Part shown: positions 1 through 64,000 of the stretch, piece by piece | How positions within the stretch are numbered: the stretch's first letter is position 1 | Layout: every line of letters begins with the position of its first letter | Assembly (NCBI RefSeq): GCF_041262565.1 | Contig: NZ_JBGCCJ010000001.1 | Coordinates: 3,038,001 to 3,102,000 of the forward strand | From: Leifsonia sp. EB41 | Lineage (GTDB): Bacteria > Actinomycetota > Actinomycetes > Actinomycetales > Microbacteriaceae | Length of the DNA stretch: 64,000 bases | Reading direction: 5' to 3' | The notes under the pieces: model-generated | What the model was told of the DNA's origin: nothing | Databases searched by the model: none | Seen by the model: only the letters and a program-made list of their open reading frames with translations | Made by a program: the position numbers and the translations under genes

Positions 1-2
1 CC

Positions 3-596
3 CAGGGGATGTCGCTCTTCGCGTCCTCGGGCGACAGCGGCTCCGACAACGGCGCCGGCTTCGCGAACTACGCCTTCCCGGCCTCCGACCTCAACGTGAC
101 CTCGGTCGGCGGCACGAACCTCTGGGCGGGCAGCGGGCTGAACCAGCCGCGCGAGACGGTCTGGGGCGACTTCGCGAACTGCCCGCTGACCTGCGCCTTC
201 GGCGTGGTCGGCGAGACCGGTGGCGCGCCGAGCCTGTTCACGTCGAAGCAGGGCTCCGACGTCGCCTACAACGCCAGCGTCTACACGGGAGTGCTCACGT
301 ACCTCGGGTTCCTGGGCGGCGCGAACAACGGCCTCTACTTCTTCGGAGGCACGTCGGCGGGCTCGCCGCAGTGGGCGGCCCTGACGGCGGACACCATCCA
401 GGCGGTCGGGCACACGGTCGGCAACGTCGGCCAGCAGGCGCAGAGCTGGGCGTCGAAGGGCCTGCTCTACGACGTGACGGTCGGCAGCAACACGACCCCG
501 ACGTTCAGCGGAGGCTACTCGGCGACGGCGGGCTGGGACCGCCCGACCGGGTGGGGGACGCCGGACGTGAACGGCATCATCAACGCGCTCAAGTAG
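3..596 (+). CDS. Sedolisin-type (S53) serine-carboxyl peptidase, C-terminal part
   Basis: The gene enters from the left edge, so only the last ~197 codons are present. Two sedolisin hallmarks are visible. Near the start is SSGDSGS, the region of the oxyanion-hole Asp. Further on is GGTSAGSPQWAAL, which contains the nucleophilic Ser of the SGTSxxxP motif. The C-terminus has the family's calcium-site pattern, with YDVT followed by GWDRPTGWGTPDVNGI. S53 enzymes are usually secreted, acid-active endopeptidases made with a propeptide, and the signal peptide and propeptide would lie upstream. A strong hairpin follows the stop. Family assignment is firm; substrate unknown. Confidence 0.88.
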   Translation, partial: QGMSLFASSGDSGSDNGAGFANYAFPASDLNVTSVGGTNLWAGSGLNQPRETVWGDFANCPLTCAFGVVGETGGAPSLFTSKQGSDVAYNASVYTGVLTYLGFLGGANNGLYFFGGTSAGSPQWAALTADTIQAVGHTVGNVGQQAQSWASKGLLYDVTVGSNTTPTFSGGYSATAGWDRPTGWGTPDVNGIINALK

Positions 597-603
597 CGCG
601 TGA

Positions 604-640
604 CGACGGCCCCGGTGTCCAGTGGATGCCGGGGCCGTCG
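604..640. terminator. Hairpin between convergent genes
   Basis: Two perfect 12-base arms (CGACGGCCCCGG at 604-615 and CCGGGGCCGTCG at 629-640) enclose a 13-base loop, immediately after the peptidase stop and 12 bases from the end of the convergent regulator gene. There is no T-run, as is common for actinobacterial terminators. It could serve both strands. Confidence 0.7.
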
Positions 641-651
641 CATGCGCCGCA

Positions 652-1335
652 TCAGTCCCCGCGCACGATGCGCGCCATGACCTCCTCCGCCACCCCGGCC
701 TCTCGGCGCTCGACGGCCGACGCCACCTCCGCGTGCAGCCGCGCATCCGCCGGCGCGTCCCGCCAGCGCACCGACGCGTGCGGCGTCCGCTCGCGCAGCG
801 CCTCCCGCAGCACCGCCTGGAGGCGGACGAACATCCGGTTGCCGCTCGCTGCGATCACCCCGTGGTGGAAGGCCGCATCCGCCTCGAAGAACGCCGCAGC
901 GTCCCGGCGGGCGGCTGCGTCCTCCAGCTCGCGGGCCGCCGCGACCAGCGCCGCCGCCTGCTCCGGACTGCGTCGGGTCGCCGCTGCCCGGGCCGCCGCC
1001 GGCTCGACGGCGAGGCGGAGGTCGAGGAGCTCGGCGATCTGCGCGTCGTGGTCCGCCGAGTCGAGGCGCCAGCGCACGACGTCGCCGTCGAGCGCGTCCC
1101 AATCCTCGCTCGCGGTGACCGTCAGCCCGACGCGCTGGCGGGCGACGAGGAGGCCGAGGGAGACCAGCACGCGTGTCGCCTCGCGCACGACGCTGCGGGA
1201 GGCGCCGGTCTGCTCCATCGCCCACTCGACGTTGACCACGCGTCCGGCCGGGAGGTCGCCCGCGATGATCGACCGGCCGAGCCGGTCGAGGACGCGGCGG
1301 TAGGCGCGGCCGCCGTCCACCGGAGCCCCGCTCAC
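652..1335 (-). CDS. GntR/FadR-family transcriptional regulator (FCD domain)
   Basis: This 227-residue DNA-binding protein has an N-terminal winged helix (residues ~10-75, with GASRSVVREATRVLVSLGLL as the recognition region). An all-helical FCD effector domain follows, with the RLAVEPAAARAAA signature near residue 100 and spaced His residues that usually bind a metal and a carboxylate ligand. The GTG start at 1335 overlaps the stop of the SDR gene (GTGA), so the two are translationally coupled. A perfect palindrome containing GT-N3-AC, the core of FadR-type operators, lies between the divergent dehydrogenase genes at 2096-2114 and is the likely binding site. The ligand is probably a sugar acid, inferred from the neighbours. 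Confidence 0.88.
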   Translation of the reverse strand: MSGAPVDGGRAYRRVLDRLGRSIIAGDLPAGRVVNVEWAMEQTGASRSVVREATRVLVSLGLLVARQRVGLTVTASEDWDALDGDVVRWRLDSADHDAQIAELLDLRLAVEPAAARAAATRRSPEQAAALVAAARELEDAAARRDAAAFFEADAAFHHGVIAASGNRMFVRLQAVLREALRERTPHASVRWRDAPADARLHAEVASAVERREAGVAEEVMARIVRGD

Positions 1336-2063
1336 GTCTGCGACACCGGCGACACCACCAGCTCGTCGAACCGCACGTGCGCCGGAGCCTCCAGCACGAA
1401 CCGGATGCTGCGCGCCACGTCCGCCGGCTGCAGCATCAGCGCGCGCGCGTCGTCCGACGGCACCTGCGGGCGGTGGCCGAGGAAGTCGGTGTTCACGTCG
1501 CCGGGGCAGAGGTGGCACGACCGGACGCCGGACGCGGCCTCCTGCGCGTTGAGGGTGCGGCTCAGCGCCGACAGCCCGGCCTTGGACGCGCTGTAGGCGA
1601 CGCCCGCGATCGGGGCGAACGCCCACGCGGAGTACGACGACACGAACACGACCACGCCGCGCGATTCGCGCAGCTGTGGCAGGGCGGCCGTGACCAGATG
1701 CGCAGGGCCGGTGAGGTTGACGCGCACGATCTCGTCGAAGGCCGGGAGGTCGTGGTCGGCCCACCGGCGCTGCGGCGCGTTCAGGCCGGCGGCGAGCACG
1801 AGCGCGTCGAGGCGGCCCCAGGTGGCGGTGATCCGGTCGAGCGACGTCAGGATCACGTCGTCGGAGGTCGCGTCGCCCGGGACGATCAGCGCCGATCCGC
1901 CGGCCTCCCGCACCGCCGACGCGGTCTCCTCCAGGGCCTGCGCCCGACGTCCGGTGAGGGCCACCCGCCAGCCGGCCTGCGCCGCCTCGATCGCCATCGC
2001 CCGGCCGATACCGCTGCCCGCGCCGGTGATCCACACCACGCGCCCGTTGAGGGGGTTTCCCAT
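1332..2063 (-). CDS. Short-chain dehydrogenase/reductase (SDR)
   Basis: This is a classical 243-residue SDR. The nucleotide-binding TGAGSGIG is at residues 13-20, the catalytic Ser near 142-143, and the YxxxK pair at Tyr157/Lys161. The NNAG motif is replaced by LAAGLN. It should be a soluble NAD(P)-dependent oxidoreductase. It is transcribed with the GntR regulator and divergently from a second SDR plus an SMP-30 lactonase, so oxidation of a sugar or sugar acid is likely. The minus-strand sequence GGAGGT lies a few bases before the ATG at 2063. Exact substrate unknown. Confidence 0.88.
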   Translation of the reverse strand: MGNPLNGRVVWITGAGSGIGRAMAIEAAQAGWRVALTGRRAQALEETASAVREAGGSALIVPGDATSDDVILTSLDRITATWGRLDALVLAAGLNAPQRRWADHDLPAFDEIVRVNLTGPAHLVTAALPQLRESRGVVVFVSSYSAWAFAPIAGVAYSASKAGLSALSRTLNAQEAASGVRSCHLCPGDVNTDFLGHRPQVPSDDARALMLQPADVARSIRFVLEAPAHVRFDELVVSPVSQT

Positions 2064-2095
2064 CGCGGACCTCCTTCCACCTCGCTACGATGGCT

Positions 2096-2114
2096 CCAAT
2101 AGTATGACTATTGG
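2096..2114. promoter_or_regulatory. Perfect palindromic operator in the divergent SDR promoter region
   Basis: CCAATAGT (2096-2103), ATG (2104-2106) and ACTATTGG (2107-2114) form an exact inverted repeat. Its centre AGTATGACT contains GT-N3-AC, the core of FadR-subfamily GntR sites. The right arm ends in the GGAGG that serves as ribosome binding site for the plus-strand SDR, so a bound repressor would block both genes. Confidence 0.75.
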
Positions 2115-2121
2115 AGGTCAC

Positions 2122-2886
2122 ATGCTCATCGACTTCACCGGGCAGGTCGTCATCGTCAGCGGGGGAGGCCGCGGGATCGGGCGCGGGCTCGTGGAGCGGT
2201 TCGCCGCCGAGAACGCGACTGTCGTCGCCGTCGACCTCGCCTTCGACGACGCCGTGACCGAGCTCGTGCGCACGATCAAGTGCGACGTCACGGACGCCGC
2301 GTCCGTCCGCGCCGCGATCGACGCCGTGGAGAGCGAGTTCGGCCGCATCGACGTCCTCGTGAACAACGCCGGCGTCAACGTGGAGGGCGAGGTCGAGACC
2401 CTGGACCCCGAGCGCTGGCGGGCGTGCTTCGACGTGAACGTGTTCGGGGTGTTCGCGCTGTCGCAGGCCGTGATCCCGGCGATGAAGCGGGCGGGGCGCG
2501 GGCGGATCGTCAACGCGGCCTCCTTCGCGGCGGTCATCCCGAGCGTGGGCGCGGCGGCCTACGGCGCGTCCAAAGCCGCGGTCGTGCAGTTCACGCGCGT
2601 GCTCGCCTCCGAGCTCGGGCCGTGGAACATCACGGTCAACGCGTACGCGCCCGGGATGATCCCCACCGCCATGAACGGCTTCGCCGACCTCCCGGAGGCC
2701 CGCGCGAACCGCCTGCTCGACACCCTGTCCCTGCGCCGCTGGGAGCGTCCGGAGGACGTCGCCGACCTGGTCTGCTTCCTCGCCAGCGACTACGCCGGTT
2801 ACCTCACGGGCGCGCTCATCGACGTCTCCGGCGGCAAGTTCGCCACCCAGATGCCGAGCCTCGCGCACGAGCGGGCGGCGCTGTGA
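2122..2886 (+). CDS. SDR family oxidoreductase
   Basis: This 254-residue SDR has SGGGRGIG at residues 13-20, NNAG at 81-84, Ser134, and Tyr147xxxLys151. The C-terminal segment GYLTGALIDVSGG is typical of the FabG-like/sugar dehydrogenase group. The start at 2122 is preferred over an upstream in-frame ATG at 2104, because GGAGGT sits 3-8 bases before it and the earlier ATG lies inside the operator. The stop overlaps the GTG of the SMP-30 gene. It probably oxidises a sugar or polyol to the lactone opened by the next enzyme, a role inferred from pairing. Confidence 0.88.
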   Translation: MLIDFTGQVVIVSGGGRGIGRGLVERFAAENATVVAVDLAFDDAVTELVRTIKCDVTDAASVRAAIDAVESEFGRIDVLVNNAGVNVEGEVETLDPERWRACFDVNVFGVFALSQAVIPAMKRAGRGRIVNAASFAAVIPSVGAAAYGASKAAVVQFTRVLASELGPWNITVNAYAPGMIPTAMNGFADLPEARANRLLDTLSLRRWERPEDVADLVCFLASDYAGYLTGALIDVSGGKFATQMPSLAHERAAL

Positions 2887-3767
2887 CCGGGCCGGACCTC
2901 CTGCGCGCGCGGATCGCGGTGGAGGCCGCGGCCGAGCACGCCGAGGGGCCGCTCTGGGACGACCGCGACGGCACGCTGCTCTGGGTCGACCAGTACCGCG
3001 GCGTCATCCGTCGCGCCCGCCCGACGGCGACCGGCGCGCTCGTGGAGGAGCCGCCCTTCGAGCTCGGGATGGCGGTGGGCGCCATCGTCCCCGACCGGGC
3101 GGACGAGAGCGGCGGCTGGCTGGTCGCGGTCGGCGCCGGCTTCCACCGGCTGGACCGGGCCGGCATCCTCACCCCGATCGCGGACGTCCTGCCCGACGAC
3201 GGCGTGCGCCGCCGGATGAACGACGGCAAGCTCGACCCGCTCGGCCGGTTCTGGGCGGGCACGATGGCTTACGACATGACCCCCGGCGCCGGCGCGCTCT
3301 ACCGGCTGGACGGCGACCGCCCGCGGCTGATGCTCGACGGCGTGACCATCTCCAACGGCCTGGCCTGGACGCCGGACGGCGGCACCCTCTTCTACATCGA
3401 CACCCCCACGCGGACGGTCCGCCGCTTCACCGTCGCCGACGACGGGCTGCACGACGGCGAGGTCGTCATCCGCATCCCACCGGAGCAGGGCGCGCCCGAC
3501 GGGATGTGCGTCGACGCCGACGGCTGCCTCTGGGTGGCGCTCTGGGGCGGCGGCGCCGTGCAGCGCTACGACACCGGCGGCCGGCTTCTCGCCCGCGTGG
3601 AGGTCGCGGCCGCGCAGGTGTCGAGCTGCTGCTTCGGAGGACCTGACCTCGCGACGCTGTACATCACGACGTCCGCCGAGGGGTACGACGCGGCGGCGCT
3701 GCGGCGGGACCCGCACGCCGGGAAGATCTTCAGTGCGACTCCCACCGGAACCACCGGATCCCGATGA
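2883..3767 (+). CDS. SMP-30/gluconolactonase family lactone hydrolase
   Basis: This 294-residue six-bladed beta-propeller has the family signature NDGKLDPLGRFWAGTM at residues 113-128. It also has the conserved metal-binding Glu in AEGPLW (residue 21), ISNGLAWTPDG around 161-171, and PDGMCVD near 206. These proteins use a divalent cation to hydrolyse sugar lactones such as glucono- or xylonolactone. The GTG start overlaps the SDR stop by four bases (GTGA). The 3' end overlaps the convergent ABC permease by 38 bp. With the two SDRs and the GntR regulator it forms a compact aldose/aldonate oxidation locus. Confidence 0.9.
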   Translation: MTGPDLLRARIAVEAAAEHAEGPLWDDRDGTLLWVDQYRGVIRRARPTATGALVEEPPFELGMAVGAIVPDRADESGGWLVAVGAGFHRLDRAGILTPIADVLPDDGVRRRMNDGKLDPLGRFWAGTMAYDMTPGAGALYRLDGDRPRLMLDGVTISNGLAWTPDGGTLFYIDTPTRTVRRFTVADDGLHDGEVVIRIPPEQGAPDGMCVDADGCLWVALWGGGAVQRYDTGGRLLARVEVAAAQVSSCCFGGPDLATLYITTSAEGYDAAALRRDPHAGKIFSATPTGTTGSR

Positions 3768-4512
3768 ACGTGAACACCACCACGTAGCCGACGCAGGCGA
3801 CCAGCGCGTTCGCGTCCTGCCCGCTCCACGCCGCCCCGCTCACGACGTCCGAGAACAGGATCATCAGCGCGCCGACGGGCGTCCAGTCGGCGATCGACTG
3901 CATGGTGTCGCCGAGGACGCCGCTGCCGCCGAGCAGCCCGGTGAGCAGCAGGATGATGAACAGGATGCGGCCGATCGCGTTGATCGCGCCGGTCGTGCGG
4001 ACGAGCGCGACGAGCGCCTGGCCCAGCGCGAGGAACACCGCGGCGCCGAGCACCGCGGTCGCGAGCAGCAGCACGTACTGCAGCGGGCTGAGGCCGAGGT
4101 GGTGCAGGATCGCGCCCACGATGATGACCAAGAGCGACCCGATGAGGTTCGAGGCGACCTGGACGGCGAGCCGGCTGGTCATGATCGTCCAGGTCGGCGC
4201 CGGGCTGACCCGCAGCCGCTGGAGCACGCCGACCTCCCGGTCGTGGGCGAGGGTGAGGCTGTAGCCCAGCAGGCAGGAGGTGATCAGCCCGATGCTCAGG
4301 GCGAGGCCGACGATCTCGGCCGACCCGCCCAGCCGGGTCTCCGCCTTGCCGAAAGTCGTGGCCACGATGATGACCACGGGCAGCAGGATGCTCAGCACGG
4401 CCGACACCCGGCTCCGTAGCAGGACGAGCAGGTCGGCGCGCAGCAGCGAGCCGAGAGCGAGCCCGACCGGTGGGCGGAAGGCGCCGGTCGTCGGTGCGGG
4501 TGTGTCAGTCAC
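3730..4512 (-). CDS. ABC-2 type transporter permease
   Basis: This is a ~260-residue membrane protein with about six hydrophobic segments. One early segment is ILLPVVIIVATTF. It also has the AHDREVGVLQRLRVSPAP region typical of ABC-2 permeases, where the conserved Glu and Arg contact the ATPase. The GTG at 4512 is chosen because GGAG lies eight bases upstream; another in-frame GTG at 4521 lacks a spaced ribosome binding site. It overlaps the end of the ATPase gene by eight bases. The pair probably exports a drug, lipid or peptide. No specificity can be read. Confidence 0.85.
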   Translation of the reverse strand: MTDTPAPTTGAFRPPVGLALGSLLRADLLVLLRSRVSAVLSILLPVVIIVATTFGKAETRLGGSAEIVGLALSIGLITSCLLGYSLTLAHDREVGVLQRLRVSPAPTWTIMTSRLAVQVASNLIGSLLVIIVGAILHHLGLSPLQYVLLLATAVLGAAVFLALGQALVALVRTTGAINAIGRILFIILLLTGLLGGSGVLGDTMQSIADWTPVGALMILFSDVVSGAAWSGQDANALVACVGYVVVFTFIGIRWFRWESH

Positions 4513-5296
4513 GGATCTCACTCCCGGTCAGGCCGATGAAGACGTCCTCCAGCGTGACGTCGCCGTGGGCGACCTCGAGCACACGCGGGTCGTCCCTGTG
4601 TTTCGCGATCAGATCGGCCGGCGTCCCCTCTGTGAGCAGCGCGCCGTGGTCGATGATCGCGACCCGGTCGCACACGGCCTGGGCCTCCTCCATCGAGTGC
4701 GTGGTGAGCAGGATGCTGCTGCCCGCCGCGCGCAGCGCCTCGATGCGCCGCCACAGCGCCCGCCGCGACTGGGGGTCGAGCCCGGCCGTCGGCTCGTCCA
4801 GCAGCAGCAGGAGCGGGTCGTGGATGGTCGCGATGTAGAGGGCGAGACGCTGCTGCTGCCCGCCGGAGAGCTGCTTGAACCGCTTGCCCGCCTCCTCGTC
4901 CAGCCCGATCGCGCGCAGGTCGTCGGCGATCCGCGCGCGGGTGAGCCGCACACCGTAGAGGCCGCCGAAGAGCCGGGCGAGCTGCTCGATGCTCAGCTCG
5001 GGCTGAAAGCTGGAGGACTGCAACTGCACGCCGAGCCTGGCCTTCGTCTCCAGCGGATCGTGCCGGGCGTCGACGCCGTCGACCAGCACCCGGCCCGAGC
5101 GCGGCACGAGGAGCCCCTCGATGGCGCTCAGCGTGCTGGTCTTGCCCGCGCCGTTCGGCCCGAGCAGCCCGAAGATCTCCCCGCGCTCGATGCGGAGGTG
5201 GATGCCCGCGACCGCGGTGCGGCTGCCGTAGACGACCACCAGGTCGTCCACGCTCAACGCCGGCGGCGCCGCCGGCAGGTCGGAATCGCTCATCAT
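4505..5296 (-). CDS. ABC transporter ATP-binding protein (DrrA/CcmA type)
   Basis: This 263-residue ATPase has Walker A GPNGAGKT at residues 46-53, the signature LSGGQQQR at 143-150, Walker B LLLLDEP at 163-169, and an H-loop in LTTHSMEE. The C-terminal DVFIGLTG is the tail common in DrrA-like exporters with ABC-2 permeases. It lies upstream of, and overlaps, the permease gene, so the two make one export complex. Two ATG codons stand at the start (5296 and 5293). Confidence 0.93.
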   Translation of the reverse strand: MMSDSDLPAAPPALSVDDLVVVYGSRTAVAGIHLRIERGEIFGLLGPNGAGKTSTLSAIEGLLVPRSGRVLVDGVDARHDPLETKARLGVQLQSSSFQPELSIEQLARLFGGLYGVRLTRARIADDLRAIGLDEEAGKRFKQLSGGQQQRLALYIATIHDPLLLLLDEPTAGLDPQSRRALWRRIEALRAAGSSILLTTHSMEEAQAVCDRVAIIDHGALLTEGTPADLIAKHRDDPRVLEVAHGDVTLEDVFIGLTGSEIRD

Positions 5297-5412
5297 CGTC
5301 AGTATCCGGCATCGGGGTCCGTGCGCCGGGGCCGTTTCCGAAGGCTGAAGGGATTGGCAGGCTGGTTGCGGTCATGCAGCCGGTGGAAAGGTCGGGCCGC
5401 TACCGTCTTGTC

Positions 5413-5961
5413 GTGCCCAGCCAGCCGCTCACCGAGACGCCGCCCGCCACGACGCGGGCGAAGGTCGAGTCCGCCGTCATCTGGGTGGCGTTCGCCCTCT
5501 ACCTGGTGTTCCTGGCGAAGCTGCTGCTGTTCTCCCGGGTGCCGGGCTCCGAGCGGTCCCTCAACCTGATCCCGTTCGCGAGCATCGCGGACTACCTCGG
5601 CGGCCCCGCGGCCGTCCGGCGGTTCGCATTCGCCAACCTCGCCGGGAACATCCTCGCCTTCGTGCCGCTCGGCGCGTATCTGACCTTCCTCCGGCGCAGG
5701 GCGCGGGTCTGGGGGAACCTGCTGGTCGTCGCGTGCGTGAGCGTGGCCGTCGAGATCCTGCAGTGGGTCCTGGCGGTCGGGACGTCCGATATCGATGACG
5801 TGATCCTGAACGTCGTCGGCGGCCTGATCGGGGTGCTCGGCGTCGTCGGGCTGCGGCGCGCGCTTCGGTTCGAGGTCGTGCGCACGGTGATCGCGGTCGC
5901 GTCGGTGCTGGCCGTGCCGGTGCTGGTCTTCCTCGGGTTCGTCGTGCGGCTGCGGATGTGA
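5413..5961 (+). CDS. VanZ-like membrane protein
   Basis: This is a ~182-residue protein with four or five hydrophobic helices and the VanZ family landmarks. These are NLAGNILAFVPLG after the first periplasmic loop, then EILQW and DIDDVILNVVGGLIG near the C-terminus. VanZ homologues occur in many Gram-positive bacteria; the original protein gives low-level teicoplanin resistance, but most have no known role. The GTG at 5413 is preferred because a -10 box TACCGT (5401-5406) lies six bases before it, implying a leaderless message. An upstream in-frame ATG at 5374 would sit ahead of that promoter. Confidence 0.8.
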   Translation: MPSQPLTETPPATTRAKVESAVIWVAFALYLVFLAKLLLFSRVPGSERSLNLIPFASIADYLGGPAAVRRFAFANLAGNILAFVPLGAYLTFLRRRARVWGNLLVVACVSVAVEILQWVLAVGTSDIDDVILNVVGGLIGVLGVVGLRRALRFEVVRTVIAVASVLAVPVLVFLGFVVRLRM

Positions 5962-6019
5962 CCTGACAGGGAGGCCCCCGCCCCCTAGGTTGGTCCTGAC
6001 CCGAACGAGAGGACGCAGG

Positions 6020-6940
6020 ATGAGCCCCACCGGTCACGTGGTTCTCGGCGGCAACGGCGTCGCCGGCCGAGAGACCGTGCGCGCGCTCGTCCGGGCCGGG
6101 CGTACGCCCATCTCGGTCGGTCGCCGCCCCTCCACCGTCGACGGAGCGACGTCCGCCACCGCCGACCTCCTCGTCGCCGCCGACGTCGCGCGGGTGCTCG
6201 ACGGTGCGGAGGTCGCCTACCTGGTCGCCGCACCCCCGTACTCGGCGCGGGTGTGGGCGCAGCAGTGGCCCGTCATCACGCGGAACGTGGTCGACGCCGC
6301 GCTCGAGAACGGGGTCCGCCTGGTGTACCTCGACAACGTGTACGCGTACGGCGAGCTGCGCGGCCCGATGACCGAGCAGACCGAGCTCCGCCCCAACAGT
6401 CGCAAGGGTGCGATCCGCGCCGACGTCGTGCGCGCGCTGGACGCTGCTGCCGCGCGCGGACTGGACGTCACGATCGGTCGCGCCGCCGACTTCTTCGGCC
6501 CGGGAGCCGCCACGAGCGCTTTCAACATGTTCGGCTTGGCCCCGATCGCCCGCGGCAAGGCGGGCACTTGGATCGTGGACGCCGACCAGCCGCACTCGCT
6601 CGCCTACACTCCCGACGTCGGTGCGGCGCTCGCCGTGCTGGGGACGGACCCGGCCGCGCGCGGCCGCACCTGGCACCTGCCGACCGCGCCGGCGCTGACC
6701 GGCCGCGAGTACCTCCGCATCGCCGGCGGCCCCTCCGCGCGCGTGAAGGTGCTGGGCCGCGGCACCCTCCGGATCGGCGCGCTCTTCAGCACCCCGGCCC
6801 GCGAGACGCTCGAGATGGCCTACCAGTACGAAGCGCCATACCTCGTCGACTCGAGCGCATTCGAAAGCGCGTTCGGCGTCACGGCGACGCCGGTCGAGGA
6901 CGGGATCGCTGCCACCCTGCGGGCGCTCGCCGGGCGGTAG
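6020..6940 (+). CDS. NAD-dependent epimerase/dehydratase family protein
   Basis: This 306-residue Rossmann-fold protein has GGNGVAG at residues 9-15 followed by a helix, and a conserved DNVYAYGEL segment holding the usual Tyr. It resembles atypical SDRs that act on nucleotide sugars or serve as NmrA-like reductases. GAGAGGA precedes the ATG at a suitable distance, and a TAGGTT -10 box lies ~30 bases upstream. It is followed 56 bp later by a PEP mutase-like gene on the same strand. The substrate is not apparent. Confidence 0.8.
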   Translation: MSPTGHVVLGGNGVAGRETVRALVRAGRTPISVGRRPSTVDGATSATADLLVAADVARVLDGAEVAYLVAAPPYSARVWAQQWPVITRNVVDAALENGVRLVYLDNVYAYGELRGPMTEQTELRPNSRKGAIRADVVRALDAAAARGLDVTIGRAADFFGPGAATSAFNMFGLAPIARGKAGTWIVDADQPHSLAYTPDVGAALAVLGTDPAARGRTWHLPTAPALTGREYLRIAGGPSARVKVLGRGTLRIGALFSTPARETLEMAYQYEAPYLVDSSAFESAFGVTATPVEDGIAATLRALAGR

Positions 6941-6996
6941 TATCCCCACCCTCACCCACCGGAGTACCCTCCCACCTGACAAGGGGAGCCCCACCC

Positions 6997-7827
6997 ATGA
7001 CCTTCCGCGACCTCGCCGCCTTCCGCGACCTGCACCACGGCGACCAGCCGCTCCTCCTCCCGAACGCCTGGGACGCCGGCAGCGCCATCGCCTTCGCAGC
7101 CGCAGGCTTCCCCGCCGTCGGCACGACGAGTTTCGGCGTCAACGCGTCCGCCGGACGCCCCGACGCCGGCAGCGACAGCCGGGACGACACGGTCGCGCTC
7201 GTCCGCCGGATCGCCGCCCTCGACGTCTTCGTCACCGCCGACATCGAGGACGGTTACAGCGACGAGCCAGCGGAGGTGGCCGCCTTCGTGGCCGCGCTCG
7301 CCGCGGACGGCGTGATCGGGGTGAACCTGGAGGACTCCAAGGACGGGCACCTCGTCGATCCAGCCGTCCCCGCGGCCACGATCGCAGCCGTCAAGCGGGA
7401 GGCGCCTGGCGTGTTCGTCAACGCGCGCGTCGACTCCTACTGGTTCCACGAGGACGACACGGTGGAGGCGGTCGCGACCAGGGCCGCGGCCTACGCCGAG
7501 GCCGGGGCGGACGGGATCTTCGTGCCCGGCGTCACCGACCCCGCCACCATCGAGCGGCTCGCCGCCGTCATCCCGCTGCCGCTGAACGTCCTGGTCGTCC
7601 CCGGGCTGGGCCTGGACGACCTCCAGGTGCTCGGCGTCCGGCGGGTCAGCACCGGTTCACTGCCGTACCGGGTGGCGATCGACGCTGCCGTGGACGCGGC
7701 CGAGGCCGTGCGCGACGGGCGTGACGTGCCGGTGGCGACCTCCTATGCCGAGTCGCAGCAGCGGCTGATCGCGTTCGCTCAGCGCGCGGACGCGGACGGG
7801 GACCGGCCCTCCAGCGCCGCTCGGTAG
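6997..7827 (+). CDS. Isocitrate lyase/phosphoenolpyruvate mutase family protein
   Basis: This 276-residue TIM-barrel protein has LPNAWDAGSA near residue 22, TADIEDGYSD at 80-89 with the metal-binding Asp/Glu, and GVNLEDS near 107. It lacks the KKCGH-type catalytic loop of isocitrate lyase. It belongs to the small carboxyphosphonoenolpyruvate mutase-like group, whose members cleave or rearrange 2-hydroxy acids or phosphonates. GGGGAG precedes the start. Its end overlaps the convergent hemerythrin gene by 49 bp. The family is clear; the reaction is open. Confidence 0.85.
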   Translation: MTFRDLAAFRDLHHGDQPLLLPNAWDAGSAIAFAAAGFPAVGTTSFGVNASAGRPDAGSDSRDDTVALVRRIAALDVFVTADIEDGYSDEPAEVAAFVAALAADGVIGVNLEDSKDGHLVDPAVPAATIAAVKREAPGVFVNARVDSYWFHEDDTVEAVATRAAAYAEAGADGIFVPGVTDPATIERLAAVIPLPLNVLVVPGLGLDDLQVLGVRRVSTGSLPYRVAIDAAVDAAEAVRDGRDVPVATSYAESQQRLIAFAQRADADGDRPSSAAR

Positions 7828-8492
7828 CGCCGGTACCGCGGGCGCCCCACCCACCGCCAGATCAGGACGACCGGCCCCGGCAGGTTCTTCTTCAGCCAGA
7901 CGTCGCCGCCGTCCGGCTGCGCGGCGAGGATCGCGCCCAGCATGTTCCACTGCTGGCCCTTCGGGGTGCTGCGGCGGCCGTGGTCGGCGAACCACTTCTC
8001 CTCGTCCTTCGTGACCACGTGCTCCATGACCGGGACGATGTTCGCCTCCTCGTCGGGGAGGTGCAGGGCGAGCGCGGCGTTGATCCCCGCGAGCGCCGAA
8101 CGCACCGGCTCGACGGTCGCGGCTCCGGGAGCGGCGCGCCACCCGGGCAGCGCGGCGTCCAGTGCCGTCAGCTGCACGAGCATCGTCGCGTGCTGCTCCT
8201 TCATCCGCTCCACGTGGAGGGCGCACGACGGCGCGCGCTCGTCGATCGCCGGCCACAGCTTCGCGTCCTCGCCCTCGTGGTGAGCGTGCAGGGAGACCGA
8301 GATGAGGTCGAGCTGGGACGCGACGACGTCGGCGTGGGCACTGTCGCCGTCGGCCACGCCGTCCACCAACCTGCCCGCCTCGCCGAACGCGTGCCGGTAG
8401 AGCCGGTGGATGTCGATCATCCCGGAGGCGTCGCAGGTCTTCGGGCCGTCGAGCGGTGGCTCGCCGGACGAGGGGAGGGGGGTCGCGGCCAT
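7779..8492 (-). CDS. Hemerythrin-domain protein
   Basis: This is a 237-residue soluble helical protein. The metal ligands of a hemerythrin four-helix bundle appear in order: His in DIHRLYRH, HAHHEGEDAKLWP, HVERMKEQH, and LPDEEANIVPVMEH. Such domains bind a di-iron centre and sense or store oxygen or NO. The C-terminal ~60 residues are basic and lack a known motif. On the minus strand a -10 box TAGATT (plus 8500-8505) lies seven bases before the ATG, suggesting a leaderless transcript. Confidence 0.85.
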   Translation of the reverse strand: MAATPLPSSGEPPLDGPKTCDASGMIDIHRLYRHAFGEAGRLVDGVADGDSAHADVVASQLDLISVSLHAHHEGEDAKLWPAIDERAPSCALHVERMKEQHATMLVQLTALDAALPGWRAAPGAATVEPVRSALAGINAALALHLPDEEANIVPVMEHVVTKDEEKWFADHGRRSTPKGQQWNMLGAILAAQPDGGDVWLKKNLPGPVVLIWRWVGRPRYRRYRAALEGRSPSASAR

Positions 8493-8536
8493 GCTGCGAA
8501 ATCTACGGGCTCGCCGGCCCGTTGGGGACCCCCTGT

Positions 8537-9088
8537 TCAGTCCCTCCGGTACCGGGTCAGGCTCGCCGGCCCCACCTGCTCCGACGAGGTCAGCGCGAGG
8601 AGCGCCCCGTCCGGGAACAGCCGCCGCCCCGCACCGACCGCGGTCGGGAAGGTCAGCAGCCGGTACTCGTCCACGCGATCGGCGGCGGTGAGCCGGGCGA
8701 GCAGCGAGCCGCTGCCGATGACGACCACGTCGCGCTCGGGCAGCGTCATTTCGAGCCAGTCCTCCAGCGTGCCCGCGACCTGGTCGGTGTTCGACCAGCG
8801 CGCGACCTCCACCGGGCTGCCGCTCACGACCGCCTTCGCCGCACGGTTCATCGACCGCGAGAAGTCGTCGTCGCGCGCCGGCCACAGCGTGCTGAAGTGC
8901 TCCCAGGTGCGGCGGCCGAACAGCAGCGTTCCCGTCTCCAGGATCGCGCCGAGCCGGAACTTGTCTCCGGCCACGCCCTGCGGCCCGAAGCGCATCGCCC
9001 AGCCGCCGAACGGCGTGCCGTCGCTGCCGTCCGGGTCCTCCACGACGCCGTCCAGCGTGATGAACTGCACGACGATCAGCTCTCCCAT
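8537..9088 (-). CDS. Dihydrofolate reductase-like (RibD C-terminal domain) protein
   Basis: This 183-residue protein has the family layout: an N-terminal VVQFITLDGVVEDP strand, then GRRTWEHFSTLWP, and VVVIGSGSLLARL for NADP binding. These stand-alone RibD-C proteins are probably NADPH-dependent reductases and are common beside regulators in actinobacteria. The ATG at 9088 follows AGGAGG with a seven-base gap, so it is preferred to a longer reading. It lies just downstream of, and on the same strand as, a sigma factor gene. Confidence 0.87.
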   Translation of the reverse strand: MGELIVVQFITLDGVVEDPDGSDGTPFGGWAMRFGPQGVAGDKFRLGAILETGTLLFGRRTWEHFSTLWPARDDDFSRSMNRAAKAVVSGSPVEVARWSNTDQVAGTLEDWLEMTLPERDVVVIGSGSLLARLTAADRVDEYRLLTFPTAVGAGRRLFPDGALLALTSSEQVGPASLTRYRRD

Positions 9089-9152
9089 GATGGTCCTCCT
9101 GACGACACCGCGTCTCGGTGCCATCAGTGGATACGTGCGGGAGGGCCGGAAA

Positions 9153-10088
9153 TCATCGCACGGCCGCGGACTCCTCGAACAGGGCGAACAGCCGGGGATG
9201 CTGGTAGACGAGCACGTGCCCGATCGCGCCGCGGGCGTCCCAGTCGAAGAGCTGGAGCGTGTGCGGCTCGCGCGCCTCCCCGACGCCCCGGTAGAGCAGG
9301 AAGCCGGGCTGCCCGCCCGCCGAGACCGGCGTGGTCGACCACTCGACGCCGCGCCAGGAGAACAGGTGCTCCATGAACGCCAGGTACGGCGCGACGCCGA
9401 TCGACCAGTCCGGCACCGGCGGCATCTCGAACACCAGATCGTCGGCGACGAGGGAGGCCAGCGCGGCCACGTCGGCCCGCTCGATCGCGCGCGCGTAGCC
9501 TTCGACGGCCCCGGGCGCCGGCGGATGCGCGCGCTCGACCCCGGCGGCGATCGCGGCGCGCGCCCGCTGGAGCGCGGAGTTCGCCGACGCCACCGACACC
9601 TCCAGCACCGCGGCCGTCTCGGCGGCGCTGAGCCCGATCACGTCGCGGAGGACGAACGCTCCGCGCTGCGCGGGCGAGAGGTACTGCAGCATGGCCGTCA
9701 CCGCGAACCGCACCTCCTCCCTCTGCTCGGCGCGGCCCTCGACCTCCGAGGCGGCCGCCCAGCCGGTCGGCGCGGGCAGCAGCCACGGCACGTCGAGCGC
9801 CGGCACCAGCGGGGCGCCGGCCTCCAGCCCGGGGTCCTGGAGGTCGCGCGGCAGTGGTCGTCGCGGCGCCTCCCGCAGCCGGTCGAGGCAGACGTTGCGG
9901 GCGATCCGGTAGCACCAGGTCGAGAGCGACCCCTTGGCCGGGTCGAAGGTGTCGCGGGCACGCCAGCTGCGCTCCAGGGCGTCCTGCGCCGCGTCCTCCG
10001 CCTCGAACGGCGAGCCGAGGAGCTGGTAGCAAAAGGCCGTCAGCCCGCGCCGGAGGCCGCCGAGCGCCGCCTCGTCGAATGCCGTCAT
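9153..10088 (-). CDS. RNA polymerase sigma factor with SnoaL-like C-terminal domain (SigG/SigJ-like ECF group)
   Basis: This 311-residue protein starts with a sigma region 2 (LLGSPFEAEDAAQDALERSW and WCYRIARNVCLDRLR). Region 4 follows (LSPAQRGAFVLRDVIGLSAAETAAVL with the helix-turn-helix). A ~110-residue SnoaL-like domain comes last (GYARAIERADVAALASLVADDLVFEMPP). Such large ECF factors lack a partner anti-sigma, and the SnoaL-like domain is thought to regulate them. A -10 TAGGAT six bases before the ATG suggests a leaderless message. The DHFR-like gene follows 64 bp downstream and may be its partner. Confidence 0.88.
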   Translation of the reverse strand: MTAFDEAALGGLRRGLTAFCYQLLGSPFEAEDAAQDALERSWRARDTFDPAKGSLSTWCYRIARNVCLDRLREAPRRPLPRDLQDPGLEAGAPLVPALDVPWLLPAPTGWAAASEVEGRAEQREEVRFAVTAMLQYLSPAQRGAFVLRDVIGLSAAETAAVLEVSVASANSALQRARAAIAAGVERAHPPAPGAVEGYARAIERADVAALASLVADDLVFEMPPVPDWSIGVAPYLAFMEHLFSWRGVEWSTTPVSAGGQPGFLLYRGVGEAREPHTLQLFDWDARGAIGHVLVYQHPRLFALFEESAAVR

Positions 10089-10144
10089 GCGCCGATCCTA
10101 GAGCGGGCCTGTCGGAGCGCGTCCGCAGGTGTCGGCGTGCGGGT

Positions 10145-11227
10145 TCAGCCCCAGCCGGCCGCAAGCCCTGCGGCGGCGGCCTCCCTGCTCCGGACGCGTC
10201 GGACGACGTATAGCCAGGTGAGGCCGCTCGCCGCCGCGAATACCAGCGAGAGCAGCACGACGAGGATCCCGGACGCCGGGCCGAGCGCACGTACGCTCGC
10301 CGTCCACTGCAGCGCGTCGAACAGCCCGTGCGCGGCGGCGACGCCGAGGTAGGCGGCCACCACGCCGAACGTGATCCGGAAGCGTCCGCCGCGCGCCGCG
10401 CCGAACACCGCGGCGCCGAGCAGCGCGGAGAAGACCGGGTGCAGGAACGGCCCGCTCAGCTGGCGGGCTGCCGTCGTGGTGAGGAAGAGCCCGAGCCCCG
10501 CGCCGTCGACCTGCCCGAGCGCGAACGCGTGCTGCAGGTAGCCGAGGTTCTCGATGACGCTGAAACCGAGGCCGACCGCGCCGCCGACGAACAGCCCGAT
10601 CCTGGCGTTCTTGACCGGCAGCCGCAGGCAGAGCAGCACAGCGCAGAGCATCTTGGCCAGCTCCTCCACCAGACCGGCGGAGGCCAGCACGGCGAGGCTG
10701 GGACGCAGCGAGGACCCTCCGGCCGCGATGTCGATGAGGCCCTCGAAGGGCAGCACGAGCAGGGTCGCGACGGCGCCGCCGAGCAGCGCGACCGTGACGA
10801 GGCGTGGAACGCTGAGCCGGTCCTCCGGCCGAAGCTTGTACGCCATCGTGTAGAAGATCGCGGCGGCGGCGGTGGCGCTGCCGGTGACCAGCAGGTACGG
10901 CGAGAGGACCGCCGGCGAGCCGTCGTGCGCGTGCGGGGACAGCGCGGAGAACAGGAAGCTGAGGCCGAACAGCCACAGCCACACCACCGCGCTGCCCGCG
11001 ACGATCAGCCAGCCGCCCCAGCGGCCCAGCCACTTGGTGCGGCGCGGGGAGCCGGAGGAGGCGGCCGCGACCGTCTGCACGCCGCCCGCGTGCGTCGCCG
11101 TCACGGCCTGCGCACCGCCCGGCCAGGTGTACCCCGTCCACGACCCGCCGCTCCACCACCGGTACGACGGCGCAGGGGTCGGGTCGGGATACCAGCCGGG
11201 CGGCGGCGGAGGGGGCAGGACGCTCAT
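10145..11227 (-). CDS. PrsW-family intramembrane metalloprotease with DUF2510 N-terminus
   Basis: This is a 360-residue protein. Residues ~8-40 form a DUF2510 motif (PGWYPDP then YRWWSGGSWTGYT), a cytoplasmic module common in actinobacterial membrane proteins. About eight membrane segments follow. They carry the PrsW motifs GLVEELAK (the EE pair), GFSVIENLGY, HPVFSALLG and AAHGLFDA, which supply the metal ligands for intramembrane proteolysis. In Bacillus, PrsW cleaves an anti-sigma factor; here it lies near two sigma factors, but a link is only inferred. TATCCT six bases before the ATG suggests leaderless expression. Confidence 0.9.
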   Translation of the reverse strand: MSVLPPPPPPGWYPDPTPAPSYRWWSGGSWTGYTWPGGAQAVTATHAGGVQTVAAASSGSPRRTKWLGRWGGWLIVAGSAVVWLWLFGLSFLFSALSPHAHDGSPAVLSPYLLVTGSATAAAAIFYTMAYKLRPEDRLSVPRLVTVALLGGAVATLLVLPFEGLIDIAAGGSSLRPSLAVLASAGLVEELAKMLCAVLLCLRLPVKNARIGLFVGGAVGLGFSVIENLGYLQHAFALGQVDGAGLGLFLTTTAARQLSGPFLHPVFSALLGAAVFGAARGGRFRITFGVVAAYLGVAAAHGLFDALQWTASVRALGPASGILVVLLSLVFAAASGLTWLYVVRRVRSREAAAAGLAAGWG

Positions 11228-11244
11228 TCGATCAGGATAGGTAC

Positions 11245-11679
11245 TCAGTGCCCCTCGATCGCCGCTTTGAGCTTCGGAAGCTGCCCGACCTCGGCCGTCA
11301 TCGTCTTCTGGATCATCCCGTTCATGAGCTTCTTCAGCCCGGTCGGGGTGTAGTCGAGGGCGAACAGCACGCGCGTGCCCGTCCCGTCCGCGGTGAGCGT
11401 GTAGACGCCCTCGGGACGCGCGGGCCCGGTGATGACCTCGAACCGCAGCTCCTGGCCGGGGATCGCGGAGGTGATCCGGTAGTCGCCCGCGATCGGCCGT
11501 CCTCCTGGCCCGGTGAGCGTCTGCGCGTACACGGCGCCGAGCTCGCCGGCCGACCCGCTGCGCAGCGAGATCTCCTTCACCCCGTCCCGCCAGCGCGGGT
11601 TGTTCAGGCCGTCGGCCAGGAACGCGTACACCTCCGCCGCCGGTCGGCCGATGGTGATGGTGCCGTCTGCGTGCGCCAT
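11245..11679 (-). CDS. SRPBCC (START/Bet v1-like) family protein
   Basis: This 144-residue single-domain protein has the polyketide-cyclase-like pattern: ITIGRPAAEVYAFLADGLNNPRW at the N-terminus, a beta-sheet core, and a long C-terminal helix. The fold makes a hydrophobic ligand pocket. The ligand cannot be read. It ends 17 bp before the PrsW gene on the same strand, so the two may be cotranscribed, although PrsW also has its own promoter. Confidence 0.85.
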   Translation of the reverse strand: MAHADGTITIGRPAAEVYAFLADGLNNPRWRDGVKEISLRSGSAGELGAVYAQTLTGPGGRPIAGDYRITSAIPGQELRFEVITGPARPEGVYTLTADGTGTRVLFALDYTPTGLKKLMNGMIQKTMTAEVGQLPKLKAAIEGH

Positions 11680-11829
11680 GCCTGCTCCTTCTGCTGCGCC
11701 GTCCGTCGGCGCGCGCTGCTCAGATTATGGCCCGCGCGGAAATCTTCCGCGCCCGCGTAACCTTTCGGCCCTGCCGGCGATTAAGTCAGCGAGGGCGTCG
11801 GCCTTCCCCGGATGTCAGGAAGGACCTGG

Positions 11830-12096
11830 ATGCCCCTCACGACCCCCGTTCCCACCTCCGTCGTCTCCGCCGCCCCCGCGGAGCCGGCGTCGGGTACGGG
11901 TGCCATCGCGGCGTGCTGTGCGACTTCGGTCGCCCCCGTGAAGTCCGCCGCCCATCGTCCCCGCATCACCGCTCCGGCCGGCGTCCGCTTCGCGGAAGTC
12001 CCGGCCGGGCTGGAGGGAACCGCCGCGCCAACCCCCCGGGGCGCGCGGATCCCGACCGGCCCGGCCGGGGCGTCGGCCGCCCGGCGGAAGGCGTAG
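11830..12096 (+). CDS. Possible small Ala/Pro/Thr-rich protein
   Basis: An 88-codon frame begins with ATG seven bases after GGAAGGA. It is rich in Ala, Pro and Thr, and has two adjacent Cys (AACCATS). No domain is recognised. About 65-70 bases upstream is GTAACCT (11757-11763), an AAC-type -35 box of ECF sigma factors, with AT-rich GATTAA at 11779. This could be a promoter read by the sigma factor encoded just downstream. In GC-rich DNA such frames often arise by chance, so reality is uncertain. The rest of 11680-12208 shows no other convincing gene. Confidence 0.3.
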   Translation: MPLTTPVPTSVVSAAPAEPASGTGAIAACCATSVAPVKSAAHRPRITAPAGVRFAEVPAGLEGTAAPTPRGARIPTGPAGASAARRKA

Positions 12097-12208
12097 ACGA
12101 TGGACCACTGCCTGCCGCGGGCTCGGGTTTTCGCGGCGGGCGGTGGTGATGGTGGCATCGCACTCCGTGCAGGGGTCGGCCTCCTCCCGTCGGAGTGGCT
12201 GATCCCGC

Positions 12209-12238
12209 TAGAGTGGCCGCGTGAGGCCCGGCCCGTGA
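12209..12238 (+). promoter_or_regulatory. -10 box plus leaderless five-codon upstream ORF coupled to the sigma gene
   Basis: TAGAGT at 12209-12214 is followed after exactly six bases by GTG at 12221. This is the same -10-to-start geometry as at many leaderless genes in this window. Reading from it gives Val-Arg-Pro-Gly-Pro and a TGA at 12236-12238, which overlaps the GTG (12235) of the sigma factor as GTGA. Ribosomes finishing the mini-ORF could restart on the sigma gene, which has no good ribosome binding site of its own. Confidence 0.5.
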
Positions 12239-12789
12239 AGGATCACGCGCACCGTGAGACCGGCGGTACCGCCGTGCTCTTCACCGACGCCTACCGCACG
12301 CACGCGGCGGCGCTGCTGGCCTACCTCCGCTCGCAGGGTGTGGACGATCCGGAGGCGGTGACCCAGGACGTCTTCGTCGCCCTCTACCCGCGGCTGGAGT
12401 CGCTCTCAGGCGGGCGGGACGGCCTCCGCGCCCTGCTCTTCACCATCGCGCACGCCCGCGTGGTCGACCACCACCGGCGGCGCTCCCGCGTCCCGGTCGC
12501 GATCGCCTACGATCCGCTCACCGACACCCGCAGCACGCCGTCGGCCGAGGACGACGTCGTGCACGACACCGGCGTCGCCGAGCTGCTCGGCCGGTTGACC
12601 CCCGAGTACCGCGACGTCATCGCGCTGCGCATCCTGGCCGAGCTCAGCATCGAGGAGGTCGCCCGGATCATGGGGCGCAGCCCCGGGGCGATCAAGCAGC
12701 TCCAGCGCCGGGCCCTGCTCGCGCTGCGCCGGGAGGTCGACACCGGCGCCGGCTCCGAGGCCGGCCGGGAACCGGAGGAGGTGCGATGA
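12235..12789 (+). CDS. ECF RNA polymerase sigma factor
   Basis: This ~184-residue sigma-70 family protein has region 2 (DAYRTHAAALLAYLRSQGVDDPEAVTQDVF and LLFTIAHARVVDHHRRR) and region 4 (LTPEYRDVIALRILAELSIEEVARIMGRSPGAIKQLQRRALLALR). The GTG at 12235 is chosen because it overlaps a tiny upstream leaderless ORF. A later GTG at 12274 is possible. It is coupled by ATGA to a membrane protein gene that occupies the usual anti-sigma position. Likely role: response to an envelope or surface signal. Confidence 0.87.
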   Translation: MKDHAHRETGGTAVLFTDAYRTHAAALLAYLRSQGVDDPEAVTQDVFVALYPRLESLSGGRDGLRALLFTIAHARVVDHHRRRSRVPVAIAYDPLTDTRSTPSAEDDVVHDTGVAELLGRLTPEYRDVIALRILAELSIEEVARIMGRSPGAIKQLQRRALLALRREVDTGAGSEAGREPEEVR

Positions 12790-13613
12790 CCGCGAATCCT
12801 GCCGATGACCCGGTGCTGCGCCTCCTGGACGAGGCCGGCCTGGCGGACGACGAAACACTCTCCGCCCTCCTCGGCGAACTCCAGGCGACCGCCGCCGCGG
12901 AGCCGCCCGCGCCCTCGCGCGACGTGGTGCGGCTGATGTCCGGCCGCCGCCCGGCTGCCTCGTGGTTCGCCCGCCGCGGCGCGCGGACGACCACGGTGGT
13001 CCTGCTGGCCGCGGCGCTGGCCGGCGGAGCGTCCGCCGCCGCAGCGGCGAGCCCCGCGTTCCACACGGTGGTCGACGACGCGTTCTCGAGCCTCGCGAGA
13101 ATCGTCGGGCCCGCCACGCATCCGGAGTCCGCCTCGCCCGATGCGCCGGCGTCGGGGCACGACACCGCGAACGAGGCGACGCCGTCGCCGCGGAACACCG
13201 GACATCAGGGCGTGCCAGCGGGCTCGGGCTCGGCGGAGGCCGGAGACGCCCAGAGGGATCAGGCCTCTCCGCCATCGTCGGCTGCGAAGGACGACGCGCA
13301 GGCGCAGGCCGCGTCCGACGCCCAGCTCGGCGCGGTGTCGCAGCCCGGAGCGGGCGGAGCGGACGCCTCCGGCGACGGCCCCGGCAAGAGCGCGCCCGCC
13401 GGCTCCGGTTCGAGCACGGGCAAGGGCGCCGGAGCTGGTCAGGGCGACGATCAGGGAGCCTCCGGCGCATCATCCACGCAGAAGCGCACCCCCTCGCGCT
13501 TCCAGCCTGTTCCCACGCCGTCGCCCCTGCCGACGGCGGCCGGTTCGCAGGTCGGCCGAGGCGGCTCCGCGGGCGGCTCGCAGGACTCCGGCGGTCAGGG
13601 CTCCGACCGCTGA
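12786..13613 (+). CDS. Single-pass membrane protein in anti-sigma position
   Basis: This 275-residue protein has a ~65-residue cytoplasmic part (with the pattern DPVLRLLDEAGLADDETLSALLGEL), one membrane helix (VVLLAAALAGGASAAAAAS, residues ~71-89), and a long low-complexity extracellular tail rich in Ser, Gly, Ala, Pro and Gln. The gene overlaps the sigma factor (ATGA), as membrane anti-sigma genes do. However, the HxxxCxxC zinc motif of the common ZAS class is absent, so it would be a non-ZAS anti-sigma or a sigma-controlled surface protein. Function is inferred from position only. Confidence 0.75.
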   Translation: MTANPADDPVLRLLDEAGLADDETLSALLGELQATAAAEPPAPSRDVVRLMSGRRPAASWFARRGARTTTVVLLAAALAGGASAAAAASPAFHTVVDDAFSSLARIVGPATHPESASPDAPASGHDTANEATPSPRNTGHQGVPAGSGSAEAGDAQRDQASPPSSAAKDDAQAQAASDAQLGAVSQPGAGGADASGDGPGKSAPAGSGSSTGKGAGAGQGDDQGASGASSTQKRTPSRFQPVPTPSPLPTAAGSQVGRGGSAGGSQDSGGQGSDR

Positions 13614-13676
13614 TCCGCACCCTCCGCGTGCGGCGCGCACCGGGCTAGGGTGTGCGGTGACGAGCGAGGAGGGTGG

Positions 13677-15980
13677 ATGCGTGCGACGGACTGGCTGAGG
13701 CGACACGACCCCGACTTCGCCGCCCTGCGCCGCGCAGGCCGTGCCGCGATCGTCATGCCGGTGCTGTTCGCGTTCGGGAGCATCGTCCTCCACGATGGGC
13801 AGGTCGCCACGTTCGCGGCGTTCGGATCGTTCGCGATGCTGCTGCTCGTCGACTTCAGCGGGCCGCTCGTCGACCGGGTGCAGGCCCAGCTCGCGCTCGC
13901 CGTGGCGGGCGCGGTGCTCGTCTGCCTCGGGACCATCGCGTCGCGGCCGGTCTGGCTCTCGGCCGTCGCGATGGCCGTCGTGGCGTTCGCCGTGCTCTTC
14001 GCGGGTTCGGTGAGCTCGGTCACGGCCTCGGCGAGCACGTCCCTGCTGCTGGCGTTCATCCTGCCGGTCACTCTTCCCGGGACCGTCGCCTCGATCGGCC
14101 CGCGCCTGCTCGGCTGGGGGATCGCCTCCGTCGTGGCGGTCGTCGCGATCGTCACGCTCTGGCCCGCGCCCGCGCGGGAGCCGCTGCGGGCCCTGGCCGT
14201 CGACGCCTGCCGGGCGCTCGCGGCCCGGCTGCGCGCCGAGGCCGCGGCGATGCTCCGCGCGGGCAGCCCCGACCTCGCGGCCGAGCGCGACCGCGCCGTG
14301 GCGGAGGCCGACGCGGCGGTCGACGCGCTGCACGCCGCGTTCCTGCGCACGCCGTACCGGCCGACCGGCCTCAGCACGTCGGCGCGGACAATCGTGCGGC
14401 TGGTGGACGAGCTGAACTGGCTGAACTCGGTGATCGCACAGTTCGACCACGTCAAGATCACGGCGGCGACCCACGGACCCGTGCACGTCGCCGCGTTCGA
14501 GGTGAAGAGTACGTCGGCGGCGGTGCTGGAGGAGGGCGCGACCCTCCTCGCGCAGCACGGCGGCGACCCTGCCGCCCTGGACGCCGCGCTCGCCCTCCTG
14601 GTGGAGGCGCGCACCGGCGTGGAGGCCGCAACCATGGCGCTCCCGGTCGGCCCCGACCCGGACGGCGGCCGCCGGGTCGCCGACGAGGTCGTGACGGCGC
14701 TCGACCCGGGTTTCCGTGCGCAGGAGCTCGCCCAGGCGGTCGAGACGGTCGCCGGGAACATCGCGCTCACCGCGCAGGCGGAGCGCCGTACCTGGTGGCA
14801 GCGCCTCCTGGGGCGGCAGCCCGGCGACCTGGCCGGCCCGGTCGCCGCCGCCGCCGAGCGCGCGAGCGGGTTCGTCGGCTGGAACTCGGTGTGGTTGCGC
14901 AACAGCATCCGCGGCGCCATCGCGCTCGGGCTCGCCGTGGCGCTGGCCAACCTCACCGGCGTGCAGCACTCGTTCTGGGTCGTGCTCGGCACGCTCTCGG
15001 TGCTCCGCTCCAACGCGCTGAGCACCGGCCAGACCGTGCTGCGCGGCGTGGTCGGCACCGCGGTCGGAGTGCTGCTCGGCGCGCTCGCGATGCTCGCCAT
15101 CGGCGACAACCGCGTCGTGATCTGGGTGCTGCTCCCGATCGCCATCCTGGTGGCGGGTGTCGCCCCCGCCGCGATCTCCTTCGCCGCGGGGCAGGCCGCG
15201 TTCACCATCCTGCTGGTGCTGCTGTTCAACCTGATCGCGCCGTCGGGCTGGACGGTCGGCCTGATCCGCATCGAGGACATCGCGCTCGGCTGCGCCGTGA
15301 GCCTGGTCGTCGGTCTGCTGTTCTGGCCGCGGGGAGCGGCCGCGTCACTGCGGCAGGCGCTGGCTGACGCGTACCGGGAGAGCGTCCGGTACCTCGGCGC
15401 GACCGTCGCCTTCGGGCTGGCGCGCTGCGAGGCGGATGCAGCCGAACACCCCGAGCCCCGGCAGCAGGCGCTCCGGGCGGCCGCCGCCGCTCGGCGGCTG
15501 GACGACGCGTTCCGCACTTACCTCGGGGAGCGCGGCAGCAAGCAGCGTCCGCTCGCCGAGGTGTCGGCCTCGGTCGGCGGCGTCGCGGGCGTCCGGCTGG
15601 CGAGCGACGCCATCCTCGACCTCTGGCGCCGGCAGGAGGTCGCAGGCGACGAGCGCGAGGGCGCCCGCAGCTCGCTGGAGGACTCCCTCGCGCGACTCGA
15701 CGGCTGGTACGAGCAGCTCGCGTCGAGCCTGGTCGCCCGCGAGCCGCTCCCCGCACCTGTGCCGTCCGACCAGCAGGACCGCCACCGGCTGGCCGACGTC
15801 GTCGCGGACGACCTCGGCGACGGCACAGGTCACATCGTCGCGCGGGCCGTCCGGATCATCTGGACGGGCGACTACCTCGACGTCGTGCGCCGCTTGGAGT
15901 CGGTGATCGTCGGACCCGTGGACGCGCTGGGCGACGACCTGGTGGCCGCGAGGCGGCGGCCCGGCTCACGGATGCGGTGA
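13677..15980 (+). CDS. FUSC-family (fusaric acid resistance/aromatic acid exporter-like) membrane protein
   Basis: This 767-residue protein has two membrane domains of about six helices each (residues ~20-165 and ~410-555), separated by and followed by large helical cytoplasmic domains. The second domain has the FUSC landmark RNSIRGAIALGLAVALANLTG, then HSFWVVLGTLSVLRSNAL and TGQTVLRGVVGTAVGVLLGA. Family members export aromatic acids or drugs. The ATG at 13677 follows GAGGAGGG; a TAGGGT -10 box lies at 13646-13651. The end overlaps the convergent small gene by 15 bp. Confidence 0.87.
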   Translation: MRATDWLRRHDPDFAALRRAGRAAIVMPVLFAFGSIVLHDGQVATFAAFGSFAMLLLVDFSGPLVDRVQAQLALAVAGAVLVCLGTIASRPVWLSAVAMAVVAFAVLFAGSVSSVTASASTSLLLAFILPVTLPGTVASIGPRLLGWGIASVVAVVAIVTLWPAPAREPLRALAVDACRALAARLRAEAAAMLRAGSPDLAAERDRAVAEADAAVDALHAAFLRTPYRPTGLSTSARTIVRLVDELNWLNSVIAQFDHVKITAATHGPVHVAAFEVKSTSAAVLEEGATLLAQHGGDPAALDAALALLVEARTGVEAATMALPVGPDPDGGRRVADEVVTALDPGFRAQELAQAVETVAGNIALTAQAERRTWWQRLLGRQPGDLAGPVAAAAERASGFVGWNSVWLRNSIRGAIALGLAVALANLTGVQHSFWVVLGTLSVLRSNALSTGQTVLRGVVGTAVGVLLGALAMLAIGDNRVVIWVLLPIAILVAGVAPAAISFAAGQAAFTILLVLLFNLIAPSGWTVGLIRIEDIALGCAVSLVVGLLFWPRGAAASLRQALADAYRESVRYLGATVAFGLARCEADAAEHPEPRQQALRAAAAARRLDDAFRTYLGERGSKQRPLAEVSASVGGVAGVRLASDAILDLWRRQEVAGDEREGARSSLEDSLARLDGWYEQLASSLVAREPLPAPVPSDQQDRHRLADVVADDLGDGTGHIVARAVRIIWTGDYLDVVRRLESVIVGPVDALGDDLVAARRRPGSRMR

Positions 15981-16430
15981 CTTGGTGTGCCCGGGAGCCG
16001 ACCCGCTCTTGCCCGCCGCGGGCGCAGCGGGAACGGGAGCGGGAGCCGGAGCCGGCGGCTGAACGACCGCGGCGGGCGGCGGAGCAGCCGGCGCCGGGGT
16101 GACGGCAGCCGCCGGAGGCGCCGCGACCGCGGGGGCCGGAGGGACGGTCGCCGCCCCCGTGGGCACAGCGTCCGGGGTCGGCCGTGACGACGTGCCGCTC
16201 GGCGCCGGATGTGCGCTCGGGGCGTGCCCTGCGCCCACCTGCGGCGCGCTCAGGAGGGCGAGGACGTCGAGGTGCGGCCCGGTCGCGAACAGCGTGAGCC
16301 CGAGCGCGACGCTCAGTGCGAGGGCGCCGACGACGAGCCCGCCGTTCGCCCGGGACCTCCGGCGACGCGTGCGGCGGACGGGCGGCGCGACCACCGGGTC
16401 GGCCGAATGCCGTCCCTTCGTCCCGCTCAC
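15966..16430 (-). CDS. Hypothetical single-pass protein with Pro/Ala-rich tail
   Basis: This 154-residue protein has a basic N-terminus (RRTRRRRSR), one hydrophobic helix (residues ~30-50, GLVVGALALSVALGLTLFA), then a ~100-residue tail dominated by Pro and Ala ending in GHTKSPHP. This looks like a membrane-anchored stalk crossing the cell wall. No domain is recognised. The arrangement resembles small wall-spanning actinobacterial proteins. It lies in the same direction as the ABC exporter genes, whose last gene ends 38 bp upstream of its start. Confidence 0.65.
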   Translation of the reverse strand: MSGTKGRHSADPVVAPPVRRTRRRRSRANGGLVVGALALSVALGLTLFATGPHLDVLALLSAPQVGAGHAPSAHPAPSGTSSRPTPDAVPTGAATVPPAPAVAAPPAAAVTPAPAAPPPAAVVQPPAPAPAPVPAAPAAGKSGSAPGHTKSPHP

Positions 16431-16468
16431 GCCTCCACCTGCACGGTCACGCAGTTTAGACGACGACC

Positions 16469-17161
16469 CTAAACGGGTTCCGTGACCCCCGTGACCCGCC
16501 CGTCCACCACCGTGACCAGCTCGTCCAGCGCCGGCGAGTGGACGAGGTCGTGCGTGACCAGCAGCGTGGCGGTCCCGCGCTCGTGCGTGAGCCGCGCGAT
16601 CAGGTCCATCACGGCGGCGCCGCTCTCCTGGTCGAGCGCGCTCGTCGGCTCGTCCACCAGCAGCACCTGCGGGCTGCGGACCAGCGCCCGGGCGATGGCG
16701 ACCCGCTGCCGCTGGCCCCCCGAGAGCTGCGCGGGCCGTTTATCCCCGTGAGCGCCCAGCCCGACCGCGTCGAGCAGCTCGTCCACCCGCTCGCGCACCT
16801 GGGCGCGGGCGGTCCGGCGTCGCGCTCCGCCGAGCTCGCCCATCACCTGGAGCTGCTCGCGCGCGGTGAGGGAGGCCAGCAGGTTCGACTGCTGGAACAC
16901 GATCCCGATCCGCTCGCGGCGCAGGCTCGTGGCCTGCTCCGCCGTCAGCGCCGCCGCGTCCTCCCCGCCGATCAGCACGCTGCCCGAGTCCGGGCGGATG
17001 AGCGTGGCGGCCAGCGCCAGGATGCTGGACTTGCCGGAGCCGGACGGCCCGGTGATCCCGGTCACCACGCCGGCACGGCCGTGCAGGGTGACGTGGTCGA
17101 CCGCGGTGACGCGGGAGGCCCCGTCGGGGAAGGTGAGGGTGACGTCGTCGAGGGTGATCAT
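16469..17161 (-). CDS. ABC transporter ATP-binding protein (MacB/LolD type)
   Basis: This 230-residue ATPase has Walker A GPSGSGKSS near residue 40, Q-loop FQQSNLL, signature LSGGQRQR, Walker B VLLVDEPT, D-loop SALD and H-loop VTHD. It is of the class that drives FtsX-type permeases. Its ATG overlaps the stop of the permease gene (ATGA). Together they form an exporter or mechanotransmission complex placed divergently from a histidine kinase/response regulator pair, the typical layout of envelope-stress or peptide-detoxification modules. Confidence 0.92.
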   Translation of the reverse strand: MITLDDVTLTFPDGASRVTAVDHVTLHGRAGVVTGITGPSGSGKSSILALAATLIRPDSGSVLIGGEDAAALTAEQATSLRRERIGIVFQQSNLLASLTAREQLQVMGELGGARRRTARAQVRERVDELLDAVGLGAHGDKRPAQLSGGQRQRVAIARALVRSPQVLLVDEPTSALDQESGAAVMDLIARLTHERGTATLLVTHDLVHSPALDELVTVVDGRVTGVTEPV

Positions 17162-18243
17162 CGGTTGCTCCCGAGTGCGGTGAGGGGGTCGGCGGAGGTG
17201 ACGGTGCGGAGGGCGAAGGCCGCGCCCGCGAGCCCCAGCAGGGTCATCGCGACGGCGGGGACAACGGTGGTGAGCGGGGCGACGAGGAACGGGAGTGCGC
17301 CGGAGGCGAGGGCTCCCAGGCCGAGGACGACCAGCATCCCGGCGCCGATCCCGGCGACGAGCACGACGAGCGCCTGCCCGAGCGCGTCCGCCACGAGCGA
17401 CCGCTGCGTGGCGCCGAGCGCCTTCAGCACGGCGATGTCGCCCGAGCGCTGCATCGTCCACACGGTGAAGAAGGCGCCGACGACGAGGGCGGAGATGCCG
17501 AACAGCATCGCGACCATGAGGCCGAGCGAGCCGATCTCGCTCTTGAACGTCTCCAGCGCGGTCAGGCTCAGGAGGGCGGGCTGGGCGGACGTGCCGGTGC
17601 GGCTCGCCACGGCGCCCCACTGCGGGCTGCCCGACACCGCCAGGACGGTCGGTTCCCCGCCGCCGCCCATCCGCTTGTCCGCGGCGGCCCAGGCGTCAGG
17701 CGTCAGTGCGATCACCGGGGTGTGGCTGTACCAGGCGTCGCCGCCGACGGTCGCGACGCGGTAGTCCGTACCGAGGATCGAGACGGTGTCGCCGACGGCC
17801 GCGTGGAGGTCCTTCGCTGCGCCGGCGGAGAGGCCGACCTCGGTGTCCGCGGTCGGAGCGAGGCGGGTGAGCGCCGTCGCGCCGGTGTCGCCCGCGTCGG
17901 CGGGGAGGCCGAAGGCCGCGACGCCCGCGGAGGCGCCGTCCTGCGTCGCACGCGACTGCGCGATGCCGACCGGCACGGCGGCCGTCACGCCGTCCGCCTT
18001 CCGCCAGGCGTCGACGGCCGACGCCGGAAGCGCCGACTCGCTGAAGCTCGCCGCGCCTCCCGCCGGCTTCTGCAGCACGAGCCGGTCGCCGGGGAGGCCG
18101 AGCACGGCGGAGACGTTCTGGGCGGCGAGGCCGCCGGTGAGGCCGGCGAGGAAGCCGACCAGCACGGTGATGAGGGCGACGACGCCGCCGATGAGGATGA
18201 ACCGGCCGCGGGCGTGCCGGAGGTCGCGCCAGGCGACGAACAC
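17158..18243 (-). CDS. FtsX-like ABC transporter permease
   Basis: This ~361-residue permease has one N-terminal membrane helix (FILIGGVVALITVLVGFLAG), a large extracellular domain of ~200 residues, and three C-terminal helices, the MacB/FtsX topology. The loop MQRSGDIAVLKALGATQRSLVADAL is the ATPase-coupling motif. The GTG at 18243 follows AAAGGA at a good distance; longer readings lack this. It partners with the ATPase encoded next. No substrate is evident; export of lipids, peptides or antibiotics is typical. Confidence 0.88.
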   Translation of the reverse strand: MFVAWRDLRHARGRFILIGGVVALITVLVGFLAGLTGGLAAQNVSAVLGLPGDRLVLQKPAGGAASFSESALPASAVDAWRKADGVTAAVPVGIAQSRATQDGASAGVAAFGLPADAGDTGATALTRLAPTADTEVGLSAGAAKDLHAAVGDTVSILGTDYRVATVGGDAWYSHTPVIALTPDAWAAADKRMGGGGEPTVLAVSGSPQWGAVASRTGTSAQPALLSLTALETFKSEIGSLGLMVAMLFGISALVVGAFFTVWTMQRSGDIAVLKALGATQRSLVADALGQALVVLVAGIGAGMLVVLGLGALASGALPFLVAPLTTVVPAVAMTLLGLAGAAFALRTVTSADPLTALGSNR

Positions 18244-18395
18244 GAGGAGTCCTTTCTGCGGGGCGGAGCGGTTCCGCCCGTGTCCCTTTAGCCTTCGCTC
18301 TCCCGTCGAGCGCCACATCGTCGATGCGGTCGAACCTCCTCTCCGACTTTCCATTGATGCCGAACCCGGCGTGCGCTCCGTAGGCTGGGCGTGCC

Positions 18396-19586
18396 ATGTC
18401 CCACAGCGCCCTCACCCCGGTCTTCGTCGGGCTGCGCGTCGGGCTGCACGTGCTCATCGCGGGACTGCTCGTCCTGGTGCTCGTGCGGCTGCCGGCGCTG
18501 CCGCCTCCCGCCGCCGTCGCCGGGCTCGTACTGGTGCTCGTCTTCGCCGCCGTCTACGTGTCGAGCGCGTTCGTCCGGCGGGTGCCGCTGGCGCGGCGCC
18601 GCGCGGCCGCGACCGCCTGGGTGACGGCGCTGGCGCTGATCTGGGTCGGCCTCGTGATCCTCGTGCCGGAGGCCGCGTACCTGTCGTTCCCGCTCTTCTT
18701 CCTCTTCCTCCACCTGCTGCCGCGGTGGCTCGGCCCCCTCGCGGTCGTGGTCACGACCGTCATCGCGATCCTCGCCCTCGGCCTCCACCAGGGCTTCTCG
18801 CTGGCCGCCGTGATCGGACCGCTGATCGGAGCGGGCGTCGCCATCCTGCTCGGCCTCGGCTACCGCGCGCTCGCCCAGGAGGCCGCCGAGCGGGAGGCGC
18901 TCCTCGCCGAGCTGCTCTCCACCCGCGACCGGCTGGCCGAGACCGAGCGCGAGCAGGGCGCGCTCGCCGAGCGCGCCAGGCTGGCCAGGGAGATCCACGA
19001 CACCGTCGCGCAGGGCCTCTCCAGCATCCAGCTGCTCCTGCATGCGGCCGAGCGCGCCGACCCCGACCGCCCCGGCATCGAGCACGTCCGCCTGGCCCGG
19101 GAGACCGCCGCCGACAGCCTGGCCGAGACCCGCGCCTTCATCCGCGAGCTGACGCCGCCCGCGCTCGACGCCGGGCTGGGGGAGGCCCTCCGCCGGCTGG
19201 GGGAGGCGCAGTCCACGCCCGGTGGCCTCCGCGTGGAGGTCGAGACGCCGCCGTCGCTCGACCTCCCGATGGACCTGCAGACCGCCCTGCTGCGGATCGC
19301 CCAGGGCGCGATCGCGAACGTCCGTCAGCACGCCCGCGCGAGCCGTGCATCGCTGACCCTGCGGGCTGACGGCGAGGAGACCGTGCTGGTCGTCGCCGAC
19401 GACGGCGTGGGCTTCGACCCGGCAGCGGTCGCGACCGGCCCGCGCGGCGCCGACTCCTTCGGCCTCCGCGCGATCGCCGAACGCGTCGCGCAGCTCGACG
19501 GAACCCTCGACGTCGACAGCGCCCCGGGACGGGGCACCCGGCTGACCGTGACCGTGCCCACGAGAGTGATGGGGGACGACGCATGA
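18396..19586 (+). CDS. Sensor histidine kinase (HisKA_3, NarL-system type)
   Basis: This 396-residue kinase has four or five N-terminal membrane helices (residues ~8-155) with no large outer domain. A coiled coil (LLAELLSTRDRLAETEREQGALAERARL) follows, then the dimerisation and phosphoacceptor motif AREIHDTVAQGLSSIQ (His ~201) and a HATPase_c domain with VADDGVGF and GRGTRLTVTVP. A TAGGCT -10 box nine bases before the ATG suggests a very short leader. Its divergence from the FtsX-type ABC genes suggests it senses or controls that transporter. Confidence 0.92.
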   Translation: MSHSALTPVFVGLRVGLHVLIAGLLVLVLVRLPALPPPAAVAGLVLVLVFAAVYVSSAFVRRVPLARRRAAATAWVTALALIWVGLVILVPEAAYLSFPLFFLFLHLLPRWLGPLAVVVTTVIAILALGLHQGFSLAAVIGPLIGAGVAILLGLGYRALAQEAAEREALLAELLSTRDRLAETEREQGALAERARLAREIHDTVAQGLSSIQLLLHAAERADPDRPGIEHVRLARETAADSLAETRAFIRELTPPALDAGLGEALRRLGEAQSTPGGLRVEVETPPSLDLPMDLQTALLRIAQGAIANVRQHARASRASLTLRADGEETVLVVADDGVGFDPAAVATGPRGADSFGLRAIAERVAQLDGTLDVDSAPGRGTRLTVTVPTRVMGDDA

Positions 19587-20203
19587 TCCGCATCGTCATC
19601 GCCGACGACCACCCGGTCGTGCGCGCCGGCATCCGCGCCCTGCTGGACGCCGAGGACGACCTGGAGGTGATCCGGGAGGCCGCCACCGCCGACGACGCCG
19701 TGCTGTTCGCCGACCAGCTCGCGCCCGACCTGGTGCTCATGGACCTCCAGTTCGCCGACGGCCCGCGCGGCGCGGAGGCCACCCGCCGCATCCGCGCGCT
19801 CGACGACCCGCCGCACGTGCTGGTGCTGACCAACTACGACACCGACGCCGACATCCTCAGCGCGATCGAGGCCGGAGCGAGCGGTTACCTCCTGAAGGAC
19901 GCCCCGCCGGACGAGCTGGTCGCCGCCGTGCGCGCGGCAGCGGCGGGGGAGAGCGCCCTGGCCCCGGTGATCGCCGGCCGCCTGATGGCCCGCATGCGCG
20001 CCCCGCTGACCAGCCTCTCCACGCGCGAGCTGGAGGTGCTGGAACTCGTCGCCGAAGGCGCCTCCAACACCGACATCGCCGCCCGCCTCCACATCACCGA
20101 GGCCACCGTGAAGTCGCACCTGGTGCACATCTTCACGAAGCTGGACGTGGGGTCGCGGACGGCCGCGGTGAGCGCGGCGCGGTCGCTCGGGTTGCTGCGC
20201 TGA
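19583..20203 (+). CDS. LuxR/NarL-family response regulator
   Basis: This 206-residue regulator has a receiver domain (IVIADDHPVVRAGIRALL; phospho-acceptor Asp in DLVLMDLQF, residue ~53; LTNYDTDADI; Lys in LLKDAPP). A LuxR helix-turn-helix follows (LSTRELEVLELVAEGASNTDIAARLHITEATVKSHLVHIFTKL). The ATG overlaps the kinase stop (ATGA), so the pair is a coupled two-component system. The likely target is the divergent ABC exporter promoter region (18244-18395). Confidence 0.94.
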   Translation: MIRIVIADDHPVVRAGIRALLDAEDDLEVIREAATADDAVLFADQLAPDLVLMDLQFADGPRGAEATRRIRALDDPPHVLVLTNYDTDADILSAIEAGASGYLLKDAPPDELVAAVRAAAAGESALAPVIAGRLMARMRAPLTSLSTRELEVLELVAEGASNTDIAARLHITEATVKSHLVHIFTKLDVGSRTAAVSAARSLGLLR

Positions 20204-20292
20204 GGCGGATATAGCCGTCACCCCGCCCCCGGCGTTACATTGTGCCCACCGTCGACCGCCCCGGTCGCGCGCGAGTGCGGAAGGTGACCGCG

Positions 20293-21411
20293 ATGAGCAC
20301 CAGGGATCGAATCCGGCCGACGTTCGGCGGCCTCAGCGCACCCGCACGGCTCACCGTCGAGGGAGCGGGGATCGTAGTCGGCGCGGTCACCTTCGTGCTC
20401 GCCGGCGTCGTCGCCCTTCTCGTGTTCTGGGGGCGCGATCTCCCGATCGCCGGCCCGAACTCGGTCGGCCAGTTCGTCGCGATCGCCGCCGGGGTGCTCG
20501 CCTTCCTCGCGTACATCGCCGGGCGGCTCTGGCGGCGCGAGGGTCTCACTCCGTTCCAGACTGGGGCAGCACCCGGCGCCCCGCCGCACCGCGCGACGGG
20601 CGTCGACATCTTCGACACCTTCGCGATCGCGCTGGCCCACGGCATCCTGGCCCTGCTCGGCTGGCTGGTGCTGGGCGCCGTGCTCGCGAACGGGTTCCAG
20701 GACGCGACCGTCTACTTCCTCTCCGCGACCGTGCTCGCGGGCGCGGCCACCGGGGTGACCGCGTACGCCGTGTTCCTCTCGGCCGCGGGGATGGACCTGA
20801 TGCGGCTCTCCACCGTCCTGGCGGCGTTCGCCGTGGGCGGCATCCTGGCCTCCATGCTGAGCGCGCCAGACCCGCACTGGTGGCAGAAGCATCTCAGCGC
20901 GCTGGGGATGTCGCAGAGCGTCTCGTCGCTGACGTTCAATCTCACGCTCATCGTGACGGGCGTCATCGTGACCGCGATCGCGCGGTACGCCACGGACGCC
21001 CGTGGCATCGTCGAGCCCAAGCGGCGGTCGGCCGTGCTGCGGGTTCGCGTCGGCCTGATCCTGATCGGCGTGCTGCTGGCGTGCGTCGGCATCTTCACGC
21101 TGAACATCTCGATCCTCCTGCACAACGTGTCGGCGGTCGGGATGGTCCTCGTCTTCGCGCTCGTCGTGTTCTGGGTGCGGCCCGCGCTGCCGACCGCGCC
21201 GAGGTCGTTCTTCGTGCTCGGCTACGTGTTCTTCGCCACGATCGTGGCGGTCCTGGTGCTGTTCGTGATCGGCTACTACGTCCTCACGGCCGCGGAGCTG
21301 GTGGCGGGCGTCCTGGTCTTCAGCTGGCTCATCGTCTACCTGCGGATGACCGGCGCCGCGTCGGCGGAGGCGCGCGCTGAGCAGCAGAACGTACACGTCG
21401 TCGAGGGTTGA
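20293..21411 (+). CDS. Multi-pass membrane protein, tentatively DUF998-like
   Basis: This ~372-residue integral membrane protein has about nine or ten hydrophobic helices. A segment in mid-protein reads PDPHWWQKHLSALGMSQSVSS, which resembles the short loop of DUF998-type proteins. That assignment is from memory of the motif style and is not firm. GGAAGG lies upstream of the ATG at 20293, and TACATT at 20235-20240 may be the -10 box. It is monocistronic. No transport signature is seen. Confidence 0.7.
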   Translation: MSTRDRIRPTFGGLSAPARLTVEGAGIVVGAVTFVLAGVVALLVFWGRDLPIAGPNSVGQFVAIAAGVLAFLAYIAGRLWRREGLTPFQTGAAPGAPPHRATGVDIFDTFAIALAHGILALLGWLVLGAVLANGFQDATVYFLSATVLAGAATGVTAYAVFLSAAGMDLMRLSTVLAAFAVGGILASMLSAPDPHWWQKHLSALGMSQSVSSLTFNLTLIVTGVIVTAIARYATDARGIVEPKRRSAVLRVRVGLILIGVLLACVGIFTLNISILLHNVSAVGMVLVFALVVFWVRPALPTAPRSFFVLGYVFFATIVAVLVLFVIGYYVLTAAELVAGVLVFSWLIVYLRMTGAASAEARAEQQNVHVVEG

Positions 21412-21495
21412 CTCGCCTCTTCGACAGCGTGTACAGGATGAGGCGTTGCGCGCCCGCCTAGCATCCTCGTGAACCCCGATGGAGGAGTGATAGCC

Positions 21496-22863
21496 ATGAA
21501 CAGCATCGAACGTGACGTGGTCATCGTCGGCGCTGGAGCCTCCGGCCTCACGGCCGCGACCGAACTGACGAAGGCCGGCCTGAGCGTCGCCGTGCTGGAG
21601 GCCCGCGACCGCGTGGGCGGCCGGCTCTGGACGAACGACATCGACGGCGCCACCCTGGAGATCGGCGGCCAGTGGGTCTCGCCCGACCAGGACGCCCTGA
21701 TCGGCACCCTGGAGGAGCTCGGCCTCGAGACTTACTCCCGCTACCGCGAAGGCATCAACATCTACCTCGGCGAGGGCGGCGCCCGCCGCACCTTCGAGGG
21801 CGAGATCTTCCCCGTCGCCCCGGCGACCGAGCAGGAGATCGTCGGCCTGATCGAGCGGCTCGACGCCCTCGTCGCCGAGATCGACCCGGACCGCCCGTGG
21901 GAGCACCCGCAGGCGAAGGAGCTGGACGAGATCTCGTTCCGCCGCTGGCTGGAGACCCAGACCGACGACGAGGAGGCCCGCCTCAACATCGGCATGTTCA
22001 TCGCAGGCGCCATGCTCACCAAGCCCGCGCACGCCTTCTCGGCGCTGCAGGCCCTGCTCATGGCCGCCAGCGCCGGCAGCTTCAGCCACCTGGTCGACGC
22101 CGACTTCATCCTCGACAAGCGCGTGAAGGGCGGCCTCCAGCAGGTGCCGCTGCTGCTCGCCGAGCGCCTGGGCGAGGACGTCCACCTGAACTCGCCCGTG
22201 CGCACCCTCCGCTGGAACGGCTCCGGCGTGACGGCGATCACCGACGACCTGCAGGTGAACGCCCGGTTCGCGATCCTGGCCGTGCCTCCCGTGCTGATCA
22301 GCCGGATCTCCTACGACCCGCCGCTGCCGCGCCGCCAGCAGCAGCTCCACCAGCACCTCTCGATGGGCTTCGTCATCAAGGTGCACGCCGTCTACGAGAC
22401 GCCCTTCTGGCGCGACCTCGGCTACAGCGGCACCGCCTTCAGCCCGTACGAGCTGGTGCACGAGGCGTACGACAACAGCTACGACGGCGACCCGCGCGGC
22501 ACCCTGGTCGGGTTCGTCTCCGACGAGTCCGCCGACGACGTCTTCCGGCTCAGCCCGGAGGAGCGCAAGGCGCGCATCCTCGAGTCGCTGTCGCACTACT
22601 ACGGCGTGCAGGCGCTGAGCCCCGTCGTGTACTACGAGAGCGACTGGGGCAGCGAGGAGTGGACCCGCGGCGCCTACGCGGCGAGCTTCGACATGGGCGG
22701 CCTGGCGCGCTACGGCGCGGACCTGCGCACGCCGGTCGGTCCGATCCACTTCTCCTGCAGCGACCTGGCGGGCAAGGGCTACCAGCACGTGGACGGCGCG
22801 ATCCGCGTCGGCCGCGACACCGCCGCGGCGATCGTGGCGGCGCTGCAGCCCGCCGGCAGCTAG
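21496..22863 (+). CDS. Flavin-containing amine oxidase, putrescine oxidase-like
   Basis: This 455-residue FAD enzyme begins with the dinucleotide-binding motif VVIVGAGASGLTAATEL and continues VLEARDRVGGRLWT, then LEIGGQWVSPDQ. The C-terminal flavin-contact region is GAYAASFDMGGL with a CSDLAGKGYQHVDGAIRVG stretch. It closely follows the bacterial monoamine/putrescine oxidase pattern, giving an aldehyde, ammonia and hydrogen peroxide from an amine. The product 4-aminobutanal would feed GABA metabolism, and gabT-gabD lie 9 kb away, but no direct link is shown. GGAGGAG precedes the ATG. Confidence 0.88.
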   Translation: MNSIERDVVIVGAGASGLTAATELTKAGLSVAVLEARDRVGGRLWTNDIDGATLEIGGQWVSPDQDALIGTLEELGLETYSRYREGINIYLGEGGARRTFEGEIFPVAPATEQEIVGLIERLDALVAEIDPDRPWEHPQAKELDEISFRRWLETQTDDEEARLNIGMFIAGAMLTKPAHAFSALQALLMAASAGSFSHLVDADFILDKRVKGGLQQVPLLLAERLGEDVHLNSPVRTLRWNGSGVTAITDDLQVNARFAILAVPPVLISRISYDPPLPRRQQQLHQHLSMGFVIKVHAVYETPFWRDLGYSGTAFSPYELVHEAYDNSYDGDPRGTLVGFVSDESADDVFRLSPEERKARILESLSHYYGVQALSPVVYYESDWGSEEWTRGAYAASFDMGGLARYGADLRTPVGPIHFSCSDLAGKGYQHVDGAIRVGRDTAAAIVAALQPAGS

Positions 22864-23040
22864 CCGGCGACGGGCTGCTCGCAGCCCCTCCAGACCGCGC
22901 GCGGCCAGTCGTGGATGGCCGCGCGCACCACTCCGGCCGGCCGGGCCGCGCACCGTCGTGGGATGCGCGCCCCGGCCGCCGGGACACCGCTAATGCATGC
23001 ATAGCGTTGTCGGAGTCTGTGAAATCTTTCATCGAGCATG

Positions 23041-23189
23041 TATCGTCTAATCACGAGCAACCGTGAATCATCCGGAGGCTCAGTGGTAGACGGAAGGCTT
23101 GAACGGGTACTTGCCTCCGTCGTGACGCCACGCTGCTCCTAGTGCAGCCATCGATGCCCCCAGCCGGGTCGGGTTCCGCTGGGGGCATC
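23041..23189 (+). ncRNA. Candidate structured small RNA or attenuator
   Basis: The 487-bp gap 22864-23350 has no convincing protein gene. A TATCGT-like -10 (23041-23046) in an AT-richer patch precedes a region where GCCTCCG (23113-23119) can pair with either CGGAGGC (23073-23079) or ACGGAAGGC (23090-23098, one bulge). A strong terminator-like hairpin follows at 23153-23189. A nine-codon frame from GTG at 23063 (ending Gln-Trp-stop) could be a leader peptide. The structure suggests an sRNA or attenuated leader. No known family is recognised. Confidence 0.35.
23153..23189 (+). terminator. Strong hairpin, probable terminator
   Basis: Perfect 12-base arms GATGCCCCCAGC (23153-23164) and GCTGGGGGCATC (23178-23189) surround a 13-base loop. 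It lies 160 bp before the next gene and ends the candidate small RNA. There is no clear T-run. Confidence 0.6.
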
Positions 23190-23350
23190 ACCCGTTTCCG
23201 GGGTGGCTGGGGCGCAGGGTCGGGGCGGAAGAATGTGGTGATGCTTGACGTTTCGGCGTCGGTGAAGCAGAGTCTCCTCGATGGGTGCCGCGGGTGCGGT
23301 GCCCGCTGGGCCGCTCGGGTGGCGGCCCGGAGCGGCGAGGGGGCGCAATC

Positions 23351-24004
23351 GTGACGAGTGAGCCGGTGAGCGCATCGCGCACCACATTGACCTGGGGTGG
23401 AGCCGGCCTCGTTCTCGCGGCGTTGACCCCGATCGTGGCCGAGCTGGCCTTCCTCTTCCCGCCGCCCGGGACCTCGTGGCTCTACTCGGCCGAGACGCCC
23501 TTCGCCGGGACGGCGTCCGCCGCCGTCCTGGTCATCGCCTTCGTCGTGCTGGCCTTCGGCATCCGCGGCGAACAAGGCATCGCCGGGCCGTCCCGGGTCG
23601 GGAGGACCGCCCTCGTGCTCTTCGCCCTGACGAGCATCGTGTCCGCCGGGTATGTCACGGTGAACATGACCGCGGTCGGCGTGAACTCCGGAGTGCTGGC
23701 CCTCGTGAGCATCCTGTTCTGGACCCTGGAGATCGTCCGGGTGGTTGCGCTGATCGTGGCCGCGGTCAGCGTCTTCCGGGCAGGAGTCGTCACGGGACCG
23801 GCCCGCTGGGCACTTCCGGTCGTCGCGCTGATCCTGGCCGGCGTGGTGGTGGTGAGCCGGATCCCCCTCCCCGCGGTGCTCGACGTCTGGCTCTGGGGGC
23901 TCGTCGGGATCCCGCTCGCCCTCCTCCTGACCGGCGTGCTCTTCCTTGTCCAGGGGCTGCGTTCGCCGCGCGCGATCGAGACGCCCGCCCCCTCCGCGGG
24001 CTAG
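23351..24004 (+). CDS. Hypothetical membrane protein, about six helices
   Basis: This 217-residue protein is hydrophobic throughout, with roughly six membrane segments and a short polar C-terminus. The GTG at 23351 follows a GAGGGGG stretch. An upstream in-frame ATG at 23285 would add 22 basic residues and is less likely. No domain is recognised. It ends seven bases before the convergent aldose epimerase. Confidence 0.65.
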   Translation: MTSEPVSASRTTLTWGGAGLVLAALTPIVAELAFLFPPPGTSWLYSAETPFAGTASAAVLVIAFVVLAFGIRGEQGIAGPSRVGRTALVLFALTSIVSAGYVTVNMTAVGVNSGVLALVSILFWTLEIVRVVALIVAAVSVFRAGVVTGPARWALPVVALILAGVVVVSRIPLPAVLDVWLWGLVGIPLALLLTGVLFLVQGLRSPRAIETPAPSAG

Positions 24005-24011
24005 CGCCGGC

Positions 24012-24926
24012 TCACAGCGCCCGGATCGTCCACCCCGCCGCCGACGACTCCCCGGGCTCCAGCACGATGAGGTCGGTGCCCGAGTTGAACGCGTCCGGCG
24101 GGCAGGTCATCGGCTCCACCGCCAGTCCCAGCCGGTTGAGCTCCGGCACGTCGCGGTCCGCCGTGTGCACCTGCACCCACGGGCACGACGCGTCCCAGGT
24201 CATCGCGACGCCGGTGCCGTCCGGGGCGAGCAGCGAGACCGTCGCGGTGCCGTCGGCGTCGCGGCGCAGCCCGGTGAAGGCGTGGTCGATGAACGTGTCG
24301 CCGATCGGGCGCGCGGCCCGGAAGTCGAAGGGGCCGCTCATCACATCGGCGAGCCCGGCCGGGATCAGCCGGTCCTCGGTCACCGTGAGCACCCGGTCCG
24401 CCGGGAGGTCGAGCGTCCAGTCGTCCACGCGGCCCTCGCCCGCCACCAGATAGGGGTGCGGGCCGGTGCCCCACGGCGCGGGCGTGGTGCCGGTGTTGGT
24501 GCCGGTGACCGTGGTGTGGAGGCCGTCCTCGTCCAGCTCGAAAGCGACGGCGACCTCCACGCGGTGCGGGTAGCCGTCCTGCGCCTCGATGGTCGCGGAC
24601 AGGGTGACGCTGCTGGGGGAGCGGTCGATCGCGGTGAACTCGAGCCAGGTGGCGAGGCCGTGCAGGGCGTGGCCGCGGCCGGGCTCGGTGAGCGCGAGCT
24701 GCCGCTCGGTCCCGTCGAAGGTGTACCGGCCGTCGACGACCCGGTTCGGCCACGGCGCGAGCGTCGCGCCGCGGAACGCCGGCCGCACCTCGTCGGCGGA
24801 GAACGGGACGACCAGCGGCCTGCCGTCGAACTCCAGCGTGCGCAGGGAGGCGCCGACCGACGCGATGGTGGCGTGGTAGTCGCCGGCGGTGAGACCGAAG
24901 TGGGTGCCGGAGATCGGGATGCTCAT
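24012..24926 (-). CDS. Aldose 1-epimerase family protein
   Basis: This 304-residue protein is of the galactose mutarotase fold. It contains FRGATLAPWPNRVVDGRYTFDG near residue 52 (substrate-binding Asn/Arg), the catalytic-type GHALHGL around 85, GTGPHPYL near 151, and a C-terminal LAVEPMTCPPDAFN with the expected Glu. It interconverts alpha and beta anomers of hexoses or a related sugar. The minus-strand box CAGAAT six bases before the ATG suggests leaderless expression. It is divergent from the ATP-grasp operon. Confidence 0.9.
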   Translation of the reverse strand: MSIPISGTHFGLTAGDYHATIASVGASLRTLEFDGRPLVVPFSADEVRPAFRGATLAPWPNRVVDGRYTFDGTERQLALTEPGRGHALHGLATWLEFTAIDRSPSSVTLSATIEAQDGYPHRVEVAVAFELDEDGLHTTVTGTNTGTTPAPWGTGPHPYLVAGEGRVDDWTLDLPADRVLTVTEDRLIPAGLADVMSGPFDFRAARPIGDTFIDHAFTGLRRDADGTATVSLLAPDGTGVAMTWDASCPWVQVHTADRDVPELNRLGLAVEPMTCPPDAFNSGTDLIVLEPGESSAAGWTIRAL

Positions 24927-25031
24927 CCGCCCATTCTGGCGGCAATCCGTCGTCGACCCGAACCGGGAGGATGTGACGTCCGCGAAACGTGGGGAAATCT
25001 GCGGGTAACCGGCGCTCGGTAGCGTCCTGGC

Positions 25032-26669
25032 ATGGGTGATCTGTTCGGCGGGTACGGCACGCAGGCCGCGCGGCGCCGGCGCGGCAGGGCCACGCCGTTC
25101 GACGAGATGTTCGCCGACGTGCGCGGCGCCGTCGCCGAGCGCACCCGTCCCGCCTACCGCGAGCTGTTCGCGGCTCTGGCCGCGCTGACGCAGGAGGAGC
25201 TCCGCGGCCGCACCGACGCGCTCGCCAGCTCGTACCTCGCGCAGGGCGTCACCTTCGACTTCGCGGGGGAGGAGCGGCCGTTCCCGCTCGACGCGGTCCC
25301 CCGGGTCATCGAACAGGCCGAGTGGTCGCGGATCGAGAGCGGGGTGAAGCAGCGCGTCCGGGCGCTGGAGGCGTTCCTCAGCGACGTCTACGGCGCACAG
25401 AACGCGGTCCGCGACGGTGTCATCCCGGCCGGCCTGATCACCTCCTCCGCGCACTTCCACCGCGCGGCCGCCGGGGTGGAGAGCGCCAACGGGGTGCGCA
25501 TCCACGTCTCGGGCATCGACCTGATCCGTGACGAGCAGGGCGGCTGGCGGGTGCTGGAGGACAACGTGCGGGTGCCGAGCGGTGTCTCGTACGTGATCTC
25601 CAACCGCCGCGTGATGGCGCAGACCCTTCCCGAGCTGTTCACCTCGATGCGCGTGCGGCCGGTCGGGGACTACCCGTACCGGCTGCTGCAGGCGCTGAAG
25701 GCGAGCGCGCCCGGCGGGATGGAGAACCCGAACGTCGTCGTCCTCACCCCCGGCGTCTACAACTCCGCGTACTTCGAGCACACCCTCCTGGCCCGGCTGA
25801 TGGGGGTGGAGCTGGTGGAGGGCCGCGACCTGTTCTGCTCCGGCGGCACGGTGTGGATGCGCACCACCTCCGGCCCGCAGCGCGTCGACGTGATCTACCG
25901 GAGGATCGACGACGACTTCATCGACCCGCTGCAGTTCCGGGTGGACTCGGTGCTCGGGACGCCCGGGCTGATGCTCGCCGCACGGCTCGGCACCGTGACC
26001 ATCGCCAACGCGATCGGCAACGGCGTCGCCGACGACAAGCTCGTCTACACCTACCTGCCCGACCTGATCCGGTACTACCTCGCCGAGGAGCCGGTCCTCC
26101 CGAACGTCGACACCTGGCGGCTGGAGGAGCCGGACGCCCTGGCCGAGGTGCTCGACCGGCTGGACGAGCTGGTCGTCAAACCCGTAGACGGGTCCGGAGG
26201 CAAGGGGCTGGTGATCGGGCCGGACGCCGACCGTAAGGAGCTCGCCATTCTGCGCGCGCAGCTCGTCGCCGACCCGCGCGGCTGGATCGCGCAGCCGGTC
26301 GTGCAGCTCTCCACCATCCCCACACTCGTCGACGACGGGATGCGGCCGCGGCACGTCGACCTGAGGCCGTTCGCGGTCAACGACGGGCGGGAGGTCTGGG
26401 TGCTGCCGGGCGGCCTGACGCGCGTGGCGCTCGCGGAGGGGCAGCTCGTCGTCAACAGCAGCCAGGGCGGCGGGTCGAAGGACACCTGGGTGGTCGGGAT
26501 GGCCGCTTCCGGCGAGCCGCGGGCCGAGGAGAAACCGGAGCCCCGGAACGTGTCCGGCCTCGTCGCCGACCAGGCCGCGGCGCCGCCGCTCCCGGCGCCC
26601 GACCACTCGCTGGAGGATGCGCCGCGCAGCGACCAGCAGCAACAGCAGCAGCAGACGGAGGCGTGGTGA
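25032..26669 (+). CDS. Circularly permuted ATP-grasp protein (CP_ATPgrasp type)
   Basis: This 545-residue protein has the permuted ATP-grasp order. The segments IHVSGIDLIRDEQGGWRVLEDNVRVPSG, LTPGVYNSAYFEH and VVKPVDGSGGKGLVIG are all present. It ends in a flexible tail with a run of Gln codons just before the stop. It is the first gene of a three-gene operon with an alpha-E protein and a transglutaminase. Comparative studies of ATP-grasp systems predict that this set makes or ligates a peptide. The ATG is six bases after TAGCGT, suggesting leaderless translation. The tail overlaps the next start (TGATG). Confidence 0.9.
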   Translation: MGDLFGGYGTQAARRRRGRATPFDEMFADVRGAVAERTRPAYRELFAALAALTQEELRGRTDALASSYLAQGVTFDFAGEERPFPLDAVPRVIEQAEWSRIESGVKQRVRALEAFLSDVYGAQNAVRDGVIPAGLITSSAHFHRAAAGVESANGVRIHVSGIDLIRDEQGGWRVLEDNVRVPSGVSYVISNRRVMAQTLPELFTSMRVRPVGDYPYRLLQALKASAPGGMENPNVVVLTPGVYNSAYFEHTLLARLMGVELVEGRDLFCSGGTVWMRTTSGPQRVDVIYRRIDDDFIDPLQFRVDSVLGTPGLMLAARLGTVTIANAIGNGVADDKLVYTYLPDLIRYYLAEEPVLPNVDTWRLEEPDALAEVLDRLDELVVKPVDGSGGKGLVIGPDADRKELAILRAQLVADPRGWIAQPVVQLSTIPTLVDDGMRPRHVDLRPFAVNDGREVWVLPGGLTRVALAEGQLVVNSSQGGGSKDTWVVGMAASGEPRAEEKPEPRNVSGLVADQAAAPPLPAPDHSLEDAPRSDQQQQQQQTEAW

Positions 26670-27595
26670 TGCTCAGCAGGATCGCGTCGTCCCTGTTCTG
26701 GATCGGCCGCTACGTCGAGCGCAGCGACGGCACCGCGCGCATCCTCGACGTGCACCTCCAGCTGCTCCTGGAGGACCCGTGGATCGACGAGGACACCGCC
26801 TGCCGGTCGCTGCTCGGGGTGATGGGCTCCGCGACCGTGCCGGGCCCGATCGCCCGGGAGGACGTCCTGCGCCTCCTCGCCGTCGACCGCACGACACCGG
26901 CCTCCATCGCCTACTCGCTGGGCGCCGCGCGGGAGAACGCCCGGCGCGCCAGGGAGATCGTCTCGACCGAGCTGTGGGAGTGCCTCAACACCACGGCCGC
27001 GCGGGTGCCGCGGCGGGTGGCCAGCGACAAGGTCCACGAGTTCTTCACCTGGGTGCGGGATCGCACGGCGCTCGCCGTCGGGATCATGGACTCCGGCGCC
27101 AGCCGCGACGAGGCCTGGCACTTCTTCACGCTCGGCCGCAGCCTGGAGCGGGCGGACATGACCGCGCGGCTGCTCGCCACCCGCTCGCTGACGGAGGCGA
27201 GCGGCCCGAGCTGGACGACCATCCTGCGCTCCTGCGGCGCCTACGAGGCGTACCTGCGCACGTACCGCGGGGTGCCCTCCACCCGGAACGCGGCGGAATT
27301 CCTGCTGCACGACCGGCTGTTCCCGCGGTCCATCCTCTACGCGGTCACGCGCGCCGTGGAGAGCCTGCGCGATATCGAGCCCCGGCACGAGCGCGCGGGC
27401 GTGTCCGACCGGGCCGTCCGGCTGCTCGGCCAGGTGCAGAGCGAGCTGGAGTTCCGGCCGGTCGCGGAGGTGCTGGACGACCTCCCCGCGCACATGGCCG
27501 TCGTCCAGGAGGCGACCAGCGCGGCGACGTCCGCGATCACCCGGCGCTACTTCCCGGAGAGCACCGCGCCGAGCTGGACCGGGGAACGGGCATGA
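26669..27595 (+). CDS. Alpha-E domain protein
   Basis: This 308-residue all-helical protein begins MLSRIASSLFWIGRYVERSDGTARILDVH, the recognisable alpha-E start, and continues with ARENARRAREIVSTELWECLN and FFTLGRSLERADMTARLL. Alpha-E proteins nearly always accompany the permuted ATP-grasp and transglutaminase found here and are thought to complete the active complex; the chemistry is unproved. The ATG at 26669 overlaps the previous stop, with GGAG eight bases upstream. Two GTG codons just before it are alternative starts. Confidence 0.9.
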   Translation: MLSRIASSLFWIGRYVERSDGTARILDVHLQLLLEDPWIDEDTACRSLLGVMGSATVPGPIAREDVLRLLAVDRTTPASIAYSLGAARENARRAREIVSTELWECLNTTAARVPRRVASDKVHEFFTWVRDRTALAVGIMDSGASRDEAWHFFTLGRSLERADMTARLLATRSLTEASGPSWTTILRSCGAYEAYLRTYRGVPSTRNAAEFLLHDRLFPRSILYAVTRAVESLRDIEPRHERAGVSDRAVRLLGQVQSELEFRPVAEVLDDLPAHMAVVQEATSAATSAITRRYFPESTAPSWTGERA

Positions 27596-28434
27596 AGCGG
27601 CTGCGGGTGACCCACTCGACTGGTTACCGGTACGGGGCGGAGGTGTCGGCCTCCTACAACGAGGCGCGGATGATGCCGGCGTCCGGCGACCGGCAGCTCG
27701 TGCTGCACAGCGCGCTCGACGTCCATCCGGTCTCGTCGCACCACCAGTACACCGACTACTGGGGAACGCGCGTGCTCGCCTTCGACGTGCTGAACCCGCA
27801 TCGCGAGCTGACGATCACGGCGACGAGCCTGGTGGAGGTCCTGGACGCGCCGCACGCGCCCGACCCGCTCGGCTGGCCGGAGCTGGCGGAGGCCGTCGCG
27901 CGGTCGGGGGAGTGCGTGCAGCAGCTCCGGCAGACGCCGCTGACCGAGCCGCCCGCGTCGCTGGTCGCACTGGCGGCGTCGTCGGCCGGCGCCGGTGATC
28001 CGTGCTCCGTCGCGCAGGCCATCTCCGTCGCGGTCGGGGAGGCGATGACCTACGAGAGCGGGGTCACGGGCGTGCGGACCACGGCGCGGGAGGCCTGGGA
28101 GTCGCGCAGCGGCGTCTGCCAGGACATCGCGCATGTCGCGATCGGGGCGTTGCGCTCGGCCGGCATCCCGGCCAGGTACGTGTCCGGCTACCTGCACCCG
28201 AAGGCCGACGCGGCGGTGGGGGAGACGGTGGTCGGCGAGTCGCACGCCTGGGTCGAGTGGTTCTGCGGCGGCTGGCACGGCTACGACCCGACCAACGGCA
28301 TCGCGATCGGCGACCGGCACGTCCGCGTCGGCCACGGCCGGGACTACGCCGACGTCGCCCCGCTGCGCGGCGTCTACTCGGGAGCCGCCGGCTCGGACCT
28401 CTTCGTCTCCGTCTCCATCACCCGCGAGGCCTGA
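27592..28434 (+). CDS. Transglutaminase-like cysteine protease family protein
   Basis: This 280-residue protein has an N-terminal beta domain typical of the bacterial transglutaminase family (RVTHSTGYRYG), then the catalytic core. The Cys is in RSGVCQDIAHVAIGALRSAGIPARYVSGYL, the His in SHAWVEWF, and the Asp in GYDPTNG. Such enzymes may hydrolyse or form amide bonds on the peptide product of the neighbouring ATP-grasp. The ATG overlaps the alpha-E stop (ATGA). The stop codon falls within an 18-bp tandem duplication. Confidence 0.92.
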   Translation: MKRLRVTHSTGYRYGAEVSASYNEARMMPASGDRQLVLHSALDVHPVSSHHQYTDYWGTRVLAFDVLNPHRELTITATSLVEVLDAPHAPDPLGWPELAEAVARSGECVQQLRQTPLTEPPASLVALAASSAGAGDPCSVAQAISVAVGEAMTYESGVTGVRTTAREAWESRSGVCQDIAHVAIGALRSAGIPARYVSGYLHPKADAAVGETVVGESHAWVEWFCGGWHGYDPTNGIAIGDRHVRVGHGRDYADVAPLRGVYSGAAGSDLFVSVSITREA

Positions 28435-28461
28435 GCAGCCGCCGAGGCCTGACCACCCGCC
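28426..28461. repeat. Two 18-bp tandem copies spanning a stop codon
   Basis: GAGGCCTGAGCAGCCGCC (28426-28443) is followed directly by GAGGCCTGACCACCCGCC (28444-28461), 16 of 18 bases identical. The first copy contains the TGA of the transglutaminase gene and the second repeats it in frame, giving a back-up stop. Confidence 0.7.
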
Positions 28462-28491
28462 GAGTACGGGCAAAATCGGGCGAAAACGCTC

Positions 28492-28516
28492 GAGTACGCG
28501 GATTGTTCGCGTACTC
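28492..28516. terminator. Hairpin between operon end and ddl-like gene
   Basis: GAGTACGCG (28492-28500) and CGCGTACTC (28508-28516) are perfect 9-base arms around a seven-base loop. A related CGAGTACG also occurs at 28461-28468. It ends 13 bases before the -10 box of the next gene, so it may be a terminator, an operator, or both. Confidence 0.5.
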
Positions 28517-28541
28517 AGCGGGTTGTGGGTACGGTGGCGGG

Positions 28542-29534
28542 ATGCGGATCGGTGTGCTGTTCGGTGGGGCCAGCGAGGAGCGCGATGTGTCGATCGCGAG
28601 TGCGGCGCCGGTGGTGCGCGCGCTGCGCGGGCTCGGTCACGAGGTGCTGGCCGTCGACACGGCCTCCGGAACCCTCGACGCGGCGGCGGAGGCGCGCGTC
28701 CTGACCGGCGCGGTCGGCGTCGCGCCGCCCGAGTCGACGGCGCTCGCGCGGCTGGCCGGCGCCGGGAGCGCGCTGCGGCTGCCCGAGGAGGTCGCCGGCG
28801 TCGACCTGGTCTTCCTCGCGCTGCACGGCGGGTCTGGCGAGAACGGGGAGTTGCAGGCGCTCCTCCAGCTCGCCGGCATCCCGTACACCGGGTCCGGTCC
28901 GCTCGGCAGCGGGCTGGCGATGGACAAGGAGCTCACCAAGCGCGTGCTCCTCCAGGCCGGGGTGCGCACGCCCGACTGGGCGCTCGACCCGCTCGAGCCG
29001 GGCGCCGCGGCGGCCGAGCTCGGACTCCCGGTCGTCGTGAAGCCGAACGCGCAGGGCTCGACGGTCGGGCTGAGCATCGTGCGCGACCCGGACGAGTTGG
29101 ACGCCGCGGTCGAGCGCGCCTCCGTGTTCGGCCCGGTCCTCTTCGAGCGGTTCGTGCCGGGGCGCGAGCTGACGGTCGGTGTGCTCGGCGACGAGGCGCT
29201 CGCGGTGGGGGAGATCGCGGTCGACCCGGACTCGGCGTTCAGCTACGGCGACAAGTATCAGCCCGGCGCGGTCGCGGAGACGTTCCCGGCCGACCTGCCG
29301 GCCGAGGTCGCCGCGGAGGCCAGGGCGGCGGCACTGACCGCGCACCGGGCGCTGCGCCTCTCCGGCTACAGCCGCACCGACTTCCGGCTCGACCGGGACG
29401 GCGTGCTCTGGACGATCGAGGTCAACTCGCTGCCCGGCCTGACCGCGACCAGCCTGCTCCCGCAGTCCGCGGCGGCCGTCGGGATCGGCTACGCCGACCT
29501 CTGCCGCCGCATCGTCGACCTCGCCGTGCGCTGA
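28542..29534 (+). CDS. D-alanine-D-alanine ligase family protein
   Basis: This 330-residue ATP-grasp ligase has the Ddl landmarks: VLFGGASEERDVSIASA at the N-terminus, LALHGGSGENGELQALLQLAGIPYTGSG around residue 88, the KPNAQGSTVGLS ATP loop, and EVNSLPGLTATSLLPQSA at the C-terminus. It would make the D-Ala-D-Ala dipeptide of peptidoglycan. It is somewhat short, so it could be a second or specialised ligase. TACGGT six bases before the ATG suggests a leaderless message. No other murein gene is adjacent. Confidence 0.88.
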   Translation: MRIGVLFGGASEERDVSIASAAPVVRALRGLGHEVLAVDTASGTLDAAAEARVLTGAVGVAPPESTALARLAGAGSALRLPEEVAGVDLVFLALHGGSGENGELQALLQLAGIPYTGSGPLGSGLAMDKELTKRVLLQAGVRTPDWALDPLEPGAAAAELGLPVVVKPNAQGSTVGLSIVRDPDELDAAVERASVFGPVLFERFVPGRELTVGVLGDEALAVGEIAVDPDSAFSYGDKYQPGAVAETFPADLPAEVAAEARAAALTAHRALRLSGYSRTDFRLDRDGVLWTIEVNSLPGLTATSLLPQSAAAVGIGYADLCRRIVDLAVR

Positions 29535-29609
29535 CCGCCATCCAACTGACACGACACGCCGCGACCCGCGCCCGTGACACGGCGAGTCCCGTCAGTCCGT
29601 TCGACCGTT

Positions 29610-29632
29610 CGTTACCTGAACGACCGGTAACG
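29610..29632. promoter_or_regulatory. Inverted repeat upstream of a small membrane protein gene
   Basis: CGTTACC (29610-29616) and GGTAACG (29626-29632) are exact complements with a nine-base gap, 50 bp before the start of the next gene. It may be an operator, or a weak terminator for the ddl-like gene. Confidence 0.35.
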
Positions 29633-29681
29633 ATCGGCCCGGCGGGGTTGCCCGGCGCATCCCGTGGGTTTGAATGGGACC

Positions 29682-29984
29682 ATGCGCAGTGTCGGTTGGT
29701 CGTTGTTCGGGTTCGCGTTCGTCGTGGCGGCGGTCGCGCTCGGCGCCCTGACCACACCGGCCGTCGACCACGGCCTCGCGACGGTGGCCGTCGGGCATCA
29801 CCTGGGCTTCACCCGCCGCCAGTGGGTGGACCTCGCGATCGCCGCGCTGTTCTTCATCGCGGCCGCAGCGGCCGCCGGCGCGCTGATCGTGACCCGCATC
29901 CGCGCGTCCAAGCACATCACGACGGACGCGCTGCTGGCGCCGGAGTCGCTCGCTCCCGATTCGCTGGTGCCGATCGACCGCTAG
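29682..29984 (+). CDS. Small two-helix membrane protein
   Basis: This 100-residue protein has two hydrophobic helices (residues ~5-25 and ~48-70) joined by a polar loop (TTPAVDHGLATVAVGHHLGFTRRQWVD). A repetitive tail alternates Ala-Pro-Glu/Asp-Ser-Leu. No family is recognised. The ATG at 29682 is the natural start; a GTG at 29664 is also in frame. It ends eight bases from the convergent PucR regulator. Confidence 0.6.
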   Translation: MRSVGWSLFGFAFVVAAVALGALTTPAVDHGLATVAVGHHLGFTRRQWVDLAIAALFFIAAAAAAGALIVTRIRASKHITTDALLAPESLAPDSLVPIDR

Positions 29985-29992
29985 AGGTCGCC

Positions 29993-31444
29993 TTACTCCG
30001 CCGCGCGCAGCGCGGCGTAGAGGTCCGCTCGGGCGGCGAAGCCGCCGAGGTCGCGCCCGAGCAGCCGCTCGGCGTCCGCGACCCGCGCCCGCAAGGTGTG
30101 CCGGTGCATCCCGAGCCGCCGCGCGGCCACGTCGTACACCCCGTCGGCGTCGAGCCAGGTGCGGAGGATGCCGGGCAGCGCCGGGTCGGCCTCCGCCAGC
30201 GGGGCGAGGGCGGTCGCCGCGACCGCGCGCGCGTCCGGCGTCTGGAGCAGGGCGAGCATCCCGGCCGCCGCCACGTCGTCGAACGACGGCACCCGGTCGT
30301 CCCTGCTCGACCGGCGCGCCGCGACGCCGGCCTGCGTCACGCCGGACGTCAACGCCCCGAACGTCACGGGGGCCGACGACCCGCCGCGCAGCTCGAACCG
30401 CTCGGCCAGCTCCGCGATCGCCTCCGGCGACGACCCGAGCACCACCAGGTCCTGCCCGTCGCGGGCGAAGAACCCGTCGCCGCCGGCCTCCAGCCAGTCC
30501 GCCGCCGCCGCGATGGCGGCCCCGTGCAGGACCGTCACGCGCGCGGGCTGCTCGGGCAGCGCGCCGAGCACCGGCTCGGCCACCGCCTCCGCCAGCGCGT
30601 CGTCGCCGGCCAGCAGCGCCCGCCACACCGCCGTGCGGAGGCGCGCCCGCGCCGCGTCGGTCGCCCGGCTCTGCTCCAGCGCGAGTCCAGCGAGCGCGAC
30701 GACCCCGGTCACCACCTGCTGCGCGGCCTGGTCGAGCCCCTCCGACCCGATCGCGAGCACGCCGCGCAGCCGCCCCGCCGCGCCCAGTGTCTGCAGGGAG
30801 AACGGCCCGGCCTCCGTCTCCGCAGTCCCCGCCGCCCGGCGCCGGCTGCGCAGCAGCGGCTCGGCCGCGCCGACCAGCACCGCCCGCGCCGCCGCGTCCA
30901 GCGCTCCGGCGGGCGCGAGCCGGTCCAGCGTCCCGTCGGCCCCGATCAGCGCCACCGGCCGGTCGATCTGGCGGGCCAGCTCGGCGAGCACAGCGCCCAG
31001 CGCGTCGGGCCGCAGCGCCGCGAGCGAGATCGCCCGGGAGGCCCGCAGCGCCCAGGTGTTGCGCGCATACGCGTCCGCGGCCAGCCGGTCGGCGACGAAC
31101 CGCGCCACCGCGATGAACGGCGTCCGGTACGGCACCTCGAACAGCGGGAGGCCGTGCCGCACACACGCCTCCAGGAGCGGCCCGGGGGTGTCGCGCACGA
31201 CCTCCGTGCCGAACCCGAGCCCGGCAATCCCGTGCTCCACCAGCCGGGACACGTACGGGTCGACGTCCTCCGGCGTCCCCGTCACGAGCAGCACCTGCCC
31301 GGGCGAGAGGAACGGCGTCGGATCGGGGAGGTCGGAGCTGTGCGCCCACGACAGCGGCACGTCCAGCTCGCCGACGTCGGCGGCGGTGAGCAGGTGGAGG
31401 CCGAGCTCGGGCCGGGCGAGCAGCTGGGCGAGGGTCGCGGGCAT
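29993..31444 (-). CDS. PucR-family transcriptional regulator
   Basis: This 483-residue regulator has an N-terminal PucR ligand-type domain (PTPFLSPGQVLLVTGTPEDVDPYVSRLVEHGIAGLGFG), a middle GGDEF-like/CdaR-type region, and a C-terminal PucR helix-turn-helix (ILRTWLDADGVYDVAARRLGMHRHTLRARVADAERLLGRDL). It is divergent from gabT-gabD with 93 bp between the starts. PucR proteins often activate nitrogen-compound catabolism, so it probably senses GABA or a related amine and controls the divergent operon. That assignment is by position. Confidence 0.9.
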   Translation of the reverse strand: MPATLAQLLARPELGLHLLTAADVGELDVPLSWAHSSDLPDPTPFLSPGQVLLVTGTPEDVDPYVSRLVEHGIAGLGFGTEVVRDTPGPLLEACVRHGLPLFEVPYRTPFIAVARFVADRLAADAYARNTWALRASRAISLAALRPDALGAVLAELARQIDRPVALIGADGTLDRLAPAGALDAAARAVLVGAAEPLLRSRRRAAGTAETEAGPFSLQTLGAAGRLRGVLAIGSEGLDQAAQQVVTGVVALAGLALEQSRATDAARARLRTAVWRALLAGDDALAEAVAEPVLGALPEQPARVTVLHGAAIAAAADWLEAGGDGFFARDGQDLVVLGSSPEAIAELAERFELRGGSSAPVTFGALTSGVTQAGVAARRSSRDDRVPSFDDVAAAGMLALLQTPDARAVAATALAPLAEADPALPGILRTWLDADGVYDVAARRLGMHRHTLRARVADAERLLGRDLGGFAARADLYAALRAAE

Positions 31445-31537
31445 CGGGGCACTCCATCTGCCAGGGTGTCGATTCCTGACGTTCGAATTGTACGGCCCGT
31501 CCAGGCGCGGGGCGCGCCGGTTCCCTACGATGCCGCC

Positions 31538-32899
31538 ATGACCATCGTTACTCCCGCCTCCGCAACAATCGTCGGCGGACCCTCGCTCCCGCAGGAGCGC
31601 CGGCTCGTCACCCCCATCCCCGGCCCCGAGTCGCGCAAGCGCGCCGAGCGCAAGGCGCAGGCCGTCGCCGCGAGCGTCGGCGCAACCATCCCCGTGTTCA
31701 CCGTCGCAGCCGGCGGGGGTGTGCTCGTCGACGTCGACGGCAACTCCCTCATCGACTTCGGCTCCGGCATCGCCGTCACCGGTGTGGGCAACGCAGCCCC
31801 GCGCGTGGTCGAGGCCGTGACCGCACAGGTCGCCGCCTTCACGCACACCTGCTTCACCGTCGCCCCGTATGACTCCTATGTGGAGGTCGCCGAGGCCCTC
31901 AACCGCCTCACGCCCGGTGACTTCGTCAAGCGGAGCGCCCTGTTCAACTCCGGCGCCGAGGCCGTGGAGAACGCGGTCAAGGTCGCCCGGCACTACACCG
32001 GCAAGCAGGCCGTCGTCGCGTTCGACCACGCCTACCACGGCCGCACGAACCTTACGATGGGCCTCACCGCCAAGAACCAGCCGTACAAGAACGGCTTCGG
32101 CCCGTTCGCGCCCGAGATCTACCGCGCCCCGCTCAGCTACCCGCTGCGCGACGGCGGCCTCTCCGGCGCCGAGGCGGCCACGCGTGCGATCACTCTGATC
32201 GAGAAGCAGATCGGCGCGTCCAACCTGGCCGCGATCATCATCGAGCCGATCCAGGGCGAGGGCGGCTTCATCGTCCCGGCCGACGGCTTCCTCCCGGCAC
32301 TCCAGGAGTGGGCGAACGAGAACGGCGTCGTCTTCATCGCCGACGAGGTGCAGACCGGCTTCGCCCGCACCGGCACCATGTTCGCCTCCGAGCAGTTCGG
32401 GATCGTGCCCGACCTGATCGTCACCGCCAAGGGCATCGCCGGCGGCCTCCCGCTGTCGGCCGTGACCGGCCGCGCCGAGATCATGGACGCCCCGCAGGTC
32501 GGCGGCCTCGGCGGCACCTACGGCGGCAACCCGCTCGCCTGCGTCGCCGCGCTCGCCGCGATCGAGACGTACGAGCAGGAGGACCTGGCCGGGCGCGCCC
32601 GCGCCATCGGCGAGATCCTCTTCGAGAAGCTCGGCGCCCTCCGCGCCGCCGACCCGCGCGTCGCCGAGGTGCGCGGTCGCGGGGCCATGGTCGCCATCGA
32701 GCTGGTCGACCCCGAGACCGGGGAGCCCGACGCCGCGCTGACCGCCAAGGTCGCCGCCGCTGCGCACGCGGCCGGCGTCGTGCTGCTGACCTGCGGCACC
32801 TACGGCAACGTGATCCGCTTCCTCCCGCCGCTCAGCATCCCGGACCACCTCCTCATCGAAGGGCTGGACGTCGTCGCGGAGGCGGTGGCCAACGCATGA
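31538..32899 (+). CDS. gabT: 4-aminobutyrate aminotransferase
   Basis: This 453-residue class III PLP transaminase has FNSGAEAVENAVKVARHYTGK, the AFDHAYHGRTNLTMGLTAK region, EPIQGEGGFIVP, the cofactor Asp in FIADEVQTGFARTG, and the PLP Lys in VTAKGIAGGLPLSAVTGR. It converts GABA plus 2-oxoglutarate to succinic semialdehyde and glutamate. The next gene, overlapping by ATGA, encodes the dehydrogenase for that aldehyde. TACGAT (31526-31531) lies six bases before the ATG, so translation is probably leaderless. Confidence 0.95.
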   Translation: MTIVTPASATIVGGPSLPQERRLVTPIPGPESRKRAERKAQAVAASVGATIPVFTVAAGGGVLVDVDGNSLIDFGSGIAVTGVGNAAPRVVEAVTAQVAAFTHTCFTVAPYDSYVEVAEALNRLTPGDFVKRSALFNSGAEAVENAVKVARHYTGKQAVVAFDHAYHGRTNLTMGLTAKNQPYKNGFGPFAPEIYRAPLSYPLRDGGLSGAEAATRAITLIEKQIGASNLAAIIIEPIQGEGGFIVPADGFLPALQEWANENGVVFIADEVQTGFARTGTMFASEQFGIVPDLIVTAKGIAGGLPLSAVTGRAEIMDAPQVGGLGGTYGGNPLACVAALAAIETYEQEDLAGRARAIGEILFEKLGALRAADPRVAEVRGRGAMVAIELVDPETGEPDAALTAKVAAAAHAAGVVLLTCGTYGNVIRFLPPLSIPDHLLIEGLDVVAEAVANA

Positions 32900-34383
32900 G
32901 CGCCGTCGACACTGTGACCACCGAGTTCACCGCTGCGGAGGCCGACCTCCTCGCCCGCGTCCCCGACGGCTTCTTCATCGGCGGCGTCTGGGAGCAGGGC
33001 ACCCGCCCGCAGATCCAGGTGCAGGACCCGGCCACCGGTCGCGTCATCAAGCGGATCGCCAACGCGACGCCCGAGGACGGCATCCGCGCCCTCGACGCCG
33101 CGGTGGCCGCTCAGGACGCCTGGGCCGCGACCCCGCCGCGCACCCGCGCCGAGATCCTGCGCCGCGCCTTCGACCTGCTGCAGGAGCGCCGCGCGGACTT
33201 CGCACTGCTCATGACGCTGGAGATGGGCAAGCCGCTGGCCGAGGCCAACGGCGAGGTCACCTATGGCGGCGAGTTCCTGCGCTGGTTCTCCGAGGAGGCC
33301 GTGCGCATCGCCGGCCGCTACGGGCAGAACCCGGAGGGCACCGGCACGATGGTCGTCTCGCAGCGACCGGTCGGGCCGTCGTTCTTCATCACGCCGTGGA
33401 ACTTCCCGCTCGCGATGGCGACGCGCAAGATCGCTCCCGCACTCGCGGCGGGCTGCACCGTCGTGGTGAAGCCGGCCGAGCTGACTCCGCTGACCACGCT
33501 GTTCTTCGCGCAGCTGCTCGCCGACGCCGGTGTTCCCGCCGGCGTGGTCAACGTCGTGCAGACGAACACCTCCGGCGCCGTCTCCGCGCCGATCATCGCC
33601 GACCCGCGCCTCCGCAAGCTGTCGTTCACCGGCTCCACGCCGGTCGGCCGCGCGCTGCTCGCGCAGGCCGGACAGAACGTGCTGCGCACCTCCATGGAGC
33701 TCGGCGGCAACGCCCCGTTCGTCGTCTTCGAGGACGCCGACCTGGACAAGGCCGTCGAGGGCGCGATGCTCGCGAAGTTCCGCAACATCGGCCAGGCCTG
33801 CACCGCCGCGAACCGCTTCATCGTCCACGAGGACGTCGCCGACGAGTTCGCCCGCCGCGTCACCGAGAAGGTCGACGCCATGAAGATCGGCCCCGGCACC
33901 GAGCCCGGCGTCACCATCGGCCCGCTCATCGACGACCGCGCGGTCGCCTCCATGACGGCCCTGGTGGACGACGCTGTGTCCCGCGGGGCGCGCGTCCTCA
34001 GCGGCGGGAAGGCCCCGGAGGGCGACGGCTTCTTCTTCGAGCCGACCGTGCTCGTGGACGTGCAGCCCGGCAGCGAGATCCTCCGCGAGGAGATCTTCGG
34101 CCCGATCCTCGCGATCACGACCTTCTCCACCGAGGACGAGGCCGTGGCACGCGCGAACGAGACCGAGTACGGTCTGGTCGGCTACGTGTTCACCCAGGAC
34201 CTCGCGCGCGGCCAGCGCATGATCGACCGCGTGGACACCGGGATGATGGGCCTCAACACCGGCCTCGTCTCCAACGCCGCAGCGCCGTTCGGCGGCGTCA
34301 AGCAGTCGGGCCTCGGCCGCGAGGGCGGGCTCGAGGGCATCCACGAGTACCTGAGCACCAAGTACACGCTCATCCCCGCCTGA
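32896..34383 (+). CDS. gabD: NAD(P)-dependent succinate-semialdehyde dehydrogenase
   Basis: This 495-residue aldehyde dehydrogenase has the nucleotide/substrate region FFITPWNFPLAMATRKIAPALAAGCTVVVKPAELTP, the catalytic Glu in MELGGNAPF, and the nucleophilic Cys in FRNIGQACTAANRF. The GGVKQSGLGREGG C-terminal motif is typical of the GabD branch. It oxidises succinic semialdehyde to succinate, completing the GABA shunt with the preceding transaminase. The start overlaps the gabT stop. A GC-rich hairpin follows at 34395-34424. Confidence 0.95.
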   Translation: MSAVDTVTTEFTAAEADLLARVPDGFFIGGVWEQGTRPQIQVQDPATGRVIKRIANATPEDGIRALDAAVAAQDAWAATPPRTRAEILRRAFDLLQERRADFALLMTLEMGKPLAEANGEVTYGGEFLRWFSEEAVRIAGRYGQNPEGTGTMVVSQRPVGPSFFITPWNFPLAMATRKIAPALAAGCTVVVKPAELTPLTTLFFAQLLADAGVPAGVVNVVQTNTSGAVSAPIIADPRLRKLSFTGSTPVGRALLAQAGQNVLRTSMELGGNAPFVVFEDADLDKAVEGAMLAKFRNIGQACTAANRFIVHEDVADEFARRVTEKVDAMKIGPGTEPGVTIGPLIDDRAVASMTALVDDAVSRGARVLSGGKAPEGDGFFFEPTVLVDVQPGSEILREEIFGPILAITTFSTEDEAVARANETEYGLVGYVFTQDLARGQRMIDRVDTGMMGLNTGLVSNAAAPFGGVKQSGLGREGGLEGIHEYLSTKYTLIPA

Positions 34384-34394
34384 CCCGGCGGCAC

Positions 34395-34424
34395 GGGCGG
34401 CCCGTCCCACCCGGCGGGCCGCCC
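34395..34424 (+). terminator. GC-rich hairpin after gabD
   Basis: GGGCGGCCCG (34395-34404) and CGGGCCGCCC (34415-34424) are perfect 10-base arms with a 10-base loop, 12 bases after the gabD stop. No T-run follows, so it may terminate or partly attenuate transcription into the stress-protein gene. Confidence 0.5.
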
Positions 34425-34475
34425 GACCCCAGCACCACCCCACCTCCGAACCACCCGAGCCGGAAGAAGCAGACC

Positions 34476-35333
34476 ATGACCGCCACCCAGCGCATCCTCG
34501 TCGGATACGAGGCCACCCCGTCCGGAGACGACGCCCTCGCCGCGGGCGCCGCGCTGGCCGCCTCCTTCGGGGCGGACCTCCACGTGGCGCTGGTCATGCC
34601 GGACACCTCCCGGCGCGGAAACGTGCCGAACGACCCGGCCTATGACGCCCTCCTGCGCGACACCGCAGAGGGCTGGCTGGCGGACGCGCGCACTCGCGTC
34701 CCGTCGTCGGTCGCCTTCAGCGGGCGGGTCGTCTTCGGCGACTCGCTCGCCGAGGGCCTGCTCACCGCCGCGGAAGAGCTCGGCGCGACTCTGATCGTGG
34801 TCGGCGCCGCACGCGGCGGCCTCCTCGGCCGCTTCACCGTCGGCTCGGTCGCGGGCGCGCTGCTGCACGCCTCGCCGGTCCCGGTGCTGCTCGCGCCGGA
34901 GGGCTGGCGCGACCGCGCGCCGCAGCTCACGCGCGTGACGAGCATGGTCGGCACCCGCGCGGGCGCCGCAGACGTGCTCACGACCGGCGAGCGGCTCTCA
35001 GCCGCGGCCGGCGTCCCGCTGCGGCTGGTGTCGCTGCTCGCCCTCGACCTCCCGGGCGACGCCGCGGCCCCCAAGCAGAGCGTCGGCGAGCACCACGCCG
35101 CGGCGGTGCTGGAGGAGGCCAGCGCGGCGACCGGTGTCGTCGCGACGGCGGTCGTGGCGAAGGGCGACAACATCCAGAACGCGGTGGCGCGCCTCGACTG
35201 GGAGCCCGGTGAGATCGTCGTCGTCGGCTCCAGTCGCCTCGCGCAGCCCAGCCGGCTGTTCCTCGGCTCGACCGCGGCCGCCATGCTGCGCGAGCTGCCG
35301 GTGCCGATGGTCGTGGTGCCGCGCACGAAGTGA
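34476..35333 (+). CDS. Universal stress protein, tandem UspA domains
   Basis: This 285-residue cytoplasmic protein has two Usp domains. The first (ILVGYEATPSGDDALAAGAALAASF) ends with the ATP-binding pattern VVGAARGGLLGRFTVGSVAGALLHASPVPVLL. The second is more divergent and ends VVGSSRLAQPSRLFLGSTAAAMLRELPVPMVVV. Glycine-rich G-2x-G-9x-G(S/T) motifs suggest ATP binding, at least in domain 1. It follows gabD by 92 bp in the same direction, which could link it to the amine operon or just to stress. Confidence 0.9.
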   Translation: MTATQRILVGYEATPSGDDALAAGAALAASFGADLHVALVMPDTSRRGNVPNDPAYDALLRDTAEGWLADARTRVPSSVAFSGRVVFGDSLAEGLLTAAEELGATLIVVGAARGGLLGRFTVGSVAGALLHASPVPVLLAPEGWRDRAPQLTRVTSMVGTRAGAADVLTTGERLSAAAGVPLRLVSLLALDLPGDAAAPKQSVGEHHAAAVLEEASAATGVVATAVVAKGDNIQNAVARLDWEPGEIVVVGSSRLAQPSRLFLGSTAAAMLRELPVPMVVVPRTK

Positions 35334-35362
35334 ACCTGCGACTCCTCTCAATTGATTCTGTG

Positions 35363-35381
35363 TAAGGGGAGGCTTACCTTA
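35363..35381. promoter_or_regulatory. DtxR/IdeR-type iron-box-like operator
   Basis: TAAGGGGAGGCTTACCTTA matches the 19-base DtxR/IdeR consensus TWAGGTWAGSCTWACCTWA at 17 positions; positions 6 and 7 differ. The wider site has perfect arms TGTAAGG (35361-35367) and CCTTACA (35377-35383). It lies 60 bp before the ZIP transporter start, where a metal-loaded repressor would shut off uptake. Confidence 0.7.
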
Positions 35382-35440
35382 CAATCGAATGCGGCCGGAG
35401 CCCGCCGGTTCGATGTCAACAGCCTCCACGAAGGATCTTC

Positions 35441-36349
35441 ATGCCTCCCATGGGTGTCGCCGCTCTCGGCGCCGTCGCCGGTCTCACGATCTTCCTCGGC
35501 CTCCCGATCGGCCGTCTCCGCTCGAACGCGGTCGGCCTGAAAGCCGCCCTGAACGCCCTCGCGACCGGCATCCTGATCTTCCTGCTCTGGGACGTCCTCT
35601 CGCAGGCGTGGGAGCCGGTCGACAAGGCGCTCTCCGCGCACAAGATCGGCCCGGCGCTCGGGCAGGGATTCCTGATGGCCGCGTGCATCGGCCTCGGCCT
35701 GCTCAGCCTCACCTACATGGACCGCTACATGAAGCGGCGCGCGCTGGCGCTGGCGTCGCCGATCCGGCCGCCCGCGGGCCCGGAGGGATCGCACGGACCG
35801 CAGGCCTCGCACCGCCCGCACGGCGCAGGCTCGGGCCCGGCCGTCGGCACCGCGACCGGCGTCGCCATCGTCGCCGCCACCGAGGTGGAGTCGCGCGCGG
35901 GGGCCCGCCGCCTGGCGCTCACCATCGCGATCGGCATCGGCCTCCACAACTTCGCCGAGGGCCTCGCGATCGGCACCGCCGCCGCGCAGGGTGAGCTCGC
36001 GTTCGCCGTGCTGCTCATCGTCGGCTTCGGCCTCCACAACGCCACCGAGGGCTTCGGGATCGTCGCCCCGCTCAGCGGCACGCGGCCGTCCTGGGGCTAC
36101 CTGGCCCTGCTCGGCCTGATCGGCGGCGGCCCGACCTTCCTCGGAACCGTCATCGGCCAGGCGTTCAGCAGCGACATCGTCTCCATCGCGTTCCTGGGGC
36201 TCGCCGCCGGCTCCATCCTCTACGTCGTCATCGAGCTGCTGGCCGTCGCCCGCCGGACCGGGATGAAGACCCTGGTCGCGTGGTGCATCTTCGCCGGGAT
36301 CGTCGCCGGCTTCGCGACCGACGCGATCGTCACCTTCGCCGGGGCCTGA
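35441..36349 (+). CDS. ZIP-family metal transporter
   Basis: This 302-residue membrane protein has about eight helices. The ZIP metal-path motifs are in helices 4 and 5: GIGLHNFAEGLAIG and GFGLHNATEGFGIVAPL. Between helices 3 and 4 is a loop with several His residues (SHGPQASHRPHGAG). It should import zinc, iron or manganese. An iron-box-like palindrome upstream suggests metal-dependent repression by a DtxR-family protein, favouring iron or manganese over zinc. Confidence 0.88.
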   Translation: MPPMGVAALGAVAGLTIFLGLPIGRLRSNAVGLKAALNALATGILIFLLWDVLSQAWEPVDKALSAHKIGPALGQGFLMAACIGLGLLSLTYMDRYMKRRALALASPIRPPAGPEGSHGPQASHRPHGAGSGPAVGTATGVAIVAATEVESRAGARRLALTIAIGIGLHNFAEGLAIGTAAAQGELAFAVLLIVGFGLHNATEGFGIVAPLSGTRPSWGYLALLGLIGGGPTFLGTVIGQAFSSDIVSIAFLGLAAGSILYVVIELLAVARRTGMKTLVAWCIFAGIVAGFATDAIVTFAGA

Positions 36350-36405
36350 CACCGGTCCTGACACCGGCCAGTAGGGTGGTGGGAGAGCCGAGCAGGGAGG
36401 GCCGC

Positions 36406-36868
36406 ATGCGCCAGGTCGTGGATTTCGTCACCGTCTCGACAGAGGGTCTGGACTCCAGCCCGGTCGCCCCGGCGCTCGCCGGGCTCCGCGCCAACGAGTC
36501 CCGCTACTTCAAGAAACAAGTACGACATCGACTTCGCGACGGCCCCGGCCGCCGAGGAGCGGGAGGCGCTCGACTGGGTGAGCCGCATCCTCGCCGACGA
36601 GCGCGGCATCGTGATCGCCTCGCCGGCGCTGGAGGTCACCTCGTTCGAGGTCGACGGCATCCGGATGGCCTACGTCTTCTACGAGTCCGGCCTGTCGATC
36701 AACGTCATGTACACGATCGACGACGCGGGCAAGCGCGCGGTCGGCTTCAAGCTGTCCGACGGCATGGAGGTGCCGGAGGAGCTGTCGACCTTCAAGTTCG
36801 CACGGCAGAAATCCCGGCTGGCCGGGACGATCCGGGGCTCGTACTTCGTCATCAAGGGCGAGTACTGA
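36406..36868 (+). pseudogene. Conserved-looking protein gene with a single-base frameshift
   Basis: A good ribosome binding site (AGGGAGG) precedes the ATG at 36406. The reading frame runs to the AAA at 36514-36516. Removing one A joins it to the downstream frame and gives a coherent ~153-residue protein, with the junction YFKNKYDIDF and the C-terminus GSYFVIKGEY. As written the first frame continues as Arg-rich junk. No domain is recognised; the C-terminal half (TSFEVDGIRMAYVFYESG) looks like a compact alpha/beta fold. The extra A may be a sequencing error, a true mutation, or less likely a programmed slip. Confidence 0.7.
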
Positions 36869-36880
36869 GCCGACGGACGC

Positions 36881-37114
36881 TCACGCCAGCGGGGTCACCT
36901 CCGCCGCCAGCTCCCGTTTGACGTCGTGCTCGATGAGCACTGGGATGAAGTCGCGCACGGGCGCGCCCGTGTACTCGATGTGTCGCTGGTGCACCAGGTC
37001 GACGATGCGGTCCCTGGGGACCTTCGGGAATCGCTCCGCGAGCCGGTCGACGGCGTGGTCGATGGCGACCGCTTCGTCGTTGGGGGCGGCGGGGATAAGG
37101 GCCTCGTCACTCAT
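36881..37114 (-). CDS. Small protein, three-helix bundle dimerisation-type
   Basis: This 77-residue protein has the pattern AVDRLAERFPKVPRDRIVDLVHQRHIEYTGAPVRDFIPVLIEHDVKREL. It matches the small actinobacterial family described as a three-helix bundle dimerisation domain. The partner and role are unknown. On the minus strand CATAAT lies six bases before the ATG (plus 37121-37126), so it is probably leaderless. Confidence 0.75.
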   Translation of the reverse strand: MSDEALIPAAPNDEAVAIDHAVDRLAERFPKVPRDRIVDLVHQRHIEYTGAPVRDFIPVLIEHDVKRELAAEVTPLA

Positions 37115-37149
37115 GGCGGGATTATGCACCGCATGCCAGGGTGGAGGCT

Positions 37150-37845
37150 ATGGATGAAATCGAGGTAGTGGTCCTCCGCGTCTTCACCGACGAGCGCGGC
37201 GCCAACGGCAACGAGCTGGGCATCGTCACCAGCTCTCCGACGACGGCCGGGCGGGAGCAGGACATCGCGGCGGCGCTCGGATTCAGCGAGACGGTCTTCG
37301 TCGACGCGCTGGACTCCGCGGGCGGCATCGCGACGATCCGCATCTTCACCCCCGCGTCGGAGCTCCCGTTCGCCGGCCACCCGAGTGTCGGGACCGCCTG
37401 GTGGCTCGCGCACGAGCGCACCCCCGTCGGCGCCCTCGCCGAGAAGGCCGGGGACGTCGCCGTCTCGGTCGACCTCGACGGCGACTGGGCCGCGATCGAC
37501 GCCCGCGCGGCGTGGACCCCCGACTTCACCTGGCTGCCGCTGGACTCCCCGGAGGAGGTCGAGGCGCTCGACGCGTTCGCGTTCACCGAGGGCCAGCACT
37601 ACGCCTACGCATGGATCGACGAGGAGTCAGGATCGCTGCGCGCTCGCATGTTCGCCCCCGCGATGGGCATCGTGGAGGACGAGGCCACCGGCGCCGCGGC
37701 CATCGCCCTCACCGCGAAGCTCGGCCGCGCTCTGCGCATCGTGCAGGGCGAGGGCTCCGAGCTGGCCACCGAGCCGCTCGACGGCGGCCTCGTCCGCGTG
37801 GGCGGGACCGTCGTGTACGACCGCACCATCGACGCGACGCTGTGA
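37150..37845 (+). CDS. PhzF-family isomerase/epimerase-like protein
   Basis: This 231-residue protein is of the phenazine-biosynthesis PhzF/diaminopimelate-epimerase fold. It shows VLRVFTDERGANGNELGIV with the usual early residues, ETVFV, the FTPASELPFAGHPSVGTAWWL active-site region, and MGIVEDEATGAAAIAL. At ~230 residues it is shorter than typical ~280-residue members. The ATG at 37150 is only two bases after GGAGG, so a GTG at 37141 is an alternative start. It overlaps the next gene (GTGA). Confidence 0.85.
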   Translation: MDEIEVVVLRVFTDERGANGNELGIVTSSPTTAGREQDIAAALGFSETVFVDALDSAGGIATIRIFTPASELPFAGHPSVGTAWWLAHERTPVGALAEKAGDVAVSVDLDGDWAAIDARAAWTPDFTWLPLDSPEEVEALDAFAFTEGQHYAYAWIDEESGSLRARMFAPAMGIVEDEATGAAAIALTAKLGRALRIVQGEGSELATEPLDGGLVRVGGTVVYDRTIDATL

Positions 37846-38726
37846 GCGCGGAGCAGCCTGCTGTCGAGCTGATCCCGGTCGGGAAGCCAGGGGAGGGCCC
37901 CTACGGCATTGCCGTCACCGACGACGGCGCCGTCTGGTTCACGCTCGTCCACGGCGCCGCGGTCGGCCGCCGCGACCCGGACGGCACACTGACCCGGCTC
38001 GACCTGGGCGCGGGCGCGCAGCCCTCGGTGGTCGCTGCCGCGAACGGCTCCGACGTGTGGGTGACCGACACGACGGGAGGCCGCCTGCTGCTGCTCGGGC
38101 CGGGCCCGCGCCTCCTGGCCGAGGTCGCCGTACCGACCCCCGGCGCTCAGCCGTTCGGCGTCGCCGCGGTCTACGACGGGACCACCTGGTTCACCGAGCT
38201 CGCCGCCGACGCGCTCGGCCGCATCGGAGTGCTCGGCCGGGTGGACGAGTTCCCCGTCGGCCGGGAGGACGTCATGCCGTCGATGATCGCGGCCTCCGGC
38301 GACTCGCTCTGGTTCACGATGAACGCCATCGACGCCCTGGGCCACGTGCGTGGCGGCGACGCCGCCGTGGCGATCACCGAACTGCCGGCCGGCTCCGCCC
38401 CGGTCGGGATCACGGTCGCCGAGGACGGCGCGGTCTGGGCCGCCCTGATCGGCGCGGACGCGCTCGGACGCGTCGGACGGGACGGCACGCTCACCCTGCA
38501 CCCGCTCGGCGGCGGCGCCAAGCCGCACGCGGTCGCGCCCGACGCGACGGGAGGCGTGTGGGCCTCCCTCTGGGGAGCCGACGCCCTGGCGCACGTCACC
38601 GCCTCCGGCGAGGTCGCCCGCGTGCCGCTGCCGCCCGCCTCCGAGCCGCACGGCATCGCCGTAGCCCCCGACGGCACCGTCTGGTCCGCCCTCGAGTCCG
38701 GCGCCCTGGCCCACCTGCACCCCTGA
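37842..38726 (+). CDS. Vgb-like (streptogramin lyase family) beta-propeller protein
   Basis: This 294-residue protein has repeated blades of the virginiamycin B lyase type: PYGIAVTDDGAVWFT, PFGVAAVYDGTTWFTE, PSMIAASGDSLWFTMN, PVGITVAEDGAVWAA, and PHGIAVAPDGTVWSA. Vgb linearises cyclic streptogramins by elimination at an ester, but most homologues are uncharacterised propellers. The GTG start overlaps the PhzF stop, so they form an operon. The antibiotic link is not established by sequence alone. It ends just before a cluster of palindromic repeats. Confidence 0.82.
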   Translation: MSAEQPAVELIPVGKPGEGPYGIAVTDDGAVWFTLVHGAAVGRRDPDGTLTRLDLGAGAQPSVVAAANGSDVWVTDTTGGRLLLLGPGPRLLAEVAVPTPGAQPFGVAAVYDGTTWFTELAADALGRIGVLGRVDEFPVGREDVMPSMIAASGDSLWFTMNAIDALGHVRGGDAAVAITELPAGSAPVGITVAEDGAVWAALIGADALGRVGRDGTLTLHPLGGGAKPHAVAPDATGGVWASLWGADALAHVTASGEVARVPLPPASEPHGIAVAPDGTVWSALESGALAHLHP

Positions 38727-38786
38727 CCACAGCCCCTGACCCCCCCATCCCTGACACCCGCCCCCCTGCCCTCCACCCTCGTAGCC

Positions 38787-38829
38787 ACCGGAGGACATCC
38801 ACCTCGCCCCGGCCCCGATCTCCTCCGTT
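38787..38829. repeat. 43-bp palindromic repeat, one degenerate arm
   Basis: The right arm TCTCCTCCGTT is at 38819-38829 and the left arm ACCGGAGGACA (9 of 11 matching) is at 38787-38797. The total length is 43 bp, identical to the other full elements. The core extends to GGCTGC after the right arm, part of the wider unit GCAGCNAACGGAGGAGA. It lies between the convergent vgb-like and catalase genes. Confidence 0.6.
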
Positions 38830-38854
38830 GGCTGCTACCGGACACCTCCCGACA

Positions 38855-38901
38855 CCCGATCTCCTCCGTTACCAACCGTGTGGAGAACGGAGGAGATCGG
38901 G
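38855..38901. repeat. Outward-facing pair of the AACGGAGGAGA repeat
   Basis: CCCGATCTCCTCCGTT (38855-38870) and AACGGAGGAGATCGGG (38886-38901) are perfect 16-base complements around a 15-base loop. The arms are in the opposite order to the 43-bp elements, so this is two units back to back. The hairpin could also act as a terminator. Confidence 0.8.
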
Positions 38902-38926
38902 CTCCGGCATGCCCCGAAACGCAGCG

Positions 38927-38969
38927 AACGGAGGAGACCCGGGCCGAAACCGGCCGGATCTCCTCCGTT
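38927..38969. repeat. 43-bp palindromic repeat next to the catalase gene
   Basis: AACGGAGGAGA (38927-38937), 21 intervening bases, and TCTCCTCCGTT (38959-38969). It ends 18 bases after the catalase stop on the minus strand. It is preceded by CGAAACGCAGCG, which resembles the flank of the copy at 46297. Confidence 0.85.
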
Positions 38970-38987
38970 CGCGGAGGAAGGGCAGTC

Positions 38988-40481
38988 TTACTCGGCCACG
39001 CCCACGTACTCGGCCGCCTGGTCCGGGTCGGCCGCGTCGGCCTCGAGCCGGGCGCGCAGCGCCGCGCCGAGCTCCGCGTCCACGTTCGTCCAGTACTGGA
39101 TCGCCCGCTCGCGGATGTCATCCCGCGTCACCCCGCCGACCGCGCCCGCGATCGTGTCGAGGAACCGCTCCTTCGCCGCGTCGTCGTACACCTCGCGGTA
39201 CAGCGTCCCCGCCTGCCCGAAGTCGTCGTCCTCCGTGTGCAGCGTCGCCGCCGAGCGCACAAGCGCACCGTCCGACTCCCACGAGCCCTCGCCCGCGGCC
39301 TCAGCGGAGGCCACCGGACCGCCGAAGGAGTTCGGCGCGTACACGGGCGCGCCGGCCGCCTTGAACCCGTGGCGCCCCGCGCCGTCCTGCGAGTAGTTGT
39401 GCACAGGAGCGACCGGAGCGTTCACCGGCAGCTCGTTGTAGTTGGTGCCCACGCGGTAGCGCTGGGCGTCCGGGTAGGAGAACACGCGCGCCATCAGCAT
39501 CTTGTCCGGGCTGATGTCGATGCCCGGGACGGTGTTGGCGGGCGAGAACGCCGCCTGCTCGATCTGCGCGAAGAAGTTCTCCGGGTTCTCGTTCAGCGTG
39601 TGGACGCCGACCTCGATGAGCGGGTAGTCGCTGTGCGGCCACACCTTGGTCAGGTCGAACGGGTTGAACCGGTACGTCTTGGCGTCCTCGTACGGCATCA
39701 CCTGCACGCTCACCTTCCACGCCGGGAAATCGCCGCGCTCGATCGCCTCGTAGAGGTCGCGGCGGTAGTAGTCCGCGTCCTCACCCGCGATCCGCTGCGC
39801 CTCGGCGCCCTGCATCTCCTCGTTGCCCTGGAGCGCGTGGAAGTGGTACTTGACCCAGAACCGCTCGCCCGCCGCGTTGATCCACTGGTAGGTGTGCGAG
39901 CCGTAGCCGGGCATGGTCCGCCACGAGCGCGGGAGGCCGCGGTCGCCCATCAGATAGGTGACCTGGTGCGCGGACTCCGGGGACAGCGTCCAGAAGTCCC
40001 ACTGCATGTCCGCGTCGCGCAGCCCGGAGCCCGGGAGGCGCTTCTGCGAGTGGATGAAGTCGGGGAACTTGATGCCGTCACGGATGAAGAACACCGGGGT
40101 GTTGTTGCCGACGATGTCGTAATTGCCCTCGGTCGTGTAGAACTTCACCGAGAAGCCGCGCACGTCGCGCCAGGTGTCGGGCGACCCCATCTCGCCGGCG
40201 ACCGACGAGAACCGCTGGACGGTCCGCGTGCTGGCGCCCGGCTGGAACACCGCGGCCTTCGTGTAAGCGCTCACGTCGCCGGTGACGACGAACTCGCCGA
40301 ACGCGCCGCCGCCCTTGGCGTGCACGATCCGCTCCGGGATGCGCTCGCGGTTGAACTGGGCGAGCTTCTCGACCAGATACCTGTCGTGGAGCGCGGTGGC
40401 CCCGTCCTGTCCGGATGTCAGCGAGTGCGCGTCGCTGCCGACCGGGGTGCCGGTCTGGGTGGTCGTGTGGTTCTCCGTCAT
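38988..40481 (-). CDS. katA: Monofunctional haem catalase (clade 3 type)
   Basis: This 497-residue catalase has the active-site region [18 protein letters not shown] (His), distal Asn in [17 protein letters not shown], and the proximal haem ligand motif [17 protein letters not shown] (Tyr). The [14 protein letters not shown] and [23 protein letters not shown] segments are standard. It splits hydrogen peroxide to water and oxygen. The gene follows a Fur-family regulator by 13 bp in an operon like other Fur-catalase pairs, and GGAGAACC precedes its ATG. Full length, no defects. Confidence 0.96.
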
Positions 40482-40494
40482 GGTTCTCCTAACC

Positions 40495-40941
40495 TCATTC
40501 GGCGTGCGACGGGGCTTTCGCCGCACGCTCCTGACAGGACGGGCACAGCCCCCAGAAGGTGACCTCCGCGACGTCCACCACGTACCCGGCCGCCCCCGAG
40601 GGGTGCAGGCAGGGCGCATGGCCGACGACGCACTCCACATCCGCCACCGCGCCGCACGAGGTGCAGACGACGTGGTGGTGGTTGTCGCCGACGCGCCGTT
40701 CGTACAGCGCGGGCGAGTGCGCCGGCTCGATGCGGCGCAGCAGGCCGGCGGCGGTGAGGTCGCCGAGGACGTTGTGGACGTTCTGGATCGAGGTGCCGGG
40801 CAGTGCGGGCAGCACCGCTCGGTACACCGTCTCGGCGTCCACATGGGGATGCGCGTCGAGCGCATCGAGGACGGCGAGCCGCCCCTGCGTCACACGCAGT
40901 CCCGACGCGCGCAGGGCGCCTTCGAGCTGTGCGGTGTCCAT
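40495..40941 (-). CDS. Fur/PerR-family metal-dependent repressor
   Basis: This ~148-residue regulator has an N-terminal winged helix ([29 protein letters not shown]), the regulatory metal region [24 protein letters not shown], and a second CxxC pair in GLCPSCQE forming a structural zinc site. Its place directly before katA suggests a peroxide- or iron-responsive repressor (PerR/CatR/FurA role). The ATG at 40941 lies seven bases after TAGCGT, fitting the leaderless pattern; a GTG at 40950 is less likely. A perfect palindrome covers the -35 region. Confidence 0.92.
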
Positions 40942-40963
40942 CCCTGCCACGCTAGCGGTTCTC

Positions 40964-40980
40964 TTTTGAACAATTCAAAA
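40964..40980. promoter_or_regulatory. Fur/PerR-type operator over the fur-katA promoter
   Basis: TTTTGAA (40964-40970), CAA, and TTCAAAA (40974-40980) form a perfect inverted repeat. On the minus strand it contains TTGAAT, a good -35 box 18 bases from the TAGCGT -10. A bound repressor would block the promoter, so the operon is probably autoregulated. Its AT-rich sequence stands out sharply from the surroundings. Confidence 0.8.
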
Positions 40981-41055
40981 CAACGTGCATCCCGGGAGTG
41001 GCGTGGCAGCCGTCTAATCTTGCATGAGAAGTTTCAAGCCGAAGGGTGGATCAGA

Positions 41056-42117
41056 GTGACGCGCGGATTCCAGGTGGACGCTCTCGGCGCGCGATTGCGC
41101 ATCGCCCTGGACGGGTTCCCGGAGTCCGACGCCGATCGGCTCCGCGACCAGTGGCGACGCCTGGCGGCCCGGGGCGACGTGGGGGACACGATCACCGTCG
41201 CCGCCGCCGCCCCGGGGTCCGGCGCGGACGTCACCGGCCACGACCTCGACGCGGTGGGCGTCGCCCTCCGCCGCGCCCTCAACCAGCGCGCGATCGAGGC
41301 GAACCGCGGGGAGCTGGTGACGTTCCACGCGGCGGGCCTGGCCGATCCCGCGACGGGCGGCGTCATCGCGCTCGTCGGCCCATCCGGAGCCGGCAAATCG
41401 ACCGCCGCCGCGCTGATCGGGAAGGCGCTGGGCTATGTGTCGGATGAAACGGTCGCGGTCAGGCCTTCCGGCGAGGTGCTCGCCTTCCCCCAGCCGCTGG
41501 CGTTCAAGAAGTCGGAGGCGCGCGGCCGGCACGTCACCGGGCCCGACGAGCTCGGGTTGCTGCGCCCGGGGCCGCGGCTGCGGCTGACGCGGATCGCGCT
41601 CCTCGACCGCACGGAAGCGGCGACGACGCCGACGATCCGGACGGTCGAACTGCGGGAGGTCTTCGAGGACCTCGTCGCGCAGGTCAACCACTTCAACGCG
41701 CTCCCGAGGCCGCTGAGCCTGCTCGACGGGCTGGTCCGGCGCTGCGGGGGAGTCCAGGTGATCAGCTACCGGGAGGCCGCCGACCTGGTCGAGCCGGTGC
41801 GCGAGCTGCTGCGGAGCAGAACGGACTCGGGGATCACGTACAGCCGAGCGGAGGTCGACGACTGGGTCGACCTCGACGGCGACGCGGTCGTGCTCGCCTG
41901 GGACACGATCACCCGGCTGACGCCGCTCTCCTCGCTGGTCTGGAGGCTGCTCGAGGTCCCCCTGACCCTGGACCGGCTCGTCGCCGTCGCCGAGCGGGAG
42001 TTCGGCCCGGCGCCGGACGGGAGCAGCGCGGACGCCCTCCGCGCGGTGCTGCACGAGCTCGCCGACGCCGGCCTCGTGCGGCCGAGCGGCGCCGCGCGTC
42101 ACCGCGCTCTGGACTGA
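41056..42117 (+). CDS. HPr-kinase-like P-loop protein with C-terminal PqqD-like domain
   Basis: This is a 353-residue protein. Residues ~80-260 resemble the HPr kinase fold, with the P-loop GPSGAGKST at 108-116, then SDETVAV at 129-135 and a K-rich strand. The last ~85 residues (VDLDGDAVVLAWDTITRLTPLSSLVWRLL to LHELADAGLV) look like a PqqD/RRE module that recognises leader peptides of modified peptides. No HPr or PTS gene is nearby. HPr-kinase-like enzymes tailor some lasso peptides. A recognisable precursor is not adjacent. GGGTGG precedes the GTG start. Confidence 0.75.
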   Translation: MTRGFQVDALGARLRIALDGFPESDADRLRDQWRRLAARGDVGDTITVAAAAPGSGADVTGHDLDAVGVALRRALNQRAIEANRGELVTFHAAGLADPATGGVIALVGPSGAGKSTAAALIGKALGYVSDETVAVRPSGEVLAFPQPLAFKKSEARGRHVTGPDELGLLRPGPRLRLTRIALLDRTEAATTPTIRTVELREVFEDLVAQVNHFNALPRPLSLLDGLVRRCGGVQVISYREAADLVEPVRELLRSRTDSGITYSRAEVDDWVDLDGDAVVLAWDTITRLTPLSSLVWRLLEVPLTLDRLVAVAEREFGPAPDGSSADALRAVLHELADAGLVRPSGAARHRALD

Positions 42118-43826
42118 AGCCGCGTCTCCTCGATGTCGAGCATGGACTGCGCCTCGCTGAGGATGCGCGACGGGTACGCGCCGCGCGCCCGCTCCTCCAG
42201 CAGCCGGTCGCGCTCGGCGTCCACCACCGCGAGCCGCAGCGTGCGGTACACGTGGTGCGGTCGGCCCTCCGGGGGCGTGTCGTACAGCACGATGCGCTCC
42301 CAGGCCGCCTCGGCGCGGAGGTAGGTGGTCTGGCGCACGCGCTCCACGAGCTCGGGATCCACCGGCGCGGTGGCGCCGGAGGCGGACTCCGGGTCGTCCA
42401 GCACGGAGAGGCCGGCCTCGCTGAGGTCGTCGAGGAGCTGCGCGAGCAGCCTCCTGTCGTCCTTGACGTCGATGCCCTGCAGTCCGAGAACGCGGATCAG
42501 CCAGGGGAGGGTGCCGCCCTGCACGACCAGGCTGACGAACGCGACCGTGAACGCGATCAGGATGAGCTGCGGGCGATACGGGATGTCCGCGGGGAGCGAC
42601 TGCGCCGCCGCGAGGGTGACGACGCCGCGCATCCCCGACCAGCCGAGGACGACCCCGCCCTTCCAGTCGATGGCCTCCTGGCGGAACTCCTCCAGGTCGC
42701 TGCGGTGCCTCCAGTAGCGCTGCTCGGCACGGTGCTTGCGCTGCGCCTGCCAGCGGTAGCGCACGGGATGGTCGCGGAAGTAGCTGATCATCAGCCACTC
42801 CCGCAACACTTGTTTCTCGGCGCGCTCCCCGCGTCGTCGGAGCGCGAGGATGAGCGGCCCGATCAGGATGTAGCGGATGACCACCAGCGAGGCCATCGCG
42901 ATGAGGCCGATGCCGACCGCGTCCCAGACGCTGAGGATCTCGGGGTGCTCGACGTCCGCGATGAGTGTGCGCAGCTCCAGCCCGATGAGCAGGAAGACGC
43001 CGTTCTCGAGCAGGAACTGGATGGTGTGCCAGTTGATCCGGTCGCTGATCCTCGCCTGCGCGCTGAACTGCCGCGGCGCCGCGTGCCCGGTGTAGAGGCC
43101 GGTGACGACGACGGCGAGCACGCCGGAGCCGTGCAGCGCCTCCGTCGGGGCGAACGCGGCGAACGGCACGACGACCGACAGCGCGGTGTCGAGCACCGGG
43201 TCGCTCAGCTTCGACCGCACCCAGACGGTGACGAAGCCGACGACGAACCCGATCACGAGGGCGATGATCACGGCCGAGAAGAAGTCGAGCACGCCAGCGA
43301 GCGGGGTGGCGAGGGTGCCGACGGCCGCGGCCAGGGCGGTGCGCAGCAGCACCAGGGCGGTCGCGTCGTTGACCAGGCCCTCGCCCTCCAGCACGGTGAG
43401 GAGGCGCGGCGGGAGGCCGAGCTTGCGGCCGATGGAGGTCGCAGCGACCGCATCCGGCGGGCTGATGATCGCTCCGAGCGCGATGGCCGCGGCCAGGTTG
43501 AGGTCGGGCAGCATCGTGTAGAGCAGGAAGCCGGTCGCGAACGCGGTGACGACGACGAGGAAGATCGACAGCCCCGCGATCGGCGCCAGATTGCGGCGGA
43601 AGTCGGTGAGCGGCACGCTGATCGCCGCCGCGTACAGGATGGGCGGCAGCAGCCCGTCGAGGATGACCTCCGGCGGCACCTCGATGTCCGGCACACCGGG
43701 CAGCACCGAGAGGGTGACACCGACGATCACGAGGATGATGGGCGCGGCGACGCCGAGTTTGCGGGCGAAGGCGGCTACGCCGACGATCACCGCGACGGCG
43801 ATCACCGCATAGACACCGAGCTCCAT
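42099..43826 (-). CDS. Na+/H+ antiporter, CPA1 (NhaP) family
   Basis: This 575-residue protein has about 12 membrane helices and the CPA1 active-site motifs SPPDAVAATSIGRKLGLP and EGLVNDATALVLLR (the ND pair). A cytoplasmic tail of ~130 residues follows, with ETRLQSRAR at the end. WSGMRGVVTLAAAQSLP is the conserved helix-11 segment. It exchanges external protons for internal Na+ or K+. The minus-strand box TAGGCT is seven bases before the ATG. The 3' end overlaps the HPr-kinase-like gene by 19 bp. Confidence 0.93.
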   Translation of the reverse strand: MELGVYAVIAVAVIVGVAAFARKLGVAAPIILVIVGVTLSVLPGVPDIEVPPEVILDGLLPPILYAAAISVPLTDFRRNLAPIAGLSIFLVVVTAFATGFLLYTMLPDLNLAAAIALGAIISPPDAVAATSIGRKLGLPPRLLTVLEGEGLVNDATALVLLRTALAAAVGTLATPLAGVLDFFSAVIIALVIGFVVGFVTVWVRSKLSDPVLDTALSVVVPFAAFAPTEALHGSGVLAVVVTGLYTGHAAPRQFSAQARISDRINWHTIQFLLENGVFLLIGLELRTLIADVEHPEILSVWDAVGIGLIAMASLVVIRYILIGPLILALRRRGERAEKQVLREWLMISYFRDHPVRYRWQAQRKHRAEQRYWRHRSDLEEFRQEAIDWKGGVVLGWSGMRGVVTLAAAQSLPADIPYRPQLILIAFTVAFVSLVVQGGTLPWLIRVLGLQGIDVKDDRRLLAQLLDDLSEAGLSVLDDPESASGATAPVDPELVERVRQTTYLRAEAAWERIVLYDTPPEGRPHHVYRTLRLAVVDAERDRLLEERARGAYPSRILSEAQSMLDIEETRLQSRAR

Positions 43827-43903
43827 GCCTTCCAGCCTACGGAAGATTTCAGGTGTCTGAGAACACTCTCAGGCGCCCGGGCCGGATCGGCGGGTTCGGC
43901 GGG

Positions 43904-44485
43904 TCAGCGGGCGCGGAGGCCGTCGATCGCCATCGCGACGACGCGGTCGCGCTGCTCGTCGTCGTCGAACGCGACGCCGGCGATGCCGGACACCATGCGG
44001 ATGACGTCGCCGATGGTGGCGTCCGGCCGCAGCTCGCCGGCCTCCTGAGCGCGGCGGACGAGCGGCTCGCCCGCAGCATAGAGGGAGGTGCGGCAGCTCA
44101 GCAGGACGGGGGAGTCCTTGTTGAGGCCCTCCAGCAGGGCCTTCTTGGTGCCGACGTAGAGCAGGAAGCGGCGCAGCCAGGCCTGCACGGCCTCCCACGG
44201 CTCGAGAGATTCGGCGTCGTCGGCGGCGCGGACGACGGCCTCCACCTCTTCGACGTAGACGGCCTCGACCAGGGCGTCGCGGGTGGGGAAGTTGCGGTAC
44301 AGCGTGCCGATGCCGACGCCGGCGCGGCGGGCGATGTCCTCCAGGGAAGCCCCGGCGCCGTCCTGCGCGAACGCCTCGCGGGCGGCGGCCAGCAGGGCGT
44401 CGAAGTTGCGCCGGGCGTCCGCACGCTGCGGGCGCGCGATGAGGGGGCGAACAGTGTCGGTGTCGGCCGTATCTGTGCCGGTCAC
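43904..44485 (-). CDS. TetR-family transcriptional repressor
   Basis: This 193-residue protein has an N-terminal helix-turn-helix (ARRNFDALLAAAREAFAQDGAGASLEDIARRAGVGIGTLYRNFPTRDALVEAVY) and a helical ligand domain. The GTG at 44485 follows GGAAGGA at eight bases. It is divergent from an MFS drug exporter, and two identical operator palindromes lie between them. This is the standard layout of a drug-inducible efflux locus. The inducer is unknown. Confidence 0.93.
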   Translation of the reverse strand: MTGTDTADTDTVRPLIARPQRADARRNFDALLAAAREAFAQDGAGASLEDIARRAGVGIGTLYRNFPTRDALVEAVYVEEVEAVVRAADDAESLEPWEAVQAWLRRFLLYVGTKKALLEGLNKDSPVLLSCRTSLYAAGEPLVRRAQEAGELRPDATIGDVIRMVSGIAGVAFDDDEQRDRVVAMAIDGLRAR

Positions 44486-44527
44486 GGCATTGGTCCTTCC
44501 AGGGTTACGAAACTGAGGGTTGCGAAG

Positions 44528-44542
44528 CGGAGGCACCCTCCG
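44528..44542. promoter_or_regulatory. TetR operator copy 1
   Basis: CGGAGG, CAC, CCTCCG: an exact 15-base palindrome with a three-base centre, 43 bp from the TetR start. An identical copy lies 34 bp further on. Confidence 0.75.
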
Positions 44543-44561
44543 GTATCGTTGTCGATGTAAC

Positions 44562-44576
44562 CGGAGGCACCCTCCG
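44562..44576. promoter_or_regulatory. TetR operator copy 2
   Basis: The same 15 bases as at 44528-44542 (CGGAGGCACCCTCCG), flanked by AC on the left and AAC on the right. The 34-bp centre spacing is close to three helical turns, so two dimers could sit on the same face of the DNA. Confidence 0.75.
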
Positions 44577-44672
44577 AACGGAGCCTCCCTCCAATTGTAA
44601 CTCCTCTTCCGCAGAGATTCACCCGGTCGATCACACGTCGGCCTCCCTTCGAGAAACGGAAAGACCGTACTT

Positions 44673-46244
44673 ATGTCTCGATCCCGTCCCTCCGCCACCT
44701 TCGCCGTCCTGGCGCTCAGCGTGGCCTCCTTCGCGACGCTCCAGTCGCTCGTCGTCCCGGTCCTCCCGGTCATCCAGCAGGATCTCCACACCACAACAGC
44801 CGGCGTCACCTGGACCATGACCGCCTGGCTGATCGCCGCCGCCGTCGCCACACCCCTGCTCGGGCGCGTCGGCGACCTGGTCGGCAAGCGCCGCATCTTC
44901 GTGCTCGCGCTGCTCGCCGTGGCGCTCGGCAGCGTGATCGCCGCCGTCGCGCCCTCCATCGGCGTCCTCATCGCGGGCCGCGTCGTTCAGGGTCTCGGCG
45001 GGGCGATGTTCCCGCTCGCGTTCGGCATCATCCGCGACGAGTTCCCGCCGCACCGCCTCCCGTCCGCCATCGGCGCGATCGCCTCGATCATCGCGATCGG
45101 CAGCGGCCTCGGCACCGTGCTGGCGGGTCCGCTCGCCGCGGCCCTGAGCTGGCGCGGACTGTTCCTCGTGCCGGTCGCCCTCACCGTGACCGCCGCGGTG
45201 CTCGCCCTCGTGATCGTCCCCGAGTCGCCCACCCGCGCGACCGGAGGCGTCAACCCGTGGTCGGCCGGCCTGCTCTCCGGATGGCTGATCGCGCTCCTGC
45301 TCCCGCTCAGCACGGGCGCGCAGTGGGGCTGGTCGTCGCCGGTCGTGATCGGCCTGTTCGCGCTCGCCGCCGTGCTGCTCGCCGCCTGGGTGATCGTGGA
45401 GCTGCGCTCGCGGCACCCGCTGGTCGACATGCGGCTCATGCGCGAGCCGGGCGTCTGGTCGATGAACGCCGCCGCGGTCTTCATCGGAGCCGCGATGTTC
45501 GCGGTGTTCGCCTTCTTCCCGCGCTTCGTGCAGACGCCGGCCTCCACCGGCTACGGCCTGGGCGCGACGGTCGCGGAGTCCGGGCTGCTGATGCTGCCCA
45601 TGCTCGTGACGATGGCCGTGACCGGCTTCCTCAGCGGACCGTTGGAGCGCTGGCTGGGCTTCCGCACCCAGATCGTGATCGCGGCGACCGTAATGGCCGC
45701 GGCGAGTCTGTCGCTGGCCTTCCTGCACGGCTCGCTGGTCGCGGTCGCCACCGCGTCCGGGGTGTTCGGCGTCGGCCTGGGACTGATCTACGCCGCGATC
45801 ACGAGCGTGGTCGTGCAGAGCGTGCCGGCCACGCAGACCGGCGTGGCGAGCGGGATGAACGCCAACCTCCGCACGGTCGGCTCCGCGATCGGCGCCGCGG
45901 TGATGACCGCGCTCGTCACCGGGACCCTCGGCGCCGGCGGCCTCCCGGCCGAGACCGGCTACACCGAAGGGTTCGCGACGGCGGGCGTGCTGGCGTTCGG
46001 CGCGGCCGTGGTGACAGTGGCGGCGGCGGTCGTGATGCGGTCGCGGGCGACGCGGGGCGCGGTCGGGGAGGCGGAGGAGCTGCCCGCGGCCGAACTGGTT
46101 GCGGCCGGGCCCGCGCGGCTCGACGCGGCCCGCGCTGCGGAGCCGCTGGGCGCAGCCGCGGCCTCCGAGGCGGCAGAGATGGCGCGCCTGATCGAAAAGG
46201 TGGAGGCCGACCTCCCCGCCGAGGCCACGGTGTCGGCGGCGTAG
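44673..46244 (+). CDS. MFS drug exporter (DHA2-like, 14-helix type)
   Basis: This 523-residue transporter has 12 to 14 membrane helices. The conserved loop 2-3 motif is GRVGDLVGKRRIFVLAL, followed by RVVQGLGGAMFPLAFGIIRDEFP and the motif-C-like GSGLGTVLAGPLAAALSWRGLF. The C-terminal ~65 residues are Ala/Glu-rich and cytoplasmic. It should export drugs or toxic metabolites by proton antiport under control of the divergent TetR repressor. The upstream 187 bp hold the operators. The end is ten bases before the first palindromic repeat. Confidence 0.92.
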   Translation: MSRSRPSATFAVLALSVASFATLQSLVVPVLPVIQQDLHTTTAGVTWTMTAWLIAAAVATPLLGRVGDLVGKRRIFVLALLAVALGSVIAAVAPSIGVLIAGRVVQGLGGAMFPLAFGIIRDEFPPHRLPSAIGAIASIIAIGSGLGTVLAGPLAAALSWRGLFLVPVALTVTAAVLALVIVPESPTRATGGVNPWSAGLLSGWLIALLLPLSTGAQWGWSSPVVIGLFALAAVLLAAWVIVELRSRHPLVDMRLMREPGVWSMNAAAVFIGAAMFAVFAFFPRFVQTPASTGYGLGATVAESGLLMLPMLVTMAVTGFLSGPLERWLGFRTQIVIAATVMAAASLSLAFLHGSLVAVATASGVFGVGLGLIYAAITSVVVQSVPATQTGVASGMNANLRTVGSAIGAAVMTALVTGTLGAGGLPAETGYTEGFATAGVLAFGAAVVTVAAAVVMRSRATRGAVGEAEELPAAELVAAGPARLDAARAAEPLGAAAASEAAEMARLIEKVEADLPAEATVSAA

Positions 46245-46255
46245 GCCGCGTCGGT

Positions 46256-46266
46256 AACGGAGGAAA
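46256..46266 (+). repeat. Solitary repeat arm (one mismatch)
   Basis: AACGGAGGAAA differs from the repeat arm at one base. It lies 12 bp after the MFS stop and has no partner at the 43-bp spacing. Confidence 0.55.
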
Positions 46267-46296
46267 TCCACCCACCGCGACATCGAAAACGCAGTC

Positions 46297-46339
46297 AACG
46301 GAGGAGACCGGTCGCGACCCGCGGCCGGTCTCCTCCGTT
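46297..46339. repeat. 43-bp palindromic repeat with extended arms
   Basis: AACGGAGGAGACCGG (46297-46311) and CCGGTCTCCTCCGTT (46325-46339) are perfect 15-base complements with a 13-base loop. It is preceded by GAAAACGCAGTC and followed by AGCTGC, matching flanks of the other copies. Confidence 0.88.
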
Positions 46340-46371
46340 AGCTGCACCGGCCGGGCGCCTCTGATGCGGCC

Positions 46372-46414
46372 AACGGAGGAGAATCCGCGGCATCCGGCCC
46401 CGGTCTCCTCCGTT
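46372..46414. repeat. 43-bp palindromic repeat
   Basis: AACGGAGGAGA (46372-46382), 21 bases, TCTCCTCCGTT (46404-46414), then AGCTGCTTTCGG, which is the reverse complement of the CGAAA-GCAGC flank seen at other copies. It begins 32 bp after the previous element. Confidence 0.88.
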
Positions 46415-46444
46415 AGCTGCTTTCGGGCGGCGTGCCGCCGCCGA

Positions 46445-46455
46445 TCTCCTCCGTT
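46445..46455 (-). repeat. Solitary repeat arm in the promoter of the GIY-YIG-like gene
   Basis: TCTCCTCCGTT lies 24 bases before the TAGCGT -10 box of the downstream gene, so it adjoins the -35 position. There is no partner at the 43-bp spacing. Confidence 0.7.
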
Positions 46456-46491
46456 ACCGGCGCTGTCGGCGGCGCGCGGTAGCGTCGCGGC

Positions 46492-47022
46492 GTGACCGAG
46501 TCGTGCCCGTGCGGGGCGCCCGCGCATCCCGGGGCGCCGCTCCCGCTGTGTCTCGTGCACCTCCTGGAGGCGCACGAATGGGTGGAGGGCCAGTTCGGCC
46601 AGACCGACCTGCTGCCATCGCCGTGCGCGTTCTGCGGCTCGCGGCTCGGCGTGCGGTACCCGTCGGGCTGGCTGTGCGCGGTCTGCGAGTGGCGGGTCGG
46701 CGAGATGGCGCCGGAGGGCGCGGCCGCCTCGCGAGTGGACGTCGTCTACTACCTGCGTTACCGAGACCGCATCAAGATCGGCACGACGGCGAACCCGGCG
46801 CAACGGTTCGCGAGCCTCCCGCACGACGAGGTGCTCGCCTTCGAGCGCGGCGACCGCACCCTGGAGCACCGGCGGCACATCGAATTCGCTGCGCTGCGCA
46901 TCCCCGGGACCGAGTGGTTCGAGACGGATACCGGCCTCCTGAGTCACGTCGCGGCGCTGCAGGACGGAGACCCGTGGCTGCTGCTCGCGCGCTGGCGCAG
47001 CGAGGCCGCCGCTCGACGCTAA
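46492..47022 (+). CDS. Zinc-ribbon protein with GIY-YIG/T5orf172-like nuclease domain
   Basis: This 176-residue protein has an N-terminal half with Cys5, Cys7, Cys20 and His23, then a CxxC pair (45, 48) and another (62, 65) forming a probable zinc ribbon. The C-terminal half resembles the GIY-YIG fold of the T5orf172/MUG113 type: VDVVYYLRYRDRIKIGTTANPAQRF (83-106), LEHRRHIEFAALRI, and GTEWF (139-143). This suggests DNA cleavage, not proven. The GTG is six bases after TAGCGT (leaderless). Palindromic repeats flank both ends, one overlapping the TAA stop. Confidence 0.75.
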   Translation: MTESCPCGAPAHPGAPLPLCLVHLLEAHEWVEGQFGQTDLLPSPCAFCGSRLGVRYPSGWLCAVCEWRVGEMAPEGAAASRVDVVYYLRYRDRIKIGTTANPAQRFASLPHDEVLAFERGDRTLEHRRHIEFAALRIPGTEWFETDTGLLSHVAALQDGDPWLLLARWRSEAAARR

Positions 47023-47031
47023 CGGAGGAGA
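47021..47031 (+). repeat. Solitary repeat arm overlapping the stop of the GIY-YIG-like gene
   Basis: AACGGAGGAGA begins on the second base of the TAA stop codon (47020-47022), followed by TCGG. It lies 17 bp from the end of the convergent phospholipase D-like gene. Confidence 0.7.
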
Positions 47032-47047
47032 TCGGAGGCGGGACGCC

Positions 47048-48667
47048 TCAGTGCGCGGTCCCCGCCAGCACCTCCCGCTGCCGCGCCCGGCCGGGCTGGT
47101 CGTAGTACTTCGCCCACCAGCCGTCCGTCGGGTCGAGGCCGACCGCGGCCTCCACCCCGCTCTGCGGCCCTGGCGTCGGATCGTGCGGCGCCAGGGAGAG
47201 CGTGTACCGGAACCGGTAATGGTCGAACAGCCGCATGAACTCGGTGAAGTACAGCTCGGCGACCGTTGCGTCCCCGCGGATGACGAGCATGTTCTCGTCG
47301 TTGCCCGTGGTGGAGGCCACGCTGAAGTTCGCTGACCCCGTCACCACGACCGGGTCGTCGCCGAGCGGGTCGATCAGCAGGTACTTGCTGTGCACGTACT
47401 CCACGTTGTTGGAGAACGGGTTCTCGAGCTCCGGAGCGAATCCCGCCAGCGCGCCCGCGGGCAGGAACGCGCCGGCGACGATCGTCGTGCCGGGGTCGGT
47501 GACCACCGCGCTCGCCTTCGCGGCGGCCTTCGGGTCCTCGAAGAGCAGGTAGCGGAGGGCGTCGTGGGCGCCGGGCAGTGCGTCGCCGAACCGGGAGTCG
47601 AGCGTGAACGGGAACGTCCCGCACGCGATCGTCCCCGCCCCGTCGAACAGGGCCGCATAGCGGTCGAGGGCGGTGCTGCGGGTGTGCGGGCTGAACACCA
47701 CGGACACTCCGGGGGGCCACGGGTCGGGCAGGGCGTCGTTGGCGTCCACCCAGTCGTTCAAAGTGCTGTACGGCGGATCGTCCAGCAGCTGCGACCAGTA
47801 GGCGAGGTAGGCGGCGGCGATCGCCGGATCGTCGATGGAGTGCCCGACGTTGGACTGCCCGAACACGCCGTTGGTCGTGATGTTGGTCGAGCCGGTCCAG
47901 ACCGCCACAGGCGCGCCGTCGTGCGACGCGACGACGAACTTGTTGTGCGGGATCTTCGCGTTGGCGCGCCAGAGCTTCACGAGGCCGTCGATGCCCGCCG
48001 CGGTGACGGCGTCGTGGTTCTTGGGGTTGCCGTCGTCGACGATCAGGTTCACGGAGGCGCCTGCGCGGTCCGCGACGCCGAACGCCTGCAGGACTGCGGG
48101 CAACTGGAACTCGTAGAAGCTTCCGTGCAGCTCCCAGCCCGCGTCCTGCGCCCGGCCGATGAACGCGAGGATGGCCTCCTGGAGCCCGCGCGACAGCCAC
48201 GTCCACGCGGCGTCGCCCGGGACGTCGGCGGGGAGGCGGTTCTGGAACCGCTCCGCGTACGCCTGCGACGAGATGACCCCGCGGTTGAACCAGACCCCCT
48301 GCTGCGCGGGCTGCCCGGTGGAGACGGCCAGCGTGACGGAGTCCGCGGAGGTCAGCGGCTGCCCGGCGGTGCCCGTCATGCTGTGCACGATGTACGTGTA
48401 GTCGTGGCCCTCCTTCGCCGTGTAGTCGCCCCAGAGGAAGGTCTGCAGCGGGTTGACGTCGGTCGTCCACGTCCCGGCCGGTGCGCCGGTGAAGCGGAGC
48501 CGGTTCGGGAGCCAGCGGTGCTCGCCCTCGGTGTGGTCGAGCCGTTCGATGCCGAAGCCGTGGACGCCCGGCATCGCCGCCTGGTCGTGGTCGATCCCGA
48601 TCAGGACGACGTCGTTGCCGGCGATCGCCTGGGCCGAGAGTGGGCCGCTGGTTCCGCTCGTCCTCAT
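47048..48667 (-). CDS. Phospholipase D-like protein with two HKD motifs
   Basis: This 539-residue protein has two complete PLD active sites: HNKFVVASHDGAPVAV followed by WTGSTN (residues ~240-261), and HSKYLLIDPLGDDPVV followed by VTGSANFS (residues ~425-448). An N-terminal domain of ~150 residues reads like a beta-rich module (TWTTDVNPLQTFLWGDYTAKEG). No signal peptide is seen, so a cytoplasmic or unusually exported enzyme is implied. Phosphodiesterase activity on lipids or nucleic acids is expected. AACGGAGGA just before the ATG is its ribosome binding site. Confidence 0.85.
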   Translation of the reverse strand: MRTSGTSGPLSAQAIAGNDVVLIGIDHDQAAMPGVHGFGIERLDHTEGEHRWLPNRLRFTGAPAGTWTTDVNPLQTFLWGDYTAKEGHDYTYIVHSMTGTAGQPLTSADSVTLAVSTGQPAQQGVWFNRGVISSQAYAERFQNRLPADVPGDAAWTWLSRGLQEAILAFIGRAQDAGWELHGSFYEFQLPAVLQAFGVADRAGASVNLIVDDGNPKNHDAVTAAGIDGLVKLWRANAKIPHNKFVVASHDGAPVAVWTGSTNITTNGVFGQSNVGHSIDDPAIAAAYLAYWSQLLDDPPYSTLNDWVDANDALPDPWPPGVSVVFSPHTRSTALDRYAALFDGAGTIACGTFPFTLDSRFGDALPGAHDALRYLLFEDPKAAAKASAVVTDPGTTIVAGAFLPAGALAGFAPELENPFSNNVEYVHSKYLLIDPLGDDPVVVTGSANFSVASTTGNDENMLVIRGDATVAELYFTEFMRLFDHYRFRYTLSLAPHDPTPGPQSGVEAAVGLDPTDGWWAKYYDQPGRARQREVLAGTAH

Positions 48668-48762
48668 CGCGTCCTCCGTTCGTGAGGCGTGGATGTCAGG
48701 TGGAGCCTACGAGCCATGCCGATACCGGTGCCACCCCCTGTCGCGCCAGCTTCCGTGACGGG

Positions 48763-48782
48763 GTGTTTCACCCGCGAAACAC
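48763..48782. promoter_or_regulatory. Inverted repeat upstream of the ABC/monooxygenase operon
   Basis: GTGTTTC (48763-48769), ACCCGC, and GAAACAC (48776-48782) are exact arms in the 203-bp divergent gap between the PLD-like and solute-binding protein genes. It lies 88 bp before the binding-protein start and is a likely operator. The regulator is not in the operon. Confidence 0.55.
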
Positions 48783-48870
48783 AGAGTCACGCCGGCTCGA
48801 CCGTGCGTGCGATTCGCCCGCATCCTGTGCTGCATCCCGTCCCGCACCCCGATGCATCCGAGGAGTCCTC

Positions 48871-50508
48871 ATGCGTTCCCGTTCCCTCCGCACCCTCGCC
48901 GGCGCCGCCGCCGCGCTCACCGGAGTGCTGGCGCTCGCTGCGTGCGCCGGCGCCTCCGACGCCGCGACCAGCGGCCAGAAGGTCGACGGCGGCACCATCG
49001 TCTACGCCCACCAACAGGAGCCCGCCTGCGTCTTCGGCGGCTGGATCGAGCAGGCCTACCTCTCGTACCAGGTGCTCGACAACCTCACCTCGCTCGACGA
49101 GAACCACAAGGTCGTGCCGTGGCTCGCCACCGCGTGGAAGCAGTCCGACGACGGCCTCACCTGGACCTTCACCCTGAAGAAAGGGGTGAAGTTCACGGAT
49201 GGCACTCCGCTCACCGCCGCGGCCGTCGCCTACAACTTCGCCTACTGGGTGAACGGCGGCAACAGCACAGCCAAGGTCTGGCTGGACGGCTACTACAAGG
49301 ACGCCAAGGCCGTCGACGACCAGACGCTGCAGATCGATCTGTCGCACCCGTACCCGCGACTCGCCGACAACCTCACGCAGGGGTACTTCGGCATCCAGTC
49401 GCAGCACGCGCTCCAGACCCGCACGAAGGAGCAGAACTGCGAGGCCCCGATCGGCTCCGGCGCGTTCACGGTCGAGAAGTGGAACCGCGGCCAGGACATC
49501 ATCCTGAAGAAGAACACGGCCTACACGTCCCCGCCGGCGAACGCGAAGCACACCGGGCCGGCCTACGTCGACACGATCGACTGGAAGTTCGTCGCGGACC
49601 CGACCACCCGCGTCGCCGCGCTGCAGGGCGGCCAGGTCGATGCGATCTACGACGTGCCGTCCGTGCAGTGGAGCGTGCTGAAGGCCGGCGGCTACCAGCT
49701 CGACAAGTTCGTGACGCCCGGCCGGCCGCAGCAGATCTCGTTCAACACCGCGAAGGGCCCGTTCACCGACGAGCAGGTGCGCCAGGCGTTCGCCTACAGC
49801 CTCGACCGTCCGCAGATCGTGGACACGATCGGCCGCGGCGTCATCCCGTCGGAGGGCAACGGCGGCGTCAGCCAGGCGACCCCCGGCTACAGCCGGAAGG
49901 CCGCGGACTGGTACACGCAGGACGTGAAGAAGGCGAACGCGCTTCTCGACGCCGCCGGCTGGGACCAGAAGAACTCCGACGGCGTGCGGGTGAAGAACGG
50001 TCAGCCGCTGACCGTGCGACTGCCGTACGGCGCGGGCTCGATCATCAACGCCGACGGCGCCGCCATCCTGCAGGGGGTGAAGGAGCAGGCGAGCAAGGTC
50101 GGCTTCGACGTCAAGCTCATCCCCGTGCCGCAGAGCGAGTTCTTCTCCGGCAAGTACTCCGGGCCGGACGCCTACGACCTCCAGGCCGGCTACTGGACGA
50201 GCGTCACGGCGGGCATCCTCTACATCAACTGGAGGCCGTCCACCGCCGCCGACCCGAACTACAGCAACAGCAGCTTCACGAATGACCCGGTGCTTGCGCA
50301 GTACATCCTCGACGGCAACTCGGCGGCGACCGTCGAGCAGCAGAACGCCGACTACCAGAAGGCGCAGGACTACATCGCCCAGCACGCGCTGTCGATCGGC
50401 GTCTACGACCGGCTGAGCACGCTCGCCGTCTCGCCCCGGCTCCACGGCGTCTGGCAGGAGCACGCACAGGGAGGACCGACGTTCTATGACGCGTATCTCA
50501 CCAAGTGA
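48871..50508 (+). CDS. ABC transporter substrate-binding lipoprotein, family 5
   Basis: This 545-residue extracellular solute-binding protein has a lipoprotein signal peptide with lipobox LALAACAG (Cys ~27), then the family 5 pattern KVVPWLATAWKQSDDGLTWTFTLKKGVKFTDGTPLTAAAVAYNF. It captures peptides, nickel or other small molecules for the two permeases. Here, with an FMN monooxygenase at the operon end, the ligand is perhaps an organosulfur or amine compound. AGGAG precedes the ATG. Its end overlaps the permease by 23 bp. Confidence 0.93.
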   Translation: MRSRSLRTLAGAAAALTGVLALAACAGASDAATSGQKVDGGTIVYAHQQEPACVFGGWIEQAYLSYQVLDNLTSLDENHKVVPWLATAWKQSDDGLTWTFTLKKGVKFTDGTPLTAAAVAYNFAYWVNGGNSTAKVWLDGYYKDAKAVDDQTLQIDLSHPYPRLADNLTQGYFGIQSQHALQTRTKEQNCEAPIGSGAFTVEKWNRGQDIILKKNTAYTSPPANAKHTGPAYVDTIDWKFVADPTTRVAALQGGQVDAIYDVPSVQWSVLKAGGYQLDKFVTPGRPQQISFNTAKGPFTDEQVRQAFAYSLDRPQIVDTIGRGVIPSEGNGGVSQATPGYSRKAADWYTQDVKKANALLDAAGWDQKNSDGVRVKNGQPLTVRLPYGAGSIINADGAAILQGVKEQASKVGFDVKLIPVPQSEFFSGKYSGPDAYDLQAGYWTSVTAGILYINWRPSTAADPNYSNSSFTNDPVLAQYILDGNSAATVEQQNADYQKAQDYIAQHALSIGVYDRLSTLAVSPRLHGVWQEHAQGGPTFYDAYLTK

Positions 50509-51523
50509 GCCGGTGCTCGCAGAGACGGAGGTCGCGCCCGGCGGCGCGGCGGTCATCACGACCGTCCGCCCCCGGCGCGGCCGGGCCGTCGCCGTCACCC
50601 TCCTGAAGAAGACCGGCGCGGCGGTCGTGGTCCTCTGGGGCGCGGCGACCGTGGCGTTCTTCGCCCAGCTCGCCCTCCCCGGCGACCGGGCGACGACCAT
50701 CCTCAACATCCGCGCCGGTCAGGTGCAGCTGCGCACCCCGGCCGAGCTGGAACAGATCCGCGCGCATTACGGCCTCACCCGCCCGGTCATCCTCCAGTAC
50801 CTCGACTACCTGCGCGGGCTGGTCGCGGGTGACTTCGGGACGTCGTACCAGCAGTATCGCCAGGTCACCGCGATCATCGGCGAGCAGCTCGGCAATACGG
50901 TCACCCTCTCGCTGGCGGCGATCGCCCTGGCCTGGGTCATCATGGTCGTCTGGGTCACCCTCACCGCCGGACGGGGCCCACGGATCGGCGCGCTCGGCTC
51001 GACGGCGGACGTCGTCACCGCGGGCCTCCCGGCCTACTGGCTGGGCATCATCCTGCTCTTGGTGTTCGGCCTCGGGCTGCGCTGGTTCCCGATCATCAGC
51101 GGCTCGGCGCCGAACGGGATCGTGTTGCCGGCGCTGACGCTCGCCATCCCGCTGGCCGGGTTCATGGCGCAGAGCGTGAGGACCGAGTTCGAGCGCTCGC
51201 TCGACCAGCCCTTCGTGCTCTCAGCGCGGATGCGCGGGATGGGGGAGTGGGGGATCCGGCTGCGGCACGTCCTCCGTCACGCCGTCATCCCTGCGGTCAC
51301 CCTCTCGGGCTGGGCGCTCGGCGCGACGCTCTCCGGCGCGGTGATCGTGGAGTCGATCTTCTCGCGGCCGGGCATCGGCTCGGTGCTGGTCACTGCGGTC
51401 GACTCCCAGGACCTGCCGGTCGTCACCGGCATCGTCACCCTTGTCGCCGTGGTCTACGTGGTGGCGAACCTCATCGTGGACGTCGTCTACACGGTGATCG
51501 ACCCCCGATTGGAGCTGTCATGA
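50486..51523 (+). CDS. ABC transporter permease (DppB type)
   Basis: This 345-residue permease has about six helices. The N-terminal extension is long and polar (~35 residues). The family segments ALPGDRATTIL, HYGLTRPVILQYLDYLRGLVAGDFGTSY and the EAA-like loop SARMRGMGEWGIRLRHVLRHAVIPAVTLSGW are present. It overlaps the binding-protein gene by 23 bp and the next permease by four (ATGA). It is one of two subunits of the transmembrane channel. Confidence 0.93.
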   Translation: MTRISPSEPVLAETEVAPGGAAVITTVRPRRGRAVAVTLLKKTGAAVVVLWGAATVAFFAQLALPGDRATTILNIRAGQVQLRTPAELEQIRAHYGLTRPVILQYLDYLRGLVAGDFGTSYQQYRQVTAIIGEQLGNTVTLSLAAIALAWVIMVVWVTLTAGRGPRIGALGSTADVVTAGLPAYWLGIILLLVFGLGLRWFPIISGSAPNGIVLPALTLAIPLAGFMAQSVRTEFERSLDQPFVLSARMRGMGEWGIRLRHVLRHAVIPAVTLSGWALGATLSGAVIVESIFSRPGIGSVLVTAVDSQDLPVVTGIVTLVAVVYVVANLIVDVVYTVIDPRLELS

Positions 51524-52389
51524 CCTCCGTCGCCTCACCCTCGAAACAACGTTTCGCGCAGTCGGCCGCGACGCGCCTCACCCGCGCCCCGTGGGGCCTC
51601 TACCTCGCGGTCTCCTTCGCCGTGCTGCTCCTCGTCGCGGTCATCGCCCCGCAGCTCCTCACCACTCACCTGCCCACCGCCGTCGACTACGCCGCCGCCC
51701 TCCAGCCGCCGAGCTGGGCTCACCCGTTCGGCACGGATGAGTCAGGGCGTGGCCTCTACACGCGGATCGTGTGGGGCGCACGCGACTCCCTCACCATCGG
51801 GGTGGGCGCCGCGGCCGTGAGCATCGGACTGGCGCTGATCCTCGGCACGCTCGCGGCGCTCGGCGTCAGGCCGGTCGCCGTCGTGATCGACCGGTTCGTG
51901 GAGATCCTGTTCGCCTTCCCCGCCCTCCTGCTCGCGCTGCTTCTCATCGCGATCGCCGGCCCGAGTGCGGCGACGCAGGTCTTCGCGGTCGGCGTCGGCA
52001 CGGCACCGGGTTACGCGCGGATGATCCGCGGGCAGATCCTCGGCGCGCGGAACTCGGCGTACGTGCAGGCCGCGACAGCGCTCGGGCACTCGCGCCGGCG
52101 GATCGTGCGCGCGCACATCCTCCCGAACGCGCTGCGTCCGCTGGTCGCGGTGTTCGCGCTGTCGATCGGCCAGTCGATCGTGTGGGCGTCGAGCCTGTCG
52201 TTCCTCGGGCTGGGCGTCGCGCCGCCCGCATCCGAGTGGGGCGCGCTGCTCGACGCGGGCCGCGCCTACCTCACCACGGCCTGGTGGCTCGTCGTCATCC
52301 CGGGCCTCGTCATCGTCGCGGTCGCGCTGGCCGCGACCACCATCGGCCGGCACATCCAGGCGCGCCTGGAGAAAGGGGAGCGATCGTGA
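51520..52389 (+). CDS. ABC transporter permease (DppC type)
   Basis: This 289-residue permease has six helices, the characteristic HPFGTDESGRGLYTRIVWGARDSLTIGV segment near residue 68, and the EAA loop YVQAATALGHSRRRIVRAHILPNALRPLVAV. It ends with GAPP-like ASEWGALLDAGRAYLTTAWWLVVIPGL. It pairs with the DppB-type subunit. The start overlaps the preceding stop, and the stop overlaps the GTG of the ATPase. Confidence 0.93.
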   Translation: MTSVASPSKQRFAQSAATRLTRAPWGLYLAVSFAVLLLVAVIAPQLLTTHLPTAVDYAAALQPPSWAHPFGTDESGRGLYTRIVWGARDSLTIGVGAAAVSIGLALILGTLAALGVRPVAVVIDRFVEILFAFPALLLALLLIAIAGPSAATQVFAVGVGTAPGYARMIRGQILGARNSAYVQAATALGHSRRRIVRAHILPNALRPLVAVFALSIGQSIVWASSLSFLGLGVAPPASEWGALLDAGRAYLTTAWWLVVIPGLVIVAVALAATTIGRHIQARLEKGERS

Positions 52390-54131
52390 GCATCGCAGAG
52401 CAGAGCACCTCCGAGCAGAGGGCCACCGCCGCCGACCCCTCCACCGACACCGACCGCTCCTCCGACCTCGGCCGCCTCGACTGGCCCGCCGCGCGCCTCC
52501 GCGTGCGCAACCTCCGCACCGGGTTCACCGTGAACGGTGTCCACCGCCCCATCGTCGCAGGCGTCTCCTTCGACCTCCTCCCCGGCCAATGCGTCGCGAT
52601 CGTCGGCGAGTCCGGGTCCGGCAAGTCCGTCACTGCGCGCAGCCTGGTCGGCCTCGCCGGGCGCAACGCCGTGGTGGAGGCCGACCAGCTCGAGCTTCAC
52701 CACGAGGACACCCGCGCTTTCACCCCGCGGCAGTGGCGTCGCGTCCGCGGCCGGGACATCGGTTTCGTCCTGCAGGACGCCCTCGTCTCCCTCGACCCGC
52801 TGCGTCCGGTCGGCGCGGAGATCGCCGAGGCCCTGCGCCTGCACGGCTGGGGGAACCGCGCGGCCCGGAACGCCCGCGTGAAGGAGCTGCTGGAGCGCGT
52901 CGGCGTCCCGAATCCGGCCGTCCGGGCGCGTCAGCGTCCCGACCAGCTCTCCGGTGGCCTCCGGCAGCGCGCGCTCATCGCCTCCGCGATCGCGCTCGAC
53001 CCGGACATCGTGATCGCCGACGAGCCGACCACCGCTCTGGACGTCACCGTGCAGGCGCAGGTCCTCGCGCAGCTGGAGGCCATGAAGGAGCGCGGCGCCT
53101 CCCTCATCCTGATCAGCCACGACCTGTCCGTCGTCGCCCGCCTGGCCGACCACATCCTCGTCATGCGCGGCGGCGAGGTGCTGGAGCAAGGGCCGGCCGA
53201 GCGGGTGCTCGCCGCGCCGGAGCACGCGTACACCCGTGCCCTTATCGCAGCGGTCCCCGGCGAGGCCACCCGGGGACGCGCGCTCACCCCTGGCTCACCC
53301 GCACCGTCACCCCGGCCGCCCCTCGGTGAACCGGTGCTCGAGGCGCACGAACTGGTCAAGCGCTTCCACACCTCCGACGGCACCGTCACCCGCGCGGTCG
53401 ACGGCGTCTCCTTCACCCTCCGCTCCGGCGAGACGCTCGGCATCGTGGGGGAGTCCGGTTCGGGCAAGAGCACGACCGCCAAGCTCGCGCTCGGTCTCGA
53501 GCGCCTCGACGGCGGCGACGTGCGCCTCCTCGGCCAGGAGTGGTCGGCGCTGCCCGAGTCGCGCCGCCGCGCCCTCCGCCGCCGCATCTCGGTCGTCTAC
53601 CAGGACCCGCTGAGCTCGTTCGACCCGCGCTGGACCGTCGAGCGCATCCTGCTCGACGCCCTCCGCCCGGAGAGCTTCCCCGACCGCGCCGCCCGCGACG
53701 CCCGCGTGCGCGAGCTGCTCGGCCAGGTCGGGCTCGGCGTCGAGGTGCTGCCGCGCTTCCCGCTCCGTCTCTCCGGAGGCCAGCGCCAGCGCGTCGCCAT
53801 CGCGCGCGCCCTCGCCCCACGCCCCGACGCGATCGTGCTCGACGAGGCCGTGTCGGCGCTCGACGTCACCATCCAGGCGCAGATACTCGACCTCCTCGTC
53901 GCCCTGCAGCGGGAGTCCGGCGTCGCCTACCTCTTCATCTCGCACGACCTCGGCGTCATCAGCCACCTGAGCGACCGCGTGCTCGTGATGAAGGACGGCC
54001 GCGTCGTTGAGGAGGGCACGGCCGAGGACGTCTTCGAACGACCCCAGCAGACGTACACTCGTGACCTGATCGCCGCGATCCCGGAGTTCGCTCCGGCCGG
54101 CGACCCCCGCAGCCCGGAAGGCGACGCATGA
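52386..54131 (+). CDS. Fused double ABC ATPase (DppD-DppF type)
   Basis: This 581-residue protein has two ABC domains in one chain. Domain 1 (residues ~35-300) has GESGSGKSV, LSGGLRQR and VIADEPTTALD. Domain 2 (~315-570) has GESGSGKST, LSGGQRQR and IVLDEAVSALD. In domain 2 Walker B is DEAV rather than DEPT. The domains are joined by a Pro-rich linker. It energises the two permeases. The GTG start overlaps the permease stop, and the stop overlaps the next gene (ATGA). Confidence 0.94.
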   Translation: MSIAEQSTSEQRATAADPSTDTDRSSDLGRLDWPAARLRVRNLRTGFTVNGVHRPIVAGVSFDLLPGQCVAIVGESGSGKSVTARSLVGLAGRNAVVEADQLELHHEDTRAFTPRQWRRVRGRDIGFVLQDALVSLDPLRPVGAEIAEALRLHGWGNRAARNARVKELLERVGVPNPAVRARQRPDQLSGGLRQRALIASAIALDPDIVIADEPTTALDVTVQAQVLAQLEAMKERGASLILISHDLSVVARLADHILVMRGGEVLEQGPAERVLAAPEHAYTRALIAAVPGEATRGRALTPGSPAPSPRPPLGEPVLEAHELVKRFHTSDGTVTRAVDGVSFTLRSGETLGIVGESGSGKSTTAKLALGLERLDGGDVRLLGQEWSALPESRRRALRRRISVVYQDPLSSFDPRWTVERILLDALRPESFPDRAARDARVRELLGQVGLGVEVLPRFPLRLSGGQRQRVAIARALAPRPDAIVLDEAVSALDVTIQAQILDLLVALQRESGVAYLFISHDLGVISHLSDRVLVMKDGRVVEEGTAEDVFERPQQTYTRDLIAAIPEFAPAGDPRSPEGDA

Positions 54132-55537
54132 CCACCGAACCCAAGCAGCTCTTCGTCAACCTGTTCGAGATGGCGTGCGTGAGCCACATCACGCACGGCC
54201 TCTGGCCGCTGCCCGGCAACAACCGCGAGCGCTTCGCCGACCTCGACTACTGGCTGGAGCTCGCGCAGCTGCTGGAGCACGGCGGCTTCGACGGCATCTT
54301 CCTGGCCGACGTGATCGGCGCGTACGACGTCTTCCGCGGCGGTCCGGAGACGGCGCTGCGGGAGGGTCTGCAGAGCCCGAACCTCGACCCGCTGCTGCTC
54401 GTGCCGGCGATGGCGGCCGTGACCGACCGGCTCGGCTTCGGGGTGACGTTCTCGACCACGTACGAGCCGCCGTTCGCCTTCGCCCGCCGGATGTCGACCC
54501 TCGACCACCTCACCAAGGGCCGGATCGGGTGGAACATCGTGACCTCCTACCTCCCGAACGCCGCCCGCAACTTCGGGCTGGACGACGAGGTGCCGCACGA
54601 CGAGCGCTACCGCCGCGCCGAGGAGTACCTGGACGTGCTCTACAAGCTGTGGGAGGGCTCCTGGGACGACGACGCCGTCATCGCCGACCGCGCGGCCGGC
54701 GTTTTCACCGACCCGTCGAAGGTGCGCTACATCGACCACGTCGGCGAGCGGCACCGGGTGGCGGGCCCGCACATCGTGCACCCGTCGCCGCAGCGCACGC
54801 CTGTGCTGTTCCAGGCGACCGGGTCGCCGGCGGGGATCGAGTTCGCCGGCCGGCACGCGGAGGTCGTCTTCACCGGAGGCCGCACAAGCGAGGAGTTCCG
54901 CCGAAACGCCGACGGGATGCGCGACGCCGCCGAGCGCCACGACCGGCAGCGAGACGACGTGAAGTTCATCGCGATGGCGGGCGTGATCGTCGGCCGCACG
55001 ACCGAGGAGGCCGAGGACAAGTGGAGGCTGTACCAGCAGCACTCCAGCCTCGACGGCATCCTCGCCCACAGCAGCCTCCCGGTGGACCTGACGGCGTTCC
55101 CGCGCGACATCACCGTGCGGGAGGCGCTGGCCCGGGCGGAGTTCCCGGCCGAGCGGGTGCCGTTCCTCCCGTTGGATCGCACCGTGGGCCAGGCCCTGGA
55201 CTTCATCAAGAACGGCCGCGACGACCCGTTCCTGGTGGTCGGCGACCCGAAGACGGTGGCCGACGAGATCGAGCGCTGGCTGGACGAGGACGGCCTCGAC
55301 GGCATCAACCTCCGCCAGTACCACTCCTTCGAGACGGCCCGCGACTTCGCCGAGCTGGTGATCCCTGAGCTGCGCCGCCGCGGGCGGCTGCCGCAGGAGG
55401 GGGAGCGGTCGGGGACGCTGAGGGAGCGACTGTTCGGCGACGGCCGCAACCGGCTGCCGGAGCGGCACCCGGCGACGCGGTACAGGGGCGGCGCGAACCT
55501 GCACGAGGAGGCTGCGGCCGCGGCCGCGGCGCGCTGA
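54128..55537 (+). CDS. FMN-dependent monooxygenase, NtaA/SnaA/DmoA (group C) family
   Basis: This 469-residue luciferase-like TIM-barrel enzyme has the family pattern FVNLFEMACVSHITHGLWPLPGNNRERFADLDYWLELAQLLE, GFDGIFLADVIGAYDVF, GRIGWNIVTSYLPNAARNFG and GSPAGIEFAGRHAEVVFTGG. Members oxidise nitrilotriacetate, dimethylsulfide or other C-S/C-N compounds with reduced FMN from a separate reductase, which is not seen here. As the last gene of the ABC operon it probably breaks down the imported substrate. A strong hairpin follows. Confidence 0.93.
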   Translation: MTTEPKQLFVNLFEMACVSHITHGLWPLPGNNRERFADLDYWLELAQLLEHGGFDGIFLADVIGAYDVFRGGPETALREGLQSPNLDPLLLVPAMAAVTDRLGFGVTFSTTYEPPFAFARRMSTLDHLTKGRIGWNIVTSYLPNAARNFGLDDEVPHDERYRRAEEYLDVLYKLWEGSWDDDAVIADRAAGVFTDPSKVRYIDHVGERHRVAGPHIVHPSPQRTPVLFQATGSPAGIEFAGRHAEVVFTGGRTSEEFRRNADGMRDAAERHDRQRDDVKFIAMAGVIVGRTTEEAEDKWRLYQQHSSLDGILAHSSLPVDLTAFPRDITVREALARAEFPAERVPFLPLDRTVGQALDFIKNGRDDPFLVVGDPKTVADEIERWLDEDGLDGINLRQYHSFETARDFAELVIPELRRRGRLPQEGERSGTLRERLFGDGRNRLPERHPATRYRGGANLHEEAAAAAAAR

Positions 55538-55556
55538 CCCGCGCGGGCTCGCCGAA

Positions 55557-55605
55557 GGGCACATAAGCGCCCCTAAACGTCGCTTTTAGGGGCGTTTACG
55601 TGCCC
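55557..55605. terminator. Strong bidirectional terminator
   Basis: The inner arms CGCCCCTAAA (55568-55577) and TTTAGGGGCG (55585-55594) enclose a seven-base loop; the outer arms GGGCAC (55557-55562) and GTGCCC (55600-55605) extend the stem. A-rich and T-rich sides give usable U-tracts on both strands. It lies between two convergent genes, and its right half is within the last codons of the minus-strand gene. Confidence 0.75.
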
Positions 55606-56362
55606 CTCGGCGCGGCCTCGCATCAGCCTTCGTCGCACCGCCCCGCGAGCCTCCTCGCCCGCGCGCTCGAAACCCCACGAACGCGAGATACACACCCAGG
55701 AACGCCTCCCACACGATCTCCGGGAGGGTCGCCACCGCCGACACCGGCGACCCCTGGCCCCACAGCCCGAACAGCACGCCGATCCCGGACAGCGCGACGA
55801 GCGAGCCGCCGACCATCCCGACCACCGCCATCGGCCGCGGCACCAGTCCGGAGCGGAGCAGCAGCCAGCCGAGGAGGATGCCGTTGCCGATCCCGGCGAC
55901 GAAGCCCGGGCCGAGCAGGAACGTCCAGTTCCGGAGCGCGACCAGCGTCTGCGCGGACGCGGTGAGCGCGCCGGGGTCGCTGAGCGTCGCCGCGTGCTGG
56001 CGGAGGGTCACGACGGTGAGCAGGCACAGCATCCCGACCGCGATGAACACGCACTCCATCACCCGGGCGACGACGTAGCCGAGCGCGAGCCCCTCGGCGC
56101 GGCGGCGGAGGACCGGGAAGAGCGCGAGCGCGGTGCCCAGGTTGGCGGCGATGAGCACCGCCTCGCAGAGGATGCCGGACAGCACGCGCACATCGGCGCC
56201 CGCGCCGAGCACGTAGTGCGGGTCGTCCAGGACCGGCGCGTAGAGCAGGACCCCGGCGATCGCGGAGACGAATGTGACGAGGAAGAGCACGCCCGCGGTG
56301 AGCGAGCGTCGGCGGTCGGCGGCGGAATCTGATGCGACAGTCGCGGTCGTCGTGGTTGTCAT
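55586..56362 (-). CDS. DUF4386-type membrane protein
   Basis: This 258-residue protein has about six or seven helices, matching the DUF4386 pattern: an N-terminal GVLFLVTFVSAIAGVLLYAPVL, ARVMECVFIAVGMLCLLTV in mid-protein, and RNWTFLLGPGFVAGIGNGILLGWLLLRSGLVPR. The last ~30 residues are very basic. The function of the family is unknown; it often lies beside TetR regulators. Two identical operator palindromes upstream suggest it is repressed by the divergent TetR protein. Confidence 0.85.
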   Translation of the reverse strand: MTTTTTATVASDSAADRRRSLTAGVLFLVTFVSAIAGVLLYAPVLDDPHYVLGAGADVRVLSGILCEAVLIAANLGTALALFPVLRRRAEGLALGYVVARVMECVFIAVGMLCLLTVVTLRQHAATLSDPGALTASAQTLVALRNWTFLLGPGFVAGIGNGILLGWLLLRSGLVPRPMAVVGMVGGSLVALSGIGVLFGLWGQGSPVSAVATLPEIVWEAFLGVYLAFVGFRARGRGGSRGGATKADARPRRGARKRP

Positions 56363-56401
56363 GATGGCCTCGGATCGGGTGGAAGATGACCTAGAATTAT
56401 G

Positions 56402-56418
56402 GGTGTACGGTGTACACC
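56402..56418. promoter_or_regulatory. TetR operator copy 1
   Basis: GGTGTAC, GGT, GTACACC: perfect 7-base arms with a three-base centre. It abuts a CATAAT -10 box on the minus strand (56391-56396 in the plus sequence ATTATG), so a bound repressor would block the DUF4386 gene. Confidence 0.8.
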
Positions 56419-56428
56419 ACGAACGATA

Positions 56429-56445
56429 GGTGTACGGCGTACACC
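56429..56445. promoter_or_regulatory. TetR operator copy 2
   Basis: GGTGTAC, GGC, GTACACC, differing from copy 1 by one base in the centre and starting 27 bp from it. It lies 32 bp before the TetR start. Confidence 0.8.
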
Positions 56446-56476
56446 TTGTCAATACCCATCGACCGAGGAGCCGCCG

Positions 56477-57172
56477 ATGCCGCAGTCCCCGCGCCCGCGC
56501 CTCACCCGTGACGTCCTGCTCGCCAGCGCCCTCGCCCGCGCCGACGCCGCCGGCCTCGACGCCCTGTCGATGCGCGCCCTCGCCGCCGAGCTCGGCGTCG
56601 TCCCGATGGCCCTTTACAAGCACGTCGCCAACAAGGACGAGCTGATCGACGGGATGGTCGACCTGGTCTGGGCGGAGGTCGAGCCGCCGGCGATCGGCGG
56701 GGCCGCCACTGATGACGGGAGTGCGGGAGCCCCCGCCGTCCCGTGGCACGAGGCCATGCGCGCGCGAGCGACCTCCCTGCGGGCAGCGCTGCGCCGCCAT
56801 CCCTGGGCCATCGGCCTGATGGAGTCGCGCATGCGTCCCGGCCTGGCCAACCTCGCCGCGCACAACGCCATGATGGGCTGTCTCCGCGAGGCGGGGTTCT
56901 CCTTCCGCGCGACCGTGCACGCCACCTCGGTGCTCGACGCCTACGTCTACGGCTTCGCCCTGCAGGAGAAGACCCTCCCGTTCGACACCCCGGAGGAGTC
57001 GGGGGAGGCCGCGGCCGCGAAGAGCGAGACCGTTCCGCCGGAAGTGGCCCTCCGCTTCCCGTACCTCCTGGAGGTCGTGGCCGAGCTGGCCCGGGACGGC
57101 TACGACTACGACGAGGAGTTCGCCACCGGCCTCGACCTCATCCTTCAGGGCATCGAACGTCTCCAGCCCTGA
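56477..57172 (+). CDS. TetR-family repressor with TetR_C_1-type domain
   Basis: This 231-residue protein has a helix-turn-helix (LTRDVLLASALARADAAGLDALSMRALAAELGVVPMALYKHVANKDELIDGMVDLVW) and a C-terminal domain like tetracycline repressor class proteins (WHEAMRARATSLRAALRRHPWAIGLMESR). The ATG at 56477 follows GAGGAG. It is divergent from the DUF4386 membrane protein and presumably binds the two GGTGTAC palindromes between them, controlling both genes. Confidence 0.92.
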   Translation: MPQSPRPRLTRDVLLASALARADAAGLDALSMRALAAELGVVPMALYKHVANKDELIDGMVDLVWAEVEPPAIGGAATDDGSAGAPAVPWHEAMRARATSLRAALRRHPWAIGLMESRMRPGLANLAAHNAMMGCLREAGFSFRATVHATSVLDAYVYGFALQEKTLPFDTPEESGEAAAAKSETVPPEVALRFPYLLEVVAELARDGYDYDEEFATGLDLILQGIERLQP

Positions 57173-57181
57173 CGGCCCTCC

Positions 57182-58105
57182 TCAGTCGAGGTGGTCGAGG
57201 TAGCGGAGGATGATCCCCTCGCGCAGCGCCCACGGGCAGACCTCGAGCACCGGCACGTCGAACGCGCGCATCGCCTCCCGCAGCACGACGCCGCCCGCGA
57301 CGATCTGAAAGGTCCGGTCCGCCGTGATCCCCGGCAGCGCGGTGCGGGCGTCGGCCGTGAGCTGCGCCAGGCGGGGCACCCAGTCCGCGAGCTCCGAGCG
57401 GCGCAGGAGGCTGCGCTCGGTCCCGCCCGGGCCGCTCGCGGTCGAACCGGCCAGGCGGGCGAGCGAGCGGATGGTCTTGGAGGTGCCGATCACGTGCGCG
57501 GGCCCGCTGTCGGTGAAGCGTCCGACCGCGTCGGCGAGCGTGGTCCTGGCATGGTCGCGGAGGGCGGTGACCTGGTCGGCGGTCGGCGGGTCCTGGTGCA
57601 GGAACCCGATCGTGCTGCGGCCGGCGCCCAGCGGAAGCGAGACCGCGGTGTCGGGGTACTCGTCGACGCCCGCCGCGATCTCGAGCGAGCCGCCGCCGAT
57701 GTCCATCAGGAGGATGGAGCCGGCCGACCAGCCGGACCAGCGCCGCACGGCGAGGAACGTCAGCCGTGCCTCGTCCTCGCCGGAGAGCACCTGGAGGTCG
57801 ACGCCCGTCTCGTCCAGAATGCGAGCCAGGATCGCGGGGCCGTTGGCGGCCTCCCGGATCGCCGAGGTCGCGAACGGCAGCAGCTCTTCGATGCCTTCGG
57901 CGCGGCCGACCTCGACCGCCGACCGGATCGCCTCCAGGATCGCGGTCTCGCCCTCGGCGCTGATCGCACCGTCCTCGGTGATGTAGCGCATGAGCCGCAG
58001 CACGGACTTGTGCGTGGCCGCAGGGAGGGGGCGTGCGCCCGGGTGCGCGTCGACGACGAGAAGGTGGACGGTGTTCGATCCCACATCGAGGACTCCGAGT
58101 CGCAT
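57182..58105 (-). CDS. Ppx/GppA family phosphatase
   Basis: This 307-residue member of the actin-like ATPase superfamily begins RLGVLDVGSNTVHLLVVDA, then FATSAIREAANG, the catalytic-type SGEDEARLTFLAVRRW, the phosphate-binding LLMDIGGGSLEIAAG, and IVAGGVVLREAMRAF near the end. It hydrolyses polyphosphate or (p)ppGpp 5' phosphate; short single-domain forms like this are usual in actinobacteria. The minus-strand box TACTGT six bases before the ATG suggests leaderless translation. Confidence 0.9.
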   Translation of the reverse strand: MRLGVLDVGSNTVHLLVVDAHPGARPLPAATHKSVLRLMRYITEDGAISAEGETAILEAIRSAVEVGRAEGIEELLPFATSAIREAANGPAILARILDETGVDLQVLSGEDEARLTFLAVRRWSGWSAGSILLMDIGGGSLEIAAGVDEYPDTAVSLPLGAGRSTIGFLHQDPPTADQVTALRDHARTTLADAVGRFTDSGPAHVIGTSKTIRSLARLAGSTASGPGGTERSLLRRSELADWVPRLAQLTADARTALPGITADRTFQIVAGGVVLREAMRAFDVPVLEVCPWALREGIILRYLDHLD

Positions 58106-58177
58106 AGTCAGACAGTAGTGGTCGGGGAGGCCGCTCGCGACACGCCGTTTTCTCGTGCCACACGCGGCCCGGGAGGG

Positions 58178-58192
58178 CGACACGCCGTGTCG
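58178..58192. promoter_or_regulatory. Isolated palindrome in the ppx-peptide gap
   Basis: CGACACG, C, CGTGTCG: an exact 15-base palindrome with a one-base centre, in the 267-bp gap between the Ppx/GppA and small-peptide genes. A second hairpin (GTCCCG 58225-58230 and CGGGAC 58239-58244) follows. Function unknown; nothing else was seen in this gap apart from the peptide promoter. Confidence 0.35.
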
Positions 58193-58276
58193 ATGTACCC
58201 AGTTCGGAGGTGGGTTTGTCGGTGGTCCCGCGTATTCTCGGGACTGTCGAACACGGTCCCGAAAAAATCGCCCAAA

Positions 58277-58310
58277 CACTACATGTAGTGGAATGACAAT
58301 CGTGTCATTC
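58277..58310. promoter_or_regulatory. Two abutting perfect palindromes at the peptide promoter
   Basis: CACTACATGTAGTG (58277-58290) is a 14-base perfect palindrome with no gap. It is followed without spacer by GAATGACA, ATCG, TGTCATTC (58291-58310), 8-base perfect arms. The second overlaps the likely -35 box ATGACA (58293-58298). They look like two operator sites. Confidence 0.7.
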
Positions 58311-58322
58311 GGGTTATATAGT
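58293..58322 (+). promoter_or_regulatory. Promoter of the small peptide gene
   Basis: ATGACA (-35, 58293-58298, five of six consensus bases) is followed by TATATA (58315-58320) or TATAGT (58317-58322), giving a 16- or 18-base spacer. Its AT-rich -10 region is one of the strongest-looking in the window. Confidence 0.65.
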
Positions 58323-58372
58323 GGGTAAACACCGCGAGACGCGCGAGTGACAAGATTTCTGGGGAGGCCATC

Positions 58373-58456
58373 ATGGACTACGAAAACGACACCGTCGGCG
58401 GCTATGCGGTTCCGGTCGACCCGATGGACCTGCTGCAGTGCGACAGCTGCCAGTAG
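58373..58456 (+). CDS. Orphan 27-residue peptide ending in Cys-x-x-Cys-Gln
   Basis: A 27-codon frame starts at ATG 58373, nine bases after the start of an ideal ribosome binding site, GGGGAGG. The peptide begins Met-Asp-Tyr-Glu-Asn-Asp, is acidic, contains GGYAVPVDPMDLL, and ends QCDSCQ before TAG. It has its own promoter with two palindromes and a perfect terminator 18 bases after the stop, so it is monocistronic and probably highly expressed. The N-terminal acidic stretch and C-terminal CxxC resemble leader and core of a modified peptide, but no maturase is adjacent. A metal-binding or redox peptide is the alternative. Confidence 0.7.
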   Translation: MDYENDTVGGYAVPVDPMDLLQCDSCQ

Positions 58457-58474
58457 TCCGCTGACGACAGCTTC

Positions 58475-58507
58475 GAGAACCCCGGCGCCGAGTGCGCCGG
58501 GGTTCTC
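58475..58507 (+). terminator. Intrinsic terminator of the small peptide gene
   Basis: Perfect 14-base arms GAGAACCCCGGCGC (58475-58488) and GCGCCGGGGTTCTC (58494-58507) with a five-base loop, followed by a T-rich CCGTTTTCC. This is the clearest intrinsic terminator in the window. Confidence 0.9.
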
Positions 58508-58573
58508 CCGTTTTCCTGGGAGCACATTCCGGGGGAGCCCGGGTCGCCTAGGGCGCTTGCGTAGAATCGTCGG

Positions 58574-59020
58574 GTGCCAGTGAATCCAGAGCTCGTGGGT
58601 CGGAGCTTCCCGCCCACCCCTCCGTATCTCGTCGGCCGTGAGAAGGTGCGCGAGTTCGCCGCCGCCGTGCTCGCGACGGATCCGATCAGCTTCGACGTGG
58701 CGGCCGCCCAGGCCGCGGGCCATGCCGACCTCGTCGCGCCGCCCACCTTCGCGGTCGTGGTTCAGCAGCTCACGCTCGACCAGCTCCTCGCCGACCCGGA
58801 GGCGGGCATCGACTTCAGCCGCGTCGTCCATGGCGACCAGCGGTTCACGTTCTCACGTCCGGTGATCGCGGGCGACGAGCTGACGGCGACGCTGACCGTC
58901 ACCGCGGTCAAGTCGCTCGGCGCGCACAGCATGGTCACTGCCGAGTCGGTGATCGTGGACGGTGCCGGCGATCACGTCGTCACCTCCATTTCCACCCTGG
59001 TCGTGCGAGGAGACGAGTGA
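58574..59020 (+). CDS. FAS1-like/MaoC-type dehydratase subunit, HadA-like
   Basis: This 148-residue hot-dog-fold protein starts VPVNPELVGRSFPPTPPYLVGREKVREFAAAVL, typical of the N-terminal MaoC-like dehydratase (HadA/HadC) subunits that lack the catalytic His and help bind the acyl chain. VVHGDQRFTFSRPVIAGDELTATLTV is the fold's core. The next gene encodes the catalytic subunit, so together they form a (3R)-hydroxyacyl dehydratase, here before murB as in related actinobacteria. The GTG is six bases after TAGAAT (leaderless). Confidence 0.87.
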   Translation: MPVNPELVGRSFPPTPPYLVGREKVREFAAAVLATDPISFDVAAAQAAGHADLVAPPTFAVVVQQLTLDQLLADPEAGIDFSRVVHGDQRFTFSRPVIAGDELTATLTVTAVKSLGAHSMVTAESVIVDGAGDHVVTSISTLVVRGDE

Positions 59021-59445
59021 TGGCCGCCCCCGATTTCGACGCCCTGACCGTCGGCGACGTCGTCGCCGAGCGCTCGTTCGACCTCAGCCGCGACGCCCTC
59101 GTCCGCTACGCGGGCGCCTCCGGCGACTTCAATCCGATCCACTACCGCGACGACGTCGCGACCTCGGTCGGCCTTCCCGGCGTGATCGCGCACGGGATGC
59201 TGACGATGGGCCTCGCCGTCCAGCCGGTGGTCGACTGGGCCGGCGATCCGGCGCGTGTCGTGGACTATCAGGTGCGCTTCACCCGCCCGGTGGTCGTGGA
59301 CCCGGCGGAGGGCGCGAGCGTGCAGGTCACGGCCAAGGTCGGGCAGCTCGACGCAGAGGCCAGGGTCGCGCGCATCGACCTCACGACGACCTTCAACTCC
59401 GAGACCGTGCTCGGCAAGGCGCAGGTCCGCGTCTCGCTCGCGTGA
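59020..59445 (+). CDS. MaoC-type hydratase/dehydratase, HadB-like catalytic subunit
   Basis: This 141-residue hot-dog protein has the hydratase-2 motif YAGASGDFNPIHYRDDVATSVGLPGVIAHGMLTMG, with the catalytic Asp (FNPIH) and His. It pairs with the preceding HadA-like subunit to dehydrate 3-hydroxyacyl thioesters. The start overlaps the previous stop (TGATG), with GAGGAGA a few bases before; the stop overlaps the murB GTG. The host is not known to make mycolic acids, so a general fatty-acid role is likely. Confidence 0.9.
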   Translation: MAAPDFDALTVGDVVAERSFDLSRDALVRYAGASGDFNPIHYRDDVATSVGLPGVIAHGMLTMGLAVQPVVDWAGDPARVVDYQVRFTRPVVVDPAEGASVQVTAKVGQLDAEARVARIDLTTTFNSETVLGKAQVRVSLA

Positions 59446-60590
59446 ACGACGAGATGACCGCGACGACGCCCCTGTCGGAGCTCACGACCATGCGGGTCGG
59501 CGGCGTTCCGGAGACCCTGGTCGCCCCCGCGGACACCGACGCGCTTGTCGCGGCCGCCCAGGAGGTCTGGGCGGAGGGCGCGGACTGGCTGCTGCTCGGC
59601 GGCGGCTCCAACACCGTCGCGAGCGACGAGGGCTTCGAGGGAACGGTGATCCGCGTGGTGACCCGCGGGGTCGAGCGCCTCGAGGCGCCGGAGGGCCGCG
59701 TACGTCTGCGGGTGCAGGCCGGCGAGCCCTGGGACGACGTCGTCGCGCTGACCGTCCGAAACGGCTGGTCCGGCATCGAGGCGCTTTCCGGCATCCCCGG
59801 GTCGACCGGCGCGGCTCCGGTGCAGAACATCGGCGCCTACGGCCAGGAGCTCGAGTCGGCGCTGCTCGGCGTCGACTTCCTGGACGCGAGCACCGGGGAG
59901 GTCCGTCGCCTGTCTCGTGCGGACCTGGACCTGGGATACCGGACCTCCGCGCTCAAGCGCGGCTTGCTCGGCATCGTGCTCACGGTGGATCTGGAGCTCG
60001 CGGACAACTCGGTGCCCGGCGGCGTCGGGGCGCCCCTCAGCGCCCCAGTCGCCTACGCACAGCTCGCCGACTCGCTCGGCGTGCCGCTCGGGTCGCGCGT
60101 GCCCGTCGCCGAGCTCCGCCGGGCCGTACTCGCGCTGCGCGCCTCGAAGGGGATGGTGCTCGACCCGGCCGACCCGGACTCGGTCAGCGCGGGAAGCTTC
60201 TTCACCAACCCCATCGTCTCGGAGTCGTTCGCGCGGGGCCTGCCGGCGAACGCGCCCCGCTGGCCTGTGACGCCTCCGGAGCCGGACATCGTGATCGGCC
60301 TCCCGGCAGGCGGCGTCCACCCGATGGACATCCCGCCGCTCGCCGACGGCCCGTACGACGTCAAGCTCTCGGCAGCCTGGCTGATCGAGAACGCGGGAAT
60401 CCGCCGTGGGTTCTCCCTGCCGGGCTCCGGCGCCGGCATCTCGTCCAAGCACACGCTGGCGATCATCAATCGCGGCCACGCGAGCGCAGCGGACATCGGA
60501 CAGCTCGCCTCCTTCATCCAGAGCAGGGTCCAGGCGGAGTTCGGGGTGTTGCTGCACCCGGAGCCGATCCTCGTCGGGATGACGCTCTGA
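59442..60590 (+). CDS. murB: UDP-N-acetylenolpyruvoylglucosamine reductase
   Basis: This 382-residue flavoenzyme has the FAD-binding LLLGGGSNTVASDEGFEGTVI, the GWSGIEALSGIPGSTGAAPVQNIGAYGQE region, the active Ser in SAGSFFTNP, and a long C-terminus ending HPEPILVGMTL, as in type I MurB. It reduces UDP-GlcNAc-enolpyruvate to UDP-MurNAc with NADPH, an early step of peptidoglycan synthesis. The GTG start overlaps the HadB-like stop (GTGA). Confidence 0.95.
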   Translation: MNDEMTATTPLSELTTMRVGGVPETLVAPADTDALVAAAQEVWAEGADWLLLGGGSNTVASDEGFEGTVIRVVTRGVERLEAPEGRVRLRVQAGEPWDDVVALTVRNGWSGIEALSGIPGSTGAAPVQNIGAYGQELESALLGVDFLDASTGEVRRLSRADLDLGYRTSALKRGLLGIVLTVDLELADNSVPGGVGAPLSAPVAYAQLADSLGVPLGSRVPVAELRRAVLALRASKGMVLDPADPDSVSAGSFFTNPIVSESFARGLPANAPRWPVTPPEPDIVIGLPAGGVHPMDIPPLADGPYDVKLSAAWLIENAGIRRGFSLPGSGAGISSKHTLAIINRGHASAADIGQLASFIQSRVQAEFGVLLHPEPILVGMTL

Positions 60591-60602
60591 CCGCACCCCC
60601 GG

Positions 60603-62722
60603 TCACGCCCGTAGCGCCGCCGCGAACGGCAGCACCGCTCCCGCACCTGCCCTGCGCAGCTCGCGCCCGGCCACGGTGACCGTCCAGCGGCTGTCGATGA
60701 GGTCGTCGACGAGCAGCACCGGCGCACCGGCGGGGACGTCGAGCCCTGACGCGTCGAACCGGTCCCAGACTCCCGCGAGCCGGTACGTGCTGTTGCCGCC
60801 GGGACCTCCCGACGGGCCGCCGCCGCGGAGCGCGAGAGCGCCGAGGTAGGGGAGCCGACCGATCTGCGCCAGACCGCGCGCGAGGCTGTCGGTGAAGCGC
60901 GGCCGGCCGCGCGACGGCAGGGCGACCACTGCAGTGGGGCGGCTCGCCCAGCCCCAGTCGGCGAGCACCTGCACGCACGCTTTCAGGATCTCGGGAGGGC
61001 ACTCGCCGTCCGGCGCTTCGGCGTCGAGGAGCTGCCGCAGGCGTCCGCCCCAGCCGAGGTCGGTGAGCCGTGCGAGCACCCGTCCCGGCTCGACCTGCTC
61101 GCCGGGGGCGATCTTGCCCCGCACGGGCACGCCGAGGCTGTCGGCGCCGGTCGGCCACAGCTTGCGCGGTTCGACGGGGACGCCGACCCGGTCGAGCTCC
61201 GCTGTGATGGTCTCCCGCGCGTCCGCGGCGACTCCCGCCGGATACCACTCGCCGGCGCAGCGGTCGCAGCGGCCGCACGGGCCGGCGTCGGGATCGTCGA
61301 GCTGCCGCTGCAGGAACTCCATGCGGCAGCCGGTGGTGGTCTCGTAGTCGAGCATCGCCTGCTGCTCGGCCTCCCGCGCCGCCGCGATCCGCTCGTAACG
61401 GTCGCGGTCGTACTCCCACGGCCGTCCCGTCGACACCCAGCCGCCCGGCACGCGCCGCACCGCGCCGTCGACGTCGAGCACCTTGAGCAGCAGTTCGAGC
61501 GTGGACGAGCGCAGGTCGACCCGGCTCTCCAGCACCCGCGTGGACTGCACCTGGTCGCTCAGCGCGCCGAGCAGGGCTGTCGCCTTCTCCTCCGTCGGCA
61601 TGGCCGCCGTCGCGAAATACCGCCAGATCGCACTGTCTTCCGGGCCCGGCAGCAGCAGGACGTCCGCCGACTCCGTGGCCCGCCCTGCGCGGCCGACCTG
61701 CTGGTAGTACGCGACAGGGGAGGACGGCGCTCCGAGGTGCACCACGAATCCCAGGTCCGGCTTGTCGAAGCCCATGCCGAGGGCGCTGGTGGCGATGAGG
61801 GCCTTGACCTCGTTGCGTTTCAGCCGCCCCTCCAGCTCTTCCCGTTCGGCCGGATCGGTCTGCCCGGTGTAGGCGGCGACGTCGTGGCCCGCGCGGCGCA
61901 GCACACGCGCCGTGTCGTCCGCCGCCGACACGGTGAGCGCGTACACGATCCCGCTGCCAGGGAGGTCCGCGAGATGGCCGGCGAGCCAGGCCAGGCGTGC
62001 GGTCGCGTCCTCGAGCGCGAGGACGCCGAGCCGCAGAGACCGGCGCGCCAGCGGCCCGCGGATGGTGCGCACCGTCGCCGCGAGCGCCGAGCCGACGAGC
62101 TGTTCCTCGACGTCGGCCACCACCCGTTGATTCGCCGTCGCGGTCGTCGCCAGCACCGGGATGCCCTCCGGCAGCGCGGCGACGAGGTCGCGCAGCCGCC
62201 GGTAGTCCGGCCGGAAGTCGTGCCCCCAGTCGGAGATGCAGTGGGCCTCGTCGATGACGAGCAGTCCGCAGCGCTCGACCAGGGCCGGGAGCTGCTGGTC
62301 GCGGAAGTCCGGATTGTTCAGGCGCTCCGGCGACACGAGGAGGACGTCCACGGTGTCGTCGCGCAGCCGGGCGGCCACGTCGTCCCATTCGTGCCGGTTG
62401 GCCGAGTTGATCGACAGAGCGCGCACGCCCGCCCTGGCCGCGGCCTCCACCTGGTCGCGCATGAGGGCAAGGAGGGGGGAGACGAGGATGGTCGGCCCCG
62501 CGCCCCGCTCGCGCGCAGCAGCATCGTCGCCACGAAGTACACCGCCGACTTGCCCCATCCGGTGCGCTGCACGACCAGAGCCCTGCTGCGATCGTCGACG
62601 AGAGCCGACACCGCCTCGAACTGCCCGTCGTGGAACGCCGCGTCGGGGCGGCCGACGAGCGCGCGGAGGCGGCTCAGGGCTCGATCGCGGGTGGTCTCGG
62701 GGACGGTGTCTGTGGTGCTCAT
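60603..62722 (-). pseudogene. recQ: RecQ-family ATP-dependent DNA helicase with PRTase-like tail, frameshifted
   Basis: The full gene runs from ATG 62722. The first ~75 codons, with Walker A-like VQRTGWGKSAVYFVATMLLRAS, are in one frame. The rest, from GPTILVSPLLALMRDQ onward, is in another. Loss or gain of one base in the G/C tract at 62495-62506 would join them. Downstream are DEAH (LLVIDEAHCISDWGHDFRPDYRRL), TSALGMGFDKPDLGFVVH, the CGRCDRC zinc site, and a C-terminal phosphoribosyltransferase-like segment (VLLVDDLIDSRWTVTVAGREL). Sequence error or a real break; everything else is intact. Confidence 0.8.
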
Positions 62723-62933
62723 GCTGCCATCGTTCCAGACGGCGCCGACGTCGCGACCGGTGCGGGAGGATTTGTGGAAAGCTCGCTGGATCGGTGAGCT
62801 GTGGAGGACTTTTCTCTCAGCGGAAACGGGCATCCACGTCGGGTGATCGAGGAGATGAAAAGGTGGCGTCGACCCGGGAGGCCGGCGCGGAACGCTCCCG
62901 ATCGGCGCCGAACGCGCACCTACAGTCGTCAGC

Positions 62934-63107
62934 GTGTCCACACGTACCCGCACCCGCGCACAGGCTCCGCTCCGCCCGTTCGAGCTGCGGCTCCGCCTCC
63001 CCAACGGCTCCTCCGCGGTCGTCGTGATGGAGGCGCGCAACGTGGGCGAGGCGCTCGACATGGCCCGCAGGGCGCTCGGCGACGTCCAGGTCATCGAGTC
63101 GCGGTGA
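62934..63107 (+). CDS. Small hypothetical protein
   Basis: A 57-codon frame from GTG 62934 reads through PFELRLRLPNGSSAVVVMEARNVGEALDMARRALGDVQVIESR, a plausible beta-beta-alpha-beta fold. TACAGT (62921-62926) lies seven bases before the GTG, matching the leaderless pattern of the window. It stops ten bases before the glycosyltransferase start and may be cotranscribed. No family is recognised. Confidence 0.6.
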   Translation: MSTRTRTRAQAPLRPFELRLRLPNGSSAVVVMEARNVGEALDMARRALGDVQVIESR

Positions 63108-63117
63108 GTCGTCTTCC

Positions 63118-64000
63118 GTGACGGCCGAGTCCCCGGGCCGCGGCCCGCTCCGCGTGATGCACGTGGTCGACAGCATGGGGAACGGCGGAGCTCAGCAGGT
63201 GGTCGTCGACCTGTCCAACTGGCTGGCCGTCGATGACGACGTCGCCGTCTCGGTGTTCGGTGCGGGAGGCCCGGCCGTCGCCCGGCTGGCGGCGCCCGTC
63301 CGCTTCATCGAGCACAGCACCGGCGGCTTCGTCGCGCAGACGATGCGGCTGCTGCGCGCGGCACGCCGGATCCGGCCGGACGTCCTTCACGCCCATCAGC
63401 GCCGAGAGGCCCTGCAGTCGCTCATCGTCGGACGGCTCCTCGGCATCCCTGTCGTGGAGCACGCGCACACGCGGCTGCCGAGCGTTCGCCCGCGGGCCCT
63501 GTCGTTCCGCAGCCGCGTCGTCTTCGCGGTCGGTCCCGCCGTCGCCGAGATGGTCATGGTCGACGTCGGCCGCCCTGCCGCGCGCGTGGTGATCGTCGGA
63601 AACGTGCCCGCCCAGCGGGGCGGAGCGCCCGACCCGGTCACGAACGAGGTCACCCCGCCGCTGCGTCTGCTCGGGGTCGGCCGGATGGTCGAGCAGAAGG
63701 ACCCGCTGCGCTTCGTCCGCGTCGTGGCAGAGCTCGCGCGCCTGCGGCCCGTGGAGGCGACGTGGGCCGGCGACGGCGAGCTCCGCGACGCCGCCCGCGC
63801 GGCGGCGGTCGAACGGGGCGCGCCGATCGACTTCGCCGGCCAGGTCGACGACGTCCCCGCACGACTGGACGCCGCGCACTTCCTGCTGATGACCTCCCGC
63901 TGGGAGGGCACGCCCCTCGCGGTGCTGGAGGCCTTCGACCGCCGCCGCCCTGTCGTCGCGACGGCGTCGGCGGCGAACGGTCTCCTCGCGGACGGACGGG
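63118..64000 (+). CDS. Glycosyltransferase family 4, N-terminal part (cut by window end)
   Basis: The open frame runs from GTG 63118 off the right edge with 294 codons visible. It starts with RVMHVVDSMGNGGAQQVVVDLSNWL, the acceptor-domain pattern of GT4 enzymes, and has DVLHAHQRREALQSLIVGRLLGIPVVEHAHT. The donor domain has LGVGRMVEQKDPLRFVRVV, TWAGDGELRDAARAAAVERG, FAGQVDDVPARLDAAHFLLMTSRWEGTPLAVLEAF (the ExxxxxxE-like region). It transfers a sugar, probably in cell-surface polysaccharide or glycolipid synthesis. An alternative start is the ATG at 63157. Confidence 0.88.
   Translation, partial: MTAESPGRGPLRVMHVVDSMGNGGAQQVVVDLSNWLAVDDDVAVSVFGAGGPAVARLAAPVRFIEHSTGGFVAQTMRLLRAARRIRPDVLHAHQRREALQSLIVGRLLGIPVVEHAHTRLPSVRPRALSFRSRVVFAVGPAVAEMVMVDVGRPAARVVIVGNVPAQRGGAPDPVTNEVTPPLRLLGVGRMVEQKDPLRFVRVVAELARLRPVEATWAGDGELRDAARAAAVERGAPIDFAGQVDDVPARLDAAHFLLMTSRWEGTPLAVLEAFDRRRPVVATASAANGLLADGR

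Follow-up and report, generated by a model that had tools for sequence, protein, structure and literature searches.

A 27-codon gene in the genome of Leifsonia sp. EB41 very probably specifies, as a free peptide under separate regulation, a copy of the redox tail found at the C-terminus of NrdA, the large subunit of class I ribonucleotide reductase (RNR). The gene lies in a stretch of 64,000 nucleotides, called here the window, which was analysed as a whole. The first-pass annotation of this DNA had proposed a RiPP precursor, a metal-binding peptide or a signalling peptide, and this has been replaced by a detached NrdA redox tail because NrdA proteins of other actinobacterial families carry a sequence of this kind fused at their C-terminus.

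The peptide gene and its surroundings

The features of the locus are collected in Table 1. A real, tightly built and easily missed gene of 27 codons had been described at first pass, together with back-to-back perfect palindromes, a promoter, a GGGGAGG element and a 14-bp hairpin; all these elements are present, and the gene itself is borne out by the conservation of its promoter, SD sequence, terminator and reading frame.

Table 1. Features of the peptide locus, in window coordinates
Feature	Position	Strand	Basis or remark
NrdR-like box 1, ACACTACATGTAGTGG	58276..58291		box pair in 87/90 standalone loci; NrdR gene in genome
Inverted repeat GAATGACA-N4-TGTCATTC (perfect 8-4-8), between the boxes	58291..58310		left arm contains the -35
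Sigma-70-like promoter, ATGACA (58293-58298), 18 bp, TATAGT (58317-58322)	58293..58322	+	sequence; consensus of aligned promoters
NrdR-like box 2, TCGGGTTATATAGTGG	58309..58324		starts 33 bp after the start of box 1; 17-bp spacer; overlaps the -10
Ribosome binding site GGGGAGG	58361..58367	+	sequence
Putative NrdA-tail peptide gene, standalone, 27 aa, MDYENDTVGGYAVPVDPMDLLQCDSCQ	58373..58456	+	ORF; CxxC redox pair at C-terminus
Intrinsic terminator hairpin, 14-bp perfect stem, 5-nt loop	58475..58507	+	sequence

The sequence CACTACATGTAGTG is a perfect 14-bp palindrome (58277-58290) and directly abuts the inverted repeat at 58291-58310. In the 64 kb of the window, with a GC content of 73%, there are 19 perfect 14-bp palindromes and two perfect 8-4-8 repeats, against means of 15.1 and 3.1 in 10 mononucleotide shuffles, and each promoter palindrome alone is within chance expectation for this length and composition. 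Singly at chance level, the two are made meaningful by their conservation across the loci of the family. A hairpin with a 14-bp stem and a 5-nt loop occurs once in the window, against a mean of 0.0 in such shuffles.

The window peptide has no Pfam family above the cut-off and no match in NCBIfam, PHROG or PDB. With its 27 residues and no Pfam or NCBIfam redoxin match it does not belong among the redoxins (thioredoxin, NrdH, glutaredoxin), and no Rfam family matches at the gathering threshold anywhere in the window. The six neighbour genes scanned (56399-62558) encode TetR, Ppx/GppA, FAS1-dehydratase, MaoC, MurB and helicase proteins; a maturase or transporter, which the first-pass annotation had proposed to look for, was not found among these six, nor was a peptidase. 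An ABC-transporter-like ORF was seen by eye at 51771-54131, about 4 kb from the peptide gene and outside the six.

The host NrdA and the tail copies in the same genome

The 4.16-Mb single-contig genome of the host has one RNR large subunit, 96% identical to the NrdA of Leifsonia sp. Leaf336. It is recognized in Pfam by PF02867, PF00317 and PF03477 (barrel, all-alpha and ATP-cone) and scores below the cut-off of the class II model TIGR02504. The protein ends ...PARRGFGFGGLTSNTPAGGEK, with no C-terminal cysteine and no CxxC. Only four cysteines are found in the whole frame, three of them in what we take to be the catalytic contexts (SNCFV, SNLCTE and CNLASINL), and there is none in the C-terminal linker. 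The gene for NrdB (PF00268) adjoins nrdA and its product has no second domain by Pfam.

Five matches to the window peptide are present in its own genome. Between nrdA and nrdB lies a tail ORF of 25 aa, MNSTKIEEYYVPVDPMDDLQCESCQ, the ATG of which overlaps the nrdA stop (TAATGA); tails in this position are called operonic below. The cysteine pair by which class I RNRs are normally re-reduced is thus missing from the NrdA chain and is found on small peptides instead. Two tail ORFs, at G000:C1:3211143-3211211 (L004) and 2797989-2798057 (L006), follow small HTH genes (one scanned as HTH_17, the other recognized by eye) and look like mobile-element copies. At G000:C1:3263827-3263898 (L007, L418) a 110-residue open frame has a tail-like C-terminus, ...LATIDPQDNLQCDSCQ, after another domain; the last 85 residues of this frame have no Pfam match.

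Split NrdA and operonic tails across the family

The family (Microbacteriaceae) was sampled with 199 genomes, and NrdA was found in 91 of them. Its end was readable in 89, G022 and G101 being dropped (contig edges). None of the 89 ends carries CxxC or CxC, any cysteine at all is seen in a single one, G009, in a frame-broken reading, and the family proteins end after a linker RRGFGFGGL... that has no cysteine pair. Fused tails inside the family, hinted at by long open frames, were rejected: the frames proved to be of the kind that arises by chance in high-GC DNA, and not one of the NrdA ends that were read has CxxC.

A tail ORF follows nrdA in 82 of the 89 genomes, its stop 62-180 nt past the nrdA stop, and all three frames relative to nrdA are used (68, 9 and 5). 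In 61 of these 82 the tail ORF has an in-frame start that overlaps the nrdA stop, and in 19 more such a start lies within 28 nt after it (80/82 in total), an arrangement as in translationally coupled genes, to judge from the predicted starts and stops. The seven genomes without a tail call at nrdA include G183, at a contig end, and G009, in which the frame is broken and the tail match lies right there. Similar results were obtained for named relatives (80 loci, one unreadable), which include Leifsonia, Clavibacter, Salinibacterium and Microcella: CxxC was found on 0/79 NrdA and a tail ORF in 76/79, the loci with no tail in reach being Naasia lichenicola (L144, NZ_SSSM01000005.1), L196 at a contig end and L203. 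The predicted proteins thus show the split of the tail from NrdA to be general in the NrdA of this family.

Fused tails outside the family

Outside the family, 21 loci in all carry the tail in frame on NrdA. In the class-level search this was the case for 20 of 22 outside-family loci, with NrdA motifs in the same frame; the two left out are L400, where the locus ends near the match, and L414, which is not a tail. The NrdA of one genome outside the family (G402) ends ...DTEMVGGVACPVDPMERLQCESCQ, with the tail fused, and the order-level sample of 248 genomes gave 15 matches besides the window's own genome, all in frames of 873-1098 aa. The fused NrdA proteins of other actinobacterial families end ...ACPVDPxERLQCESCQ, and this ending shows the predicted window peptide to be homologous to their C-terminus.

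In a tree of 52 NrdA cores the 31 split and the 21 fused proteins fall on opposite sides of one branch, with support of 94/88 and presence in 95% of the bootstrap trees, which is consistent with the split NrdA having arisen by one fission. The branch of one viral NrdA (L331) is very long, and an insertion in the gene is the probable reason.

Unlinked tail copies across the family

The peptide gene had been called an orphan, a description that does not hold, as 97 of the 199 family genomes match the window peptide at E<=1. All 91 genomes with NrdA have a tail match (weakest E 4.2e-8), and 87 of these have an unlinked tail gene like that of the window, unlinked meaning away from nrdA or, in fragmented assemblies, on another contig. 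Because gene and promoter recur in 87/91 NrdA genomes and NrdA itself is without a tail, the reading of the window locus as a decaying nrdA remnant was rejected. Among the 90 standalone loci an SD of at least 4 nt is present in 86, an ATG start in 87 and a hairpin terminator in 75; the SD and ATG counts lean upward because the script that picks the starts favours both. Loss of the reading frame in relatives had been named at first pass as the result that would speak against the gene. The frame is kept, with a pN/pS of 0.24 over the last 23 codons of the standalone copies, and 12 of the last 14 positions are at least 96% identical among the 90 unlinked copies. Moreover, the importance attached from the beginning to the cysteine pair was well placed, both residues being invariant in the 90 unlinked copies as well as in the operonic tails. 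Mean identity over the last 20 residues is 0.89 among unlinked copies, 0.73 among operonic copies and 0.73 between the two types, and the N-terminal half is better conserved in the unlinked than in the operonic ones. A FAS1-dehydratase homologue lies within about 1.5 kb of 72 of the 90 unlinked loci.

No unlinked copy was seen in four of the 91 genomes (G104, G162, G012 and G156, with completeness of 97, 91, 82 and 88%), so that this copy may be dispensable where an operonic one exists. Five genomes (G053, G123, G177, G138 and G015) have no tail at nrdA, and their copies lie elsewhere. In three of them, G053, G015 and G177 (100, 98 and 88% complete), a single large subunit is accompanied by a single significant tail match, located away from nrdA; a second match in G177, at E 0.48, was taken as chance. 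If NrdA works in these three genomes, the unlinked tail, being the only one, must be the working tail there. G123 combines a single large subunit with two strong tail matches, both away from nrdA, and two further matches at E 0.01-0.02, and G138 is a weaker case for action in trans because a second large subunit is present.

This NrdA is absent from 108 family genomes, 102 of which have another large subunit. G113 and G172, among these 108, have strong tail matches and no large subunit was found in them, and four have weak tail matches (E 0.016-0.6). One of these four is G141, which has another large subunit; a tail-like SCPVDSMDELNCDSCQ in a 16-codon frame, perhaps a remnant, was observed there at G141:C18:26842-26886 (L404) and scores 1.6e-6 against the tail profile.

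NrdR-like boxes and promoter conservation

The genome of the window has a NrdR gene (TIGR00244). Of the 90 standalone tail loci (89 family genomes), 76 have a pair of NrdR-like boxes in the 150 nt upstream, against 4/2445 random windows and 1/1800 shuffled upstreams; with the limit set at 400 nt the number is 87, against 0/1280 control windows. The boxes within 150 nt are spaced by 33 bp in 73 of the 76 pairs and by 32 in the other three, which corresponds to a 16-17-bp spacer. Upstream of nrdA a like box pair is present in 94 of 109 sequences, drawn from two partly overlapping sets, and 80 of these pairs are 32 apart (control 0/1280). The consensus of 82 standalone promoters aligned on the 33-bp pair is AAaCACtAcATgTAGtGGAATGACAnnngTGTcATTCccGTTATATAGTG. 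The inner inverted repeat has at most one mismatch per arm in 70 of these 82 promoters and, beyond its -35, is perhaps the site of a second regulator.

The NrdRs tested in PMC12051234 bind box pairs with 14-17-bp spacers, and the NrdR regulon described there shares with the genes here a promoter that carries two 16-bp boxes separated by 16-17 bp. Two boxes with a 14-17-bp spacer at the promoter and an encoded NrdR, the mark of a NrdR-regulated gene, are found in the sequence here, and we infer that the window gene is under NrdR control. Searches of the open PMC literature brought up no paper that names a tail peptide among NrdR targets.

Phages, viral contigs and plasmids

In a search of 50,697 phage records, six match at E<=10: four from Clavibacter (two phages), one from Pontimonas and one from a 'Pseudanabaena' phage. 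The tail ORFs of Pontimonas phage phiPsal1 and of Clavibacter phages CMP1 and CN1A (the last only at E 3) are all unannotated. The complete record of phiPsal1 has no RNR annotated, and neither NrdA nor NrdB was found in it by tblastn (best E 0.29); in CMP1, covered except for about 1.7 kb inside a tail-protein gene, no RNR is annotated or was found. CMP1 encodes a thymidylate synthase and a nucleotide kinase. The phage recorded from Pseudanabaena, a cyanobacterium, has an annotated hypothetical protein of 27 aa (L209 1993-2076; ON968453.1, Pan2_27) with the tail-like sequence DPADLVSCESCQ.

A DNA-pattern scan of IMG/VR for DPMxxLxCxxCQ followed by a stop matched at least 120 stretches. The residue two before DPM, which is outside the pattern, is P in 120/120 viral loci among the matches listed. 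Among the same listed matches the stop-to-stop frame has at most 60 codons in 88/120, is longer (up to 208) in 31 and runs to a contig edge in one; the starts of the 31 are unsure because their frames exceed 60 codons. By a crude test, an SD of at least 4 nt is absent in 37 of the first 80 viral loci listed. NrdA is present on one (L331) and NrdB on four of the 120 listed loci, for which 0.97 Mb was covered. In L331 (9828-13977) the tail ORF stands upstream of nrdA, unjoined, and nrdA ends without CxxC and is followed by nrdB; this nrdA is interrupted by about 0.9 kb, intein-like by position. In L348 (3885-4969) a viral tail ORF lies just before nrdB, and nrdA is absent from the 3.9 kb upstream.

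Matching plasmid records amount to 19, of which 15 are from Clavibacter, three from Leifsonia and one from Gryllotalpicola. The tail copies of phages and plasmids mostly have no nrdA on the DNA examined, and several are unannotated or wrongly annotated. A plasmid tail peptide of 33 aa (L420 4462-4563; NZ_CP065038.1, WP_223361114.1) is misnamed 'ribonucleotide-diphosphate reductase subunit beta'.

Proposed function

The disulfide formed in the NrdA active site at each turnover would be reduced in trans by the CxxC of the free peptide, the C-terminus of which would slot into the active site as the fused tails of other class I enzymes do. Thioredoxin, NrdH or a similar redoxin would then re-reduce the tail peptide. 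When NrdR is off its boxes, at low dATP, the unlinked copy would raise the supply of tail together with NrdA, and tail-only phages and plasmids would supply tail to the NrdA of their host. What the sequences show directly is the homology, the split, the co-occurrence with NrdA and the arrangement of the boxes; the translation of the tail, its binding to NrdA, the transfer of electrons, NrdR control and the benefit to the phage are predictions drawn from them, and a free peptide of 25-30 residues may bind NrdA weakly. In Bacillus subtilis NrdE, as described in PMC6572854, the six C-terminal residues were caught in the active site with the carboxylate mirroring a substrate phosphate, and a separate NrdJb is reported as required for re-reduction in class II (PMC4520616). 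By analogy, a short free peptide with an end like that of NrdE could reach the active site of NrdA.

A broader proposal, which we consider reasonably probable, is that this class I RNR is an enzyme of three parts, the third being a redox peptide of some 25-30 residues that can dissociate, controlled by NrdR and portable on phages and plasmids, where it would plug into the host RNR and perhaps monopolise it. In such an enzyme the tail would have its own gene copies, NrdR control and portability because the peptide acts in trans.

Alternative explanations

The operonic tail might be the one that catalyses, the unlinked window copy being a regulator, that is, a competitor or a redox sensor at the tail site of NrdA that tunes its activity. 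The closer likeness of the unlinked copies to each other (0.89 vs 0.73) and their more conserved N-terminal half suggest an added constraint, and the unlinked copy has its own promoter with an extra conserved palindrome. Nevertheless G053, G015 and G177 have their sole tail gene unlinked next to one CxxC-less large subunit, both cysteines are invariant in operonic and unlinked types alike, and the NrdR-type boxes shared with nrdA argue for a positive co-factor, which makes such a regulator improbable. Recoding at the nrdA stop, by frameshift or read-through, might still yield a fused NrdA and leave the free copies as by-products, as could be thought from the tail ORF lying closely behind the nrdA stop in 82/89. 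However, the use of all three relative frames (68, 9 and 5 of 82) speaks against a conserved recoding, 80/82 tails have an in-frame start overlapping or shortly past the nrdA stop, five genomes have no tail at nrdA, and two isolated phages have a tail with no nrdA on the DNA examined, so that recoding is very improbable. It may also be that a CxxC-less NrdA is re-reduced without any tail peptide.

A short acidic peptide with a terminal CxxC would fit a RiPP precursor or a metal-binding or signalling peptide, the first-pass reading, but there is no maturase, peptidase or transporter in the six scanned neighbours, the presence of the tail tracks that of NrdA, and the homology to fused NrdA tails and the NrdR-type promoter point elsewhere; we regard it as very unlikely. 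A strong promoter, a hairpin and conserved upstream elements could also belong to a small RNA in which the ORF is incidental. This is hardly credible against a frame conserved at 12/14 of the last positions (>=96%) with a pN/pS of 0.24, an SD in 86/90 loci and a window free of Rfam matches at the gathering threshold.

Relation to known systems and significance

All class I RNRs are said to have a C-terminal pair in NrdA (PMC6187632), class I enzymes are described as carrying it almost exclusively on NrdA (PMC9669993), and CXXC is given for 1737 of 2022 class I sequences (PMC9531940). Searches of the open PMC literature brought up no account of a class I tail encoded on its own. The closest known system is the split class II NrdJa/NrdJb of Pseudomonas aeruginosa and its relatives (PMC4520616, PMC5704485, PMC9669993). 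As these papers describe it, there too the catalytic chain has no re-reducing cysteines, and another polypeptide with a gene of its own brings them for thiol-disulfide exchange. That system, however, is a class II, B12-dependent enzyme with a folded NrdJb, whereas here class I NrdA and NrdB are combined with a tail of about 25-30 residues, and there are in addition a second, unlinked copy with NrdR-like boxes and copies on phages and plasmids. On its predicted proteins, the window system is a split RNR with a separate re-reduction part and is not a member of the NrdJa/NrdJb family. The fused tail of class I NrdA/NrdE, as in B. subtilis NrdE (PMC6572854), has the same presumed chemistry but is on one chain. 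Split phage RNR genes such as nrdA-a/nrdA-b of Aeh1 (PMC3653736) also present an RNR in pieces in a phage setting; in that type, as described there, the RNR gene of the phage itself is mostly interrupted by introns, inteins or homing endonucleases, whereas here phages bring the tail alone.

RNR, an essential enzyme, has been the subject of much study, and its re-reducing cysteines are assigned to the large subunit in the literature, as represented by PMC6187632. A clade with the tail on a free peptide would make this part separable, so that a synthetic peptide could be used to measure its binding, stoichiometry and redox partner directly. The tail peptide could rank among the smallest essential subunits of any enzyme. 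That several phage and plasmid copies are unannotated or wrongly annotated suggests that a piece of an essential enzyme can escape gene callers. In addition, the tail-only genes of phages point to a minimal way of acting on the DNA-precursor supply of the host.
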